Source of the DNA: Methanoplanus limicola DSM 2279
GTDB taxonomy: Archaea > Halobacteriota > Methanomicrobia > Methanomicrobiales > Methanomicrobiaceae
DNA: 64,000 nt
Assembly: GCF_000243255.1 (NCBI RefSeq)
Contig: NZ_CM001436.1
Span: 718,077 to 782,076, forward strand
Reading direction: 5' to 3'
The translations under genes and the position numbers were made by a program. This document shows positions 1 to 64,000 of this stretch, piece after piece. Positions within the stretch are counted from its first letter, which is position 1. The number at the start of each line of letters is the position of its first letter. The notes beneath the pieces were generated by a model. It did no database searches and was not told the DNA's origin. It worked only from the letters and a program-made list of their open reading frames with translations.

Positions 1-31
1 CGCCCCATTTTTCCTTTGAATCTTCTGCCAT
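1..31 (-). CDS. rpsK: 30S ribosomal protein S11, N-terminal fragment
   Basis: Only the first ten codons are in the window (protein begins [10 protein letters not shown]); the rest lies beyond position 1. The ATG at 31-29 overlaps the TAA stop of rpsD (TAATG), which means translational coupling. Archaeal S13-S4-S11 gene order is the main reason for the S11 call; the short peptide also fits the start of archaeal S11. S11 sits on the small-subunit platform. Sure from context, weak from sequence alone because so little is visible. Confidence 0.8.
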   Translation of the reverse strand, partial: MAEDSKEKWG

Positions 32-579
32 TACTGTCTGCCTCCGGAGACGATACGACCGCGCTCAGGGTGAGCTTCACCTGTGAACGGGGAATTTCCG
101 TAATAACGAACCTCAGATTCCTCTGACTTCCTGATTCTGCAACCCGGAATTGTAACTTTTCTTCCGTTTACAGATATGTGGCCGTGTGTTATCATCTGGC
201 GTGCCTGCTTTGGTGAGCGTGCAAGACCTTTTCTGTACACGACCGTCTGAAGACGGCGTTCAAGTTCATTTTCGGTCTTCATTGCCAGTACATCGCCGAT
301 ACCTGCACCTTCAGGAAGAAGGCCGTATTTTGCAAGATGGCCAAGAAGCTCATCTTCCTTCCTCGCAATAAGTGCTTCATCAGTCACACTTGATTTAAGA
401 GCAAGGAGGTCACGGGCTGCACGGCGGTAGCGCCTTAACGTACTCTGGGCTTTCCAGAGCTCACGCTTGTTTCTGAGACCGAACTCAATGACAAGACGGT
501 TCTCATCATCGATACGGCTCTTCTCAAAGCGCCTCTTTGGTGTTTCATACTGCTTGTGATTCTTACCAGGATATACCAT
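31..579 (-). CDS. rpsD: 30S ribosomal protein S4
   Basis: 182-residue archaeal S4 (the archaeal form is shorter than the bacterial one). It binds 16S rRNA early and helps nucleate assembly of the small subunit. The S4 RNA-binding region is recognisable around residues 105-150 (R-K-G-L-A-R-S followed by [15 protein letters not shown]). The ATG at 579 follows a GGTGG Shine-Dalgarno five bases upstream. It lies 13 bp after rpsM and overlaps rpsK, so all three are in one ribosomal operon. Confidence 0.97.
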
Positions 580-592
580 TTAAACCACCCGA

Positions 593-1042
593 TTACTTCT
601 TCTTCCTGCTGACACCGACAGTCGATCCTCTTCTTCCGGAAGACTTGGTGCGCTGCCCGCGTACTTTCTGGCCGGTCTCGTGACGGATACCGCGGTAACA
701 GCGAATCTTACGCATCCTGTTAATGTCATCCTCAAGGGCAAGACTGAGATCTGAACCGAGAAGCTGTTTTGCCTCTCCGGTATAGACATCCTTCTGACGG
801 TTGAGCATCCATACAGGAACAAGATTCTGATAATCTGTCACCACATTGCGAATGCGTTCCACATGCTCCTCATCGAGAAGACCAAGGGTTGCACGCGGAT
901 CTACATCTGCCATATCTGAAATTACAGCAGATGTGTGCATGCCGATTCCCGGAAGGCCGGTAAGTGCAATCTGAACGGACTTTGTTCCGTCGAGATCGGC
1001 ATTTTCAATCCTTACAAAGTAATTAATCTCTTGTTCTTCCAT
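593..1042 (-). CDS. rpsM: 30S ribosomal protein S13
   Basis: 149-residue archaeal S13, which contacts the 50S subunit and P-site tRNA in the head of the 30S. The sequence shows the helix-two-turn-helix part ([13 protein letters not shown], about 28-40) and the basic C-terminus with the R-C-Y-R-G-I-R-H motif and a [16 protein letters not shown]-like tail. ATG at 1042 is preceded by GAGG at suitable spacing. It starts only 33 bases after the tRNA-Ser gene, leaving no room for its own TATA box, so it is probably cotranscribed with the tRNA. Confidence 0.97.
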
Positions 1043-1075
1043 TCAATAGCCTCACAATGAGATTTGCTCTAAAAG

Positions 1076-1160
1076 CGCTGAGGGAGGGATTTGAACCCTC
1101 GAGTCCCAGGGGGACACGGGGTTAGCAACCCCGCGCCATGCCAGGCTTGGCTACCTCAAC
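1076..1160 (-). tRNA. tRNA-Ser (anticodon GCT)
   Basis: 85-nt cloverleaf with the long variable arm typical of serine tRNA. Acceptor stem GTTGAGG/CCTCAGC with discriminator G, anticodon stem CGGGG/CCCCG with loop TTGCTAA, T-arm GAGGG-TTCAAAT-CCCTC. The anticodon GCT reads AGC/AGT codons. No intron, and CCA is not encoded. It is the first gene of the S13-S4-S11 transcription unit. Confidence 0.96.
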
Positions 1161-1193
1161 AGAGTAATCTCGCATCTTACGACACTCGCGATA

Positions 1194-1204
1194 ACATATA
1201 TCGC
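1194..1204 (-). promoter_or_regulatory. TATA box for tRNA-Ser/ribosomal protein operon
   Basis: On the minus strand the sequence GATATATGT lies about 35-40 bases upstream of the mature tRNA 5' end. An archaeal TATA box is normally centred about 25-27 bases before the start of transcription, which would give a short tRNA 5' leader of roughly ten bases. Position and composition fit, but it is inferred by eye. Confidence 0.5.
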
Positions 1205-1275
1205 TCCATGAATGTTGCTTAATTAGATATGATAAATTTGTTATTAAGGGTTGTGGTATAGCCACACAGGATCGG

Positions 1276-2259
1276 TTATTCAAAGAAGGATTTCATATCC
1301 GGAATCCTGGCCCGGATAAGTTTTCTCTCAGTCAGTGCCGAAACAATGAGCGGGAGCGCGATTGTGGCATCTGCAAAACACTGGACACGGTATGAGTCCG
1401 GCGCCTCCTTGCCCCAGCTGATGGCCTCTTCAAATGTGCAGCCCGAAAGTCCGCCCCAGTGTGGCGCATCTGTTGTGTACTGGATGGCGTACTGGTGACC
1501 GTCAGTATCCCTCTCATGTATTCCTGCAATAACATGAGTCTGCTGAATGAAATTTTTAGGGACGCCTCCGCCGACATATATCACTCCGGTGTGAACAGAA
1601 TTTTCTATGACTGTGGTTATCTCATCAACATCAGCGATCTGATCAACCGATACATCTGTACCTTTTCTTCTTGCCATAAGCACGGCAATCCCAACCGATG
1701 AATCACATAGAGCAGGAATAAATACCGGAATGCCGGCTTTTGCGCATTCGTTCAGCACTGACTCTCCGGAGGGGTTCTTCTCACCAAGCCACGTGCCCAT
1801 TTTTTCCATAAGGAGGCGTGAAGAGGCATTGAACGGGGAGACACCCTCAATAAAAGAAGCTATTTCAGACTCAATACCACGGAATTCATCATCATATGCA
1901 AAGACATCATAAATGCGGTCAATACCTCTTGAAAAGAGTTCACAGTCGTCAGCATTGTGATGACCCATATAGTGGCGCACACCCAGATGCTCACAGGTGT
2001 CATGAAACATATTCGCCCCTGTTGAAACAATTCCGTCAATATAACGGTTTTTCACGAGTTCTATGAGGCATTTCTGCATCCCCGCAGGGATCATTGCACC
2101 TGAGAGTCCGAGAAAGATTATGCAGTCGGGATCATCTATCATTCTTTTCCAGACATTAAGGGATTCACCGAGTTTTCTGCCCTGAAAACCGGTTTTACTC
2201 ATCCCTTCAATAAGTCCGGCAACACTCCCGGACGGTGATACTGATGTTGCTCTTTTCAT
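1276..2259 (-). CDS. dys: deoxyhypusine synthase
   Basis: Transfers the aminobutyl group of spermidine to a lysine of translation factor aIF5A, first step of hypusine formation. The protein (327 aa from the chosen start) has the family pattern: GLSGAMIPAGM, the STGANMFHD segment, GGGVPKN with the candidate catalytic lysine (about K235, matching the lysine that forms the enzyme-imine intermediate in characterised enzymes), then EAISWGK. I chose the ATG at 2259 because the family begins near this residue; an upstream in-frame TTG at 2289 would only add ten hydrophobic residues. It stands alone between the tRNA-Ser operon and the CBS genes. Confidence 0.93.
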   Translation of the reverse strand: MKRATSVSPSGSVAGLIEGMSKTGFQGRKLGESLNVWKRMIDDPDCIIFLGLSGAMIPAGMQKCLIELVKNRYIDGIVSTGANMFHDTCEHLGVRHYMGHHNADDCELFSRGIDRIYDVFAYDDEFRGIESEIASFIEGVSPFNASSRLLMEKMGTWLGEKNPSGESVLNECAKAGIPVFIPALCDSSVGIAVLMARRKGTDVSVDQIADVDEITTVIENSVHTGVIYVGGGVPKNFIQQTHVIAGIHERDTDGHQYAIQYTTDAPHWGGLSGCTFEEAISWGKEAPDSYRVQCFADATIALPLIVSALTERKLIRARIPDMKSFFE

Positions 2260-2371
2260 GATTCTGATAATAAATAAAGAGAGATTCAATAAAAAAAGAT
2301 TCGATTGAGACGGGGCGCAAAAAAAGGGGAATAAATTATTTATTGTTTCCTTTCAGCCGAAAATTCCGGGC

Positions 2372-3148
2372 CTAAAGAGCAACAATAAGGCTCTCTTTAG
2401 AGACTATACCTACAAGTTTTCCATCCTTTATTACCGGAAGAGAGCTGATATTTTTGCTGACAATGAGATCGATTGCATTAGCAACATCTCCGTTTATGTC
2501 CATTGTAAGTGCCGGAGAAGTCATTATATCACTGACGTAGAGATTTCTGACCTGCTGCTCCTGGTGCTTCTCACCGACTGTCTCTCTGAACTCCTTCATG
2601 GATTTTGCCACGTCAGTCTCGGTTACAACACCAACGATATTGCCCTCCTCAGTTACAACAAACTTTGCACTGTTCTCATCAATCATCCTCCTGCGGAGGT
2701 GAACGACACGCTCACCGGGGTTGATGCTGTGCGGGTTCTGCATAAGATTTTCAATTGAACCTTCCGGCACCATGACCTTTAAGAGATCTGTTGCGTCCAC
2801 CTTTCCGACAGGTTTGTGCTCTTCATCAAGTACAACCACAATCTTATATCTCTGGAGCAGAGGGATGAGAATCTGTGCCTCTTCATCCGAATAGACTGAA
2901 GTGAAGTCATCATCTGTCCGGTTTACGACATGAATCTTTGTTGGCGGCAGGGAAGAAGTCTTTTTGCTGCCGAGCGTCTCTGCTATTGCCTTTCTTGAGA
3001 TTGTACCTGTTACAACTCCGTTATTGGTTACGATCAGGGGATCGGCACCTTCAGATAACATTTTGTCGAGTGCCTCAGTTATTGGTGCTGATTTTGCTAT
3101 TGTGACTGGTCTGGACATTACATCCTTTACAAGGGTTTTTTCATTCAT
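2372..3148 (-). CDS. CBS-domain protein with four CBS motifs
   Basis: 258 residues made almost entirely of CBS motifs in two tandem pairs (VKDVMSRPVTIAKSAPITEAL at the start; VSDIMTSPALTMDINGDVANAI near the end). CBS pairs usually bind adenosine nucleotides or S-adenosylmethionine and act as sensor modules. There is no attached enzyme or DNA-binding domain. The start at 3148 is set by a strong Shine-Dalgarno (GGAGGTT); upstream in-frame codons are not needed. First of three consecutive same-strand CBS genes. Exact ligand and partner cannot be told from sequence. Confidence 0.88.
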   Translation of the reverse strand: MNEKTLVKDVMSRPVTIAKSAPITEALDKMLSEGADPLIVTNNGVVTGTISRKAIAETLGSKKTSSLPPTKIHVVNRTDDDFTSVYSDEEAQILIPLLQRYKIVVVLDEEHKPVGKVDATDLLKVMVPEGSIENLMQNPHSINPGERVVHLRRRMIDENSAKFVVTEEGNIVGVVTETDVAKSMKEFRETVGEKHQEQQVRNLYVSDIMTSPALTMDINGDVANAIDLIVSKNISSLPVIKDGKLVGIVSKESLIVAL

Positions 3149-3335
3149 TTTTTTAACCTCCAATCGGATTTGCATAAATTTTATTGGATTATATTCTCTC
3201 TGTCTTACAGGCATTCAAAAAAATGCCTTTATGAATGCAGATACATAATAAGTCAGCACACCCGGACAAAAGAATCATTGTCTGAATCTGTACAGATGTC
3301 TGCCATATAACTGCCAGCTATATTTAATTAAATCA

Positions 3336-4199
3336 TCACTCTTTTGTCAGGGCCCTGACAAGATCAAATTCTGTAATTACACCAACCAGATGAGAATTCT
3401 CAATTACCGGAAGGGCACCTACATTCCTGCTTATCATCTCCTTTGCAACCTCACATATGGGCTTATCAGGAGTTGTGGTATAGAGTTCACCATTGATAAG
3501 ATCCCTTACAGGTACTGACATGAGATCAGATATATTGCCTGTTACCATTCCCTTAAACAGATCACCTTTCCCAACGTATTTCATTATATCCATCGCAGTG
3601 ATGATTCCAAATAAAACGTCATCACTGACTACAGGCAGACGCCTGAATCTGCGGAAAATCATCTCTTTTGCAACATCAGTCATAAGCGCATCAGGGCTTG
3701 TGACATAGGGATTTTTTGTCATAATCTCAGAGACAGACGTATAATTGTCCTCACATGAGAGTGTCCTTAATATATCCCTCTCTGTCACAATTCCGACAAC
3801 CGAACTGTTTTCCGAGATAATGGGGAGTCCGCCGCATTTTTTGTCCACAATGGTTCTGACGACCTCGTTGACCTTTGCATTTTCCTTCAGGGTAATGAGG
3901 CGGGTCGTCATGATCTCCCTTACGTTGTCATTTAGTGCAGCTATAAGATTTCCTTTGTGCTTGCCGGAAACGAGATTAAACTTCTCTCCGCCTCCCATTA
4001 AGTTAAGGATGTCACCCGCTGTCACAATACCTATGATCTTTCCTGTACCGGAATCAGCAACGGGCAGGCGCCTGAAACCCTTCTTTGTCATTATTTCAAT
4101 TGCACCTATAATGCTCATCGTCGGTGAGACTGTGATGACATCCTTCGTTGCAATATCCTTTAAGATTTTATTGTTGTGATTTTTTTGATTTTTTTGCAT
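3336..4199 (-). CDS. CBS-domain protein with four CBS motifs
   Basis: 287 aa with four CBS motifs each in the form DI/EIM(T)xxxxTxxP and GxxRLPVV...GIIT: residues about 14-70, 92-150, 156-210 and 225-285. The first and third are most alike (KGFRRLPVA; RRFRRLPVV), which suggests duplication of a CBS pair. A short basic lysine/asparagine-rich head (MQKNQKNHNNK) precedes it. No catalytic domain. Stand-alone CBS proteins of this size are common in methanogens and are thought to sense energy charge; the partner is unknown. Confidence 0.88.
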   Translation of the reverse strand: MQKNQKNHNNKILKDIATKDVITVSPTMSIIGAIEIMTKKGFRRLPVADSGTGKIIGIVTAGDILNLMGGGEKFNLVSGKHKGNLIAALNDNVREIMTTRLITLKENAKVNEVVRTIVDKKCGGLPIISENSSVVGIVTERDILRTLSCEDNYTSVSEIMTKNPYVTSPDALMTDVAKEMIFRRFRRLPVVSDDVLFGIITAMDIMKYVGKGDLFKGMVTGNISDLMSVPVRDLINGELYTTTPDKPICEVAKEMISRNVGALPVIENSHLVGVITEFDLVRALTKE

Positions 4200-4342
4200 G
4201 AAATCATTCCCATATTCAGACGCAGTATTTAAAATATCATACAGCGATATTCTCTGGAAATTTTTTATTTTATCCTTTTCCTTCTCCGGGAATCACCCGG
4301 CATATAAAGCAGGATATGAATATATCCGGAATTTATCCGGAT

Positions 4343-4927
4343 TTAATCCGTATCGTCACTTTTCCTGCAGACCGAACAGAGCATTCTCCCGTCAACGAAG
4401 ACGAGATCATCTGACATAAGGTTGCAGTCGTCACAGACTCCCGATGTTGCAGAACCGTTAACAGAACCTTCAAAGTCATTATTGACTTTTATAAGATCAG
4501 ACATTATCTCGTTTATCTCGTTGGAAACCGAGATAATATCCCTGACTGTCACGATACCTACAACCTTGGATTTGTCCACCACAGGGAGCCTTCGCACTTT
4601 ATTCTTAACCATCATGTGAGTTGCGTCACCGACGGTTTTGTCAACATCAATGGTTATTAAAGGTGTACTCATAATTTCACTTACATACACATCTCCCGGT
4701 TTGCGGTCCTTAGCTACTACTTTACAGTTAATATCCTCCTCGGTAACAATGCCCTTAGGCACATTATTCTGCAGTACTATACAACTTCCCACTCCTTTCT
4801 GGCACATTTTTGCAGCCGCTTTTGGAACAGTCGCTTCTGCACCGATTGTGGCCGGATTGTACCTCATGACTTCCTTTACAGGAACGTCTATTTTGAAGTG
4901 ATTTGCATCCATTATATTTTCGCTCAC
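4343..4927 (-). CDS. CBS pair with C-terminal zinc-binding cysteines
   Basis: 194 aa: one CBS pair (about residues 14-130: PVKEVMRYNPATIG and VSEIMSTPLITID), a linker, then a small cysteine cluster C-D-D-C ... C-S-V-C within the last 35 residues that could hold one zinc. This architecture, CBS plus a C-terminal rubredoxin-like zinc ribbon, is known in archaea. The start is a GTG at 4927, chosen because GGAGGTG lies five bases upstream; the nearby ATG runs straight into a stop. Role unknown; a nucleotide-sensing regulator is the likely type. Confidence 0.87.
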   Translation of the reverse strand: MSENIMDANHFKIDVPVKEVMRYNPATIGAEATVPKAAAKMCQKGVGSCIVLQNNVPKGIVTEEDINCKVVAKDRKPGDVYVSEIMSTPLITIDVDKTVGDATHMMVKNKVRRLPVVDKSKVVGIVTVRDIISVSNEINEIMSDLIKVNNDFEGSVNGSATSGVCDDCNLMSDDLVFVDGRMLCSVCRKSDDTD

Positions 4928-5424
4928 ATGACCACCTCCTCCTCCGCAGTAAATCCCGCAGAAGAGAGGTCTACAAGTTATCCTATGGTTTCCAGCACTA
5001 TAAAAGGATATTTACTGGCATTTAACATAAAACAGCCAATTATAATTTGTGTCATCCATCAAGTATATATTATACGGATATTTTCATCAGAAATTATACT
5101 GGTTACGGGGTTTTTGGCAGTAGCCGGGAATACCTCCGGCTGTTCGTCTCTTTGCCATAACAGCCACAGTTATATGTCTTTGAGGTAATAATCTGATTAT
5201 TAATCAGTTTTACCGGAAATTCCGGGAGAGGCATGCAGCCAACTGAAATAAATGCTGAGAATATTATTCTGTAACTGCACAGAATTTCAGATATTTTTAA
5301 TATTACACATTTAAAGGAACTGATTTTGATTTTTATGCAGGAATAAATGAGAAATTTTATCCATACGACAGAAGATGATATTAATTTATACTGTACCAAA
5401 ACCAATGTTTCTGGAGAATACAAT
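4928..5424. other. intergenic region between divergent CBS and Era-like genes
   Basis: About 500 bases with no convincing gene. Two open frames (4898-5188 plus, 5103-5423 minus) lack family features and Shine-Dalgarno sites. It must hold divergent promoters. A GC-rich foldable patch is present at 5115-5165 (AGCCGG/CCGGCT stem enclosed by GGCA/TGCC), possibly a leader structure for the GTPase gene. Confidence 0.5.
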
Positions 5425-6066
5425 ATGAGCTTCTTTATCAGGACAAAAAAGAAATTTAAAAAAATAATTGCCAGATTATTTAAGAAAAAACAGATGCGTA
5501 TAGGTATTTACGGCCCCCCGAATGCAGGGAAGACAACACTCTCAAATCGTATTGTCAGGGACTGGACCGGAGATGCTGTAGGGCCTGTAAGTGAGATACC
5601 GCACGAGACACGCCGTGCCAGAAGAAAAGAGGGAGTCACAATTGCGGATGAGAAGGGCAATGCAGTAACAATTGATATTGTGGATACACCCGGAGTAACA
5701 ACCAAGATTGACTATAAGGAATTCCTTGAATATGGTATTGAGTCTGAAGAGGCAGTAGTCAGGGCACGTGAGGCAACAGAGGGAGTTGCTGAAGCCATGC
5801 ACTGGTTAAGGGAGGATATTGAGGGTGTAATATATATGCTTGATTCAACCCAGGACCCTTTCATGCAGGTCAATATCATGCTGATTGGAATTATTGAGAG
5901 CCGCGGACTGCCTGTAATAATTGTTGCCAATAAAAATGATCTCCCGGATGCATCTGCCACAAGAATAAAAAGCGCTTTTCCGCAGCACCCTGTAATTTCA
6001 ATATCAGGACTTGAAGGAAATAATGTGGAAGAGCTTTACGAGAAAATGATCGATTATTTCGGGTGA
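5425..6066 (+). CDS. Era-like small GTPase (archaeal)
   Basis: 213-residue GTP-binding protein. A basic N-terminal tail (about residues 6-24) is followed by G1 GPPNAGKTT (30-38), G3 DTPG (about 87-90), G4 NKND (about 169-172) and a C-terminal SISGLEGNN G5-like motif. The ATG at 5425 has GGAGA eight bases upstream; the longer open frame from 5347 has no such site. It is followed at once by a DUF2073 gene and then a zinc-ribbon gene, an arrangement I recognise as conserved in many euryarchaea. No C-terminal KH domain as in bacterial Era, so an RNA-binding role is not shown by the sequence. Confidence 0.9.
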   Translation: MSFFIRTKKKFKKIIARLFKKKQMRIGIYGPPNAGKTTLSNRIVRDWTGDAVGPVSEIPHETRRARRKEGVTIADEKGNAVTIDIVDTPGVTTKIDYKEFLEYGIESEEAVVRAREATEGVAEAMHWLREDIEGVIYMLDSTQDPFMQVNIMLIGIIESRGLPVIIVANKNDLPDASATRIKSAFPQHPVISISGLEGNNVEELYEKMIDYFG

Positions 6067-6071
6067 TTTGT

Positions 6072-6452
6072 ATGATTCAGGGAGTCCAGATAGATTTAAT
6101 TTCTTCAGAACGTCTTGAGAATCTCACATCACTTGAAAAAATAAGGATGATTCTTGAAAAGGTTATCGACGGAAATGTAGTTGTCCTTGAAAAAGGACTC
6201 ACACCCGATGAGCAGAGTTTACTGATAGAGACAACTATGCGCGAGATAAAACCGGACGGTTTTGCAGGAATTGAAATGGAGACATATTCCAGTGAATCGG
6301 CCACTCATCAGAAGAGCGGGGGACTTTTCAGCGGACTTTTCGGTAAAAAAGAGAATACATCCGGCAGAATGACTGTAATCGGTCCTGCAAACCAGATGAA
6401 GACCCTGAAGAAGGACAAAAACCTTATAAGCGCCTGGGTATCATCCAGATAA
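6072..6452 (+). CDS. DUF2073 family protein
   Basis: 126 aa, no catalytic motif recognised. It contains the conserved acidic/helical core (EKGLTPDEQSLLIETTMREI) and ends with a glycine/phenylalanine-rich linker (GLFSGLFGKK) and a short C-terminal strand region. I recognise the family as DUF2073, which recent automated annotation names OapB/ArvB-like; this naming is from memory. Start: ATG 6072 with GGTGAT six bases upstream; a GTG at 6063 overlapping the stop of the GTPase gene is the alternative. Tight linkage to the GTPase suggests a shared function. Confidence 0.82.
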   Translation: MIQGVQIDLISSERLENLTSLEKIRMILEKVIDGNVVVLEKGLTPDEQSLLIETTMREIKPDGFAGIEMETYSSESATHQKSGGLFSGLFGKKENTSGRMTVIGPANQMKTLKKDKNLISAWVSSR

Positions 6453-6560
6453 AAGGAAATAAGATTGCCGGACAGTCAGGCAATATAAATGATTATCAGA
6501 AAATCCAATACTAAAGCAGATTGCCGGAAAGTTCAGTAATTTAAGGTGAATATTGAAAAG

Positions 6561-7016
6561 ATGCCTCACAAATGCACACAATGCGGAAGGGAATTTAAAG
6601 ACGGCTCAACAGACATCCTTAAGGGCTGTCCGAGCTGCGGCGGCAAAAAATTCCTGTATATAAATCCTGAAAACCTGCACCAGGATGTTTTGGAAGAGAA
6701 GACGATAGAGGATATTGCCGCTGAGACCGGCCGGGAGATTATTGAGATCAAAGAGCCGGAAGATAAGATAAATACAGATAGTGAAGACGGTGTAGAGAGT
6801 GAAAACAGCGCAGTGGGTGAAAGCAGGAAGAACAGGAAGAAGATTGAACTCTACGACCGTGTTGAGAGTATCCGGGTTTTAAATCCGGGAACATATGAGC
6901 TTAATCTTGAAAAACTTGCCAAAAGCGATGGCATGGTCATGCAGATGGGAACGGATGACAAATATGTTGTCGATATAATGTCAATGTCCAAATCAAAGAA
7001 GAAAAAGAAGAGATAA
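6561..7016 (+). CDS. zinc-ribbon protein of the GTPase/DUF2073 cluster (OapC/ArvC-like)
   Basis: 151 aa. N-terminal zinc ribbon C-T-Q-C-G ... C-P-S-C-G (about residues 5-30), then a long acidic, probably disordered stretch and a C-terminal region (DRVESIRVLNPGTYELNLEKL, split here as two halves of one fold) followed by a polylysine tail. The C-terminal half resembles the small domain of the OapC/ArvC-type zinc-ribbon proteins of archaea. ATG 6561 is preceded by AAGGTGA; a GTG at 6546 is possible. Third gene of the cluster, 108 bp after DUF2073. Function unknown; the basic tail and zinc ribbon would suit nucleic-acid binding. Confidence 0.8.
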   Translation: MPHKCTQCGREFKDGSTDILKGCPSCGGKKFLYINPENLHQDVLEEKTIEDIAAETGREIIEIKEPEDKINTDSEDGVESENSAVGESRKNRKKIELYDRVESIRVLNPGTYELNLEKLAKSDGMVMQMGTDDKYVVDIMSMSKSKKKKKR

Positions 7017-7487
7017 GAAGAAATCAAACCGTCAATAAAATATCAATAAAACCATATAATCCCCAATAGACCTATTTTGAGAAATAATCACAAAATCCCA
7101 GGCAGGAAACTGCCATTCAGAGATATCACAGAAGTTTAATGTACCGGATTCCATGAAAACACCAGATATGCAGAGGGCTTCCCCACATCAATTTAAAAAT
7201 ATTCATTACCCATTTAGCTGTTTTTTAATACACTACTGCTTAATAAATTGGTCAATTTCTTTTTAAATCCTTCATTTCCAAAATTACGACATTTTTGTGG
7301 AAAATAGAAATACATACTGGCAGTTTACATATGTACTGCATTCAATAAATCCTTTTCAGCAGTATATCGAATATTTTAATGAAATAACGAATTGACGTTA
7401 ATATTTTCAAAATATGACTGGCAGTAGTGTACACTTTTTTAGCTATTTGGGTCATTATATAACAAATAACTGATTTAAGAAAAAATA
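7017..7487. other. AT-rich non-coding region
   Basis: About 470 bases without a supportable gene. It is markedly AT-rich and filled with related short motifs (ACTACTGC, ACTGGCAGT, GTACTGC, GCAGTA) and a long imperfect inverted repeat centred near 7330. It separates the convergent zinc-ribbon and surface-protein genes, so it probably carries both terminators. Confidence 0.6.
7207..7455. repeat. long imperfect inverted repeat, about 250 bp overall
   Basis: The outer arms at about 7207-7239 and 7421-7454 match as reverse complements in three blocks in the same order: ACCCA, TAGCT and TACACTACTGC (11 perfect bases), with unmatched bases between. The midpoint (about 7330) falls in a second small palindrome around ACATATGT. 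No open reading frame inside. It could be a degenerate miniature inverted-repeat element or a large terminator/hairpin; sequence alone cannot decide. Confidence 0.45.
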
Positions 7488-10400
7488 TTAGAATGGATAG
7501 TAAGCCGGATTAGTTATGAACTGCTCCATATTTTTAAATGTAATATCTGTTCCCCCCTGTTCCACATAAAAACCATCCTTGGCAATAACAAGGCCCTCAA
7601 ATGAGTCTCCCTTAAAAGTCACCTTTCCTTTAGGTGCAAAGAGAATACCTGATACAGGTTTATTATAGTTCTCAAGTTTGATATCTCCATCTTTTGATAC
7701 GATAATAATATTCCTCGGATCGTCAGAATTGTCCCTTTTCCTCTCATAATTACCATCAGATAATATTTTTATACCAGAACTGAGGATTTTATCACCATCG
7801 TCGAAATTATAGCCATGGGAACTATACCAGCTGGCCTGTTTCGCATTAGGAATACTGTATTCAGGAATTGAAATTTCCGGGACTGAGTCTACTTTTATGC
7901 ACTTGTCAAGGATTGACTGAGGGAAATTTTTAGGAAAGTCAATTTTTCCAACATAGTAAATATAGGCATCGTCAGCTATCCATGGCTCATGTTCAAGTTT
8001 AAGATCACCACTGACATAGACATTATTATGAATTCTGGCATCTTTGAGTTCAAGGTTATTTCCTACATGAACCTCGCCATATACATTACGGTTACCCTGC
8101 AGGAGCTTCATATCGTTTCCAGCATATATTATTCCAGGATTTCTCTGAGATCCTATATCAGCTCCGCCCTTATCCATATCAATCGTATTTTCCACATATA
8201 TATTTGAAGCTGAAAGCGAAGCTCCGCCATTTATTTTATCAGCTTTAAGATCATTGGTGATAATTACCGTTGAACCAAGCCCATTTATCGAATCTCCGTT
8301 AAATTCAAGTTTTTCACCATAGATGAAAACACCTTCATCCACAACAAATCTTGCAAAGTCAGATATTTCCACACCGGAAATATCAATATAATCCGTTTTT
8401 GTGACTGTGTCAGTACCGCCTGCATTTGTCGTAGTCAGTGCAACACTGTATATCCCGGATTCATCATAGGTATGCTCAGGACTTTGTTCTGTTGACGTTG
8501 TGCCGTCACCAAAGTCCCATAGCCATGATGTCGGCGAGTTTGTAGAACTGTCAGTAAAGCTTACTGTAAGAGGAGCATCACCACTTGCTGTATCTGCTGT
8601 AAAATCAGCGACTGGTGCATTCGGAGTGGGTGATGGTGTGCATATTCCATAGATCTCTCTTATCTGATCATCCGTTAGAGCAACAGTATAGAGCATCACT
8701 TCGTCCATCACGCCTTTGTATCTGAAGAAATATGGGGAATACATCTGCTGCACACCTATCGTCAGAGCATTATTGTTTGTAGCAAATGAATCCGGCAGGG
8801 ATGAGGTGACCGTTGCCGCATATTCACCGTTGATATACAGCGTTGCCGCTCCGGAATCTGTATCAGCAACAAAGGCAACATGCTGCCACTGTCCGTATTC
8901 ATAGCCAAACCCAGTGGTACTGTACTCTTTGTAGCTTCCGGAATAAGTCTCAAATGAGAATTTAGACGTCCCGTCCAGATTTCTTATGAATAATTCATAA
9001 TTATCCTCATCCTGAGAACCCTTGCAAATCAGGGAGGTAAAATTTAAGTACTTGGATGCCATGCCATTGGGATTAACAGGTGGTTCTGGCTTAAGCCACG
9101 CAGCATATGCAATATACTTTGGTGCGTCAAGAGTATCGTCATTTGAAACAAGTACATAGGTGCTTGTGCCGTCAAAGTATAGGCCATCCCCACAGGCACC
9201 TGCAACACGGGAGTAAGTGCCCTTAATAGATCCATCATTACCATTGCCGGAGGAATCAACTGCCGTACTTCCTGAGGCTTCATCAAACTTCCACCATCCA
9301 ACAGGTGACGGAAGTCCGGTTACCGTGATGTATGATGATTTATTCTCATAATCATAGCCGGCAGCATTTGCTGCCTTAAGGCTGACATCATACTCTCCTG
9401 CACCTGCGTAGGTGTGCTCCGGATTTTTTTCTGTTGACGTTGTACCGTCACCAAAGCTCCAGAGCCACGAGGTCGGACTTCCTGACGAAGAATCAGAGAA
9501 CTGTACTGTAAGTGGCACTCCTCCGGATGTCTTATCAGCCGTAAATCCGGCAGTGGGCACCTTACAGCAGTCCTCTGCACAGAAATCTTCAACAAATCCC
9601 CTGCCAAATCCTTCAGATTCCCATTCAAGCTGAAGGACTGCATGGCCGGTCTTCTCGTACATTTCGACCTTTACCGGATGGAAACCTTCAGTCAGACGAA
9701 CATTACCTGATTCCTCCTTTGGAGAATGATCACCCCAATTGTCCACGACCAGATTATCATCAATCCATAACCTTGAACCGTCATCTGATGTCAGATAGAA
9801 TGTATAATCATCCTCTTCATCAATCATGAGATAACCCTCATAGATAACGCTGAAACGCTCATCACGTCCAATTATTGGGTTTGGCCAGTCTGTAATATCA
9901 CTGCCGTAATCATATCTTTCATCATCAATGGCTCTTTGATCTGCAAACCTGATCCTCTGATCGATTCTTTTAACCGGAGTTCCGGCAAAGTTCTCATTTT
10001 CATAGTAAGAACCGGTTATACCCTCTACTTCACAGGACTGTGATGGAATTACAGTGATATAATCGGTCTTTGTTATATCTCCTGAACCGGAAGGATTCGT
10101 TGCAGTAAGAGTTACTGTAAATGTTCCAAATGTCGAATAAACATGCTCCGGGTTCTCTTCTGTTGACGTTGTTCCGTCACCGAAGTCCCACAGCCATGAG
10201 GTTGGATCTTCGGTTGAGAGATCTGTAAACTGAACAGTAAGCGGGACCGAACCGTTTGTAGGAGTACCGGTAAAGTCTGCAACAGGCACATCAGGCTCCG
10301 GTGTGGGCGTAACCGTAGGTGTAGCCGTTGCTGTCGCAGTCGGGGTTACCGTCGGAGTTGCAGTTGCAGTTCCGGTTGGAGTTATTACGGCTTCACCACT

Positions 10401-10853
10401 GCCGGCGATAAGACTTCCATGCCCTCCGCCCGTGGAAATTATCTGAACCTGACTATAATCACTTTTACCAGGTACAACAAGTGATTCACCTACTCCCCAC
10501 GAATCCCAGTCAGATTCTCCGTCATCATCACCCAGAGGAATAAGACTTAATTCACTCGGATTAAAGTCCTCACCGTCAACACGAACTATAAATTCTCCTC
10601 TTTTCAGCGAGTCGCCACCGGAATGATACAAAAAGAGATCATTAGCATTTGTATCAGGAATTATTGACATGCTCGGGACATCAACCGGCGTACTCTGACT
10701 CGTAATAACCACACTGACAGCACCAATGCCGATGACAACAAGCGAAACCATCAATATAGCACCTACCATATCTGAGACGGCTTCACATCTCTTCAAATTA
10801 TTTTTATCTCCCTTGTATCCGTAATTTCTGTTTTTTCTGTTATCCTTCTTCAT
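7488..10853 (-). CDS. large pilin-anchored surface protein: 3 PKD, PA14, LamG and beta-helix C-terminus
   Basis: 1121 aa, predicted cell-surface protein. Residues 1-24 are basic, then AVSDMVG and a hydrophobic helix (29-52) as in archaeal type IV pilin-like precursors (class III signal). A TxTxTP linker (158-187) precedes PKD1 (190-271), a PA14-like domain (about 278-425, YDYGSD and SDDGSRLWID), PKD2 (433-512), a LamG/concanavalin-like domain (517-737, VGWWKFDEASG) and PKD3 (747-827). The last 290 residues are beta-strand repeats similar to the C-terminus of the next gene. PA14, PKD and LamG point to carbohydrate or protein adhesion. ATG 10853 follows GGGGTTGG. No enzyme active site seen. Confidence 0.85.
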   Translation of the reverse strand: MKKDNRKNRNYGYKGDKNNLKRCEAVSDMVGAILMVSLVVIGIGAVSVVITSQSTPVDVPSMSIIPDTNANDLFLYHSGGDSLKRGEFIVRVDGEDFNPSELSLIPLGDDDGESDWDSWGVGESLVVPGKSDYSQVQIISTGGGHGSLIAGSGEAVITPTGTATATPTVTPTATATATPTVTPTPEPDVPVADFTGTPTNGSVPLTVQFTDLSTEDPTSWLWDFGDGTTSTEENPEHVYSTFGTFTVTLTATNPSGSGDITKTDYITVIPSQSCEVEGITGSYYENENFAGTPVKRIDQRIRFADQRAIDDERYDYGSDITDWPNPIIGRDERFSVIYEGYLMIDEEDDYTFYLTSDDGSRLWIDDNLVVDNWGDHSPKEESGNVRLTEGFHPVKVEMYEKTGHAVLQLEWESEGFGRGFVEDFCAEDCCKVPTAGFTADKTSGGVPLTVQFSDSSSGSPTSWLWSFGDGTTSTEKNPEHTYAGAGEYDVSLKAANAAGYDYENKSSYITVTGLPSPVGWWKFDEASGSTAVDSSGNGNDGSIKGTYSRVAGACGDGLYFDGTSTYVLVSNDDTLDAPKYIAYAAWLKPEPPVNPNGMASKYLNFTSLICKGSQDEDNYELFIRNLDGTSKFSFETYSGSYKEYSTTGFGYEYGQWQHVAFVADTDSGAATLYINGEYAATVTSSLPDSFATNNNALTIGVQQMYSPYFFRYKGVMDEVMLYTVALTDDQIREIYGICTPSPTPNAPVADFTADTASGDAPLTVSFTDSSTNSPTSWLWDFGDGTTSTEQSPEHTYDESGIYSVALTTTNAGGTDTVTKTDYIDISGVEISDFARFVVDEGVFIYGEKLEFNGDSINGLGSTVIITNDLKADKINGGASLSASNIYVENTIDMDKGGADIGSQRNPGIIYAGNDMKLLQGNRNVYGEVHVGNNLELKDARIHNNVYVSGDLKLEHEPWIADDAYIYYVGKIDFPKNFPQSILDKCIKVDSVPEISIPEYSIPNAKQASWYSSHGYNFDDGDKILSSGIKILSDGNYERKRDNSDDPRNIIIVSKDGDIKLENYNKPVSGILFAPKGKVTFKGDSFEGLVIAKDGFYVEQGGTDITFKNMEQFITNPAYYPF
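8480..10215. repeat. three dispersed PKD-coding DNA repeats of about 50 bp
   Basis: Near-identical stretches begin at about 8484, 9428 and 10158, each starting TCTGTTGACGTTGT and continuing CCGTCACC; they encode the conserved PKD core W-x-F-G-D-G-T-T-S-T-E. The third-base agreement is higher than the protein match needs, which suggests recent domain duplication or gene conversion within the gene. Confidence 0.7.
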
Positions 10854-11266
10854 GATGTACCAACCCCTTTGATGTAATGATATTTAATCTCCTGAAGACT
10901 CACAGAACCAATGAATCCAAATGACACTAACAGGCACACAAGCACTGTAAATCACATTCCAGCATACATTCAGGATTACCCGGACATATATCCACATAAA
11001 TTCAGTAATACTTTTAAGTAATCCGTCAATTCAGGAACAACAATTAATTATATGCTGTATTTCCTCATTATGAACATAAATACATTGTGCTGGTGCCGGA
11101 ATTTCGCTGCCGGCATTGCCTGTAGCATACTGCTTTTGGAATGCTAAATCACGGCCCACAAAATATTAATTCTCCCAGAAAAACCGCAAAAAACTGCCCG
11201 TAAATGTAAAGAATAAATGGATTAAGTCTATGGTAAAACACATAACACCCATAAAAAAGGGATCAT
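10854..11266. other. intergenic region between two surface-protein genes
   Basis: About 410 bases, no gene seen. It must contain the promoter of the 1121-aa surface protein and the end of transcription of the 592-aa one. No clear repeats or RNA features were recognised. Confidence 0.5.
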
Positions 11267-13045
11267 TCAGAATGAATCTGACCAGGGGAAATCATCACGA
11301 TTCGGGATATAATTCTCAATATTTCTGAAGGTAACATCTACTCCGCCTCTTTCGACAGAGAACCCTTCCTTTGCAATAACAACTCCCTCAAATGATTCAA
11401 ATGAACTCCCCCCAAATATAACCTCTCCATTGGGGGCAAAAAGTACACCAGTTACAGGGATGCCCCCAAATTTATTCAATTCAATATCTCCCGTTTTTGC
11501 AACAATTACAATATTTTCGGCACTGTCAGTTGATTTAGCAGTCCTTTTATAACTATCAGCAAATATTTTAATTCCGCTGTACAGGTTTTTACCCGAGACA
11601 TAACCATGATCACTATACCAGCCATCTAATCTTGCAGAAGGAATTGGTGGGGTACTGAATCCCGGCATTGAAAAATCTGGAACGGAATCTACATGATGAC
11701 ATTTGTCAAGAATATCCTGGGAATACCAATCAGGATGGCTGATTGAACCGGTATAATAAATTGAAACACCACTATCAATTGTTGGTGTCCAGCCCAATGT
11801 CAGATCACCATCAATATATATGTCATCATGCACATTTCCACTTGTTAAACTCAAACTACCTTTAGTGTGTACTTCACCATAAGTATTCCCACCTATAAAA
11901 TCGAAACTTCCAAATGTGTATATATTCCCATAAATGTTTCCAGACGTCAGAACAACATCATCAGCAACATAAATATTATTTCCATAGACCTCACTTCCAC
12001 CCTCAAGACTTAAACTCCCATTAATATAGAGAATACCTGGAGAAGTAGCATTACCAAGTACTTGGCTGCCACTAAGCTCAACGGAACCTTCAATGTAAAT
12101 ATTGGATACACCAACCTTTGCATCGCCATTAAGATCATCTCCGGTAAGATCCCCGGTAATGACTATTGTAGAACCATCGCCAACTACATTATCTCCCTCA
12201 AAAATCATCCGGTTCCCATAAACAAAGACACTCTCATTCACTATGAAATCATCAAATCCAAAGACGGTTATGTTATCTGTCGTTGAGTTGCAGCCGGCTG
12301 CATTGCACAAAGTCAGTGTAACTGTAAATATTCCCGAGCGGTTATAGATATGCACCGGGTTCACATCCGTTGAGGTTGAATTGTCACCAAAATCCCATAA
12401 CCGGTTAATTATATCCCCGCCTGAGAGATCAGTAAAGGATACCACCAGAGGCACATATCCCGAAGTGGGACTAAAAGTAAAATATACAATAGGGGGCGGT
12501 GAAACACTCACCGGCTGGCTCACCAGAGCCTGAATAACTGTCGGCACCTCAGAACCAATGGAACTAAGCTGGACCTCCTCCACAGCATCACGCGGTATTG
12601 AACTTACCAGCCAGTCTCCGGTGGAAAATACATTCCAGTCCACCAGTTCACCGTCGTCCGTTAAGAGCTTAAAATCATCCGTTCTGTCAACACCATCAAC
12701 CATGATACGAGCGTCCTCCCTGTAGACAGAATCCCCTCCGCTATGCACCAGAGTGATGGTTGCCTTACTATCTGCAAGATCAACCCTGAGCACAGGAATT
12801 TCAGCAGGAGGAACATCAGAGAGCAGAACAACGGCCATCATTCCAATTCCCGCAACAACAACGGCAGTCAGCACAATACCACCTATGATATCAGATAAAG
12901 CATCATCCCTTCCGGAAAAGAACCACGGCTGACTCTTTGACTTCCGGAATATCTGACATATCTTAGAATATATATTGATCTCACACCCATCTTCAGGGTT
13001 TACCCCCTGGCTTAACCCTTCCCGTTTTGCGGACATCCCGGACAT
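11267..13045 (-). CDS. pilin-anchored surface protein with PKD domain and beta-helix C-terminus
   Basis: 592 aa from the chosen ATG (GGGAG five bases upstream; the open frame extends 25 codons further without a better site). Unusually long cytoplasmic head (about 50 residues), then a pilin-like D-A-L-S-D-I-I-G motif and a hydrophobic helix (53-75). One PKD domain (about 187-265, LWDFGDNSTST), then strand repeats of the form NIYGNIY, GEVHTKGSLSL, DIYIDGDLTL that look like a right-handed beta-helix. The final about 280 residues match the end of the 1121-aa protein, including VDSVP, GVLFAPNGEV and GVVIAKEGF. Likely an extracellular structural or adhesive protein. It resembles polymer-forming or DUF7305-type domains, stated with caution. 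Confidence 0.8.
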   Translation of the reverse strand: MSGMSAKREGLSQGVNPEDGCEINIYSKICQIFRKSKSQPWFFSGRDDALSDIIGGIVLTAVVVAGIGMMAVVLLSDVPPAEIPVLRVDLADSKATITLVHSGGDSVYREDARIMVDGVDRTDDFKLLTDDGELVDWNVFSTGDWLVSSIPRDAVEEVQLSSIGSEVPTVIQALVSQPVSVSPPPIVYFTFSPTSGYVPLVVSFTDLSGGDIINRLWDFGDNSTSTDVNPVHIYNRSGIFTVTLTLCNAAGCNSTTDNITVFGFDDFIVNESVFVYGNRMIFEGDNVVGDGSTIVITGDLTGDDLNGDAKVGVSNIYIEGSVELSGSQVLGNATSPGILYINGSLSLEGGSEVYGNNIYVADDVVLTSGNIYGNIYTFGSFDFIGGNTYGEVHTKGSLSLTSGNVHDDIYIDGDLTLGWTPTIDSGVSIYYTGSISHPDWYSQDILDKCHHVDSVPDFSMPGFSTPPIPSARLDGWYSDHGYVSGKNLYSGIKIFADSYKRTAKSTDSAENIVIVAKTGDIELNKFGGIPVTGVLFAPNGEVIFGGSSFESFEGVVIAKEGFSVERGGVDVTFRNIENYIPNRDDFPWSDSF

Positions 13046-13112
13046 AATAACTCCCAGACTTTGAATTAATGATTGTAATATGACAATTATACAATAACTG
13101 CCGGACCTTATC

Positions 13113-14003
13113 TCAGGCACCGGCTGCTACAACCGACTGTAGCGAAACCGTGTAGTCTGCACGTTGATAATTGATTGTATCAACACCACTAATTGTAATT
13201 AGATTCCCATCAGGACCACCGCGTGTAATTCCACCTGAAGGCGCTCCAAGCTCCCTTAATATGCCCATCCACGCTTTCGCAGCAGATTCATCCTTCAGCG
13301 TTATAGTTATGTTATGGCCCAGACCTGCGGGAACAGTAGCTGCTTCGGCCCTGCCCGTAATTACCGTATCAATCCTGACCGGACCCTCACCGCTGATAGA
13401 CGCCATATCTGACCCTCCCATTTTGAGATCTGTGATGAGAATATTTGCTATCTCAGAGTTGTCACTAAAACTAATGAGTGGGGCAATGCGGCAAACCGTT
13501 CCGTCAGTCTGCCTGAGGAAAACACCGCCCATCTGGTAGTAATAAGACTGCGGAATCCAGTACAGATTGGAGGAATCATACTGAATCCTCATCATAGATT
13601 CATTTAAGATGGTGGCACTTGTATTCTTTATTTCAATAAACTCAGACCCATCCTCTTCCAGCGATATTGTCCCTGAAGATCCAAAAGGTCTCATAAGGAC
13701 CATAAATAATCCCTGACTGTGTGTAGCGCCTCCAAGTGAACCTAAAACCAGCGAATTTGAGAGAGTAATGTTGCCGGTACCATAATTATTGACATCATCA
13801 TAATTGATCCACAGCGAATCCGCAGTAATCTTATATTGTGTAAACCAGTCCTGGACATAGTCCATATGCTCAATCTCCTGCTGTCTCCCTTCACTGGGAA
13901 CCCCATATACAACCCAGATTGAAAGAAATACCATGATCAGAGCAAGAATCATGATAAACCCAATCACTTCCGAGAGACCTTCTTCATTATTTAGACGAGT
14001 CAT
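13113..14003 (-). CDS. pilin-like secreted protein of unknown function
   Basis: 296 aa. The N-terminus EEGLSEVIGF followed by a hydrophobic segment (about 14-34) is a type IV pilin-like signal/anchor; the remaining 260 residues are a predicted extracellular beta-rich domain without recognised motifs. It lies 67 bp upstream of the PKD surface gene on the same strand, so the two are probably cotranscribed. In archaea such N-termini are processed by a dedicated prepilin peptidase; none is encoded here. It could be a minor pilin or pseudopilin. Confidence 0.75.
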   Translation of the reverse strand: MTRLNNEEGLSEVIGFIMILALIMVFLSIWVVYGVPSEGRQQEIEHMDYVQDWFTQYKITADSLWINYDDVNNYGTGNITLSNSLVLGSLGGATHSQGLFMVLMRPFGSSGTISLEEDGSEFIEIKNTSATILNESMMRIQYDSSNLYWIPQSYYYQMGGVFLRQTDGTVCRIAPLISFSDNSEIANILITDLKMGGSDMASISGEGPVRIDTVITGRAEAATVPAGLGHNITITLKDESAAKAWMGILRELGAPSGGITRGGPDGNLITISGVDTINYQRADYTVSLQSVVAAGA

Positions 14004-14138
14004 TATTCCAATACCGGTAGTTTAAGATTGATTATGTTTATTCAACGTTTATGCTTATTTAATACTTATAACAATACTTGCTGTTTTGCTGATCAAACCT
14101 ACATATTGTTAATCTTAAACTGATAATATATAAGCGAC

Positions 14139-15686
14139 ATGCAGAAACAAGGTGACAATTCAACAGATAAGATACAGATACACTGGGCAGATGTGATTGC
14201 ATCAAAGGTTGATGACAACGTCCCGCACAGAATTGCAACAGGCATCACCCCGTCCGGGCCGATACACATAGGAAATATGCGTGAAGTTCTCACCGGAGAT
14301 ATAGTATATAAGGCAATGACTGAGAAGGGAATTGATGCTGAACTTATATACAATGCAGATGATTTTGACCCGCTAAGGAAGGTCTATCCTTTCCTCCCGG
14401 AAAGTTATGAACAATATATCGGAATGCCAATCTGCGACATACCATGCCCCTGCGGAAAGCATGAGAGTTATGCAGACCATTTCCTTGAACCATTCCTGAA
14501 ATCACTCGAAGAACTTGACGTAAAACCAAAAGTCCTGAAATCAAGCGAATTATACAGAACCGGAAAATATACCGAAGAGATAAAGACCGTCCTTGAGAAG
14601 AGTTCCGAAATAAAAGAAATTCTTGAGCGCGTATCCGGCAGGACACTTCCGGACACATGGGTGCCGTTCTACCCCATATGCAAAGGATGCAGGAAAATAA
14701 GCAATGCAGAAATCCTTGAGCATATTCCGGAGAAAAACCTTGTTAAATATAAGTGCGAATGTGGGCACGAGGACTACTGCGACTACTCAAAAGGCGAGGG
14801 AAAACTTGTATGGCGTGTTGACTGGCCGATGAGATGGTCTGCCCTTGGAGTAACAGTTGAACCCTTCGGAAAGGACCACTCCGCATCCGGAGGCTCATAT
14901 GACACCGGAAAAGAGATTGTTGAGAAGATATTTAACGGCAGTGCACCTTTCCCAATCCAGTATGAATGGATCAGCCTGAAAGGAAAGGGTGCAATGGCAT
15001 CATCAACAGGTGTTGCAATATCAATAGAGTCAATGCTTGAGATAGTTCCGCCCGATGTGCTCAGGTACCTCATAGTCAGGACAAAACCTGAGAAAGCGAT
15101 AAGCTTTGATCCCGGAATGGGACTGCTTACATTAATAGACGAATATGCAAGACTCTCCGAGAAGGGAGAAGGACGCGAATATGAACTCTCCGCAATATCA
15201 GACGTAGCAACCGACATCCCGTTCAAGCACCTTGTAACAGTAGTCCAGATCGCACAGGACGAGGATGCCATATTTGAAATACTGAAGAGAAGCGGGTATA
15301 ATGTTGAAAACCGGGATGCTGTCCTGAAAAGAGCAGATAGGGCAAAGATCTGGGTTGACAAATATGCACCGGATATGGTCAGATTCACAGTCAGAAAAGA
15401 ACTTCCCGATGAAGTACTATCATTCAGTGCAGCAGATATCGATGCACTGACCCTTCTTATCGATAAATATGCTTCACTTAAGGAATGGAAGGCCGAGTAC
15501 CTTCACAATGCAATATACGATCTCGGCAATGAAACAGGTGCAAACCCGAAAGATATTTTCACTTCTATCTACATAGCAATTCTCGGACAGAAGAGAGGCC
15601 CGCGTGCCGGGTGGTTTATTGAGGCACTCGGGCAGGATTTCGTTATGAAAAGACTTATTGAAACGGTGAACGCAGGTGCTCAGTAA
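14139..15686 (+). CDS. lysS: lysyl-tRNA synthetase, class I
   Basis: 515 aa; charges tRNA-Lys with lysine. This is the archaeal class I enzyme, unrelated to the class II LysRS of most bacteria. It shows the HIGN signature (43-46), two zinc-like cysteine clusters (CPCG near 103; C-x-x-C ... C-E-C-G-H-E-D-Y-C near 187-210), and a KMSKS-equivalent K-G-A-M-A-S-S (283-289). C-terminal helical anticodon-binding region. The ATG at 14139 lies just after a TATATAAG tract, too close to be its TATA box in the normal geometry, so the promoter position is unclear. First gene of an overlapping operon with the radical SAM and cis-prenyltransferase genes. Confidence 0.96.
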   Translation: MQKQGDNSTDKIQIHWADVIASKVDDNVPHRIATGITPSGPIHIGNMREVLTGDIVYKAMTEKGIDAELIYNADDFDPLRKVYPFLPESYEQYIGMPICDIPCPCGKHESYADHFLEPFLKSLEELDVKPKVLKSSELYRTGKYTEEIKTVLEKSSEIKEILERVSGRTLPDTWVPFYPICKGCRKISNAEILEHIPEKNLVKYKCECGHEDYCDYSKGEGKLVWRVDWPMRWSALGVTVEPFGKDHSASGGSYDTGKEIVEKIFNGSAPFPIQYEWISLKGKGAMASSTGVAISIESMLEIVPPDVLRYLIVRTKPEKAISFDPGMGLLTLIDEYARLSEKGEGREYELSAISDVATDIPFKHLVTVVQIAQDEDAIFEILKRSGYNVENRDAVLKRADRAKIWVDKYAPDMVRFTVRKELPDEVLSFSAADIDALTLLIDKYASLKEWKAEYLHNAIYDLGNETGANPKDIFTSIYIAILGQKRGPRAGWFIEALGQDFVMKRLIETVNAGAQ

Positions 15687-16641
15687 GGCCTGCCGGCAAT
15701 GCCGCGAAGGCGCAAAGATGGTGCTCTTCGTAACCGGAGTGTGCACCAAGAGCTGCTGGTACTGCCCTATATCGGACGAGAGAAGAGGCAAAGACCGTGC
15801 CTATGCAAACGACAGGGTGATAATCCGTCCGGAAGATATAATCGAAGAGGCACGGATTATGTCGGCGCTCGGCACCGGAGTTACAGGTGGGGAAGCCCTT
15901 CTGGAGATGGACAGGGTTATGTCATTCTGCCGGTTGCTAAAACGTGAATTCGGGAAGGAACATCACATACACCTCTATACCGGAACTGCACCGGATGAAG
16001 AGTGCCTGAAAAACCTTCAGGGACTTGTCGATGAGATAAGAATGCACCCGCCGCAGGAAATGTGGGGAGACATTCTGGATACAGAATATATAACCTCTGC
16101 AAAAAAGGCAAAAGAACTGGGTTTTGAGGTCACCATTGAAGTGCCGTCACTTCCGGGGCTTGAAAATCTCATCCCCGCCCTGCCATATCTCGACTATATG
16201 AATATCAATGAACTTGAATGGTCTGAGACAAACGCAGAAGAGATGAGAAAAAAGGGTTACAGCCTTGAGGATGACTACCACAATGCAGTACCCGGAGCAG
16301 AGGCATGGGCAGAGGAGATATTAAAAAACCCTAAGGTTCACTGGTGCTCATCAACCTTCAAAGACTCAGTCCAGCTAAGAGAGCGCCTCAAAAGAATAGC
16401 AAATAATACAGCAAGGCCTTTTGAAGAGATAACAGATGACGGAACTGTTGTTTACGGAGTATGGTATCCGGAATGCGACATTCCAGAAGATCTTGAAGAT
16501 GACCAGTATGAAAAATTCGATGACAGGATAGAGACTGCCTGGTGGATCTTAGCAGATTTTCCGGATGATTTCCCCGGCAGAAAAGAGATCATCGAGAGAT
16601 ACCCGAATAACGGAATGGTTGTAGAGGTTACACCGATATGA
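15676..16641 (+). CDS. radical SAM protein of unknown substrate
   Basis: 321 aa. The [4Fe-4S]-binding motif is C23-x3-C27-x2-C30 (GVCTKSCWYCP), with a second conserved pair C6-x2-C9 just before it. A TGGE motif (about 70-73) follows as in many family members. The GTG start at 15676 lies inside the end of lysS (11-bp overlap); it is favoured over an ATG at 15718 because the latter would drop the C6/C9 pair. The stop overlaps uppS as ATGA. I recognise it as a conserved archaeal radical SAM family, but not its reaction. Confidence 0.85.
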   Translation: MLSKACRQCREGAKMVLFVTGVCTKSCWYCPISDERRGKDRAYANDRVIIRPEDIIEEARIMSALGTGVTGGEALLEMDRVMSFCRLLKREFGKEHHIHLYTGTAPDEECLKNLQGLVDEIRMHPPQEMWGDILDTEYITSAKKAKELGFEVTIEVPSLPGLENLIPALPYLDYMNINELEWSETNAEEMRKKGYSLEDDYHNAVPGAEAWAEEILKNPKVHWCSSTFKDSVQLRERLKRIANNTARPFEEITDDGTVVYGVWYPECDIPEDLEDDQYEKFDDRIETAWWILADFPDDFPGRKEIIERYPNNGMVVEVTPI

Positions 16642-17417
16642 AGAGAGCAAAAGAATATCTGGAATCACTATATGAGAAATACCTGCTGAGGCAGTGCAGA
16701 CATGTACCAAAACATATAGCCATAATTCAGGACGGAAACCGGAGATTTGCCAGAGAATCGGGTATTGAGGTTGCACTTGGGCACAGGCTCGGCGCGGAGA
16801 AGACTGAAACTGTCATGGACTGGGCGCATGACATCGGTGTCACACACATGACACTGTACTGCTTTTCAACCGAAAATTTCAGACGGACAAAGGATGAACT
16901 TGGTGAACTCTTCACCCTTTTTACCGAAAAAGCGATTGGGATTGTATCTGACGAGAGAGTACATAAAAATAAGATCAAATTTCAGATGGTCGGAGACAGG
17001 AACCTCCTCCCAAAAGACTTCCTTGAAAAGATAGAGAGAGTTGAGAGGATTACAAAAGACTATGACCACTTTACGATAAACCTCGCCATCGCATACGGTG
17101 GAAGAAACGAGATTGTACTTGCAGCAAAGTCAATCCTTCAGGAAACACGGAAAGGAACAATCTCACCGGAAGAAATCGACATACAAACAATTGAGGCGCA
17201 TCTCTACAGGGAACAGAATATCCCGCCGGTAGATCTGATAATAAGAACAGGCAATGATAAAAGAACCTCAAATTTTCTGCCGTGGCTTGCAAACGGGAAC
17301 GAATCAGCGGTATATTTCTGTGCGCCATACTGGCCGATGTTTCGAAAGATTGATCTGCTGAGAGGAATTCGAATGTATGACCAGAGAATTAAAAACGATC
17401 CTTCCTACTTCCCATAA
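16638..17417 (+). CDS. uppS: cis-prenyltransferase, catalytic-type subunit
   Basis: 259 aa, polyprenyl diphosphate synthase family: makes the long-chain lipid carrier for glycosylation from isopentenyl diphosphate. It has the catalytic QDGNRR motif (D32), the GHRLGAEK segment, YCFSTENF, and DLIIRTGNDKRTSNFLPW near residue 205. The C-terminus ends in NDPSYFP and lacks the R-x-G motif that homomeric bacterial enzymes carry near their end. The ATG overlaps the radical SAM stop. Its 3' end overlaps by 13 bp the convergent gene for a second, divergent family member. Confidence 0.92.
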   Translation: MKRAKEYLESLYEKYLLRQCRHVPKHIAIIQDGNRRFARESGIEVALGHRLGAEKTETVMDWAHDIGVTHMTLYCFSTENFRRTKDELGELFTLFTEKAIGIVSDERVHKNKIKFQMVGDRNLLPKDFLEKIERVERITKDYDHFTINLAIAYGGRNEIVLAAKSILQETRKGTISPEEIDIQTIEAHLYREQNIPPVDLIIRTGNDKRTSNFLPWLANGNESAVYFCAPYWPMFRKIDLLRGIRMYDQRIKNDPSYFP

Positions 17418-17998
17418 CGCCTTTTACGGGTCTGGTAATCCCTTAAGGCCCGCAGGAATTCTGTCTTCCGAAACTGCTTCCAGTTAACATCAGAGAAAAA
17501 AAGCTCAGAGTACACAGACTGCCATATAAGAAAATCAGTCAGGTGACTTCCGCCGGTTTTAATGACAAGATCCGGTTCATAATTGAAAGTCAGATATGAC
17601 TCTATCATCTTCTCATCGACATCTGCCGGATTAATATTATCCTCTGCCATCTTTCTGACGCACCTGACAATCTCATCGCGTCCGCTCATACCTATAACAA
17701 TATAGACATCCGCTCCCTCCCCTGATACTTCGGTGTTATCATCATAAGTGATGGTAACTTTCGCAAAAGAAGATATGTCACGGAGGTACGGAAGAAATAT
17801 CTCAGGATTTCCGAGATTATCTGTATTTATGTGAAAAATGACATTTTTTATGCCGCATCTGATGCACCATCCGGCAACTTCCTGAATTTTCTCCGGGGCA
17901 TCCGTCAAATCATAGCCGGTAAGCATAAAGCATAAAGAGTCAGGCAGGTACTTAAGTTCCCTCTCCAGTCTCCATTCATAATACCTGTGCACCAGCAT
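17405..17998 (-). CDS. divergent cis-prenyltransferase subunit (NgBR/Nus1-like)
   Basis: 197 aa, shorter than the usual 230-260. The first half replaces the catalytic D-G-N-R-R motif by L-T-G-Y-D-L-T-D, so it should not be active alone. The second half is clearly of the family: DLVIKTGG, then DFLIWQSVYSELFF and W-x-x-F-R. It ends in R-R-Y-G-K, giving the R-x-G motif that the neighbour lacks. This is the pattern of the non-catalytic partner in heteromeric eukaryotic and reported archaeal cis-prenyltransferases. The codons of RYG lie in or beside the overlap with the catalytic gene. Confidence 0.8.
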   Translation of the reverse strand: MLVHRYYEWRLERELKYLPDSLCFMLTGYDLTDAPEKIQEVAGWCIRCGIKNVIFHINTDNLGNPEIFLPYLRDISSFAKVTITYDDNTEVSGEGADVYIVIGMSGRDEIVRCVRKMAEDNINPADVDEKMIESYLTFNYEPDLVIKTGGSHLTDFLIWQSVYSELFFSDVNWKQFRKTEFLRALRDYQTRKRRYGK

Positions 17999-18197
17999 AT
18001 TTCAAGATGCCCCAAAGACATTCCAGTCGTTCGGATGTATGTCTGCAGTTGAAAAACCCGTAACCCCGGAGGGTATCCGTAAAGCTGTCACACAGAAATT
18101 CTGCATAACGGCCAGTCTCCCAACTACAAACTAACTTAATCTTTTTTCCTTCATAACATAAATATATACTAATTGAATCCGGAGAAATGATGACAAT

Positions 18198-18950
18198 ATG
18201 CTGATTTTTATAGGGCTTGGACTCTTTGACGAGAGAGATATATCAATAAAAGGGCTTGAAACAGTAAAAAGCGCGGACAGAGTCTTCCTTGAGGCATATA
18301 CTTCACGCTTAATGGGGGCAGACACCGCAAGGCTTGAAGAATACTATGGAAAGGAGGTTAAAGTTCTCTACAGGGAAGATGTGGAGAATAATCCGGAAGA
18401 TATTCTTATAGCCGCAGAGAACGGAACTGCGGCATTTCTTACCGCAGGTGACCCTATGGTATCAACGACTCATTCCGACCTGAGAATAAGGGCTGAGGAG
18501 AGGGGGATTGAAACCGGAATTATACACGGGGCATCAATACAGAGTGCAATATGCGGACTTTCCGGACTCCAGAACTACAGGTTCGGCAAGTCATGTTCAG
18601 TGCCCTATCCTGAGAAAGGGTGGTTTCCGCTTACACCCGCAGAGACAATCAGATCCAATATGGCACAGGGGCTTCACACACTGGTCTATCTGGATATTAA
18701 ACCTGACAGATATATGACAGTCAATGAGGGAGTTGAGTTAATATCTGAGATGTGTAAGAGGAGAGAGGAAGAACCACCGGAACTGTTTGTAGGGATCGCA
18801 AGGGCGGGATCAGACAGACCTGTTGTAAGAGCAGGGAGAGGGCCTGATCTTATCGCTTATGACTTTGGCGGACCGCTTCAGATATTAATTGTCCCGGCAG
18901 AACTGCATATGATGGAAGAAGAGTACCTCAGAGTTTTTGCCGGTCTGTAA
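18198..18950 (+). CDS. dphB: diphthine synthase
   Basis: 250 aa; S-adenosylmethionine-dependent methyltransferase that modifies a histidine of elongation factor 2 on the way to diphthamide. It is a tetrapyrrole-methylase-type fold: MLIFIGLGL at the start, GDPMVSTTH (about 83-91) and [21 protein letters not shown] (given here in two parts: HGASIQSA and LQNYRFG). ATG at 18198. It is followed after 3 bp by the DUF357 gene, so they are cotranscribed. Length is normal for the family. Confidence 0.95.
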
Positions 18951-18953
18951 AAT

Positions 18954-19526
18954 ATGAATCCTGACAGTCTGGGAAATTTCCTTGAAGAGAAAATAATCAG
19001 CAGCCGCGTGGCCGCTGTAAAAGGCTCATATGCTGAAAGGACTGCCCTTGAATGTAAAAATATGGCAGAATCATACCTTTGTGATGGCAGGACTTTCTCC
19101 CGTTCCGGCGATGATGTCAATGCAGCTGCATCGTTTACATACGCCCTGGGCTGGCTTGATGCAGGGAGATTTATCGGATTTATTGAGGTGGATGAGAAAT
19201 ATTTCAATGAATCAGGAGATGAAATCTTTATCACTCCGGGGCTTGATGAACACCTCAATGAGAAGACGGGCCGATATGAGCGGATGCTCACCTCTGCACT
19301 TGATTCTGTCAAATCCGGCCCTGACGCTGAAAGTCCAATGTATAAGGCCTCAGAAGAGATAATCAGGAAAGCAGAATATCATCTTAATTCCGGGGAAGGA
19401 TTTCTGAACCGGAACATGACTGTCAATGCGCTTGCAGAGTACAGTTACGGATATGGATGGCTGGACTGCGGTGTCCGGGCAGGAATTATAATAATTTTAA
19501 AAAACAGAGGACTTTTTACCGTATAA
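18954..19526 (+). CDS. DUF357 family protein
   Basis: 190 aa, mostly helical. Two copies of a similar helical segment end in YALGWLDAG (about 62-70) and YGYGWLDCG (about 166-174), which is the DUF357 pattern. No catalytic residues recognised. It follows dphB by 3 bp, an association seen in other methanogens as far as I recall, and may share that transcript. Function unknown. Confidence 0.78.
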   Translation: MNPDSLGNFLEEKIISSRVAAVKGSYAERTALECKNMAESYLCDGRTFSRSGDDVNAAASFTYALGWLDAGRFIGFIEVDEKYFNESGDEIFITPGLDEHLNEKTGRYERMLTSALDSVKSGPDAESPMYKASEEIIRKAEYHLNSGEGFLNRNMTVNALAEYSYGYGWLDCGVRAGIIIILKNRGLFTV

Positions 19527-19588
19527 GAACCTGAAATGGTTTATATATTGTACGCCTAAGTTTTTTAGAGATTTCAGGATTTATTAAT

Positions 19589-20638
19589 ATGGATAAAAGT
19601 CAGGTAAAATGGCTGGCCATCTCAGTGACCTTCAGTGTCATTGTACTGGCCATTGTCCTTTATTTTACAATTGATGAAAATACAATTACCTATCTCCAGG
19701 AGTTGCAGCCGCAATACCTTGTAGCGGCGATACTGCTCCATGTATTATCAATGGGATTCTGGGCAGCAAGAATAAAGCTGATGTCCAGATCTCTTGGATA
19801 CAGGGTCCCATTTTTGCACTGCCTCAATATGGTCTTTGCAAATCTTTTAATTGCTGCTGTAACACCTTCACAGGCAGGCGGAGAGCCGGTCAGGATACAT
19901 GAGCTTTACAGGGCAGATGTCCCGCTTGGTGATGCAACTGCGATTGTTATACTGGAGAGAGTCTTAGACGGAATTCTGCTTGGAATTATTGGAGGTGTGG
20001 CCGTTCTGCTCCTCTGGCTTGGCAGTGAGAAACTTGGCCTTGCAATCACTCTGCCGCTTGCATTCATGTGGATTTTGATTATGGGATTTGTAATTCTCTT
20101 TGCATATTCTGTAAAAAAGCCTGATTTCCTGAAAAATCTTGTTAAAAAGATATCAGGATTCCTGACAAAGAGATGGCATGCAGAAAAAGTTGAAAAGCTG
20201 ATGAATGATATTGATTCAGAGGTTGACAATTTCCACGGAGCACTTAAGAAATATATCGGTCATTCAAAGATAGGGCTGTTATACGGAGGAATTTTTACTG
20301 TATTATACTGGTTCAATGAATTCTTTATTGCATCACTTATACTGATGGGACTTGGGCAGAGTCCTCATATCGTAGAATCGTTTGTTGCACAGATAATAAT
20401 TGCAATTATTATGATGATACCACTCACACCCGGAAGTTCAGGTATTGCAGAACTGTCGGCGACATCACTGTACAGTCTCTTTATCCCGTCATCAATTGTC
20501 GGAATTTTTGTTGTTCTCTGGAGACTCATCCTCTATTACATGAATATCTTTATGGGTGTATTTGCAACGGTGATTATCGTCAAAAGAGAAGTGGTAAGAA
20601 AAGCAATAAAAAACAGAATTTCAAAAAACAGGGATTGA
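19589..20638 (+). CDS. flippase-like integral membrane protein (UPF0104 / AglD-like)
   Basis: 349 aa, about eight hydrophobic segments, first one at residues 8-28. It matches the lysylphosphatidylglycerol synthase transmembrane/UPF0104 family by the motif TPSQAGGEPVR (about 92-102) and TPGSSGIAELSA (about 285-296). Related archaeal proteins act in protein N-glycosylation or lipid transport, but the substrate cannot be inferred. It ends 2 bp from the convergent ppcA gene. Confidence 0.83.
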   Translation: MDKSQVKWLAISVTFSVIVLAIVLYFTIDENTITYLQELQPQYLVAAILLHVLSMGFWAARIKLMSRSLGYRVPFLHCLNMVFANLLIAAVTPSQAGGEPVRIHELYRADVPLGDATAIVILERVLDGILLGIIGGVAVLLLWLGSEKLGLAITLPLAFMWILIMGFVILFAYSVKKPDFLKNLVKKISGFLTKRWHAEKVEKLMNDIDSEVDNFHGALKKYIGHSKIGLLYGGIFTVLYWFNEFFIASLILMGLGQSPHIVESFVAQIIIAIIMMIPLTPGSSGIAELSATSLYSLFIPSSIVGIFVVLWRLILYYMNIFMGVFATVIIVKREVVRKAIKNRISKNRD

Positions 20639-20640
20639 AA

Positions 20641-22119
20641 TTATCCCAGGAATTTCCTTTTTTCAGCAGCTCTCAGAATTCCGGATTCAAGGTCTTCCAT
20701 TCTGTTCTCAGCCAGACTGCCTATAATTCCGGATGTGATACCCATATGACTTTCATCGGCATCAAAATCCCCTAAAATTTCCTTTGCAAAATGAAGGTCT
20801 TCTTCCGGGAGATAGGGAGATTTGGGATTGACAAACATTAGAGCATCCCTGAGATCATTCTCAAAATTGAGATATACTTCAGTCAGGTATTCAAAGTCCT
20901 TCTCCGATAATGCCGAGATACCCAGTATTTCCGGAGGAACTCCGATAGAATAACAGGCCGCAGTGAAAGTGATTGCCCTTGGCAGATTAAGTCCTTCATG
21001 GTTGCGTGAATAACCAAAAAGACCAATATGCAGCTTTCTTAGCCTTCTTTTAGGGACATACCCCGCCACTCTGTTGATCACAGGCGCAAGTTCAGTCAGG
21101 CGGCTATGATAGGCCGAAGAACACTTCTCAAACAGTTCAAGGCATTTTTCTGAATCTACAGTCTGAGAAACGCCGGTATCTCTCTCCTCAAGCTTTTTTA
21201 TACCGTCACAGACGATGTCCACCGGAAAGTCGTACTTAAAGGCGGACTGGATTGTAAATGTATGAACACCCGGATATTCACGTACAAAACTCTCCACATT
21301 ATCCGGCCTTAGATTACCCCTGAAAGGCGCTGAACCGACTCCGAGTATGGGATATATCGGAATTCCGGATTTATCAGATAATTCCCTCATATTCATAAGG
21401 GCAATTTTGTTAAGAATTACTGCACCGACATTGCCGTAATTTATGGCAGGGTCAGATCGGGCTAAGAATACACGCTGATAGTCAAGATTTTTATCCTCTA
21501 TGTACCTTCCAACGATATCTCCGGAGTTAAGCATCCCGTCTCTGTCTTCAAAGAGAGGGATAACGTTTATCTTTTCAGGCTTAAATTCACCAATCCAGTC
21601 GGATATTGTTATGTCTCTTCCGCCAAGCCGCCCGTGCTGTTTACCGATAACATAGTCGCAGTAGTACTGATAGATGTTATCCACCGAGGCATATGAGGTT
21701 GTCATCGGAAGTATAACCTCAAATATCGGCGCAGTCTCATTTCCGTAAAAGAGTTTTGCCAGGTCAAAGGAGCGCGGAATGCTCTCAAGGGTTTCAAGAA
21801 GAATTTTTGCCTCGGCCCTCTCAACTTCCGGGTTAGGCAGCCTCAGTGTCAGAAAGAGGTCTTTTCCGATCTGTTTTTCTGAGAAGTAGGATTTATAGCG
21901 CGAAAGAAGTTTTTTTATGACAAAATTATCAACCTCTTTGCCTTCGCAGTCCCACATCTGTTCACTGCACTTAAGATGAGAGTAAGCATAATATGCCTCA
22001 AGAACTTCTTCTTCCCCGCCCAGAAGAGAATTCCGTGAAAAAAACGGCATATTTACATTGTCCGGATGCTGTGTGCTCATCGTCTTTGGCACTCTGATGT
22101 TACAATGACCTTTCATCAT
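20641..22119 (-). CDS. ppcA: phosphoenolpyruvate carboxylase, archaeal type
   Basis: 492 aa; carboxylates phosphoenolpyruvate to oxaloacetate, feeding the incomplete reductive branch of the citrate cycle. It is the short archaeal form (bacterial enzymes are about 900 aa), recognised by the TMSTQHPDN signature (13-21), FEVILPMTTS, GNVGAVILNKIAL and GVGSAPFRGN. A TATA-like ATATATTTA at 22135-22143 lies only 16 bases before the first ATG, which implies a leaderless or nearly leaderless mRNA. An inverted repeat adjoins the TATA box upstream. Confidence 0.94.
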   Translation of the reverse strand: MMKGHCNIRVPKTMSTQHPDNVNMPFFSRNSLLGGEEEVLEAYYAYSHLKCSEQMWDCEGKEVDNFVIKKLLSRYKSYFSEKQIGKDLFLTLRLPNPEVERAEAKILLETLESIPRSFDLAKLFYGNETAPIFEVILPMTTSYASVDNIYQYYCDYVIGKQHGRLGGRDITISDWIGEFKPEKINVIPLFEDRDGMLNSGDIVGRYIEDKNLDYQRVFLARSDPAINYGNVGAVILNKIALMNMRELSDKSGIPIYPILGVGSAPFRGNLRPDNVESFVREYPGVHTFTIQSAFKYDFPVDIVCDGIKKLEERDTGVSQTVDSEKCLELFEKCSSAYHSRLTELAPVINRVAGYVPKRRLRKLHIGLFGYSRNHEGLNLPRAITFTAACYSIGVPPEILGISALSEKDFEYLTEVYLNFENDLRDALMFVNPKSPYLPEEDLHFAKEILGDFDADESHMGITSGIIGSLAENRMEDLESGILRAAEKRKFLG

Positions 22120-22134
22120 TTTAAAAAATCACAG

Positions 22135-22143
22135 TAAATATAT
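22135..22143 (-). promoter_or_regulatory. TATA box of ppcA
   Basis: Minus-strand ATATATTTA. With usual archaeal spacing the start of transcription would be at about 22116-22119, at the ATG itself. Confidence 0.5.
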
Positions 22144-22147
22144 GTGG

Positions 22148-22173
22148 TCAACCACTTTGAAATGTGTGGTTGA
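22148..22173. promoter_or_regulatory. inverted repeat upstream of ppcA, probable regulator site
   Basis: TCAACCAC, 10-base spacer, GTGGTTGA: a perfect 8-bp inverted repeat directly upstream of the ppcA TATA box. The left arm is itself part of a near palindrome GTGGTCAACCAC. The position fits binding of a dimeric regulator at the BRE/TATA edge. The regulator is not identified. Confidence 0.55.
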
Positions 22174-22185
22174 CAAATGATGAAA

Positions 22186-22219
22186 ATATACCGGACACAC
22201 GAATATACCGGACACACGA
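22186..22219. repeat. 17-bp perfect tandem duplication
   Basis: Two adjacent copies of ATATACCGGACACACGA (22186-22202 and 22203-22219) upstream of the ppcA inverted repeat. Could be a replication-slippage duplication or a second regulatory element. Confidence 0.8.
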
Positions 22220-22356
22220 AAAAAATAATCAGTTCATTTCAGCCCCGATTCAGAGATTTCAGAAAACAGTTAATTTAGCTAATTTAATCCGGAAAAATCA
22301 CTGCATAAACGAAAAGAAGAAAAAAAGCAGATGTCAGACAAACAAATGACAGTTCA

Positions 22357-23760
22357 TTATATTCTGTAACCGCCATCCGGCACTTTAATCTCAAAGCGTG
22401 CACCATTCCCTTCAGTGCCGGTCTCAGATATGGAGATTCCGGTAATATCCAGAATTTCTCTCACCAGAAAAAGACCCAGTCCGGTATTTGAACCCACACC
22501 ATGCTCAAAAATCTTCTCTTTCATCCCGTCAGCAATTCCGGAACCATCATCCTCAACTACAACAACAACACAGCCTTCCCTTTCATGAAATGATACTCTG
22601 ATCAGGGTAACATTCCCTCCATGCCAGAAAGCATTCTCAAAAAGATTGTAAAACACCTTTTCAAGCATAGGATCTGCATAAATTACCAGACCTTTGGTCT
22701 CATATTCCACCTTCATACAGGTACCGGGCATAAGAAGAATAACCGACTTAATAAGAGAGTCAACATTCTGCCATGCCGGAACATAAATACCAAGATCCTG
22801 ATAATCACTGGTGAATCTGATCTTCTTCTCAATCACTCCGGTTGCTTTTATCATTGGCTCAAGATATTCCCTGATCTCTTCTTCATCAAGTTCACGTTTC
22901 AGCAGTTCCTGATATGCACATATACCGGAGATCTGATTAATGATATCATGACGTGTAACTGAAGAGAGAAGGTTCAGCTTTTTATTCAGTGTCTTCAGGG
23001 CCTCTTCGGTCTGTTTACGGTAGTTGACATCAACATGCGTCCCGACTGCCCTGTGAGGTATTCCATCATCATCCACCTCATATGACTTGCCCCTGCCTGA
23101 GATCCACATCCAGCTTCCTCCCTTTGTCCGGAGACGAAAATCCTCCCTGTATGGTCTTGCTTCCCGGACATATCCATAAATCCTTGGCACAACCAATTCA
23201 CGATCTTCCGGGTGCATCAGTTCAACCCATGTTGAGAGCGACATCGGCAGTTCTCCCGGTTCATAACCAAGCATTCTGTAATAACGCGGACTGAAATAAA
23301 TCTCGTCTGTATCAAGATTCCAGTCCCATAACCCGTGTTCACTGGCATCCACAGCCAGTTCGAGGCGGTTCCGGATTAAATCCAGTTCTTCTTCTGCAAT
23401 CTTTCTGGCAGTAATATCGACCATGGTTGTCAGAAGACACGGGGTTTCTCCTAAGGTGAGACTATCAGCAGAGAAGATCCCATACATAACCTCACCATTC
23501 TTTTTGCGTACCGGAATTTCAAGATCTATGATCTTTCCGGCCTTTTCAAGTAAACTAAGAGCATTCAGCCGGTCTTCAGGATTAACGAAGAGATTCAGTT
23601 CAGTTGCAGTTTTTCCGATTACCTCACTTCGCTGATATCCGGTCTTCCGGATGAAGGCATCATTGACATCCATATATCGGCCATCTTCTTTTGTAGAGAC
23701 CGCCATAATGGCCGCACTGGAATTAAAAACTGCTGAAAATATATCCTCAGATAATATCAT
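22357..23760 (-). CDS. PAS-domain sensor histidine kinase
   Basis: 467 aa, no membrane segment, so probably cytoplasmic. Two PAS domains (about 5-125, with GYQRSEVIGKTATEL; about 135-255, with RMLGYEPGELP and a PAC-type RTKGGSWMWISGRG), then a dimerisation/phosphoacceptor helix with R-H-D-I-I-N-Q (histidine about 271) and an ATPase domain (YNLFENAFWHGG N-box, EDDGSGI G1, NTGLGLFLV G2). The second ATG (23760) is chosen because GGGAG is nine bases upstream of it and abuts the first ATG. No response regulator is adjacent; typical of methanogen orphan kinases. Preceded by a 53-aa ORF. Confidence 0.9.
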   Translation of the reverse strand: MILSEDIFSAVFNSSAAIMAVSTKEDGRYMDVNDAFIRKTGYQRSEVIGKTATELNLFVNPEDRLNALSLLEKAGKIIDLEIPVRKKNGEVMYGIFSADSLTLGETPCLLTTMVDITARKIAEEELDLIRNRLELAVDASEHGLWDWNLDTDEIYFSPRYYRMLGYEPGELPMSLSTWVELMHPEDRELVVPRIYGYVREARPYREDFRLRTKGGSWMWISGRGKSYEVDDDGIPHRAVGTHVDVNYRKQTEEALKTLNKKLNLLSSVTRHDIINQISGICAYQELLKRELDEEEIREYLEPMIKATGVIEKKIRFTSDYQDLGIYVPAWQNVDSLIKSVILLMPGTCMKVEYETKGLVIYADPMLEKVFYNLFENAFWHGGNVTLIRVSFHEREGCVVVVVEDDGSGIADGMKEKIFEHGVGSNTGLGLFLVREILDITGISISETGTEGNGARFEIKVPDGGYRI

Positions 23761-23815
23761 CTGCTGCATCTCCCTGCCGGGGTCCGGGCATTCTGCCTGT
23801 TGATCAGCAACTTAA

Positions 23816-23977
23816 TCAGATCTCCGGTAAAAAAAACTCATCAGAATCCTCTTCTGTGAAAGATGCCGTATCCACAATAAATCCTCCGGTCGGTTCCGGA
23901 TATAATTCTGCTGATTCAGAAATTATTTCTTCACCATTAAAATATAACAGATAAATCTGACTATAATTATCAGCCAT
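23816..23977 (-). CDS. small acidic protein of unknown function
   Basis: 53 aa, strongly acidic (tail TEEDSDEFFLPEI), no known domain. The ATG at 23977 has GGGGAT upstream; an open frame reaches further upstream but its extra residues are AT-rich-coded and unlikely. It lies 55 bp before the sensor kinase on the same strand and may be cotranscribed with it. I do not recognise the family, and it may not be a real gene. Confidence 0.45.
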   Translation of the reverse strand: MADNYSQIYLLYFNGEEIISESAELYPEPTGGFIVDTASFTEEDSDEFFLPEI

Positions 23978-24068
23978 AACACATCCCCAATTGTACACTA
24001 TAATAAAGATCGTATCAGAAATTAAATACAATGGATATTTTGTTAAATAAAATGATACAATCGTCCAC

Positions 24069-24095
24069 AAAAAAAAGAGATCTAAGACCAAAAAA
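24069..24095 (-). terminator. oligo-T terminator of the rRNA operon
   Basis: On the minus strand, T6 (24095-24090) and T8 (24076-24069) tracts follow the 5S gene by about 70-90 bases. Archaeal transcription ends at such T-runs without a strict hairpin. The upstream part of the small ORF promoter overlaps this area. Confidence 0.45.
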
Positions 24096-24162
24096 CTAAT
24101 AGAATTGTCAGATAGTATTAATTAACGTAGTAACTTTTCAGAATAGACACAATTACTCACTG

Positions 24163-24290
24163 AGCAATTGCAGCGTTTGGTGGTTCCCGGGAACTCTCGT
24201 ATCTCAGTACAGCACCAAAACGTGGGCGGGCTTAACTGCCGGGTTCGAGATGAGTCCGGGTGTTGCCCCGCCGCTATGGCCGCAATCGCA
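24163..24290 (-). rRNA. 5S ribosomal RNA
   Basis: About 127 nt. The terminal helix is GCGATTGC at the 5' end (24289-24282) with GCAATTGC at the 3' end (24171-24164). The interior contains the conserved CCCGGACTCATCTCGAACCC and the GGTGCTGTACTGAGATACG-like loop E region. Last gene of the rRNA operon, about 100 bases after 23S. Ends are uncertain by one or two bases. Confidence 0.95.
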
Positions 24291-24346
24291 GACCGGACAC
24301 TGGGTCACGAACCCAAATGTAATCTGCAATTATCCGGCATATTGGC

Positions 24347-24384
24347 ATTCACACAACGATTTCGTCTGGATTTTAACGGTTAAA
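24347..24384 (-). other. 3' arm of 23S processing stem (bulge-helix-bulge)
   Basis: Pairs with 27327-27364. On the transcript, ATTCACACAACGA and TGGATTTTAACGGTTAAA of the 5' arm pair with their complements here. Between them is a 4-bp helix CGTT/GACG flanked on each strand by a 3-nt AAA bulge: the canonical substrate of archaeal splicing endonuclease. Confidence 0.85.
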
Positions 24385-24389
24385 GTGTT

Positions 24390-27315
<2,926 letters not shown>

Positions 27316-27326
27316 CATTTTATCGG

Positions 27327-27364
27327 TTTAACCGTTAAAATCCATTTAACGTCGTTGTGTGAAT
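27327..27364 (-). other. 5' arm of 23S processing stem (bulge-helix-bulge)
   Basis: Complement of 24347-24384; see that entry for the bulge-helix-bulge geometry. Together they bring the 23S ends together for excision and circularisation in archaeal pre-rRNA maturation. Confidence 0.85.
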
Positions 27365-27439
27365 ACCTATACACGGCCTCAAAAAGTCCTTACTGACTCT
27401 CGGCCCTTCCCCGTCGATTCACATCAACGGGTGCATTAA

Positions 27440-27462
27440 AAAGCCGTTCCGAAAAACGGCTA
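27440..27462 (-). other. hairpin in the tRNA-Ala/23S spacer
   Basis: AGCCGTT and AACGGCT are separated by a short CCGAAA-type loop, immediately 3' of tRNA-Ala on the transcript. Probably a spacer structure protecting or guiding processing. Confidence 0.5.
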
Positions 27463-27535
27463 TGGACCCAGGGGGATTTGAACCCCCGGCCTCGGCGTTG
27501 CAAACGCCGCGCTCTTCCAGCTGAGCTATGAGCCC
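27463..27535 (-). tRNA. tRNA-Ala (anticodon TGC)
   Basis: 73 nt. Acceptor GGGCTCA/TGGGTCC with discriminator A, D-arm GCTC...GAGC, anticodon stem CGGCG/CGCCG with loop TTTGCAA, T-arm GGGGG-TTCAAAT-CCCCC. Located in the 16S-23S spacer, as in most methanogens. No intron, CCA not encoded. Confidence 0.97.
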
Positions 27536-27554
27536 TCTGCTTTGTTCATGTCGA

Positions 27555-27592
27555 CACTGACAATTTTACAGTTTGTTTAATAACCGCTAATT
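27555..27592 (-). other. 3' arm of 16S processing stem (bulge-helix-bulge)
   Basis: Pairs with 29144-29181: CACTGACAAT with ATTGTCAGTG, and a long second helix including TTAATAACCGCTAATT. Between the helices is a 4-bp step GCGG/CTGT (with G-U pairs) flanked by 3-nt AAA bulges on both strands, again the canonical cleavage motif. Confidence 0.85.
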
Positions 27593-27611
27593 ACCCCTAC
27601 GATATTTCGTT

Positions 27612-29080
<1,469 letters not shown>

Positions 29081-29143
29081 TAATTGTTTGAAGTACTTAC
29101 ACTTCGGCACACTATCGATATTTTCACTAGTTTATCTAAAAGG

Positions 29144-29181
29144 AATTAGCGGTTATTAAACAAATTTCCGCATTGTCAGTG
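29144..29181 (-). other. 5' arm of 16S processing stem (bulge-helix-bulge)
   Basis: Complement of 27555-27592; together they flank 16S and carry the bulge-helix-bulge. Confidence 0.85.
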
Positions 29182-29189
29182 CCAACGTC

Positions 29190-29224
29190 AGAACCGACAC
29201 CCCCATCCGGGTGCTTTCGGTTCT
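29190..29224 (-). other. leader hairpin in pre-rRNA
   Basis: AGAACCG and CGGTTCT enclose an inner CACCC/GGGTG helix, giving a strong stem between the promoter and the 16S processing stem. Likely part of the external transcribed spacer. Confidence 0.6.
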
Positions 29225-29242
29225 CCATCTAAGAATCGAGGT

Positions 29243-29279
29243 AACAATGTTAGGTTTATTGTTATATAAACACATTGTT
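29243..29279 (-). promoter_or_regulatory. rRNA operon promoter with inverted repeat around the TATA box
   Basis: TATA box TTTATATAAC at 29270-29261 on the minus strand, flanked symmetrically by AACAATGT (29243-29250) and ACATTGTT (29272-29279), a perfect 8-bp inverted repeat. The predicted start of transcription near 29240 would lie at the edge of the downstream arm. The TATA box is convincing; the regulatory meaning of the repeat is inferred. Confidence 0.65.
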
Positions 29280-29666
29280 TTGCGATTTCTTTGAAAAGCA
29301 GAGGAACGCATAATTCAGCGAATCCACTTTTTGCTTTGCAGTCACCTGTAAAAGAACTTACAGGCTTTCCCGAATCCACAGTTGCAGCCGCCCTGAGGCG
29401 TCTGTCACCGGAATACTTCGGCCTTACAATGTTGTATGCCGCCACATATAAACCCTTGCAGGAAATTAAGAAAATGAACAGACAAACAGGATCACCCACC
29501 GGAAAAAAACGGCAGAACAGCGTTATTTCATGAACTTTTGATCACTCGCGCAAACTGCTGCAAATATTCAGGTGAAAGTCAGATGAATATCCAAAAAATT
29601 CCACATAATTCCCGGCAATAAATAAAGATAATATAACAAAAAAAGACGGGAAAAATACCAGACAGA

Positions 29667-30389
29667 TCAGTTTTCTTCAAACTTATCCGGAGACCACCCG
29701 GAAATCTTAATCTCACCAAAAAACTCATCCTGAAATATCATCAGCTTTCCTTCAAGCATCAGAAAAAGAAGGGGAAGATATACGGATCTCTGATCCATCT
29801 TAACTTCATGACATAACGAACTAAGGGTGGTCTCCCCTGAAGCGCCGCAGACCTTCTCAAAAGACGAATAGACATAATCAGTTTCATCCTTAAAGTCCTC
29901 CTCATGAGCAACCGAGATGACATCATCCGCCTCGAAGAATACCAGAGGCTCAGCCTTCTTCCGCTTCTGCCCCCGAATCTGCATCTTTTCCGCAGTCTTA
30001 AGCTCCTTGATCAGCTCATAAAGTGTAACCGGCCTCTTTCTGTGACTCTTGCGCTTAATACGCCGCTGAATCTCCCTCTCAAGACGATCAACAGGCTCGG
30101 CGATATCCCCGAACGTATAATCATCCCCGCCAAAGAGAAGATCATCTGCAAAATCATCAGATAACTCCTCATCCGGAGATTCACCCGATTCCTCAAGGAC
30201 CTCAGACTTCATTCTTAAAAGCAGAGAAGCATAGAAAAGAGTCCGGCCCGAAACCCTCAGGTCAAGCTTATGCATCCTGTCAAGCTCATTTAAGAAACGG
30301 TCAGTAACCTCAACAATATCAATATTCCAGGGATCAATCTCCCCCGACTCTGACATCCTGACAAGAATCTCTACCGGTTCTTCATCCAT
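29667..30389 (-). CDS. scpA: segregation and condensation protein A
   Basis: 240 aa kleisin subunit that bridges the SMC heads in chromosome condensation. The N-terminal pattern VEILVRMSESGEIDPWNIDI (about 6-25) and TLFYASLLLRMKSE are typical of ScpA; the acidic middle (residues 70-95) is a variable linker, and the C-terminal winged-helix region ends at residue 240. The ATG overlaps the 3' end of smc by 8 bp (ATGGATGA), giving translational coupling. No scpB is visible nearby. Confidence 0.92.
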   Translation of the reverse strand: MDEEPVEILVRMSESGEIDPWNIDIVEVTDRFLNELDRMHKLDLRVSGRTLFYASLLLRMKSEVLEESGESPDEELSDDFADDLLFGGDDYTFGDIAEPVDRLEREIQRRIKRKSHRKRPVTLYELIKELKTAEKMQIRGQKRKKAEPLVFFEADDVISVAHEEDFKDETDYVYSSFEKVCGASGETTLSSLCHEVKMDQRSVYLPLLFLMLEGKLMIFQDEFFGEIKISGWSPDKFEEN

Positions 30390-33300
30390 TGCTCTTTACA
30401 CCGGTAACATATGTACTCTTATCGGGCCTGGCAGTCACACCGATGATCCGGTCAGCCCTCTCAATCGTCGGGCGGCGAAGGGAGACACATATCGTCTGCG
30501 CATTGCCGGAAAGCTCACTTATCATATTGGAAATCCGCTCTACATTAGAACCGTCAAGCATCATATCGACCTCGTCAAGCGCATAGAAAGGCGCAGGCAT
30601 ATACTGCTGAATCGAGAAGATGAACGCAAGAGTAGTAAGGGATTTTTCACCACCGGAAAGTGCAGAGAGAAGGTGAACCTTCTTTCCCCTCGGCTGAACC
30701 GCAAAAGTCATACCGCCGCTGAAGGGATCTGCAGTACTATCAAGGGAGAGATTACCGCTGCCCTCAGTGAGGCGTGCAAAAATGCTGCGGAAATTTGAGT
30801 CAATTGCAGTATAGGCCTCCATAAATGAGTCATACTTCATCTTCTCATAATGCTCAATCCTCTCAATAATATTGGCCCTCTCCCTTGAGAGAACCTCCTT
30901 CTGACCGGATCTCTCCTTAATCCTGGTGTCAACGCGCTCATATTCCTCAATTGCGAGCATATTAACCGCACCAATTCTCTTTATCGCCCTCTCCGAACTC
31001 TCAATGCCTTTCTCAATCTCATCAAGTGACATATCAGTCTCAACACCGGACGTTCGCGCAGACAGCTCCTCAATCTCAGAGATGAGCAGATCTTCCCTGT
31101 CCTTAAGAGAAGACAACTGAAGTCTTATCCTCTCCATCTCAGAATTGATGGCAAAGATCTTCTTCTCAGCAGCCATAACTGAACTGTTGAGCTCATCTCT
31201 CAGATCATGCAGTTCATTCAGCTCCACAGAAAAGTTATCCTTCTTCTCTTCAAGGGAACTCATTTCTGCCTCAGCATCTGAAATTCCAGCCTGATTCTTC
31301 AGAATATCCTCATCAATCCTCTTAAAATCGGATTCTATCCTTTCCCTGTCATTCTGAAATTCAGAAAGACGGTTCTGGAAATGCTGCCTCTCCCTCTGCG
31401 AGTCAGATATGTCATCATCCTTATTTCTGAGCCTTCGCTCCGAATCAGCAGTTTTTCTTCTGAGAAAGTCCACCTTTTCAGCAAGTTCAGGAATCCCCGT
31501 ATCTCCAAGCTTCTTCTTTAAGGACTCAATACTCCCTTCAACAGAGCCGATATCCTCTGATATTCCCTCAAGAGCAGATTCAATCTTCTCAAGCCTGACA
31601 GCACCAATAGAGAAATCACCGGCCATATTATTCTGTTTATCCTGGATTCCCGCAATCTCTGTATTGAGGGAATCACAGAGTTTCTGGAATTCTTCAACGA
31701 GCAGACTGTACTTTGAGACCTGTCCGCCAATTTCCGACCTGCGGCTTCTCCTCTCACCGGCCAGATTCTCATACCGCTCAACAGCAGCCCTGAGATCACC
31801 CTCCTCAGCAGTAAGTGCAGATATTTTCGCCTTAAGGGCATTTATTCCGTCATCTGCCGCAACACCAAAACCCTGCATCTTCTTCTGAAGAGAACCGCCG
31901 GTCATCGCACCGGCCACCTCTATAAGATCGCCGTCAAGAGTTACCATCCGAAAACGGCCCATCATCCTTCTGGCAGTGGCCATATCCTTTACAACAACAG
32001 TTCTACCGAATATATGCCTGAAGACAGAGTCAAAAAGAGGATCATATTCCAAAAGATCTGCTGCATAGCCGATCACATCGGGATCGGAGATCTGGGGCAG
32101 ATCAGGAGCGCGAAGCTTATTCAGTGGCAGAAATGTCATCCGGCCGAGACGGTTGTCCTTCAGATAGCTTATGCAGGCGGATGCAACAGAGTCACTCTCA
32201 GCAACAATACTCCTAATCCTGCCTCCTGCCGCAATATTAAGAGCATTCGTATATTCAGGCGGCGCTCTTCCAAGCTGTGCGACAGTACCGTATATCCCGT
32301 CCATACCCAGAATATAATCCATAGCCCTTCCACCGGCCCCCCCCGATGCCTGCTGCTGAGCCTCAAGCCTCATCAGCTCACGGTCAAGGGACCTAAGCTC
32401 AGATCTGACCCTCTCAAGCGCACCCTTATTTTCAAAGAGCCGCCCTTCACTTGCAGCAAGTTCCCGGTCAATAACGGACTTCTCTGCTTCAAGGGATTTT
32501 ATAAGCTCAGAATATTCCTCCAGGCTGCCCTTTCTGGCATTCAGTTCAGATTCAGCCTGAATAAGCCTTTCAGAGAGGCGCTCTTTCTCTTCGGTTCTGA
32601 AACGGCTCTTCTCAATCAGCAGATCCTGTTCCTTTAAGAGATCAGACCTCTGTGACCGGAATTTATCAAGTCTCTCACGAAGAGAAAATAGTTCATCTTT
32701 TGCGCCCTCCACCGCCTGACTATCTCTGGAGAGCTGATTCTCCGCATTTTCAAGCTCCGCCCTGGTACCGGAAAGCTCCATTGAAAGTCCGGAGCGGTCA
32801 ACAGAAAGGTTCCTGATCTTGTCAGATATCTCCTTAACAGTCGATTCAGCCCGCCTCATATCGGCAAAATTCTTCTGCTGCGCCTCTTTTGACTTTTCCT
32901 TCTCTGCATTAAGCCTCTCAATGGACTGTTCACAAAACCTGATCTTTCCGCGTGCATCCTCAATTTCAGAGAGCAGAGCCAGATATTCAGCACCACTCTT
33001 CTCATTGATCTCATCTTCTGTCTCCTTTACCCTGATTTTTAAATTCTCAAGTTCATCACGACAGAGAGATTTATCTGCGGAAAATTTTTCAGATTCGACA
33101 CCCTGACCTTCAATCAGAGATCTGATCGCCAGAAGCTCCTTATTCTTCTCAGCAAGTTTCGCATATGAATGACAGCTCTTCAGGTGCTCAAGTTCCTCCT
33201 CAAGTGCCCTGTACTTTAAAGCCTGCTCCTTCTCCTCCTTAAGCTCAACAATCCGGTTCTCAAGCTCGGCAAGAATAAGCTCCTCCCTCTCAATCCTCTC

Positions 33301-33822
33301 GCGTACTATTTCAAGTTCTGAGAGTGCCTGGTCCCTTTTTTTGTCAAACTCTGCAACACCAGCGATCTCATCGATGATCTTCCTGCGCTCGGTATCACTC
33401 ATCTCAGTTATGCGTGTGATGTCACCCTGCATCACCACATTATAGCCTTCAGGTTTTATGCCGTTTCTTGAGAGAAATTCAACAATATCACCCACCTTAC
33501 AGGCGCGGTCATTGAGATAATTGTAACTGTAATAGCCGTGGGGAGTTCTCTTTATCTTTCTGCGGATTTTAGTGCCCTCAGAGAAAGTGATTGAGACCTC
33601 GGCGGTATTTTTTCCGGTGTTAAGATTGATAAGGTCAGTCAGTTTCTCGGCGCGAAGACCCCTTGCACCGGAGAGGGTCAGGCAGAAAAGAACAGAGTCA
33701 ATTATATTACTTTTTCCGGAGCCATTCGGACCTGAAATAACAGTGAATCCTTCAAAAAATGGTATCTTGGTTTTTTTGCCAAAAGATTTAAAATTGTCAA
33801 CTTCAAGTTCGGTTATATACAA
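30382..33822 (-). CDS. smc: chromosome segregation protein SMC
   Basis: 1146 aa. N-terminal ATPase half with Walker A GPNGSGKS (31-38), long coiled coil, hinge near residues 500-660 (IYGTVAQLG, then GRTVVVKD), second coiled coil, and C-terminal half with signature LSGGEKS (about 1052) and Walker B FYALDEVD. It forms an ATP-driven dimer that folds chromosomal DNA. The start is TTG at 33822: the protein MYITELEVDNFKSFG fits the family N-terminus and GGAG lies ten bases upstream. Operon: coiled-coil gene, smc, scpA. Confidence 0.97.
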   Translation of the reverse strand: MYITELEVDNFKSFGKKTKIPFFEGFTVISGPNGSGKSNIIDSVLFCLTLSGARGLRAEKLTDLINLNTGKNTAEVSITFSEGTKIRRKIKRTPHGYYSYNYLNDRACKVGDIVEFLSRNGIKPEGYNVVMQGDITRITEMSDTERRKIIDEIAGVAEFDKKRDQALSELEIVRERIEREELILAELENRIVELKEEKEQALKYRALEEELEHLKSCHSYAKLAEKNKELLAIRSLIEGQGVESEKFSADKSLCRDELENLKIRVKETEDEINEKSGAEYLALLSEIEDARGKIRFCEQSIERLNAEKEKSKEAQQKNFADMRRAESTVKEISDKIRNLSVDRSGLSMELSGTRAELENAENQLSRDSQAVEGAKDELFSLRERLDKFRSQRSDLLKEQDLLIEKSRFRTEEKERLSERLIQAESELNARKGSLEEYSELIKSLEAEKSVIDRELAASEGRLFENKGALERVRSELRSLDRELMRLEAQQQASGGAGGRAMDYILGMDGIYGTVAQLGRAPPEYTNALNIAAGGRIRSIVAESDSVASACISYLKDNRLGRMTFLPLNKLRAPDLPQISDPDVIGYAADLLEYDPLFDSVFRHIFGRTVVVKDMATARRMMGRFRMVTLDGDLIEVAGAMTGGSLQKKMQGFGVAADDGINALKAKISALTAEEGDLRAAVERYENLAGERRSRRSEIGGQVSKYSLLVEEFQKLCDSLNTEIAGIQDKQNNMAGDFSIGAVRLEKIESALEGISEDIGSVEGSIESLKKKLGDTGIPELAEKVDFLRRKTADSERRLRNKDDDISDSQRERQHFQNRLSEFQNDRERIESDFKRIDEDILKNQAGISDAEAEMSSLEEKKDNFSVELNELHDLRDELNSSVMAAEKKIFAINSEMERIRLQLSSLKDREDLLISEIEELSARTSGVETDMSLDEIEKGIESSERAIKRIGAVNMLAIEEYERVDTRIKERSGQKEVLSRERANIIERIEHYEKMKYDSFMEAYTAIDSNFRSIFARLTEGSGNLSLDSTADPFSGGMTFAVQPRGKKVHLLSALSGGEKSLTTLAFIFSIQQYMPAPFYALDEVDMMLDGSNVERISNMISELSGNAQTICVSLRRPTIERADRIIGVTARPDKSTYVTGVKSNG

Positions 33823-33872
33823 AGACCAGTAGCTCCTTTGAACGCTGAAAATATTGGATTTATAATTTTAGA

Positions 33873-34532
33873 TTACTTTCTTTTTCTAGTTATTTCTACT
33901 GAATCATCATCGTCATCAGCATAAATAAGAGGCTTTCTGTCCCGCGGGTCCCTCTCGGATGCCCTTCTCGCCGGGATGTGCCCACCTCTGTTATCTGCAA
34001 TGATCATGCCGTCGCCCTTCATCCTTTCAGGTTTCATTGTGCCGTCCGGCTGAATGATCAGGACCTCTTCAGATCTGTCCTTCTCTTCCCGTCTGCGGCT
34101 GTCTTCGGTTTTCTTGACCGCAACATCTACAGGCTTCTCAGGAACAGGATATTTTTTAGGGTCCTTTACAGCAGCAGACTCTCTCTTCTTATCAGCAACT
34201 ACCCTCCTGTTTTCAGCACTTTTATCATCCAGAGATTTTGACAGTTTCTGGATCCAGGCCTTGAGATCAAGCATTTCAGCAGTAAGACCTCTGACCATGC
34301 CACTCATTTCATTAACCTGCCTCTCAAGAGCTTTCACCCTTTCATCATTTGCAGGATTAGTACTTTTCATTTCACTGACCTGTACTTCAAGAGCTTTCAC
34401 TCTCTCATCACTCACAGGATTAGCACCGTTCATTTCCCTGATACTGTCTTTAAGCATCTCTATTTCACGCTCTTTTTCCCCGACTGTATGCTCGAGGTCT
34501 CTTATTCTGGCAGAAGAATCATTAATATCCAT
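33873..34532 (-). CDS. coiled-coil protein upstream of smc
   Basis: 219 aa. Residues 1-100 are a predicted coiled coil with an internal duplication: ANPVSDERVKALEVQVSEM followed by TNPANDERVKALERQVNEM. Residues 105-160 are basic and proline/lysine-rich (disordered); the tail is D-D-D-D-D-S-V-E then R-K-R-K. Not recognised as a characterised family. ATG 34532 has GGAG seven bases upstream. It ends 50 bp before smc on the same strand, so it is probably cotranscribed with smc and scpA. Could be an SMC accessory or DNA-bridging factor, by context only. Confidence 0.75.
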   Translation of the reverse strand: MDINDSSARIRDLEHTVGEKEREIEMLKDSIREMNGANPVSDERVKALEVQVSEMKSTNPANDERVKALERQVNEMSGMVRGLTAEMLDLKAWIQKLSKSLDDKSAENRRVVADKKRESAAVKDPKKYPVPEKPVDVAVKKTEDSRRREEKDRSEEVLIIQPDGTMKPERMKGDGMIIADNRGGHIPARRASERDPRDRKPLIYADDDDDSVEITRKRK

Positions 34533-34673
34533 CAGGATACTCCGTTATATGAAAGTCATCTCATAGGTTAATTAATATTTTGTGTAGCCCGTGTTATGCG
34601 CCATCCTCCTTTTTTACTGAATGACAGCTGAATCAGATCAATATCATTACAGACAGATACTTTTCTTCAGAAA

Positions 34674-34683
34674 CAATATAATC
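34674..34683 (+). promoter_or_regulatory. TATA box of glyA, leaderless start
   Basis: AATATAAT lies about 25-30 bases before the glyA ATG at 34708, and there is no Shine-Dalgarno, so transcription probably starts at or next to the ATG. Confidence 0.5.
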
Positions 34684-34707
34684 CTCAGAAAAACAACTCT
34701 TCTCTAT

Positions 34708-35979
34708 ATGTCTGATCTGGCAAATTATGATCCGGATATTTACAATCTGATTGAAAAGGAGCGCCTTCGTCAGGTAAACGGCCTGGAACTTATCGCTTCT
34801 GAAAACGTTGTAAGCAAATCAGTCCTTGAGGCTGTAGGTTCAATTCTGACAAACAAATACGCAGAAGGATATCCTGGCAAGAGATATTACGGCGGATGCG
34901 AATTCCACGACCAGATAGAAGACCTTGCAAGGAACAGACTCTGTGAGCTTTTCGGTGCTGAACATGCAAATGTGCAGGCAGTATCCGGAAGTCAGGCAAA
35001 CCAGGCAGTCTATTTTGCCTTCATGCAGAACGGGGACAAAATGATGAGCCAGGATCTCGCACAGGGTGGCCATCTCTCGCACGGGTCTCCGGTAAATATA
35101 ACAGGAAAATGGTATTCAGTCTCACATTACGGCGTGGACAAAGAGACTGAAACACTCGATTATGCGCAGATTGCAGAACAGGCAAGAAAAGAGAAGCCAA
35201 AGATGATCGTATGTGGTGCAAGCGCTTACCCGCGTACAATTGACTTTAAGGCATTCAAAGAGATTGCAGATGAGGTCGGCGCATACTGTATGGCAGATGT
35301 GGCCCATATTGCAGGACTTATTGCCGGCGGGCAGCACCCGACATCAGTAGGAGTAACTGACATCACAACCACAACCACACACAAGACACTACGCGGACCA
35401 CGCGGCGGTGCAATCATGTGCGGCAGTGAGAATGCAGTGGCTATTGACAAGTCAGTATTCCCCGGAATGCAGGGCGGACCACTGATGCATGTTATAGCCG
35501 GAAAGGCAGTCTGTTTCAGAGAGGCCCTTACACCTGACTTTAAGGAATATGCAAAACAAATTGTCAAAAACTCACAGGCAATGGCAGAGGTACTCATAAG
35601 CGAAGGTCTTGACCTTGTTTCCGGAGGAACTGACAACCACCTGATTCTTCTCGACCTGACAAATCTCGCAACAAACGGTTCACACCTGACCGGACTTGAA
35701 GCAGAAAACTTCCTCGGAGAAGCAGGAATCACAGTCAATAAGAACACTATTCCAAGAGAAAAACTCAGTCCGTTTGTCACAAGCGGCCTTAGAATCGGAA
35801 CACCTGCTGTGACATCAAGAGGAATGAAAGAAGAAGAGATGAAGCAGATCGGACACTGGATTGCAGCTGTGCTTAAAGACGTCTGTAAGGACAAAGGCTC
35901 AAAGAAGGCAATCACAGAAGTCCGTGCCGAAGTAGAGGCTCTTGCTTCAGGATTTACACTCTATCCGGAAGTCAGATGA
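34708..35979 (+). CDS. glyA: serine hydroxymethyltransferase
   Basis: 423 aa PLP enzyme: interconverts serine and glycine, passing a one-carbon unit to the pterin carrier (tetrahydromethanopterin or folate type in archaea). It has the [10 protein letters not shown] motif (about 27-36), [14 protein letters not shown] with the PLP lysine (about K227), and the FPGMQGGP signature. Start at 34708 ([12 protein letters not shown]) fits the family; the open frame goes 87 bases further upstream without homology. Its TGA overlaps folD (ATGA), and folP and cofE follow. Confidence 0.96.
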
Positions 35980-36812
35980 TACTAAACGGCAGGGAATTAT
36001 CGGAAAAGATTCAGGAATCTGTAAAAAAAGAGATTGCTGAATCAGGACTCACACCATGCCTCGCAACTGTGATTGTGGGAGAAGATCCCGCATCGCAGAT
36101 GTATGTCAGAATGAAACACCGGGCATGTGAAAACGTAGGCATAAAATCAGCAGGAGTTGAACTTCCGGCAGAGTCCACCACAGAGGAGATACTAAAGGCA
36201 GTATCTGAACTGAATGCTGACCCGTCAGTACACGGCATCCTTGTGCAGCTCCCCCTCCCGCCCCACGCGGATACCGAGAAAGTTATAGAATCGGTATCTC
36301 CTGAGAAAGACGTTGACGGATTTCACCCGTACAACCTTGGCAGGCTCTTTTCCGGAAGGCCTGACTTTGTGCCCTGCACACCGGGCGGAATCATGACAAT
36401 ACTCTCCGAATATGGCATAAATCCGGAAGGAAAAAGAGCAGTCGTTATCGGAAGATCAGTTGATGTCGGAAGGCCTATGGCTGCACTTCTGATAAATGCG
36501 AATGCAACTGTGACAGTATGCCATTCGAGGACAGAAAACCTTGAAGATGAGATCAGAAATGCCGACATAGTAGTAAGCGCAATCGGCAGGGCGAAATTCA
36601 TCAGGGAAGAGATGATCCGTGACGGTGCGGTTGTGATCGATGTCGGGATAAACCAGGACGGCGAAGGGAAATTATGCGGCGATGTTGACTTTGAAAATGT
36701 TGAACGGAAGTCATCTGCAATAACACCTGTCCCCGGCGGGGTTGGACCGATGACAATCGCAACCCTCATGCAGAACACCCTTAAGTCGGCAAAACTGCAT
36801 GAAGGAATTTAG
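35976..36812 (+). CDS. folD: bifunctional methylenetetrahydrofolate dehydrogenase/cyclohydrolase
   Basis: 278 aa. Oxidises methylene-H4folate and hydrolyses the methenyl form. It shows the substrate-binding region [14 protein letters not shown] (Y48-type motif, about 43-56), the QLPLPPH motif (about 90-96), and the NADP fold [11 protein letters not shown] (157-167). Tight overlaps on both sides (4 bp with glyA, 14 bp with folP) mark one operon. Its presence implies some tetrahydrofolate-type C1 chemistry besides methanopterin. Confidence 0.96.
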
Positions 36813-37614
36813 GATAGGCAGTCTTCCGGTAAAAGAAGACGGGCCTGTAAAACTGATTGGGATTGTTAATTGCAGTCCCGAATCCTTTTTTTCAGATTCA
36901 TATACCAGATCACAGGATGTCTTTTCAAAAGCCGCTGATCTGGCAGAGAAAGGCGCAGACATTATTGACATAGGCGCAAGGAGCACAGCACCGGACGCCA
37001 GGCCGATCTCAGTCAGCGAGGAAGTATTAAGGATTAAAACAGCCCTTAAAGACTTCCCCGGAAGCGGCATTCCGGTCTCGCTGGATACAATGCACCCTGA
37101 AGTTCTCAGTGCCGCGCTCAGATATGATATAGACTGCATAAATGACATCTCAGGTCTCTGCAACCGGGATTATGCCGGAATTGCCGGAGACAGCGGACTT
37201 CCGGCAATTCTTATGGCTGCAAAATATGTGCCGGGGGACAATCTTGGAATTAAAGAGACTATAGAATACCTTAGCATTGTCATGCAGAGAGCAGAAGATT
37301 TTGGCATTGAAAATGTCATACTTGACCCGGGGATTGGCAGGTGGACTGCTGAAAAAACACCAGAATCTGACTGGGAAGTATGCAGAAATTTCTCAGACCT
37401 GAAAATTTTTGACAGACCGCTGCTTGCGGCCGTATCAAGAAAGTCCTTTATAGGAGACCTGCTCAGAAAGCCGGCAGAAGAGAGGCTCTCCGGCACTCTT
37501 GCAGTAACTATGCATCTGTTGAATTCAGGTGCAGGTTTTGTAAGGGCGCATGACACAGAAGATACAAGAGATATTATAGATGTATATGAAAAATTAAATC
37601 TGATCAACAGATGA
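36799..37614 (+). CDS. folP: dihydropteroate synthase
   Basis: 271 aa TIM-barrel enzyme that joins a pterin diphosphate to p-aminobenzoate (or a derivative) in pterin cofactor synthesis. Motifs: [13 protein letters not shown] (about 19-31), [12 protein letters not shown] (about 55-66), [13 protein letters not shown] and VSRKSFIG. The ATG sits inside the end of folD (14-bp overlap, other frame); its TGA overlaps cofE by 4 bp. In archaea the aryl substrate may differ from that of bacteria; that cannot be read here. Confidence 0.92.
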
Positions 37615-38390
37615 ACTCTTCATATACAGTTTTCGGGATTAAAACCGGGATTATAATTCCGGGCGACAATATCACAGACATTATTCTATGCGCCCTGAAA
37701 GTTCCTGATACACTAAAAGACGGAGATATAATAGTAATTGCCGAAAGTGCACTTGCATCTTCCGAAGGGTGCATCATAAAGCTTGATGAGGTAAAACCCT
37801 CAGAAGCGGCGCTTGAACTGAGCAGAAGATACAATACAGAGCCGAGGCTCACAGAAGTTGTCTTAAGGGAGAGCGATTCGATAGTAGGCGGCATACCGGG
37901 ATTTCTGCTCTGCATGAAGAGCGGCACCCTTCTTCCAAATGCCGGCGTTGACGGCTCCAATGCTCCGGAAGGAACAGTTGTGACGCTCCCGAAGAACCCT
38001 GACGGCAGTGCGGAAAGAATCCATAATGAGATCTTTGAAAAGACAGGCATCAGGGCAGGCATAATTATTGCAGATTCAAGGACCCATGCCATGCGCCTCG
38101 GATGTTCAGGCGTTGCAATAGGGTGCTACGGAATAACCGCAGTGTCGGATGAAAAAGGAAGGAAGGACCTCTTTGGCAGGGCACTTGAGGTGACCGAACT
38201 TGCCATTGCAGATAATATAGCATCCGCCGCAGAGCTTGTGATGGGAGAGGCGAATGAGAGCACACCTGTAGCAATTATAAGAGGACTTGGACTTGAAATA
38301 AACAAAGAATCAGGAGTTCAGTCTATTGAACCTTCAGGGTGTCTCTTTATGGGTGTGGCGATGAACTCCAACCCTTCCCTTTTCAACTGA
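37611..38390 (+). CDS. cofE: coenzyme F420-0:L-glutamate ligase
   Basis: 259 aa; adds glutamates to F420-0, giving the polyglutamate tail of the hydride carrier F420 used in methanogenesis. Sequence features: GIKTGIIIPGDNI at the start, the central LLCMKSGTLLPNAGVDGSNAP (read in two halves), and IIADSRTHAMRLGCSGVAIG in the second half. Overlap of 4 bp with folP. Its last 57 bp overlap the convergent cofC gene, which makes another F420 intermediate. Confidence 0.95.
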   Translation: MNSSYTVFGIKTGIIIPGDNITDIILCALKVPDTLKDGDIIVIAESALASSEGCIIKLDEVKPSEAALELSRRYNTEPRLTEVVLRESDSIVGGIPGFLLCMKSGTLLPNAGVDGSNAPEGTVVTLPKNPDGSAERIHNEIFEKTGIRAGIIIADSRTHAMRLGCSGVAIGCYGITAVSDEKGRKDLFGRALEVTELAIADNIASAAELVMGEANESTPVAIIRGLGLEINKESGVQSIEPSGCLFMGVAMNSNPSLFN

Positions 38391-38972
38391 CATTTTTATA
38401 CCGAGATTTTCAAGAAAACCGCGGCTTTCACCTTTGGAGTGAAGGAAGATCTCAACGAGATCATCTTTCTCATCAATATCGGTTGACAACCGGAAGGAGT
38501 CAACAATTTCAACCGTAAGTCCGGAATCACGGCATATATTCAGGTGATCAAGAAAACTTGCGCCGTAGAAATCGACATGAAAACTTTTAGGATTTTTAAC
38601 AAATATCGCATTTGTCCCGCCTCCTCTTCCGGGGACGACTGCAATATCAGAACCTGTTTTTACCATCTCAATAACAGAATCCCTGGTCGCAAGAGGGATA
38701 TCTGACATTATAATCAGAACAGAATCATCATTCTCAGCCAGGTACTCATTCAGAGCCTCATTTAACCCAAGTGGTTTTACCACTGTTTCAGCACCCTCAA
38801 CAGATATATTCTCAGTGCAGAGAAGAACAGTCCGGCAGCATGCAGAGTTGGTAGTGGATATAACGTCAGAGAGCATCCTTAAGGCAAATTTTTCCCTCTC
38901 TTCCTGACTGAGAATACAGGAGAGTCTGGTCTTTGGGTTCGTCGGCCTGAAGGGGATTACAGCATGAACCAT
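38334..38972 (-). CDS. cofC: 2-phospho-L-lactate guanylyltransferase
   Basis: 212 aa nucleotidyltransferase that activates phospholactate (or a related compound) with GTP for F420 side-chain synthesis. N-terminus MVHAVIPFRPTNPKTRLS is the family start; SDIPLATRDSV and RGGGTNAIFVKNP follow. The C-terminus (about 19 residues) is encoded in the 57-bp tail-to-tail overlap with cofE. ATG at 38972; an open frame on the other strand at 38964-39173 shows no features. Confidence 0.93.
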   Translation of the reverse strand: MVHAVIPFRPTNPKTRLSCILSQEEREKFALRMLSDVISTTNSACCRTVLLCTENISVEGAETVVKPLGLNEALNEYLAENDDSVLIIMSDIPLATRDSVIEMVKTGSDIAVVPGRGGGTNAIFVKNPKSFHVDFYGASFLDHLNICRDSGLTVEIVDSFRLSTDIDEKDDLVEIFLHSKGESRGFLENLGIKMSVEKGRVGVHRHTHKETP

Positions 38973-39149
38973 TTAAACATTGTTGCCCGGTATTTCTTTA
39001 AAAAGCATCGTATTTGGCATGGAGAAATAACAGTAAACTCAGCCGGGGAAACCAGTGCCGGAAATCAAAAAACAGGTCAGACACAGATATTTCCGGGTCT
39101 GAAAATAAGGAAAGAGAGTGGGATCAGGATAACCCGGGGCAGATGGGAA

Positions 39150-39449
39150 TTATTCTTCCTTTTTCTTAAATAGCATGCAATGACAGTAACCGTCTTTTGC
39201 AATCTCATCCCTGTGGAATCTGCACGGGCAGATAATATCGCGATCTACTTTGGGATCTCCGGACCTGATCCGGCAGGGGCAGTACCTTGCGCCGTACATA
39301 ACCCTGTTCTTTGCAAGGCCTTTGACAACGACAGATGCCTGATTGTCTTTCCTGTTCAGCTCCCAGCCGTTCTTCTCTGCATATCTCTCTGCCCATCCGA
39401 GAATCTTCTCTTCAAACTCTTCAAATGTCTTTTTTTCATCTTCAGTCAA
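39150..39449 (-). CDS. ferredoxin:thioredoxin reductase, catalytic subunit
   Basis: 99 aa. The [4Fe-4S] and disulfide cysteines are in the expected pattern C-P-C-R ... C-P-C-R-F-H ... C-H-C (about 57-90). It reduces thioredoxin with electrons from ferredoxin. The start is TTG at 39449, because no in-frame ATG precedes the first cysteine; the next Met is at about 51. No variable (alpha) subunit is adjacent, which is usual in archaea. Follows purQ by 27 bp in the cofG-pur operon. Confidence 0.9.
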   Translation of the reverse strand: MTEDEKKTFEEFEEKILGWAERYAEKNGWELNRKDNQASVVVKGLAKNRVMYGARYCPCRIRSGDPKVDRDIICPCRFHRDEIAKDGYCHCMLFKKKEE

Positions 39450-39476
39450 TTTATCAGCCCCGCCGGTTCAGATTAT

Positions 39477-40172
39477 TTACTGTGACTCAATATATGAGAT
39501 CATAGAGTCAAAGATTTTTTTGCCGTCTGATGAGCCAAGCACATCTTCAGATGCCCTCTCAGGATGGGGCATCATGGCAAGCACATTGCCGCCTCTGCCA
39601 AGAATACCGGTAATATTCTCAGTGGTGCCGTTCGGATTGGAATCAGGTGTTACTTCCCCGTCCTTATTACAGAAACGAAATGCAACCCTCTTCTCATTCT
39701 TAAGGTCAGCAATATCCTCAGGTGAGGCGACATAGCGCCCTTCCTTATGAGCAATAGGGAGTCTGATAACCTCACCTTCCGAATAGGCAGATGTAAAAGG
39801 TGAATCGGCATTTTCAACCCTGAGATAAACTTCCCGGCATATAAATTTAGGATATTCATTTATGGTGAATACGCCGGGGACAAGACTGCTCTCGGCAGAG
39901 ATCTGTGCGCCATTGCATATCCCAAGCACAAGACCGCCCTTTTCTGAATGCCTTACAACATCCGCCATAACGGGAGTCCTTGTTGCTATTGCTCCTGCAC
40001 GGAGATAATCTCCATAGCTAAAACCTCCGGGAATTATAATTCCATCATATTCTCTCTTAAGCCCTTCCCTGTACCAGACAAGATCAGTATCAACACCGCA
40101 TACATCCCTCAGAACATGAAGAGCATCCTTATCGCAGTTGCTCCCTCCAAACTGAAGAACGGCAAATCTCAT
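39477..40172 (-). CDS. purQ: phosphoribosylformylglycinamidine synthase, glutaminase subunit
   Basis: 231 aa class I amidotransferase; feeds ammonia to PurL in the fourth step of purine synthesis. Catalytic cysteine in GICNGAQ (C86) and the His/Glu pair in MMPHPER. The ATG overlaps the purS stop by 4 bp. PurL itself is not in the window. Confidence 0.96.
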   Translation of the reverse strand: MRFAVLQFGGSNCDKDALHVLRDVCGVDTDLVWYREGLKREYDGIIIPGGFSYGDYLRAGAIATRTPVMADVVRHSEKGGLVLGICNGAQISAESSLVPGVFTINEYPKFICREVYLRVENADSPFTSAYSEGEVIRLPIAHKEGRYVASPEDIADLKNEKRVAFRFCNKDGEVTPDSNPNGTTENITGILGRGGNVLAMMPHPERASEDVLGSSDGKKIFDSMISYIESQ

Positions 40173-40414
40173 TCTGTTACCTCAACAGAATAACTCTGGA
40201 TTACCGGATTTGCCAGAAGTCTGTCGCACATCTCTTCTGCCCTGGCTCTTGCAGATTCAGCATCATCCGCCTTAATTCCGACACTGTAAAGCTTTGAATT
40301 GTTCAGATATTCTGTTTCAAACCCAAGGTTTGATAGTGCGTGCTGAATTGCACAGGCTTCCGGGTCAAGCATGCCGGATTTAAGTGAAATTATAATTTTT
40401 ACGTCAAATATCAT
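40169..40414 (-). CDS. purS: phosphoribosylformylglycinamidine synthase, PurS subunit
   Basis: 81 aa small subunit that joins PurQ to PurL. Typical sequence: MIFDVKIIISLKSGMLDPE at the start and ARARAEEMCDRLLANPVIQ near the end. It overlaps purQ and follows purC by 4 bp. Confidence 0.94.
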   Translation of the reverse strand: MIFDVKIIISLKSGMLDPEACAIQHALSNLGFETEYLNNSKLYSVGIKADDAESARARAEEMCDRLLANPVIQSYSVEVTE

Positions 40415-40418
40415 TTAA

Positions 40419-41153
40419 TCACTCCATATGAGAGTCTTTCCACTGATTTATCTTTTCTACAACACGGGCATATGCAGACATAAAATCTCCTTTATCATAT
40501 CTGTACACATCCTTGTCAAATGATTCCATGGTCTCCCTGTCCCACAGCCTCATTGAATCCATACTGATCTCATCTCCAAGGACAATTATACCATCTTTCC
40601 TCCCAAATTCGATCTTAAAATCAACAAGAATCAGGCCAAGCTCCTCAAAGAAATCAGAGAGAATTCTGTTTATTTTTAAAGTTGTCTCACGGACATTCAT
40701 CAGCTCATCGGGGGTTAAAAGACAAAGCGCCACAACCAGATCATCATTAATTGGAGGGTCACCCCTCTCATCATCCTTGTAATCCGTAGAGATAACCGGA
40801 GGGTTCAGAATCTGCCCTTCCTTAAAAGGAAACTTCTTCACAATAGATCCTGCGGCACGGTTTCTTGCGATCACCTCAAGAGGAATCATATCAAGTTTTG
40901 ATACAACCATTGACCTTTCATCAACAGCCCTCAGATAGTGGGTCTTCACCCCGTTTTTCTCAAGAAAATCAAAGAAGAATGCTGACGCTGCGAAGTTGTA
41001 CTCCCCTTTACCTGCAAATTCATCTTTTTTTTCTCCGTTAAATGCTGTAATATCATCTCTGAAGACAGCAAGGAGTTCATCATCCTTTTCTGTTCTGTAG
41101 ATGGATTTCGCTTTTCCTTTATAGAGAAGTTCTCCGGTTTGCATTTTCATCAT
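40419..41153 (-). CDS. purC: SAICAR synthase
   Basis: 244 aa; couples aspartate to CAIR with ATP in purine synthesis. Shows LLYKGKAKSIYRTE (about 9-22), IPLEVIARNRAAGS and DFKIEFGRKDG. Three closely spaced ATGs give alternative starts (41153, 41150, 41144); the first is used here. Four bases separate it from cofG, so cofG-purC-purS-purQ form one operon. Confidence 0.95.
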   Translation of the reverse strand: MMKMQTGELLYKGKAKSIYRTEKDDELLAVFRDDITAFNGEKKDEFAGKGEYNFAASAFFFDFLEKNGVKTHYLRAVDERSMVVSKLDMIPLEVIARNRAAGSIVKKFPFKEGQILNPPVISTDYKDDERGDPPINDDLVVALCLLTPDELMNVRETTLKINRILSDFFEELGLILVDFKIEFGRKDGIIVLGDEISMDSMRLWDRETMESFDKDVYRYDKGDFMSAYARVVEKINQWKDSHME

Positions 41154-41157
41154 CTGC

Positions 41158-42165
41158 TTACTGGCTATTATTCAGACTATTAATTTCGTTTCTCTGCTGA
41201 ATATCTTTACCCAGTTTATCTATAAGATTACCGAGTACCGGAGGGTACCATCCCTTTCGGATATACTTCTGATAGATGCATAATCTCTCCTGAATTCCCC
41301 TCTCTCCGGCAATGACTTTTAATTCATCAATCGCCGGCCAGGGATGTTCAGGGTTTACATAATCTATCGTCACGGGTGACACACCGCCAAGGTCATCGAC
41401 ACCGCACCCAATCAGGCGGGAGGCATCAGCAAGATTTGGCGGGATCTGAATGGCAATATCACGCGGGAGAATCTCTCTTGCAGTTTTAATTGTCTCACAG
41501 ATCACACTACTGCCCACAACAGGCCACTTCTCCATTGCAGTGCCCTCCTTTGGACAGAAATTCTGGATGATCACTTCCTGGATATGCCCGTATCTCTTAT
41601 GAATACCGGCGATAACCTCCAGAGAGTCCTCCCTGTCAGATTCAGTCTCACCTATGCCAAGGAGAAGCCCGGTTGTGAACGGGATACGTAATTTCCCGGC
41701 GTTCTCAATCGACTCGATACGGACTTCAGGCTTCTTTCCCGGGCAGTTCCTGTGCGCCGGAATTTCAGCCGTTGTCTCAAGCATAAGACCCATGCTTGCA
41801 TTGACCTCAGATAACCATTCAAGGTCATCGTATTCAAGCACTCCGGCGTTTGTGTGAGGCAGCATTCCATATTCTATTGCCCTTTCGGAGAGATGGCAGC
41901 AGTATTCAAGCACGGTAGAAAAACCCTGCTTTTCAATATGGTCAATAAACCCTGCCTCCTGTTCAGGCATCTCTCCGAATGTGAACAATGCCTCAGTACA
42001 GCCCGCAGAGGCGCCCATTCTGAGAACATTTTCTGCTTCCTCCCGTGACATAACACAACCTTCGCCTACCGGCCTTCGGAATGTGCAATATCCGCACCTG
42101 TTCCTGCATACAGATGTAAGCGGAAGAAATGCATTTCTTGAGTAGGTGATCACCCTATTTTGCAT
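41158..42165 (-). CDS. cofG: FO synthase subunit 1 (radical SAM)
   Basis: 335 aa, radical SAM enzyme that with CofH builds the deazaflavin FO of coenzyme F420. Cluster motif C20-x3-C24-x2-C27 in VCRNRCGYCTF; later MLETTAEIPAHRNCPGK (read in two halves) and NFCPKEGTAM are typical of CofG. CofH is not in the window. Purine and FO genes share one operon here; FO is made from a pyrimidine (5-amino-6-ribitylaminouracil) and tyrosine. Confidence 0.94.
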   Translation of the reverse strand: MQNRVITYSRNAFLPLTSVCRNRCGYCTFRRPVGEGCVMSREEAENVLRMGASAGCTEALFTFGEMPEQEAGFIDHIEKQGFSTVLEYCCHLSERAIEYGMLPHTNAGVLEYDDLEWLSEVNASMGLMLETTAEIPAHRNCPGKKPEVRIESIENAGKLRIPFTTGLLLGIGETESDREDSLEVIAGIHKRYGHIQEVIIQNFCPKEGTAMEKWPVVGSSVICETIKTAREILPRDIAIQIPPNLADASRLIGCGVDDLGGVSPVTIDYVNPEHPWPAIDELKVIAGERGIQERLCIYQKYIRKGWYPPVLGNLIDKLGKDIQQRNEINSLNNSQ

Positions 42166-42338
42166 TGGGAAAATATTTGGATTATTAGTACATCAACCAA
42201 TCGGATGAACAGTATTTATCATCAGCAAAATATGCAGAGAATAAAAAGTTCCGGCACTGAAGAAAAGGGGAAACGGCAGATAAACAGAGAAAAAGGAAAG
42301 AAAGTTACTGAAGGGGGATTGAAGAGGAATATTTCCGG

Positions 42339-43340
42339 TCAGAACCACTGATCAAGAGTCTTCTGGCCCGCACCGGCATTAATTTTCTCAAGGACTGTGT
42401 TTATCCTCTCCTTTGAAAAACCATGCTCCACACAGAGAAATTCAGTAACGCCTGCGCCATCCACGGCCCCATAATCGGGAATAACATTCTCCTTTACCGG
42501 CGGATTTAAGAAGAAATCCTTCACCGGCAGATAGTCAAATTCCGGCATGCTTTCAGATAAGATATTTTCAAATGTGCCGTCCCGAACAATCTTTAACGCT
42601 TTTTTTGGTCCGATACCACGGATTCCACTGTTAAAATCTGTGCCGATAAGAATTCCAATCTCAACAAGCTGTTCCCTTGTAATTTCAAGCCCTGAAAGTA
42701 CCTCATCAAGAGAAATAGTCTCAGGATTTACGGTAATTGTCCTGCCTCTTATCTTTCTCTTTCTGCTGACCGTTAAATTTCTGACGAGTTTTTCAGCCCC
42801 GAATAAGAGTGAATCATAGTCCTGTGATACGGAATAATCTACTATTCCCTCAGACACCATAAATGCCGCCTGCGCTTCACCCTCAGAGGGCGCGTCAAGA
42901 TAAGGAATTCCCATGAGAGAGAGGAGTCTCTTTGAACTGTCGATAATCTCCCTGTCAACTCTTGTTGAGGACCGGGCATAACTGAAAGCAGCCTGGTTGT
43001 CTCCTGCTTTCAGGGCCTCTTTCAGACCGGCCTCTGCCTGCTCTTTCGCTGCCCGTCTCTCAGATATAGTCCTGTTTTTGAACTCAGGTGGTTTTCCGTC
43101 AAATATGAATACCGGAGATACGCCCTTCTCAATGAAATTTGTCAGCCGGAAGAAAAGCCCGGACAGGTGTGATGTCACCCGGCCCTCACTGTCCATAAGT
43201 GGAGTGCCGTCAGGCTGCCTTATTGTGGTCAGAAACTGGTAGAGGGCATTATTGCCGTCAAATGCCGCCCGACCTCTCAGGCAGTCCCATTCGGCAGGTC
43301 TTTTGTATTCTTTAAGAATATCACGTATTGCAACGCCCAT
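42339..43340 (-). CDS. fen: flap endonuclease 1
   Basis: 333 aa structure-specific nuclease that removes 5' flaps in Okazaki-fragment maturation and repair. It has the N-terminal core MGVAIRDIL, FDGNNALYQF and FIFDGKPPEFK; the internal core with APSEGEAQAAFM and the SQDYDSLLFGA metal site; and the helix-hairpin-helix GIRGIGPKKALKI. The last residues QKTLDQWF are a canonical PCNA-interacting box. Start ATG 43340. Confidence 0.96.
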   Translation of the reverse strand: MGVAIRDILKEYKRPAEWDCLRGRAAFDGNNALYQFLTTIRQPDGTPLMDSEGRVTSHLSGLFFRLTNFIEKGVSPVFIFDGKPPEFKNRTISERRAAKEQAEAGLKEALKAGDNQAAFSYARSSTRVDREIIDSSKRLLSLMGIPYLDAPSEGEAQAAFMVSEGIVDYSVSQDYDSLLFGAEKLVRNLTVSRKRKIRGRTITVNPETISLDEVLSGLEITREQLVEIGILIGTDFNSGIRGIGPKKALKIVRDGTFENILSESMPEFDYLPVKDFFLNPPVKENVIPDYGAVDGAGVTEFLCVEHGFSKERINTVLEKINAGAGQKTLDQWF

Positions 43341-43379
43341 GAATAAATCCCGGAGTTTTGGAGCTTAAAATAAAAGAGA

Positions 43380-43694
43380 TTATCTGTACATTCTCCTTGC
43401 AATTGAGGAGACCACTTCACTCACCTCAGCTGACATATCATCGCACTTCTCATTAAGTTCAGATGACAGCTGCTCAAGGTTCAGCCTCATATTACGGTCT
43501 CTTGTATTGACTGAATTCTCAAGATTTTCAAATTTCCTGCAAAGGGATAATATCAGGCCTGCAAGTGAGAACATCATTATTCCGGTTGCGAGGGCGACAA
43601 TCCAGTCCTGCCATAACCTGACAACCATCACAAGGGTCGAGATGACAAGAATAACCGCGAGCAATATATCCTTTGTACTGTTACGCTCATCCAT
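43380..43694 (-). CDS. small membrane protein with coiled-coil tail
   Basis: 104 aa with two hydrophobic segments (about 9-27 and 30-52) and a cytoplasmic predicted coiled coil (about 53-100). No known family recognised. Located 39 bp upstream of fen on the same strand, so possibly cotranscribed with it. Function unknown. Confidence 0.6.
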   Translation of the reverse strand: MDERNSTKDILLAVILVISTLVMVVRLWQDWIVALATGIMMFSLAGLILSLCRKFENLENSVNTRDRNMRLNLEQLSSELNEKCDDMSAEVSEVVSSIARRMYR

Positions 43695-43993
43695 GTTGTA
43701 AGATATTTACAGACCATTAATTAATCTAACTATCTTATTTAATCAGGGATTGATTGTCCCGTAATCTGCCTGCCGGATGAATAATTACTCTGTGCAGAAG
43801 CAGTCTTTGCAGCAATATGCAGCGGAAATTTAAAAATCCGGGAGAGATTAACCGTCAGTTTAAGGCAAATATAAGCCCTCCGGCATCGGTCAGAGATATA
43901 AAATACTCCGGATGACAGTTTAAAATCCGCAATAACCGGGGAAAAACCGCTTAAAAAACGGGAAAAATAAACAAAAAACAGAGGAAAAATAAT

Positions 43994-44914
43994 ATGGTTT
44001 CAGAAAAAACAATGGAATATCTGCCCTATGCAGCAATGTTTGTAATGCTTCTTTTCGTGCAGGCAGGCGCACTTCTTCTCACCCCTGCGATGAATGATGC
44101 AGGATACACCGCATTTGATGACCCTTCAGCAATTGAAAATATTGCCTTCTTCTTTGCAATACTTATAGGATTTACAGCTTTAATGCTCGTATTAATCAGA
44201 TATGGAGGAAAAAAAGTTCTTTCAGCCATAATTGCTTTCTCGATCCTTCTTATATTCATATATATTTTTGCAGCGGTGGCAGAGGCATTATTTCACAATG
44301 TTACACTCACTCTGATCCTGACTGCCACACTCTCCCTTGCAGCAACGGCTCTCCTGTATAAATATCCCGAATGGTATGTGATAGACGTACTTGGAATTTT
44401 AATCTGCGCAGGTGCAGCGTCAATATTCGGCATATCTCTGGAAATTTTTCCGGTAATAATTCTCCTGATAATACTTGCACTCTACGATGCGATATCCGTC
44501 TACAAGACAAAACATATGATAGCACTGGCAGAAGGTGTGATCAATTCAAAAGCCCCGATTCTTGTTGTAATCCCGAAAACCAGAGACTATTCATATATCA
44601 GGCAGGGAGTAAACCTTGAGAAGGATAAAAAAGAGAGAGGAGCCTTCCTGATGGGAATGGGGGATCTCATCATGCCCACGATTCTTGTCGTCTCGTCCTC
44701 AGTATATCTTAGCGCCGGAAATATTATCTTCGGGGTATCAATGCCGACACTCGGCGCGGCGGCAGGGACATTTGCCGGACTTGCAGTTCTGCTCTGGTTT
44801 GTTGCAAAGGGCAATCCACAGGCCGGACTTCCGACTTTAAACGGAGGGGCTATTCTTGGATTTCTTCTGGGTTGTGCGGCTTCCGCCACGTGGTATTGGA
44901 TTCCCGTTCTTTAA
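43994..44914 (+). CDS. presenilin-like intramembrane aspartyl protease
   Basis: 306 aa, about nine transmembrane segments. Contains the two aspartates of presenilin/signal-peptide-peptidase proteases: LYDAISVYK (D165) and GMGDLIMP (D224), with a GLPTLNGG loop (about 278-285) at the place of the PAL motif. The crystallised archaeal presenilin homologue comes from a Methanomicrobiales species, so an orthologue here is expected. ATG 43994 after GAGG. Its 3' end overlaps the convergent GTPase gene by 65 bp. Natural substrate unknown. Confidence 0.92.
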   Translation: MVSEKTMEYLPYAAMFVMLLFVQAGALLLTPAMNDAGYTAFDDPSAIENIAFFFAILIGFTALMLVLIRYGGKKVLSAIIAFSILLIFIYIFAAVAEALFHNVTLTLILTATLSLAATALLYKYPEWYVIDVLGILICAGAASIFGISLEIFPVIILLIILALYDAISVYKTKHMIALAEGVINSKAPILVVIPKTRDYSYIRQGVNLEKDKKERGAFLMGMGDLIMPTILVVSSSVYLSAGNIIFGVSMPTLGAAAGTFAGLAVLLWFVAKGNPQAGLPTLNGGAILGFLLGCAASATWYWIPVL

Positions 44915-45827
44915 GAATGAGGTCAACAACATCCCTGACCCCCGCCCTTGTCTGTGTGGACATATTCATGTATCCCGGAAGTTCATTTAAATCGGCCTTG
45001 TTCACCACTATTTTCATAGGGACATCGCCAACCACTTCTTTCAGGTTTTCATAAAGGCCAAACTGATCTTCAATCAGATAACCACAGGATTCACTTGAAT
45101 CAACCATAAACAGGATGAGATCAGCTACATTTGAAATCGCACACAGTGCCTGGTTCTCAATCTCATTCCTCATCTCATAAGGTCTGTCAAGTATTCCGGG
45201 AGTGTCAACGATCTGTATCCTCTCGCGCCCCACCTCACGGTGACCGACAATGATGCACTTTGTTGTAAAGGCATATCCGGCAATCTCAGGCAGCGCAGAT
45301 GAAACCAGTTTTATGAAAGACGATTTTCCGACATTCGGATAACCTGCAACAACGACGGTAAACTCATCTTCTTTTATTTCAGGAAGTTTACGCAGGACAT
45401 TTCTCACCTCATTAAGATACAGCAGATCTTTTTCAACCTGATGCACAATGGATGATATTCTCGCAGTTGCCTGTTTGCGCAGGCCCCTTGTATCCTCGGA
45501 CTGCCTCATCTGCCGTGCATATGTCCCGCCTGTCTTTCTTGCCTGACCTGCGGCCCACTGTACAGCGCCAAGTGATTTCTTAATCCGGTCAACATCAAAG
45601 AGAATATTTGAGATATCCAGGTAAAATTTCGGCAGATTGTCAAAACTTGGAAATTTTCTTACAGTATCATCAAGTTTGTCATATATTGAACTGTAAATCG
45701 ATCGTACAAATTCCTCATTCGCCTTATCCTTGTTCTTTTTCAGTTTTTGTGCCGCAGCTGCGCGGCGAAGTGCCCGATCCATAACCTCATCGGCGGTCGG
45801 AACAGTAGGTATTTTTTCAAATTCCAC
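44850..45827 (-). CDS. NOG1-family GTPase
   Basis: 325 aa. Helical N-terminal domain (about 1-150), then G1 GYPNVGKSS (about 162-170), G3 DTPGILDRP, G4 NKAD, in the OBG/HflX-like NOG1 group, which in eukaryotes acts in large-subunit ribosome assembly. The last 20 or so residues (ending EEIQE) are encoded antisense to the presenilin-like gene. ATG at 45827. Ribosome-assembly role is inferred from family. Confidence 0.9.
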   Translation of the reverse strand: MEFEKIPTVPTADEVMDRALRRAAAAQKLKKNKDKANEEFVRSIYSSIYDKLDDTVRKFPSFDNLPKFYLDISNILFDVDRIKKSLGAVQWAAGQARKTGGTYARQMRQSEDTRGLRKQATARISSIVHQVEKDLLYLNEVRNVLRKLPEIKEDEFTVVVAGYPNVGKSSFIKLVSSALPEIAGYAFTTKCIIVGHREVGRERIQIVDTPGILDRPYEMRNEIENQALCAISNVADLILFMVDSSESCGYLIEDQFGLYENLKEVVGDVPMKIVVNKADLNELPGYMNMSTQTRAGVRDVVDLILKERESNTTWRKPHNPEEIQE

Positions 45828-45875
45828 AGATAATAACCCTAATCTATATATGTTTACTTACATGATTAATCTATT

Positions 45876-46754
45876 ATGGAGTTATCCCTAATCCAGAAGG
45901 ATATTTTAATCACACTCATTACACTTTACCACCAGAAATCGTCCGCAATTAAAGGGGAGGAGATTGCAGACGTTTTAAAAAGAAATCCGGGTACAGTCAG
46001 AAACCAGATGCAGGCGCTAAAGGCGCTTGCACTTGTCGAAGGTGTACCCGGACCCAAAGGCGGTTACACACCATCTTCAGCGGCATACAGTGAACTGAAC
46101 CTGAATGACTATGAGAATGAGATTGAAGTTCCGATTCAGAAGAATGATGAAGTAATTCCGGGCGTAAATGTTGCTGAGATCGATTTCACGACACTCTGTA
46201 ACCCGGATCTCTGCCGGGCAATGATAAAACTCATCGGGAGTGTAAAATCCTTCCAGATGGGCGATATGATCTCAATCGGCCCGACCCCTGTGAACAAACT
46301 TCTGCTGAAGGGGGAGGTCTATGGCAAGGACGAAGTCAACCAGTCCCTCCTGATTACAATCTCAGAGATGATATCACTTCCAAAAAAACACATTGATGCA
46401 TATATGAGCACACCGGTATTTACCCTGAATAATGATTCCACATTTACTGACGCAATAAATCTCTTCAGTGAAAAGCGGATTCACGGTGCACCGGTAATCT
46501 CTGAAGACAATCTTGCAGGCATTGTAACATTAAGCGATATCGCACGCGGGATTCACGACAATATGCCCTTAAACACCAGAATTGAGAAGATTATGACGGC
46601 AAAGGTTGTGACAACTTCTCCGGATGAAAACCTCTTCCAGATAATCGGGAAATTCAAAAAGGAAAATATCGGGAGGATAATAGTAATTAAAGACGATAAA
46701 CCGGTTGGTATTCTGACGCAGTCAGATATAATAAAGGTCTTCCCTGCACTGTGA
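45876..46754 (+). CDS. HTH and CBS-domain transcriptional regulator
   Basis: 292 aa. N-terminal winged-helix DNA-binding domain (about 5-65, GEEIADVLKRNPGTVRNQM), a middle region (70-165) and a C-terminal CBS pair (about 170-290: YMSTPVFTLNNDSTFTDA, IMTAKVVTTSPDENLF). This is an archaeal family of probable ligand-sensing regulators. ATG 45876 shares a short promoter gap (48 bp) with the divergent NOG1 gene. Target genes unknown. Confidence 0.88.
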   Translation: MELSLIQKDILITLITLYHQKSSAIKGEEIADVLKRNPGTVRNQMQALKALALVEGVPGPKGGYTPSSAAYSELNLNDYENEIEVPIQKNDEVIPGVNVAEIDFTTLCNPDLCRAMIKLIGSVKSFQMGDMISIGPTPVNKLLLKGEVYGKDEVNQSLLITISEMISLPKKHIDAYMSTPVFTLNNDSTFTDAINLFSEKRIHGAPVISEDNLAGIVTLSDIARGIHDNMPLNTRIEKIMTAKVVTTSPDENLFQIIGKFKKENIGRIIVIKDDKPVGILTQSDIIKVFPAL

Positions 46755-46756
46755 GT

Positions 46757-46787
46757 ATGCCTGTCCATCCGGTTTTCCGGCAGGCAT
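46757..46787 (+). terminator. hairpin downstream of the HTH-CBS gene
   Basis: ATGCCTG and CAGGCAT pair (7 bp), with inner CCGG/CCGG around a TTTT loop, 5 bases after the stop. Probably a transcription-end or mRNA-stabilising hairpin; no strong T-run follows directly. Confidence 0.5.
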
Positions 46788-46920
46788 CCCAAAATCCAAT
46801 ATTTATCCGGTATTTCAAAAATATATTCCCGAAATTATAGTCTGATACCATTGGAGCAATTATCATTCTGTGGAGTATTTTACAATCATTTAAATACTAT
46901 CATGCCCACTCTTTTTTAAT

Positions 46921-47172
46921 ATGAAGACAGCATTCTCCCGGAGTCTGTCAAAAAAGCAGGTAATGAGTACAGACGGGATGGTCATAGGGACTATTCGCAA
47001 TATAATGGTTGATCTTGATTCAGGAGAGGTCATAAATCTCGTTGTAAAACCTGAACCTAATTTTGACACAAGCGGATATACAATAGACGGAGACCGGCTC
47101 TTTGTGCCTTTTGAGGCAGTAAGGGACATCAGAGACTACATCGTTGTTGACAGATATCTATCAAAACAATGA
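46921..47172 (+). CDS. PRC-barrel domain protein
   Basis: 83 aa, a single PRC-barrel: FSRSLSKKQVMSTDGMVIGT, then VDLDSGEVINLVVKP and IPFEAV-like VPFEAVRDIRDYIVVD. Such short proteins are common in euryarchaea; functions in RNA processing or cell division have been proposed for relatives. The start follows a clear AT-rich promoter area (TTTAAATACT near 46890). The last 12 bp overlap the convergent phosphatase gene. Confidence 0.85.
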   Translation: MKTAFSRSLSKKQVMSTDGMVIGTIRNIMVDLDSGEVINLVVKPEPNFDTSGYTIDGDRLFVPFEAVRDIRDYIVVDRYLSKQ

Positions 47173-47874
47173 TGGAAAATATCTTTTAACGCCTTCAACA
47201 AATCCATCTCCGTATTTTTTGCTGCTGACCCAGTCCGCAGCATCTCCGGCCATTTTATCACCTCCGGCAACTGCAACACCTTTGCCGGCTCTTTTAAGCA
47301 TATCGACATCATTATGTGAATCACCAAATGCCACAAAATCAGAGACATTAAGGCCCATCTCATATGCCACATAACCAAAGGCATTTCCCTTTCCTGAATT
47401 TGCAGACTGAATATGGACTGCAAAACCTGAATCGAGAATTACCACAGGCAGATCGGAAACAATTTCACGGACCTCATCAGGATTTACATTTCTGGCAAAG
47501 GCAACATCTGCGAACCGGTATTCCGGGCTGTAGAGCTCAAGTTCAATTCCCTTTTCAGCATAGTAATTCTCAACACGGCTGAATGCCTCAATGCAGACCT
47601 GCTTGCTGCCCGGAATTCTGATCTCTCCTTCATATTTAACCCTGTAAACACCACCGTTCTCACAGATGACTGTGCCGTCAGTGCCAAGCATCTTGCAGAG
47701 AAATGTCAGTGAGCAGAGAGTGTTCCCGCTGGCTATCACCACAGGAATATTATTGTCAAATAGTGTCCTTATTGCTGAGACGGCATCAAGATTTATTCTT
47801 CTGCTTTTATCAGTAATTGTGCCGTCAACATCGGTAATAATGGCTTTGGGAAAAAAATTGGAATTATTCTGCAT
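47161..47874 (-). CDS. phosphoglycolate phosphatase, archaeal HAD type
   Basis: 237 aa HAD-superfamily hydrolase, Cof/class IIB group. Motif I D-V-D-G-T (D15, D17), motif II VIASGN, K in motif III (NSGKGNA) and motif IV FGDSHNDVDML. Archaeal members of this size are phosphoglycolate phosphatases (removal of phosphoglycolate), though sugar phosphatase activity is possible. Last gene of the dapL-lysA-OB-radA strand group; starts 19 bp after radA. Confidence 0.85.
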   Translation of the reverse strand: MQNNSNFFPKAIITDVDGTITDKSRRINLDAVSAIRTLFDNNIPVVIASGNTLCSLTFLCKMLGTDGTVICENGGVYRVKYEGEIRIPGSKQVCIEAFSRVENYYAEKGIELELYSPEYRFADVAFARNVNPDEVREIVSDLPVVILDSGFAVHIQSANSGKGNAFGYVAYEMGLNVSDFVAFGDSHNDVDMLKRAGKGVAVAGGDKMAGDAADWVSSKKYGDGFVEGVKRYFPSLF

Positions 47875-47892
47875 CTGTTATTAGGTTAACAC

Positions 47893-48867
47893 TCATGCAG
47901 ATTTAAGACCTGCCATCTCCACAGAGAATGCGGCCTCGCCGTCCGGAAGATCAGGACTGTCCACGAGTTTTGCAACCCTCTTGCCACCCTTGCTCTTTCT
48001 TAAGTATATTCTGTACTTTGAAGCATGACCTACTATATTTCCACCTGTCGGCTTTGTTGGGTCACCAAAGAATACAGCAGGATTTGACTGGACCTGATTT
48101 GTTACAAGAACTACAGCATTGAACTCTTTTGCAAGTTTTGCAAGGTCATACATATGCTTGTTCAGTTTCTGCTGCCTGACAGAGAGTGTACCCCTTCCTG
48201 CATACTCTGCACGGAAATGCGCCATAAGAGAGTCCACCACAATCAGCCTGACGGGTTTGTCCGTATCCTTCAGTTCATTGCCAAGCTCCCTTACACTCTC
48301 AGCAAGAAGCATCTGGTGATCAGATGTAAATGCCTCTGCAACGTGGATATGTTCAAGGAAATCCTCTACAGGAGGTACCTCAATATCAAGTTCAAGACCT
48401 TCAACCATCTGCCTTATCCTCTCAGGCCTGAATGTATTTTCAGTGTCAATGTAGATGACTGAACCGTCAAGTCCACCAACCTCCAGAGGAAGCTGGGAAT
48501 TTACTGCAAGCTGATGTGAGATCTGACTCTTACCTGAACCGAATTCACCATAACATTCACTGATAGACATGGTCTCAAAACCGCCTGCTAAAAGGTCATC
48601 AAACTCAGGTACAAGAGTTGAGAGTTTCCGGACCTTTTTTCTCTCTTCAAGAACAATAGTTCCGGTCTTAAATCCCCCGATATCAGCCATCTTCCTGGCT
48701 TCTTTTATGAGCTTCTTTGCAGTGGATTCACCTATTTCTGCTGCTTCTGCAAGATCAGCATATGATGCGGTTGCAATTCCCTCTATTGTGCTGTACCCTG
48801 ATTCCCTTAATTTATCTGCTGTTGTCGGGCCGACACCAGGCAGATCCTCAATATCCAGTTCTGACAT
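47893..48867 (-). CDS. radA: DNA repair and recombination protein RadA
   Basis: 324 aa recombinase. N-terminal helix-hairpin-helix DNA-binding domain ([17 protein letters not shown]), polymerisation motif around residue 76-90, Walker A GEFGSGKS (107-114), Walker B LIVVDSL, and loop region L2 at [16 protein letters not shown]. It forms filaments on single-stranded DNA and drives strand exchange. It lies 86 bp downstream of an RPA-like OB-fold gene, a functionally sensible neighbour. Confidence 0.97.
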
Positions 48868-48953
48868 CTAAATAACCTCTGATTATTTTATACAAAAGAA
48901 TATGATCAGGATCTATTTAGAAGGGTTACCGCGCGGGGTGAAAGTAAAACAAA

Positions 48954-50636
48954 TCATAAATTATCGATATTTGCAGATTCTGAGAGCATAAAATCAATAT
49001 CACAATTAATATTATTCTTAGAGGATGAGATATTTCTGAAATTAATAACATCAATTCTCATGCCGTACAGAATACCCGAAACTTCCGCAGGAATACCATT
49101 GCACAACCCGTCAGTCATACCGGATAATATGTAACAGAGAGACCCGTTCTCAATTATAAACCCGGAAAAGTCCTCAATGACCATACCCTCAAATGAGATC
49201 TTCTCTTCAGACCCGCAATAATCCGATGTAACCACCCGCACAAGTGAACTGATGCCCGCATGTATCTCATACCCCCCGGAACAACCGGCCATAGTATGGG
49301 CATCATCAGGAATTTTTGCAAAACCGTTTACAATCTCAATAATCTCCCCTTCGGATACCGGTATTTTTGCATGCTCACCCCAAAGGACAACATTCTGACA
49401 TTGAGAACCACCAGACGGAATATACAGAAGTGACGGCAGATCCGGAGCGCAGGGTGAATCATCACCACAACCATACTGAAGATCAGAATCAGAAGAGCAG
49501 AGAAAGTCATTCTCAGCAGGATCATAATCCACAACAGTCATATTTCTCACACATGAGAGACTGCCTTTTCCGGAATAAAACTGATGCACCCGGCCCAAAG
49601 AGAGAACGCGACAGAGAAAAGATGCAGAACGGCCGGGTTTAGCATCGGAAGGTGAAGAGTATGTAAATTCAACAGGACCGTCAGCCGGAATAAGATCACT
49701 GTTCCTTCCGGCAGAGAATCTGATTTCACCACCGGAAGACGGAATGCGGATTAAATGCTCCGCCTTTGCACAGAACCCTTCAGAGATGTCTTCCGGGAGA
49801 GAGGAGTCCCGGAAAGTGATGGTAAAAGTATCATTTCCACTACCGCAGAAGAGCCTGAAGTATGAAGAGCCTTCTCCCTCCCCTTCATCACCATAAGACC
49901 GGCAGGTAATCCCAAGAATGACAAAGCATACAGATTCATACAGAATCTTTCTCTGCCCGTCTTTCCGGAGGGAAATATCGTTGTCAGAGAGCCGGATGTC
50001 AACAGCATAAAGTTCTCCGGACCCCTTATACCTCCCGGCAACCTCGATCATACTTCCGTCAGGGATTTCCATAACGGCAGATGCCATCTCATCCCTGAAA
50101 TGAATGATAACCTCTCCGGTATCATCTCCCACAAGAAGCATAAGCCTTAAAGAAGGAAACTCCGGCAGGGATTCAGATAAGCTCTCCCTGAGATGAACGT
50201 ATAAATTCTGCCCTGAGCGGGATTTCTGCACCCTCTTCTGTGAGTGATACCTCTCTGAAGACGTATTAACATAGCGGCTGTCGCCGTCAGAAAAGCCGGA
50301 ACTCTCAGAATAACTGCTGAATTGGTCAGACCCTTCGTCCTGAGAGAAATCATCCAGAAATTCTGAACCGGAATTTAACTCATCCAGTAAATTAACGGCA
50401 GATTCACTCTCAGGAGTAAGATAGCGGCCAATTATCCGGCAGTAAAAAGATATAAGGGTCGGCCCCTTTCTGATCTCCGCAATTTTTGTATGCAGGCGGC
50501 CCAGTTTTTCTGCTGCGGCTGCCGCTGCAAAATGGAGATCATGATCAGCATTTAAACCGCCAGAGAAAGAGAGGGCAAATTCCTCAAATTCCTCCTCAGA
50601 CAGAAGGTCATCCACGAGTGCGTAGTATGCCCTCAC
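48954..50636 (-). CDS. RPA-like OB-fold single-stranded DNA-binding protein
   Basis: 560 aa, unusually large. N-terminal helical part (about 1-70, LLSEEEFEEFA) ends in KIAEIRKGPTLISFYCRIIGRYLTPE, then an acidic serine-rich linker (80-140), and several OB-fold-like strands: SLRLMLLVGDDTGEVIIHF (about 164-182), VEVAGRYKG-type, and later CRVLSLGRVHQFY and VVLWGEHAKIPV. No C-terminal zinc finger of standard spacing is seen. The N-terminal block is one I associate with archaeal OB-fold/RPA proteins. Start GTG 50636. Gene order lysA-this-radA on one strand. RPA function is likely but not certain. Confidence 0.68.
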   Translation of the reverse strand: MRAYYALVDDLLSEEEFEEFALSFSGGLNADHDLHFAAAAAAEKLGRLHTKIAEIRKGPTLISFYCRIIGRYLTPESESAVNLLDELNSGSEFLDDFSQDEGSDQFSSYSESSGFSDGDSRYVNTSSERYHSQKRVQKSRSGQNLYVHLRESLSESLPEFPSLRLMLLVGDDTGEVIIHFRDEMASAVMEIPDGSMIEVAGRYKGSGELYAVDIRLSDNDISLRKDGQRKILYESVCFVILGITCRSYGDEGEGEGSSYFRLFCGSGNDTFTITFRDSSLPEDISEGFCAKAEHLIRIPSSGGEIRFSAGRNSDLIPADGPVEFTYSSPSDAKPGRSASFLCRVLSLGRVHQFYSGKGSLSCVRNMTVVDYDPAENDFLCSSDSDLQYGCGDDSPCAPDLPSLLYIPSGGSQCQNVVLWGEHAKIPVSEGEIIEIVNGFAKIPDDAHTMAGCSGGYEIHAGISSLVRVVTSDYCGSEEKISFEGMVIEDFSGFIIENGSLCYILSGMTDGLCNGIPAEVSGILYGMRIDVINFRNISSSKNNINCDIDFMLSESANIDNL

Positions 50637-50665
50637 AGACCGGAATTACCCCTCTGCATTACTTA

Positions 50666-51961
50666 TCACTTCTCAACCCACGGAAGATCTGCCATGGTAT
50701 TCAGAATGTCAATCACAGTCTCACCACGCCTCATATAAGCCGAACGGTCACCATTGACCATGATCTCAGGGCATCTTGGGCGGCAGTTGTACTGTGAAGC
50801 CATCGAATAGCCGTATGCTCCGCAGTCAAGCACAGCAATGAGGTCACCCCTTTCAACATGCGGCAGCATCCTGTCAGCCGCGATAATGTCTCCGGATTCA
50901 CATATAGGCCCGGTGACCGTATATTCAAGCTCAGGTTTCTGATCTGCCCTGTTAGCGACTATTACCTCATGATATGAGTCATACATTGCAGGGCGCAGCA
51001 GAAGGTTGAATCCGGCATCGACATTTACAAATTTTTTATGCGCTGTCTTTACAGAATTGACCCCTGTCAGAAGTATTGTTGTATCACCCATCAGATTTCT
51101 GCCAGGTTCAACCCATAATTCCGGTTTGATACCTATTCTGGCAATACCTTCCAGAAATACCGGCATGACTGCATCAGCATACTCCTCAGGTGTCGGAGCA
51201 TTGTCACTGTCATGATGATACGGAATTCCAAGTCCGCCGCCTATATCGATGAACTTCAGCTTAACACCGATATCTGTGAGCTTCCCGGCAATCTTCACCA
51301 TAATCTCAGCCGCTTTTGCAAACGGAAGAACTTCAAGGATCTGTGAGCCGATATGGCAGTGCATGCCAACCGGATCTATATTATCTGCTTCAAGAGCAGC
51401 GCGGTAGGCATCAAGGATCTGATCCGCCGGAATGCCGAACTTGCTTGTCGCAAGTCCGGTTGCGATTTTAGGGTGGGTCGGAACGTCAATTGCAGGGTTT
51501 ATCCTGAATGAGATCTCAACATCTTTTCCCTTCGCTTTTGCCACCTCTGAGAGCTGGGCAAGTTCATCAAAGGAATCAACCGATACCCTGACACCTTTGT
51601 CAACCGCGAGTTCAAGGTCTTCCTTTGTCTTGGAACTGCCGTTGAAGAGAAGATTTTCAGGATTCATTCCCGCAAGAAGGGCAAGATGAAGTTCTCCGGA
51701 AGAGAATACATCTGCACCTGCACCCAGATCGGCAAAAGTCTTCAGGACTGCCATATTACCATTTGCCTTTGCGGCATAGAGCATTCTTACATTATTATAG
51801 TGCTTCTTTAAGGCACTGTTATATCTTGTAAAATTCTCCCGGATTCTCTTCTCGTCCGTCACATACAGCGGAGTTCCGTAACTCTCTGCAAGGTCATTGC
51901 AGTCATGACTGCCGATCATAAGATGGCCGTCTTTTATTGTCAGGTGCTCTGGAAGTTTCAG
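50666..51961 (-). CDS. lysA: diaminopimelate decarboxylase (probable CTG start)
   Basis: 431 aa if it starts at CTG 51961, 417 aa from the first ATG (51919). Makes lysine from meso-diaminopimelate. PLP lysine in YAAKANGN, the HIGSQ and GGGLGIPY motifs, and the CESGD motif near the end mark LysA. The 14 codons before the ATG read [13 protein letters not shown], which matches the normal LysA N-terminus. A GAGGAG Shine-Dalgarno lies about nine bases before the CTG, while the ATG has none. The CTG overlaps the dapL stop as CTGA. Confidence 0.94.
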
Positions 51962-53106
51962 AAGTCAACACTCCTCATCCTTTCAATTGCCTCTTTTATT
52001 CTTTCAATGTTTCTGGTGATCGCAAACCTGACATAGCCGTCACCGTTGCTGCCAAAACCTACTCCGGGCGTAACAACAATACCAGCCTCATCGAGCATCT
52101 TCTTTGCAAAGCCCATTGAATCACTTACTTTTAGCCAGACATAGAAAGTTGCCTTTGGCGACTCCACTTCAAAACCGAGATCCCTTAAACCGCTCACCAG
52201 GGCATCACGCCTCTCCTGGTACACGCTGCAGGCATCTGCGACGCACTGCTGCGAGGAGGTCAGAGCAGTTATTCCTGCACGCTGTATTGCATCAAATGCA
52301 CCCGAATCGACATTTGTCTTTACACGCCCAAGGCCGGAGATTAGTTCCTCCCCTCCGCATGCCATACCGAGGCGCCATCCGGTCATATTATAGGTCTTAG
52401 AGAGGGAATGCATCTCCATTCCAACCTCTTTTGCACCGTCCGCCTCAAGGAAGGAAGGTGCTTTGTAGCCATCAAAGGTTATCTCAGAGTAGGCGTTGTC
52501 ATGAACGGCAACGATATCATTCTCCTTTGCAAATTCAACAACTTCCCCAAAGAACGAGAGAGGAGCAACTGCGGCAGTCGGGTTGTTTGGATAGCCAAAG
52601 AACATCAGTTTTGCCTTCTTAACAACGTCCTTCGGGATATCCTCAAATACCGGAAGAAATTCATTCTCCTCCTTAAGTGGCATCTCCCAGAGTTTTCCTT
52701 CTGAAAAGAGGGTTGATGTTTTATATACAGGATATCCGGGATCTGTTGCAAGGACATAATCTCCGGGATTAACAAATGCCTCCGGTACGTGGGCAATACC
52801 TTCCTTTGAACCGATAAGTGCCAGAACTTCAGTTTTCGGATTTAAACTGACACCAAATCTGGAATTGTACCATTCAGCCACAGCTTCACGGTATTCAATC
52901 ATACCTGTATAATCCGGGTAATGATGTGTCGAAGGATCCCTTGCAGCCTCGCATAGTGAATCAACGATATGAGAGGGTGTAGGAAGATCAGGGTCTCCGA
53001 CACCGAGATCAATAACATCAACTCCCTGTGCACGTTTTTCTGCTTTTAATGCATCTATCTGAGCAAAAAGATATGGTGGAAGATTATCAAGTCGGTTTGC
53101 ATACAT
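51958..53106 (-). CDS. dapL: LL-diaminopimelate aminotransferase
   Basis: 382 aa class I PLP aminotransferase that makes LL-diaminopimelate directly from tetrahydrodipicolinate, the usual lysine route in methanogens. [11 protein letters not shown] at the start, GYPNNPTAA, and [14 protein letters not shown] with the PLP lysine (about K236). The start at 53106 ([12 protein letters not shown]) fits the family better than the open-frame start at 53151. TATATTTTTA lies about 36 bases upstream and there is no Shine-Dalgarno, so the mRNA leader is very short. Confidence 0.93.
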
Positions 53107-53429
53107 GTGTCTTAAATGTAGTAATTGATCTTTAAAAATATAAGCCTTCAAAGCAGCAGCATAAAAATAAATATTCTGACCCCGGATACGGATTTAAAGT
53201 CACCATAAGTGATAAATACAGATATAAATTCCGTATACCATGCCAGGAAGAATTCTGCATGATATCTAAAGCCTCAAGATTATTTCCAATGTTTCTTTCC
53301 AGCGAAAGCAAACTGAAAGGCAGGCAGAGAGACAATAAAATTAAAACCGCAGATTAATTCCGGCAGAAGAGGAGATCATATCTTTAAAGTCAAACAAAAT
53401 AATAAATAAAAAAGTTAAAGTGAAAAAAT
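53107..53429. other. divergent intergenic region
   Basis: About 320 AT-rich bases between dapL and a divergent small ORF; promoters of both must lie here. An open frame at 53132-53335 (minus) has no supporting features. No repeats or RNA seen. Confidence 0.5.
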
Positions 53430-53732
53430 ATGAACAGGTGTGTCAATAAACTCAGCCCGGAAATAATTGATGAAGAGATCACCCCGGAAGATGCTATACA
53501 ATATATCAAAAAGAAGGCATCTGAAGTATATGAAATGCCGGAAGGATTTACAATAAAGGGAGTTACAATTCTTGGAGAAGGAACTCTTTACACAGGCCTT
53601 AAGATTAAGAAAAAAGAGATACTCTTTTATTTCAAAAAACCCTGCTTCGGAACACAACTTTTAAAAATCAAAGCAGATGATGCTGACCTTGAAGAAATCA
53701 GAACTAAAGGAAAGATCGTCAGCGGAAAATAA
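53430..53732 (+). CDS. small conserved-looking protein of unknown function
   Basis: 100 aa, alternating charged and hydrophobic: helical start (ITPEDAIQYIKKKASEVYEM) then predicted strands (TIKGVTILGEGTLYTGLKI; EILFYFKKPCFGTQLLKI). No family recognised. Weak ribosome site (GTGA) before the ATG. It precedes fdhD by 78 bp on the same strand, so it may be in that operon. Confidence 0.6.
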   Translation: MNRCVNKLSPEIIDEEITPEDAIQYIKKKASEVYEMPEGFTIKGVTILGEGTLYTGLKIKKKEILFYFKKPCFGTQLLKIKADDADLEEIRTKGKIVSGK

Positions 53733-53810
53733 GGGTCATATCTGAGTTCATTATAGCCTGAAATCTGTAAAAAATGTCCTGGAAAATACATAATCCTGAG
53801 TAATTAAAAT

Positions 53811-54542
53811 ATGCCTCTAAAATATATGCAGGGAATTCTTGTAAAGAGTGATTCCGTAAGAATTGTTGATGACCCGATTGTCACAGAAGAGAAGGTAAAT
53901 ATCTACCTCAACAATGAAATGCTGTCATCTCAGGTAGCAACACCTGAAAATCTTGAAGAACTGGGGGCAGGATTTGTAATCAGTGAGAGTATATCAGACA
54001 TTATTGAATCTGTCAGGACCGATGGCAATGATATTTATGTCGAAGCCGAACTGAAAAGAAAGCTCAGTCCTGTTACATGCTCTTCAGGAGGCGCCTGCTC
54101 CAATACACCATTTAAGCATGTAAAATCCGGTATGAAAATTAAAAAAGCAGACATTCCGGCAGTAACAGAAGAGATAGTGTCAGATCTCTGGAGACAGACG
54201 GGGGCTGTCCACTATTCAGTTCTGTTTTCAGAAGGCAGAAAGGTCGCCGGATTTTCAGATATTGGCAGGCATAACACTATTGACAAGGTAATAGGCTACA
54301 CTGCCTTAAACGGGATAGATACAGGCAGGTGCTACATCGGCAGTACCGGCCGGCAGCCCGCAGGAATGGTGTCAAAACTTGCAAATGCCGGAATTCCGGT
54401 TGTGATTACAAAAGCGGCAACAACAACGGAAGGAATCAGGATTGCATCAGAAAACGGAATCACACTTATATGTTTTGCAAGAGGGGACAGATTTACAGTC
54501 TATTCCCACCCGGAAAGAATAGAGGATCTGAATATACCATAG
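53811..54542 (+). CDS. fdhD: formate dehydrogenase accessory sulfurtransferase
   Basis: 243 aa. FdhD passes sulfur to the molybdopterin or tungstopterin cofactor of formate dehydrogenase. Family motifs: NEMLSSQVATPENLEELGAGFV-like region (N..L-G-F, about 34-56), FSDIGRHNTIDKVIG (about 150-164) and GRQPAGMVSKLANAGIPVV. The active-site cysteines appear as C-S-S-G-G-A-C (about 91-97), wider than the C-x-x-C of the E. coli protein. No fdh structural genes are in the window. Start ATG 53811; ATG 53826 possible. Confidence 0.88.
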   Translation: MPLKYMQGILVKSDSVRIVDDPIVTEEKVNIYLNNEMLSSQVATPENLEELGAGFVISESISDIIESVRTDGNDIYVEAELKRKLSPVTCSSGGACSNTPFKHVKSGMKIKKADIPAVTEEIVSDLWRQTGAVHYSVLFSEGRKVAGFSDIGRHNTIDKVIGYTALNGIDTGRCYIGSTGRQPAGMVSKLANAGIPVVITKAATTTEGIRIASENGITLICFARGDRFTVYSHPERIEDLNIP

Positions 54543-54659
54543 CATTATTTTTGCCCGGCGCATAATCAGAGCCGATATAACTTAAAGATAATGGAGAATA
54601 GTCTGCTCCGAAAAACAAAAATTCAGAAATGATAATAATAATAATAATATTTCCAGAAT

Positions 54660-57308
54660 TTATACTCCTTTCCTGTAATGTCCGGACGTTATCCCGGCAG
54701 GAGAAATATCTTTTATTCTGTATTTTGCGGAAGTTGCCATTCCGGAATCTCCGGCAGAAGCTGCCTTATAGATTTCACAGATCTCCCGGCAGTAATCAGC
54801 ATTCCTGTTTCTGGAGTCAACAGCAATGAAATCTATACCGGACTCAAGTATTTCAGGCAGATAATCTATCAGGCATGTATCGGAGGAGTTGAATATATGC
54901 GTCCTCTTCTCACCGTCAATACTGACAGGGAACTGATGTCCCTTAATATCCTTCAGAAAATAACTGCCCCTGCATAAAGACTCCTGGTCCTGAACTGAAG
55001 AGAGAATATTAATCTTTGATACCGATATTTCGGCAGCACCATGCACAATAATTCCGGATGAAGGCCTCTTCTCCTGGCGGCAGAGATTCCTATCAAGAAG
55101 GCTGATCTCATCCCCGGTAAGCTCAGATGAGACAATGACAGAGTTAAAGTATCTGCCGAGATTCAGTGCAGAAAAACTGTTGAAGAGATTGAGTCCGGGC
55201 CCTCCGTAAATCTGTATATCAGGATATATTTTCCGTATGGCAAACGCATCCCCGGCATTTTCAGCCATTATACCGGAAAAACCCTTACCGGAAAGTTCTT
55301 TTATCAGCGGAACTGCAAATTCAAGGAATTTCTTCCCGGTAATTTTTGGCCATTTCCAGATCAGCCTGCATCCGTCAGGCATATTTCCGGCAACAGATTT
55401 GAAGAGACCTGAAATCTCGCGGACTGTACTGCTCTTACCGGGAACGATAAAAGGCTCAATACATACCGTATCAGCACCGCCAGAAAATGCAGCCATAGCG
55501 CCCCAGTAGTCACTTACAATGCAGAAGAGAGAGATATTGTCTGCCGGCCCTTCTGCCGGTGAAAGTATCCCTGATTTTAAAGTATTCATCAAAGATAAAC
55601 TGCCCGGGTTAAAGCTGCCGGATGAAGAGCCTGCCATTCCGGCAGGGCGATCATCATCCAGGTATCTTAAAACCACATCAATATTTTCCCGGACTGATTT
55701 GATTTCATCCTCAGACGGCCTGAAATAATTATAAACCACATCCTCAAGTGAATAGAAAAGCTTCCTTCTCAGCTCATTTAAAAGACCTGCCGGCGCAAAA
55801 AGCCTGCCCGGATAATCAATAATAAACTCATCGGCAGCAAACTGGGTTCCGCCAGTTTTTGAGAATATTTTCTTCAGTTCTTTTGAGGTCAGAGGCCGCC
55901 CCCTTGCCATCTCCATCTCAAACCAGCCCTTAACTTCGGAGAAGAATTCACGCCCGAAAATTATAGCCGACACTGAGCATACCGGAATTTTACCATCAAA
56001 CCTCAGAGTTATGGTGCAGGGTATCTTCTCCGGAATACTGCCGTCACGGGCAATTATCCTCTCAGCTTCCTTCTCAAGAGCATCCCTTCTTGTAATAAAT
56101 ACGCGGCTTCCTGTTTCCGGGACAAACGGCATCCTTACCTTCAGGGAATTTCCTGCCAGGGTGAAAGGCGCTCTCATAATAAATCCTTCCTCCGCCTTTC
56201 CGGATTTGGCCATCATACCGTCATTCGCCTGCGGAATTAATGTACCATAGAGCTTAATCTCAGCAGTTTTACTCCTCTGGCTGTAGCCCTGAACAACCCC
56301 AACCTCAACACCTGCGTTACCGGATTTCTTATAGGAGATCATATCCCCAAAACTGCTGCCGGACAAAAATCCGGGTGTGAACCCTCTGTTAAATGCAAAC
56401 ATGAGATCATCAGCCGCAGATTTGTGATCAATTTCAGATACAATACTCCCTTTGATATTTTTCCGGGCAGATTCATCAATGGCTTTCCTGTATCTGTCGG
56501 TCACTACAGCAACATATGACGGATCCTTCATGCGCCCTTCTATTTTAAGGGATTTAACTCCGGAATTTACAATATCTGTAATATTCTCATAGGAACAGAG
56601 ATCTTTTGGAGATAGGAGATAATCACCTTTGGTCAGCAAAGGCCTGCATTTCTGTAAATCCGCATTATCATCCTCACCACAGCAGAGAAGAGAAAACTGC
56701 CTGCGGCACGGCTGGGCACACATGCCACGGTTGCCACTCCGACCGCCTGTAAGTGAAGATATGAGGCACTGTCCGGAATAACAGTAGCAGAGCGCCCCGT
56801 GTATGAAGACCTCAGTTCCGGCACGTATGTCATCTGAGCGTGATATGGCAGATACTTCGTCAATGGAAACCTCCCTTGCCATAACAACCCTCTCGACTCC
56901 GTTCTCCTCTGCCCATCTCACACCCTCTTTTGTATGGACCGACATCTGTGTGGATGCATGAACTGCAAGACCGGGAATCAGGGACTTTGCAAGCTGCAAA
57001 ATTCCGGCATCCTGAATTAAAACAGCATCCACACCTATGCTGAATAAAAAGAGAAGTTCAGATAACGAATCTTCTATCTCGCTCTCCTTTACAAGAGTAT
57101 TATGGGTGACATATACCCTTACACCACGGGCATGGCAGAATCTTACAGCGCTTACAAGTTCATCTTCTGTAAAATTTGAGGCATAATGCCTGGCACCAAA
57201 TTTAACACCGCCAAGATATACAGCATCTGCTCCGGCAGAAACTGCGCCAGTGAGACATTCAGCAGATCCGGCAGGAGACAATAGTTCAGGAACAGAGTGT
57301 TGCTTCAT
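54660..57308 (-). CDS. U32 family peptidase-like protein with C-terminal extension
   Basis: 882 aa. The first about 300 residues are the U32 domain (VPELLSPAGSAECLTGAVSAG region split here, YLGGVKFGARHYASNF, THNTLV, HASTQMSVHT) with the cysteine cluster C-Y-C-Y-S-G-Q-C-L and G-M-C-A-Q-P-C-R (about 190-225). Related proteins such as RlhA hydroxylate rRNA rather than cleave peptides. A DUF3656-type middle domain and a long C-terminal region follow. The ATG at 57308 (MKQHSVPELL) fits the family; the GTG at 57356 would add 16 residues. Convergent to fdhD. Confidence 0.88.
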   Translation of the reverse strand: MKQHSVPELLSPAGSAECLTGAVSAGADAVYLGGVKFGARHYASNFTEDELVSAVRFCHARGVRVYVTHNTLVKESEIEDSLSELLFLFSIGVDAVLIQDAGILQLAKSLIPGLAVHASTQMSVHTKEGVRWAEENGVERVVMAREVSIDEVSAISRSDDIRAGTEVFIHGALCYCYSGQCLISSLTGGRSGNRGMCAQPCRRQFSLLCCGEDDNADLQKCRPLLTKGDYLLSPKDLCSYENITDIVNSGVKSLKIEGRMKDPSYVAVVTDRYRKAIDESARKNIKGSIVSEIDHKSAADDLMFAFNRGFTPGFLSGSSFGDMISYKKSGNAGVEVGVVQGYSQRSKTAEIKLYGTLIPQANDGMMAKSGKAEEGFIMRAPFTLAGNSLKVRMPFVPETGSRVFITRRDALEKEAERIIARDGSIPEKIPCTITLRFDGKIPVCSVSAIIFGREFFSEVKGWFEMEMARGRPLTSKELKKIFSKTGGTQFAADEFIIDYPGRLFAPAGLLNELRRKLFYSLEDVVYNYFRPSEDEIKSVRENIDVVLRYLDDDRPAGMAGSSSGSFNPGSLSLMNTLKSGILSPAEGPADNISLFCIVSDYWGAMAAFSGGADTVCIEPFIVPGKSSTVREISGLFKSVAGNMPDGCRLIWKWPKITGKKFLEFAVPLIKELSGKGFSGIMAENAGDAFAIRKIYPDIQIYGGPGLNLFNSFSALNLGRYFNSVIVSSELTGDEISLLDRNLCRQEKRPSSGIIVHGAAEISVSKINILSSVQDQESLCRGSYFLKDIKGHQFPVSIDGEKRTHIFNSSDTCLIDYLPEILESGIDFIAVDSRNRNADYCREICEIYKAASAGDSGMATSAKYRIKDISPAGITSGHYRKGV

Positions 57309-57356
57309 ATAGTGATATATTATATTGCTCTGCACGTATATCCGGTTATTTATCAC

Positions 57357-57633
57357 TGCATAGATCAGGAGAGGAAAAATAACCGGCCCGCAATTCCCGA
57401 TAAATAACCGGATTTATCCTCCCGGGAGAATCTAAAATCTATAACCCACAGCACATAATTATCCCAATTACAAAATAAATCAACTGAAGGTGAATATTAT
57501 TTCAATAAATACTGAGATCTGAACGATATATTTTCGCTTAGAAGAGGTAAATAACAAAACAATTTAGTTTAAAAGAATTCTAAAATTATTCTGAATTTTT
57601 CGGATGCAGTTTTGATAATATGGGAGACCATTA
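57357..57633. other. divergent intergenic region
   Basis: About 280 AT-rich bases between the U32 and HEAT genes, read away from each other. Contains short ACCGG/CCGGT repeats (57370-57420). No gene or RNA supported. Confidence 0.45.
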
Positions 57634-60600
57634 ATGGCCATAATAAACAATAATAAAAAAACAGACAATAACTCCCAAAAAATAGAAAATCTCATTGATT
57701 CTCTCGGTTCAAAAGACTGGAAAAAAAGAGAGGATGCTGCAATTGAGCTGACAACACTGGGCCGCCCTGCAATAATAGGCCTTCTTAAAGCCCTCAATTC
57801 CGACAATACAATGCTCAGGAGCGGAGCGGCCGAGGTTCTTGGCACATATGGCGAAGTGGCACTGCCAACACTCCTCAAGCTTGTTGCAGCAGGAAAGGAA
57901 AATACAAGAGACGGTGCGGCAAGAGCCATCGCGCAGAGCGGCGAAACCGCATTAAATGAACTGAAAAAAGCGGCAACGGACAAAGACTACAGGAGAAGAA
58001 GAGGTGCGGCACTCACACTTGCATATCTCGGTTACCTCGGGGAACCCACAAAAAATGTTCTCCTTGCGCTCCTTAGGGATAGTAATGAAAAGGTCAGTTT
58101 TGAAGCGGCCAAGTCACTTAAAACTATAAACTGGGAGCCTGAAAACAGGCTACAGTCCGCAGTCTTTTACTACTCACTTGCTGACCCGGTAAATTCTGCA
58201 AAATACCCGAAAGAAATTATAACCCTTGCAATACGGGATCTTAAAAACCCGGATGAGAACAGGCGTAAAAAAGCGGTAGATCTCCTTTCTAAACTGAAAT
58301 CAGATTCAGTAAAAGATGTAATGCTGAAATATCTCGATGACAGCTGCGGAGAAGTAAGATATACAGCAGTAAAGAGATTATCAGGCATTTATGACACAGA
58401 ACTGATCACTTATTTTTCAAAATGCCTTAAAGATACACATTCCGGAGTGCGCCTCGAATCCGCATGGGCACTTGACAAATACGGCTGGAAGCCGGAAAAT
58501 TCAGAAGATAAAGCAGAATATTACTTCATAAAAGAGAAATGGATTGACCTTCTTCAGATGAAGGAAGGTGCAGTCCCCGTACTTGTAAAAAATCTCTGTG
58601 ATGAAAATCCTGTCATCAGGCTGAGGGCAACAGAGGTACTGAGGAGCATGGGTAAACCGGGCTACCTTGCAATAAAAAATGCACTTAAGTCAGATGATGA
58701 AAATATCAGAAAAAGAGCCGCAGAAGCGGTTGCAATAATAAACAAAAAGGATTCTGCATCAAATTCCGGAAAAGAAGAACCTTTGCCGGAATTCTTTGGA
58801 AAATACAGTATTGAAGAGGAGATCAAAAAGCACAAAAGTCAGATTAATGCAAGCGGGATTAAGAGCAGGGATTCCTGGCTGAAAATTCTTTTAAACAACG
58901 AGATTGAACTTTCAAAGGCAGAAAAGATATCGGGTGCACTCAGCAATGAAAATGAGATGGTACGGGCGGCCGCGATTGAAAACCTGAGACAGAGCGGAAT
59001 ATCAGCCATTGAACCCCTCTTATACCTTTTAATTGACAAAAAGGACAATGTCAAAATCGCCGCAATTGAATCCCTTGGAGACCTTAAGGCGAGAAGAGCC
59101 GCACCATATCTGATAAAGCTCTGTGGAAATGAGAACAGATTCGTCAGAATGGCATGCGCCGAATCACTCGGAAAAATTAAGGAAATAAAAGCGATAGACG
59201 CACTTACGGGCTTATTCTCAGACCCTGACGAAAGTGTCAGGACAACAGCATCGGCATCAGTCTCATCCATAGGGTCGGATGCACTTCCAAAACTTAAAAA
59301 TACCCTCGATGATTCTGACATGACTGTCCGTATGACCGCAATCGGAACAATCGCCGGAATTAACGATCCCATTGCAATATCCTACGCTGTAAGAATGCTC
59401 AACGACTATGAATTTGATGTCCGGGAATGTGCGTCAAAGGCAATAAAAAATATGAGCAATACAATGTTCAATCCGTTAATGGATGAATGCAGACGTATAA
59501 TTGTTCAGGGAAATGAACTTGAAAAACTTGGAATTCTCTCTGCACTTGCAGATGTTGAGGATTTAAGGGCAAAAGAGATCATTACAGCATTTGCAAGCGA
59601 CAGAAATCAAAAAGTCAGCCAGCGTGCAGCAGAAATGATCAAAGAAGCAGGCAAACGTCCGGAGATAAAGACAGAGATAATTCCGGAACTGAAATACGGA
59701 TCTAAGATCGATGAGATTATAAGCGGCCTGAGAAGCACAGATACACAGGTTCAGGTCAGTGCATCTGAAAAAGTCTTTTCAATGGGTGATGAGATCATCG
59801 AACCGCTCATCGAATCCATGGAGAAGAGTAATCCGGAAGTTCAGAATCTGACAGCCGAAATTCTGATAGGTCTTGGAGATCCTGCAATTGACGGTCTTGT
59901 AAAACATCTCAGTTCAGGAAGTTCATCAACTAAACTTATCTGTGCACAGAGTCTTGGAAAAATTCAGAATGAGAAGGCATATGCAGCATTATCCGGCGCA
60001 ATGTACGAGGAGAAAGACCCTGTTATCAGAATGACCGCCGCAGAATCACTGGGATTTGCAGGAGACGATATGGCATTTGATGCACTTGTTTATGCAATCA
60101 AAGATGAGGATTCAAGAGTGAGGATAGCAGCAATAAGGTCACTTGGGTATCTGAACAGTAAAAAAGCGATTAAACCCCTGATAAATGCACTTGAAGATGA
60201 AGATTTAAGCATAATTAATCAGATCACAGATTCATTAAAGAGCCTTGGAGAAGATGCAATCCGGGAACTTTCAGATGCACTTCATTCCTGCAAAAGCGGC
60301 AAAATACGATATAATATCGCAGAAGCGCTTGACAAACTCTCCTGGGTTCCTGAAACAGAGACAGACATTGTCTATTATCTGATGGCAAAAGAGAACTGGG
60401 AAGAGATCAGAAAAACCGGAGAAGTTGCAGTCGGCCCTCTTGAAGAATTACTGTCAGATAACGACTATGAGATAAGGCTTGCAGCCCTTGAGACTATAAT
60501 TGATATAGGCGGTGAGAAAGCAATTATGCCAATGATTAAAGCTCTGATGGACCCGAATTCAGCAGTCAGAAAAAAATCTGAGGCAGGACTTGTAAAAGCA

Positions 60601-60702
60601 GGCAAAGATGCACTACCTTATCTCGAAAGAACAGTTGCAGAATCCGACAATCCAAACCTGAAGACTTTCGCAATGAAGGCCATCGTAAAAATTACAGCCT
60701 GA
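57634..60702 (+). CDS. large HEAT-repeat protein
   Basis: 1022 aa built of HEAT/PBS-lyase-type helical repeats of about 30-33 residues (pattern D-x-x-V-R-x-A-A-x-x-S-L-G), with no catalytic domain. Three places carry a longer variant, W-x-P-E-x...-YY-x...W (about 169, 288, 910), and a charged linker without repeats at about 375-420. Solenoids like this bind proteins. ATG 57634 after GGGAG. The first about 690 residues align collinearly with the next gene, so the two are tandem duplicates. Role unknown; partners may be membrane or chromatin proteins. Confidence 0.85.
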   Translation: MAIINNNKKTDNNSQKIENLIDSLGSKDWKKREDAAIELTTLGRPAIIGLLKALNSDNTMLRSGAAEVLGTYGEVALPTLLKLVAAGKENTRDGAARAIAQSGETALNELKKAATDKDYRRRRGAALTLAYLGYLGEPTKNVLLALLRDSNEKVSFEAAKSLKTINWEPENRLQSAVFYYSLADPVNSAKYPKEIITLAIRDLKNPDENRRKKAVDLLSKLKSDSVKDVMLKYLDDSCGEVRYTAVKRLSGIYDTELITYFSKCLKDTHSGVRLESAWALDKYGWKPENSEDKAEYYFIKEKWIDLLQMKEGAVPVLVKNLCDENPVIRLRATEVLRSMGKPGYLAIKNALKSDDENIRKRAAEAVAIINKKDSASNSGKEEPLPEFFGKYSIEEEIKKHKSQINASGIKSRDSWLKILLNNEIELSKAEKISGALSNENEMVRAAAIENLRQSGISAIEPLLYLLIDKKDNVKIAAIESLGDLKARRAAPYLIKLCGNENRFVRMACAESLGKIKEIKAIDALTGLFSDPDESVRTTASASVSSIGSDALPKLKNTLDDSDMTVRMTAIGTIAGINDPIAISYAVRMLNDYEFDVRECASKAIKNMSNTMFNPLMDECRRIIVQGNELEKLGILSALADVEDLRAKEIITAFASDRNQKVSQRAAEMIKEAGKRPEIKTEIIPELKYGSKIDEIISGLRSTDTQVQVSASEKVFSMGDEIIEPLIESMEKSNPEVQNLTAEILIGLGDPAIDGLVKHLSSGSSSTKLICAQSLGKIQNEKAYAALSGAMYEEKDPVIRMTAAESLGFAGDDMAFDALVYAIKDEDSRVRIAAIRSLGYLNSKKAIKPLINALEDEDLSIINQITDSLKSLGEDAIRELSDALHSCKSGKIRYNIAEALDKLSWVPETETDIVYYLMAKENWEEIRKTGEVAVGPLEELLSDNDYEIRLAALETIIDIGGEKAIMPMIKALMDPNSAVRKKSEAGLVKAGKDALPYLERTVAESDNPNLKTFAMKAIVKITA

Positions 60703-61015
60703 AAAATTTTCTAAAAAACTTCGAAGATTTTATCATGATTTATATCTTAAAAAAGCCCTGCTATTGCCGGTAAAGATAAATCAAAACCCACAGATTGTAT
60801 TATACAAACATTAAAAGACCTAAAAGCAGGTATTAATAATCAGACTGTATCTTACATTCATAAGAGAATGGGTATACTATAGGAGATAGCCTGAATCTAA
60901 TTTCCGTTTGGTAAATATAGACATACAGGGTCAAAATCCGGCAGAAATATTCAGACAGGAAATTATTCCGGAGATTAACAGAGTATGAACCGGAGAATAA
61001 GATACCTTCAGTAAT
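60703..61015. other. intergenic region between the two HEAT genes
   Basis: About 310 AT-rich bases; no gene seen. The second HEAT gene has no Shine-Dalgarno near its ATG, so it probably has its own promoter here. Confidence 0.5.
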
Positions 61016-63049
61016 ATGACATCAGAAGATAAGCGGGAAAAACCCACATGCAATGACATCAGTTCCATTAAAACTGAAAGGCTTATATCAGCTCTCGGCT
61101 CTGATGATCATGACACCAGGAGAAGGGCGATAGCTGAACTGCAGTCCACAGGTAAACCAGCAGTTGCTCCTCTTTTAAAAGTGCTTAATTCAGAAAATCC
61201 GGAAGTCAGAAGTGGGGCAGCTGAAGTTCTGTCCGGATATGGTGAAGCCCTGATGCCGACATTAATCAGAATACTGACTACAGGAAAAGATAATGCCAGG
61301 GACGGAGCAGCAAGAGCAATTGGCAGATGCGGGAAAATTTCGGTCAGATATATCGAAGAGATAATAAACGACAATGACTACAGAAAGAGGCGTGCAGCGG
61401 TTCAGGCACTGGGATATCTTGGTGAAAAAGACTCCAGTGCAACCGAAATACTAGCGGCATTTCTCTATGACAAAAATGATAAAGTCAGCCTTCAGTCAGC
61501 AAAATCACTGAAGTATCTCAAATGGAAACCTCAGAACAAAATGGAGGCGGCGGCATACTTCTATGCCTCCGGAGAAGCAGAAAAAGGTGCCCGCTATCCG
61601 GCAGAGACAGTATCTGTTGCAGTCCGGGATTTTAAAAACCCGGAAGTAGAGAGGCGAAAGAAAGCAGCAAGACATCTCTCAGTGATAAACTCCGACATAG
61701 TAATTCAGCCTCTTGCGGCATTCCTCCAGGACACTTCAGAGGAGGTCAGATACACCGCAATTAAAGCAATCAGCAGCATTAACGAGAGAAGATTTGTGCC
61801 ATATCTTGTAAAGGCTCTGGCAGATAAAAACTCAAATATTCGCAATGAAGCCGCATGGGCACTTGACAGGTACGGGTGGAAACCGCGTACATACTGGGAG
61901 AAAACAAGATATCTGATAATTAAAGAGAAATGGGTGGACATTATCCCATTAAAAGATTATGCAATACCTGTGCTTACAGAATACCTCTGTGATGAAAACC
62001 CGGATATAAGGCAAAAAGTTACTGAGGTATTAAGAGCAATGGGCAAACCCGGATATTCCGCAATAAATGAGGCCCTTAAATCAGATAACCCAATGATGAG
62101 AAAGAGAGCGGCAGAAGCAGCGGCAGTGATAAAAAAGAAGGATTCAGCCCGGAAAAATGATGCAGATAACAGAAGCAGAAGTATTTCCGGTCAGGAGAAT
62201 ATCGAGGAGGAATTACTGAGAAGAAGAGAGGACTTAAAAAATAAGGGCCTTAAATCCAGTGATGCCTGGTTATTGATACTGAAAAAAAGCGGGATAAGGC
62301 CTTTCGCAGCGGAAAAACTCTCAAAAGCTTTAAGCAGTGAAAATGAGATGGTCAGGTCATCTGCGGCGGAGAAGCTTGCAGGCATGGAATCAGCTTCTGA
62401 AGAACCGCTTCTCCATCTCTTAAAAGACAGAAAACCAAGTGTTAAAATTGCAGCGATAGAATCTCTCGGAGAACTTCAGTCAAAGAGATCAGTGCCATAT
62501 CTGGTAAATCTTCTCAGGCATGAGAACAGATCTACATGCATAACTGTTATTGAAGCACTTGGCAAAATAAAGGATCCTAAATCGATAATACCAATGCTCA
62601 GGATCTCGGCAGAGGGTGACAGTGAACTTAAGAAGAAAGTTTCTGCTGCTGTATCCGGTATGGATACTGCAGCAATTCCAACCCTGAAAGGTGCCCTTGA
62701 AGAGTCAGACAGAAAGATCACAATTGCAGCCATAGAGGCGCTTGCAGGAATAAGACATAACCTCTCAATTTCATATGCAGTACGGATGTTAAATGATTCA
62801 GAACCGCGGGTGAGGGAGTCAGCCATAAATGCAATAAAAGAGATGAGCAATTATATGTTCAACAATATCATGGATGAATCGGGGCGTCTTGCAACACAGG
62901 GAACAGAAAAGGAAAAAACAGGTATTATTGAGGCTTTATCAGGAATAAATGATTTAAGGGCGAAGCAGGCAATAACGCTCTTTACAAAAGACAAAAATGA
63001 GACTGTCAGGAGAAAGGCTCTCCTCTCCTGCACAGAAGAGTTACTTTAA
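61016..63049 (+). CDS. HEAT-repeat protein, paralogue of the upstream gene
   Basis: 677 aa, collinear with about residues 1-690 of the 1022-aa HEAT protein: shared blocks include VRSGAAEVLSGYGEALMPTL-type, WALDRYGWKPRTYWEK and SYAVRMLND. It lacks the C-terminal third of its paralogue. The non-repeat linker (about 375-420) is also kept. ATG 61016; no Shine-Dalgarno. Divergence is moderate, so both copies are probably functional. Confidence 0.82.
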   Translation: MTSEDKREKPTCNDISSIKTERLISALGSDDHDTRRRAIAELQSTGKPAVAPLLKVLNSENPEVRSGAAEVLSGYGEALMPTLIRILTTGKDNARDGAARAIGRCGKISVRYIEEIINDNDYRKRRAAVQALGYLGEKDSSATEILAAFLYDKNDKVSLQSAKSLKYLKWKPQNKMEAAAYFYASGEAEKGARYPAETVSVAVRDFKNPEVERRKKAARHLSVINSDIVIQPLAAFLQDTSEEVRYTAIKAISSINERRFVPYLVKALADKNSNIRNEAAWALDRYGWKPRTYWEKTRYLIIKEKWVDIIPLKDYAIPVLTEYLCDENPDIRQKVTEVLRAMGKPGYSAINEALKSDNPMMRKRAAEAAAVIKKKDSARKNDADNRSRSISGQENIEEELLRRREDLKNKGLKSSDAWLLILKKSGIRPFAAEKLSKALSSENEMVRSSAAEKLAGMESASEEPLLHLLKDRKPSVKIAAIESLGELQSKRSVPYLVNLLRHENRSTCITVIEALGKIKDPKSIIPMLRISAEGDSELKKKVSAAVSGMDTAAIPTLKGALEESDRKITIAAIEALAGIRHNLSISYAVRMLNDSEPRVRESAINAIKEMSNYMFNNIMDESGRLATQGTEKEKTGIIEALSGINDLRAKQAITLFTKDKNETVRRKALLSCTEELL

Positions 63050-63058
63050 AGCATAACA

Positions 63059-63886
63059 TCAGCAGAAACAGACCCAGCGGTCATATATAGGATCATTCTC
63101 ATTCTCAAATATTTCCGGAGTTCTTCCGGCATTCTCGCACCATTTTCTGATAAGCATGGACTCCTTCTCGGTTGCAACCGTAATGAGCGTTTTTCCGGTC
63201 AGCATTAACATCTGGGCAACAATCCCCTGCCAGAGATCAGAGTTAAAACCGGTTATGTCTCCGAGCATAAGTCCTGTGCCGACATCAGATTCCGGACAGA
63301 AATACGCGGAGACGGAGGCATCAATACAGAGAGTCTTCTTTGGATTCAGCCTGCCCTTATGAAGACCAACAGACAGAAGATATGGATCGTTATCCATAGA
63401 GAGAGGCAGATATCCGGAGGAGAGGAGAGCTTTGGATACTACACCCGAGCCACAGCAGAAGTCTATTGCAGACTGACCTTTGCAAACGCCTATAGTATCC
63501 TTAAAGAGAGCTGTGACCATCTCATATCTCCCCTCTCTGTTGTCCTCACTAACCTCAGGATATTCCCCGGTTATTTTCCCGCAGTAATATTCCCTCAGTG
63601 CAGACTCATAATCGTCCCTCCTCTCCTGATAAATTTCCCCGGCACAACCCTCAAATTTACCGATTATATCATATGTAATATTTCTGTAGAGATATGAGGA
63701 TATGACCCAGCCACTGTCACATCTCCAGGCAACTGCAAGAGGCATCTCATTCTCATCAACAAGAAGACGCGCATCCCCGGCACTCAAAGCCAGAAATGAA
63801 CTGCTGTAATAATCATCAATATGATCAAATAATGAAGGTTCGATGCATTCCGCAGCATCAATCTCAAAAAAATCTTTTAACTTCAT
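63059..63886 (-). CDS. SAM-dependent methyltransferase-like protein
   Basis: 275 aa. The C-terminal half has a class I methyltransferase motif I AIDFCCGSGVVSKALL (about 139-154) and a following acidic SMDNDPYLLSVG region. The N-terminal about 125 residues are of unknown type (acidic, tyrosine-rich). Substrate unknown. Its ATG overlaps the stop of the upstream bactofilin-like gene (ATGA), so the two are coupled. It ends 9 bp from the convergent HEAT gene. Confidence 0.72.
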   Translation of the reverse strand: MKLKDFFEIDAAECIEPSLFDHIDDYYSSSFLALSAGDARLLVDENEMPLAVAWRCDSGWVISSYLYRNITYDIIGKFEGCAGEIYQERRDDYESALREYYCGKITGEYPEVSEDNREGRYEMVTALFKDTIGVCKGQSAIDFCCGSGVVSKALLSSGYLPLSMDNDPYLLSVGLHKGRLNPKKTLCIDASVSAYFCPESDVGTGLMLGDITGFNSDLWQGIVAQMLMLTGKTLITVATEKESMLIRKWCENAGRTPEIFENENDPIYDRWVCFC

Positions 63887-64000
63887 CTCTTTCTCACTAT
63901 CTTAACTCCTTCCGGAGCCTTAATTGTCCCGTCAAGCCTTGCATCCTCATCAAGAATAACTGAACTGCATCTCACGTTGCCAAGGACATGAACACCTGGC
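63883..64000 (-). CDS. bactofilin-like polymer-forming protein, C-terminal part
   Basis: Only the last 39 codons are visible; the gene runs beyond position 64000. They read GVHVLGNVRCSSVILDEDARLDG and end KIVRKR, the beta-helical repeat style of bactofilin/polymer-forming cytoskeletal proteins (DUF583). Inference from a short piece; the match is to repeat style rather than a full domain. TGA overlaps the ATG of the methyltransferase-like gene. Confidence 0.6.
   Translation of the reverse strand, partial: PGVHVLGNVRCSSVILDEDARLDGTIKAPEGVKIVRKR

Follow-up and report, generated by a model that had tools for sequence, protein, structure and literature searches.

Genes at the locus

The 64,000-nucleotide stretch of Methanoplanus limicola DSM 2279 DNA analysed here (the window, whose coordinates are used throughout) contains two convergent genes that match PF01255, a longer one on the plus strand and a shorter one on the minus strand, with two further plus-strand genes leading into the longer one. 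The features of the locus, and what each assignment rests on, are as follows.

14139 to 15686, plus strand: lysS, class I lysyl-tRNA synthetase, at the start of an apparent lysS-radical-SAM-catalytic operon (TIGR00467, 541 bits)
15676 to 16641, plus strand: radical-SAM gene, overlapping the start of the catalytic gene by 4 bp, ATGA (open reading frame, profile matches)
16638 to 17417, plus strand: predicted catalytic subunit, a DHDDS-like cis-prenyltransferase of 259 aa without C-terminal RxG (PF01255, fold, residues)
16731 to 16745, plus strand: D-G-N-R-R codons, D32 to R36 (sequence; invariant in 81 of 81 members of the order)
17405 to 17417, both strands: 13-bp tail-to-tail overlap of the two open reading frames (sequence)
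17405 to 17998, minus strand: predicted non-catalytic subunit, NgBR/Nus1-like, 197 aa (PF01255, NUS1 match, dN/dS)
17408 to 17419, minus strand: R194-Y195-G196-K197, the RxG tail predicted to enter the partner's active site (sequence, conservation, NgBR tail contacts)

The 4-bp overlap suggests that translation of the catalytic gene is coupled to that of the radical-SAM gene, and the catalytic gene appears to be the last of the operon; with the short gene transcribed from the opposite strand, this would be one enzyme made from two promoters. No specific NCBIfam family matched the radical-SAM protein at cut-off. The complete 3.2-Mb genome contains exactly two PF01255 genes, which are the pair itself; a second, complete UppS hidden elsewhere was considered, and none was found by the PF01255 search of the 3.2 Mb. 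As there are no other PF01255 genes, any cis-polyprenyl diphosphate that the cell makes must come from this pair.

Complementary motifs in the two proteins

The initial annotation described the plus-strand protein as having D-G-N-R-R and no terminal R-x-G, and the 197-aa minus-strand protein as lacking D-G-N-R-R and ending in R-Y-G-K; both descriptions are confirmed in the sequence. The 259-aa open reading frame matches PF01255 with 221 bits (cut-off 27) over profile positions 1 to 215 of 219, and because its chain stops at KNDPSYFP, the final positions of the profile, the site of RxG, are missing. The 197-aa open reading frame, whose C-terminus reads RRYGK, scores 98 bits against the same cut-off and matches profile positions 106 to 219 only. 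The catalytic Asp and the diphosphate-binding Arg and Ser residues are confined to the long chain and replaced in the short one, and D32, R35, R36, E79, N80, R83, R203, R209 and S211 are invariant in all 81 catalytic subunits of the order. Five of these residues (D32, R35, R36, N80 and R83) correspond to D34, R37, R38, N82 and R85 of human DHDDS, D32 being the equivalent of D34; in the human enzyme Mg is bound by D34, and diphosphate by R37, R38 and R85 (PMC7573591).

The tail motif is distributed the other way round. Of the 66 short subunits that are complete in the order, 65 have the Arg of the terminal RxG and all 66 the Gly, with Phe (47), Tyr (18) or Leu (1) between them, and outside the order 39 of 40 short subunits end in RxG, the remaining one reading RKFG. 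No conserved C-terminal RxG was found among the 129 catalytic subunits read; an R-x-G triplet occurs near the C-terminus in about 10 of them, at shifted and unconserved positions. The only complete short subunit of the order without the usual Arg-x-Gly (L056:1104-1694, minus strand) ends R-T-L-G-K; its genome is 76% complete, and the ending could be a sequence error. A further residue sets the chains apart: E165 of the short chain (codon 17504 to 17506, minus strand) is Glu in 66 of 66 short chains, and the aligned residue of the long chain is Val in 81 of 81. The Glu of the AELYF motif of E. coli UppS (Glu213), a residue conserved in bacterial UppS, aligns with E165, and this alignment makes E165 a possible second active-site residue given in trans by the short subunit.

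Predicted models were obtained for both chains. For the 259-aa chain (mean pLDDT 85.6) human DHDDS ranks first among the folds of the PDB (7pb1_A; Z 27.6, rmsd 3.2, 248 aligned residues), with several UppS structures scoring within 1 to 2 Z of it. The model of the 197-aa chain (mean pLDDT 84.4) shares the cis-prenyltransferase fold with many structures at a Z of about 15, NgBR (7pb0_B) among them at 14.2, so that fold comparison is not discriminating for this chain. At the sequence level, the human NUS1 chain 9r0e_B matches it end to end (residues 4 to 197 against 11 to 213, E 1.2e-6), NUS1 covers its residues 12 to 196 in a profile search (E 8e-10), and no PDB chains other than those of NUS1 align with the whole protein, the rest covering its C-terminal half to two-thirds.

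Distribution and selection

Nearly all genomes sampled from the phylum have the complementary pair. Within the order, PF01255 was detected in 144 of 150 sampled genomes (107 of the 108 of good quality), nearly all with exactly two genes, and one full-length match plus one C-terminal match is the pattern in nearly all of the 150. In the class sample, a profile built for the short subunit detects the gene in 194 of 199 genomes, and in the phylum sample it gives a match in 191 of 197; in families f15 and f20 this profile was weak, or matched the catalytic gene only, and there PF01255 itself shows the two-part pattern. With PF01255 scores far above the cut-off, and with the same pair recurring through order and phylum, the pair is not a chance reading. 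One genome of the order carries, in addition to the usual pair, a further PF01255 gene that matches over the full length with 137 bits (G008:C20:37607-38212). All five sampled genomes of family f12 (G216, G225, G234, G243 and G250) have no PF01255 match, though DUF92 is present; the carrier lipid of this lineage may be made by a route that needs no cis-prenyltransferase, or the enzyme may have been lost.

Between the window and its congener, dN/dS (Nei-Gojobori) is 0.054 for the long gene and 0.105 for the short one, and six further species pairs give values of 0.07 to 0.19 in both genes by the same method. The short gene could be read as a decaying uppS duplicate, as its PF01255 match is confined to the C-terminal half; its dN/dS of 0.07 to 0.19 across the seven species pairs, its collinearity with NUS1 over the full length and its retention in more than 90% of the genomes of the phylum speak against this so strongly that we give the idea practically no credence. 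The initial annotation named as fatal to its proposal the case of the shorter open reading frame being a relic without expression; the dN/dS values and phylum-wide conservation contradict this, and with purifying selection acting on both, neither gene is a relic.

Gene order and neighbours

Wherever the two genes lie close together, they converge. This is the case in all 67 fetched loci of the order that hold both genes (one with a truncated short gene), in all 33 genomes outside the order with the genes at most 5 kb apart, and in one more close pair from family f20; no same-strand or divergent close pair was found among these 67 and 34 loci. A separate set of 88 loci, drawn partly from the same genomes and with open reading frames classified by separate profiles for each subunit, gave 80 convergent pairs, no other arrangement, and eight loci in which only the short gene is present. 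Some tblastn tables had seemed to show pairs on the same strand; these cases vanished once separate profiles were used, and were taken as cross-hits between the paralogues. Genomes outside the order in which the pair is separated have the genes far apart (26) or on different contigs (33), and families with such a separated pair include f8, f9, f10, f14 and f22; across all pairs the intergenic distance ranges from an overlap of 54 bp to several kb with intervening genes.

In most Methanomicrobiales the radical-SAM gene, with its ATGA overlap, immediately precedes the catalytic gene, and it adjoins that gene in 97 of the 112 catalytic-gene loci tested. Seven families of other classes supplied eight loci (L253 to L260) in which the order is catalytic> <short DUF92>, with a gene for a DUF92 (PF01940) membrane protein divergent from the short gene in all eight (for example L256:5889-7145 and L253:5757-7145, both plus strand), an identity confirmed by Pfam in two of the eight. 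In three of them (L256, L257 and L260), from another class, lysS precedes the catalytic gene. Taken together, these loci suggest an ancestral block lysS - catalytic> <short - DUF92>; in M. limicola DUF92 is located elsewhere, and the radical-SAM gene stands between lysS and the catalytic gene. DUF92 includes a plant phytyl-phosphate kinase, and the archaeal DUF92 protein may act on the polyprenyl product. No link between DUF92 and archaeal polyprenol kinases was found in the open literature.

The overlap and the RxG codons

Tail-to-tail encoding with a 13-bp overlap, as initially annotated, is confirmed at the bases listed above. The accompanying statement, which places the RYG codons in the overlap, is right for Tyr and Gly, and fails for Arg except for one base of three: on the minus strand the 13 bp span the stop codon and the codons of K197, G196 and Y195, but R194 (codon 17419 to 17417) contributes its third base alone. 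On the plus strand, the stop codon TAA of the catalytic gene (17415 to 17417) is the complement of the wobble base of R194 and the first two bases of Tyr195.

The survey of Methanomicrobiales neighbours that had been proposed shows that the overlap recurs. In the window's own family, f1, it measures 13 bp in 12 genomes, including the window, and 31 bp in 10, and it has been lost in three genomes of genus g3, where the genes are separated by a gap of 42 to 74 bp. All 12 genomes with 13 bp have CGT-TA(T/C), that is RYG, and the ten with 31 bp have RFG in nine cases and RTLG in one. In the phase of this overlap CGT-TAT/TAC reads TAA on the opposite strand, and TTT/TTC reads AAA or a related sense codon, with which the catalytic gene extends six codons more. 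A change of Phe (TTT/TTC) to Tyr (TAT/TAC) in RxG therefore creates the stop codon of the catalytic gene, and the reverse change removes it. In a tree of the pair from which the RxG and overlap positions were left out, both overlap states fall inside genus g5, so that the switch between 13 and 31 bp has occurred more than once. Overlaps have also arisen several times independently, as a 27-bp overlap in a different phase is found in genus g14 of family f6 and in one f5 genome, and a 54-bp overlap in family f19. A consensus scan, which says little for archaea, found no terminators in the overlap.

Prokaryotic genomes commonly contain short convergent overlaps, those of archaea most of all (PMC2174442), and single cases therefore need no special cause. 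The overlap described here is likewise a short tail-to-tail overlap of the kind produced by stop-codon loss (PMC2174442); unlike ordinary convergent overlaps, it lies within a motif that works in the product of the other gene, and the gene order around it is conserved through the phylum.

Comparison with known enzymes

As outlined in PMC8131916 (its ref. 13), MM_0618 and MM_1083 of M. mazei form a heteromeric cis-prenyltransferase with C45-50 products, whose proposed role is to supply the C45-50 glycosyl carrier lipid. On this precedent the M. limicola pair is very probably a further member of an enzyme kind already known in archaea, archaeal and two-subunit like the M. mazei enzyme. It differs in that its genes are adjacent, convergent and overlapping by 13 bp, and in that M. 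limicola has no third paralogue like MM_0014; in the sampled members of family f8 (Methanosarcinaceae by inference) the pair is dispersed, its genes never being close.

With human DHDDS/NgBR (NUS1; PDB 6W2L, 6Z1N and 7PB1) the pair shares a similar catalytic fold and an identical R-x-G-K terminal layout. The NgBR tail, R290-L291-G292-K293, reaches across the interface, where G292 contacts N82 and R85 of DHDDS and the carboxylate of K293 contacts R37 and R85 (PMC7573591), and equivalents of the contacted DHDDS residues are conserved in the long chains of the order. Differences lie at the ends of the chains: the short protein has no counterpart of the N-terminal membrane segment of NgBR/Nus1 and starts where the homology does, and the catalytic chain stops at the last helix, without the tetramerisation helix-turn-helix of DHDDS. 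The bacterial UppS homodimer has the PF01255 fold and catalytic residues in common with the long chain, but neither archaeal chain combines the DGN motif with the RxG tail.

A probable heteromeric enzyme and its gene order

We consider it very probable that the pair encodes a heteromeric cis-prenyltransferase of the DHDDS/NgBR kind, which would make polyprenyl diphosphate for use as a glycosyl carrier lipid. Such a reading, already put forward in the initial annotation, draws support from the sole PF01255 pair of the genome, the complementary and conserved motifs, the NUS1 collinearity, the DHDDS fold and the experimental precedent in archaea; from the complementarity, conservation, folds, gene order and purifying selection described above we infer complex formation, activity, product and carrier-lipid role. 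The 259-aa subunit would bind Mg2+, the allylic primer and IPP and perform the chemistry; the 197-aa subunit, without the catalytic Asp motif, would pair with it via the common fold, and its R-Y-G-K tail would cross the interface and organise the diphosphate sites of the partner. A missing RxG is not in itself proof that a chain needs a partner: M. mazei MM_0014, without RxG, was crystallised as an active homodimer (PMC8131916), and weak activity is seen with human DHDDS on its own (PMC8131916, PMC7573591). MM_0014 lends some credit to the 259-aa protein being a self-sufficient homodimer of the MM_0014/MA1831 type, with the short protein doing something else, as do the accidental R-x-G triplets in several catalytic-subunit tails. 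We nevertheless judge this very improbable, since DHDDS is far closer than MM_0014 to the 259-aa protein (E 5.7e-37 against 8.7e-14), both genes co-occur in nearly every genome, and the RxG tail is conserved in the short protein, its known uses being only in trans or within a homodimer.

The convergent order is less ordinary than the enzyme: it cannot give co-transcription, yet it is the only close order seen in the phylum. We prefer to explain it by inertia, that is, by few breakpoints in a dense region; the tail-to-tail order would then be ancient in the phylum, and stop-codon loss would have produced the short overlap in family f1. That close pairs are always convergent, in the order and in the other families alike, would also suit a functional layout, in which, for example, overlapping antisense 3' ends couple the amounts of the subunits; we think this unlikely, because the distance between the genes varies and many families split the pair, so that the layout is dispensable, and because the neighbours lysS and DUF92 are conserved as well, which plain synteny fits. 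More doubtful still is the fuller proposal that the order, convergent since the ancestor of the phylum and repeatedly overlapping, has been selected since converging transcription or antisense 3' ends balance the subunits.

The heteromeric kind of enzyme was already known in archaea, as PMC8131916 outlines. What appears to be new is that close genes are always convergent, often with DUF92 beside them, and that in family f1 the 13-bp overlaps are all RYG and the 31-bp overlaps never. The open-access literature searched held no description of the tail-to-tail overlap or of the phylum-wide convergent order, and the evidence for novelty is to that extent weak. The overlap offers a natural case in which replacing a single residue of one subunit, the Phe of RxG by Tyr, goes along with a shift of the other subunit's stop codon. 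More broadly, our survey points to the split, DHDDS/NgBR-type enzyme as the norm rather than an oddity across this archaeal phylum, and its small, soluble heteromers without membrane anchors may serve as models for the human disease complex.
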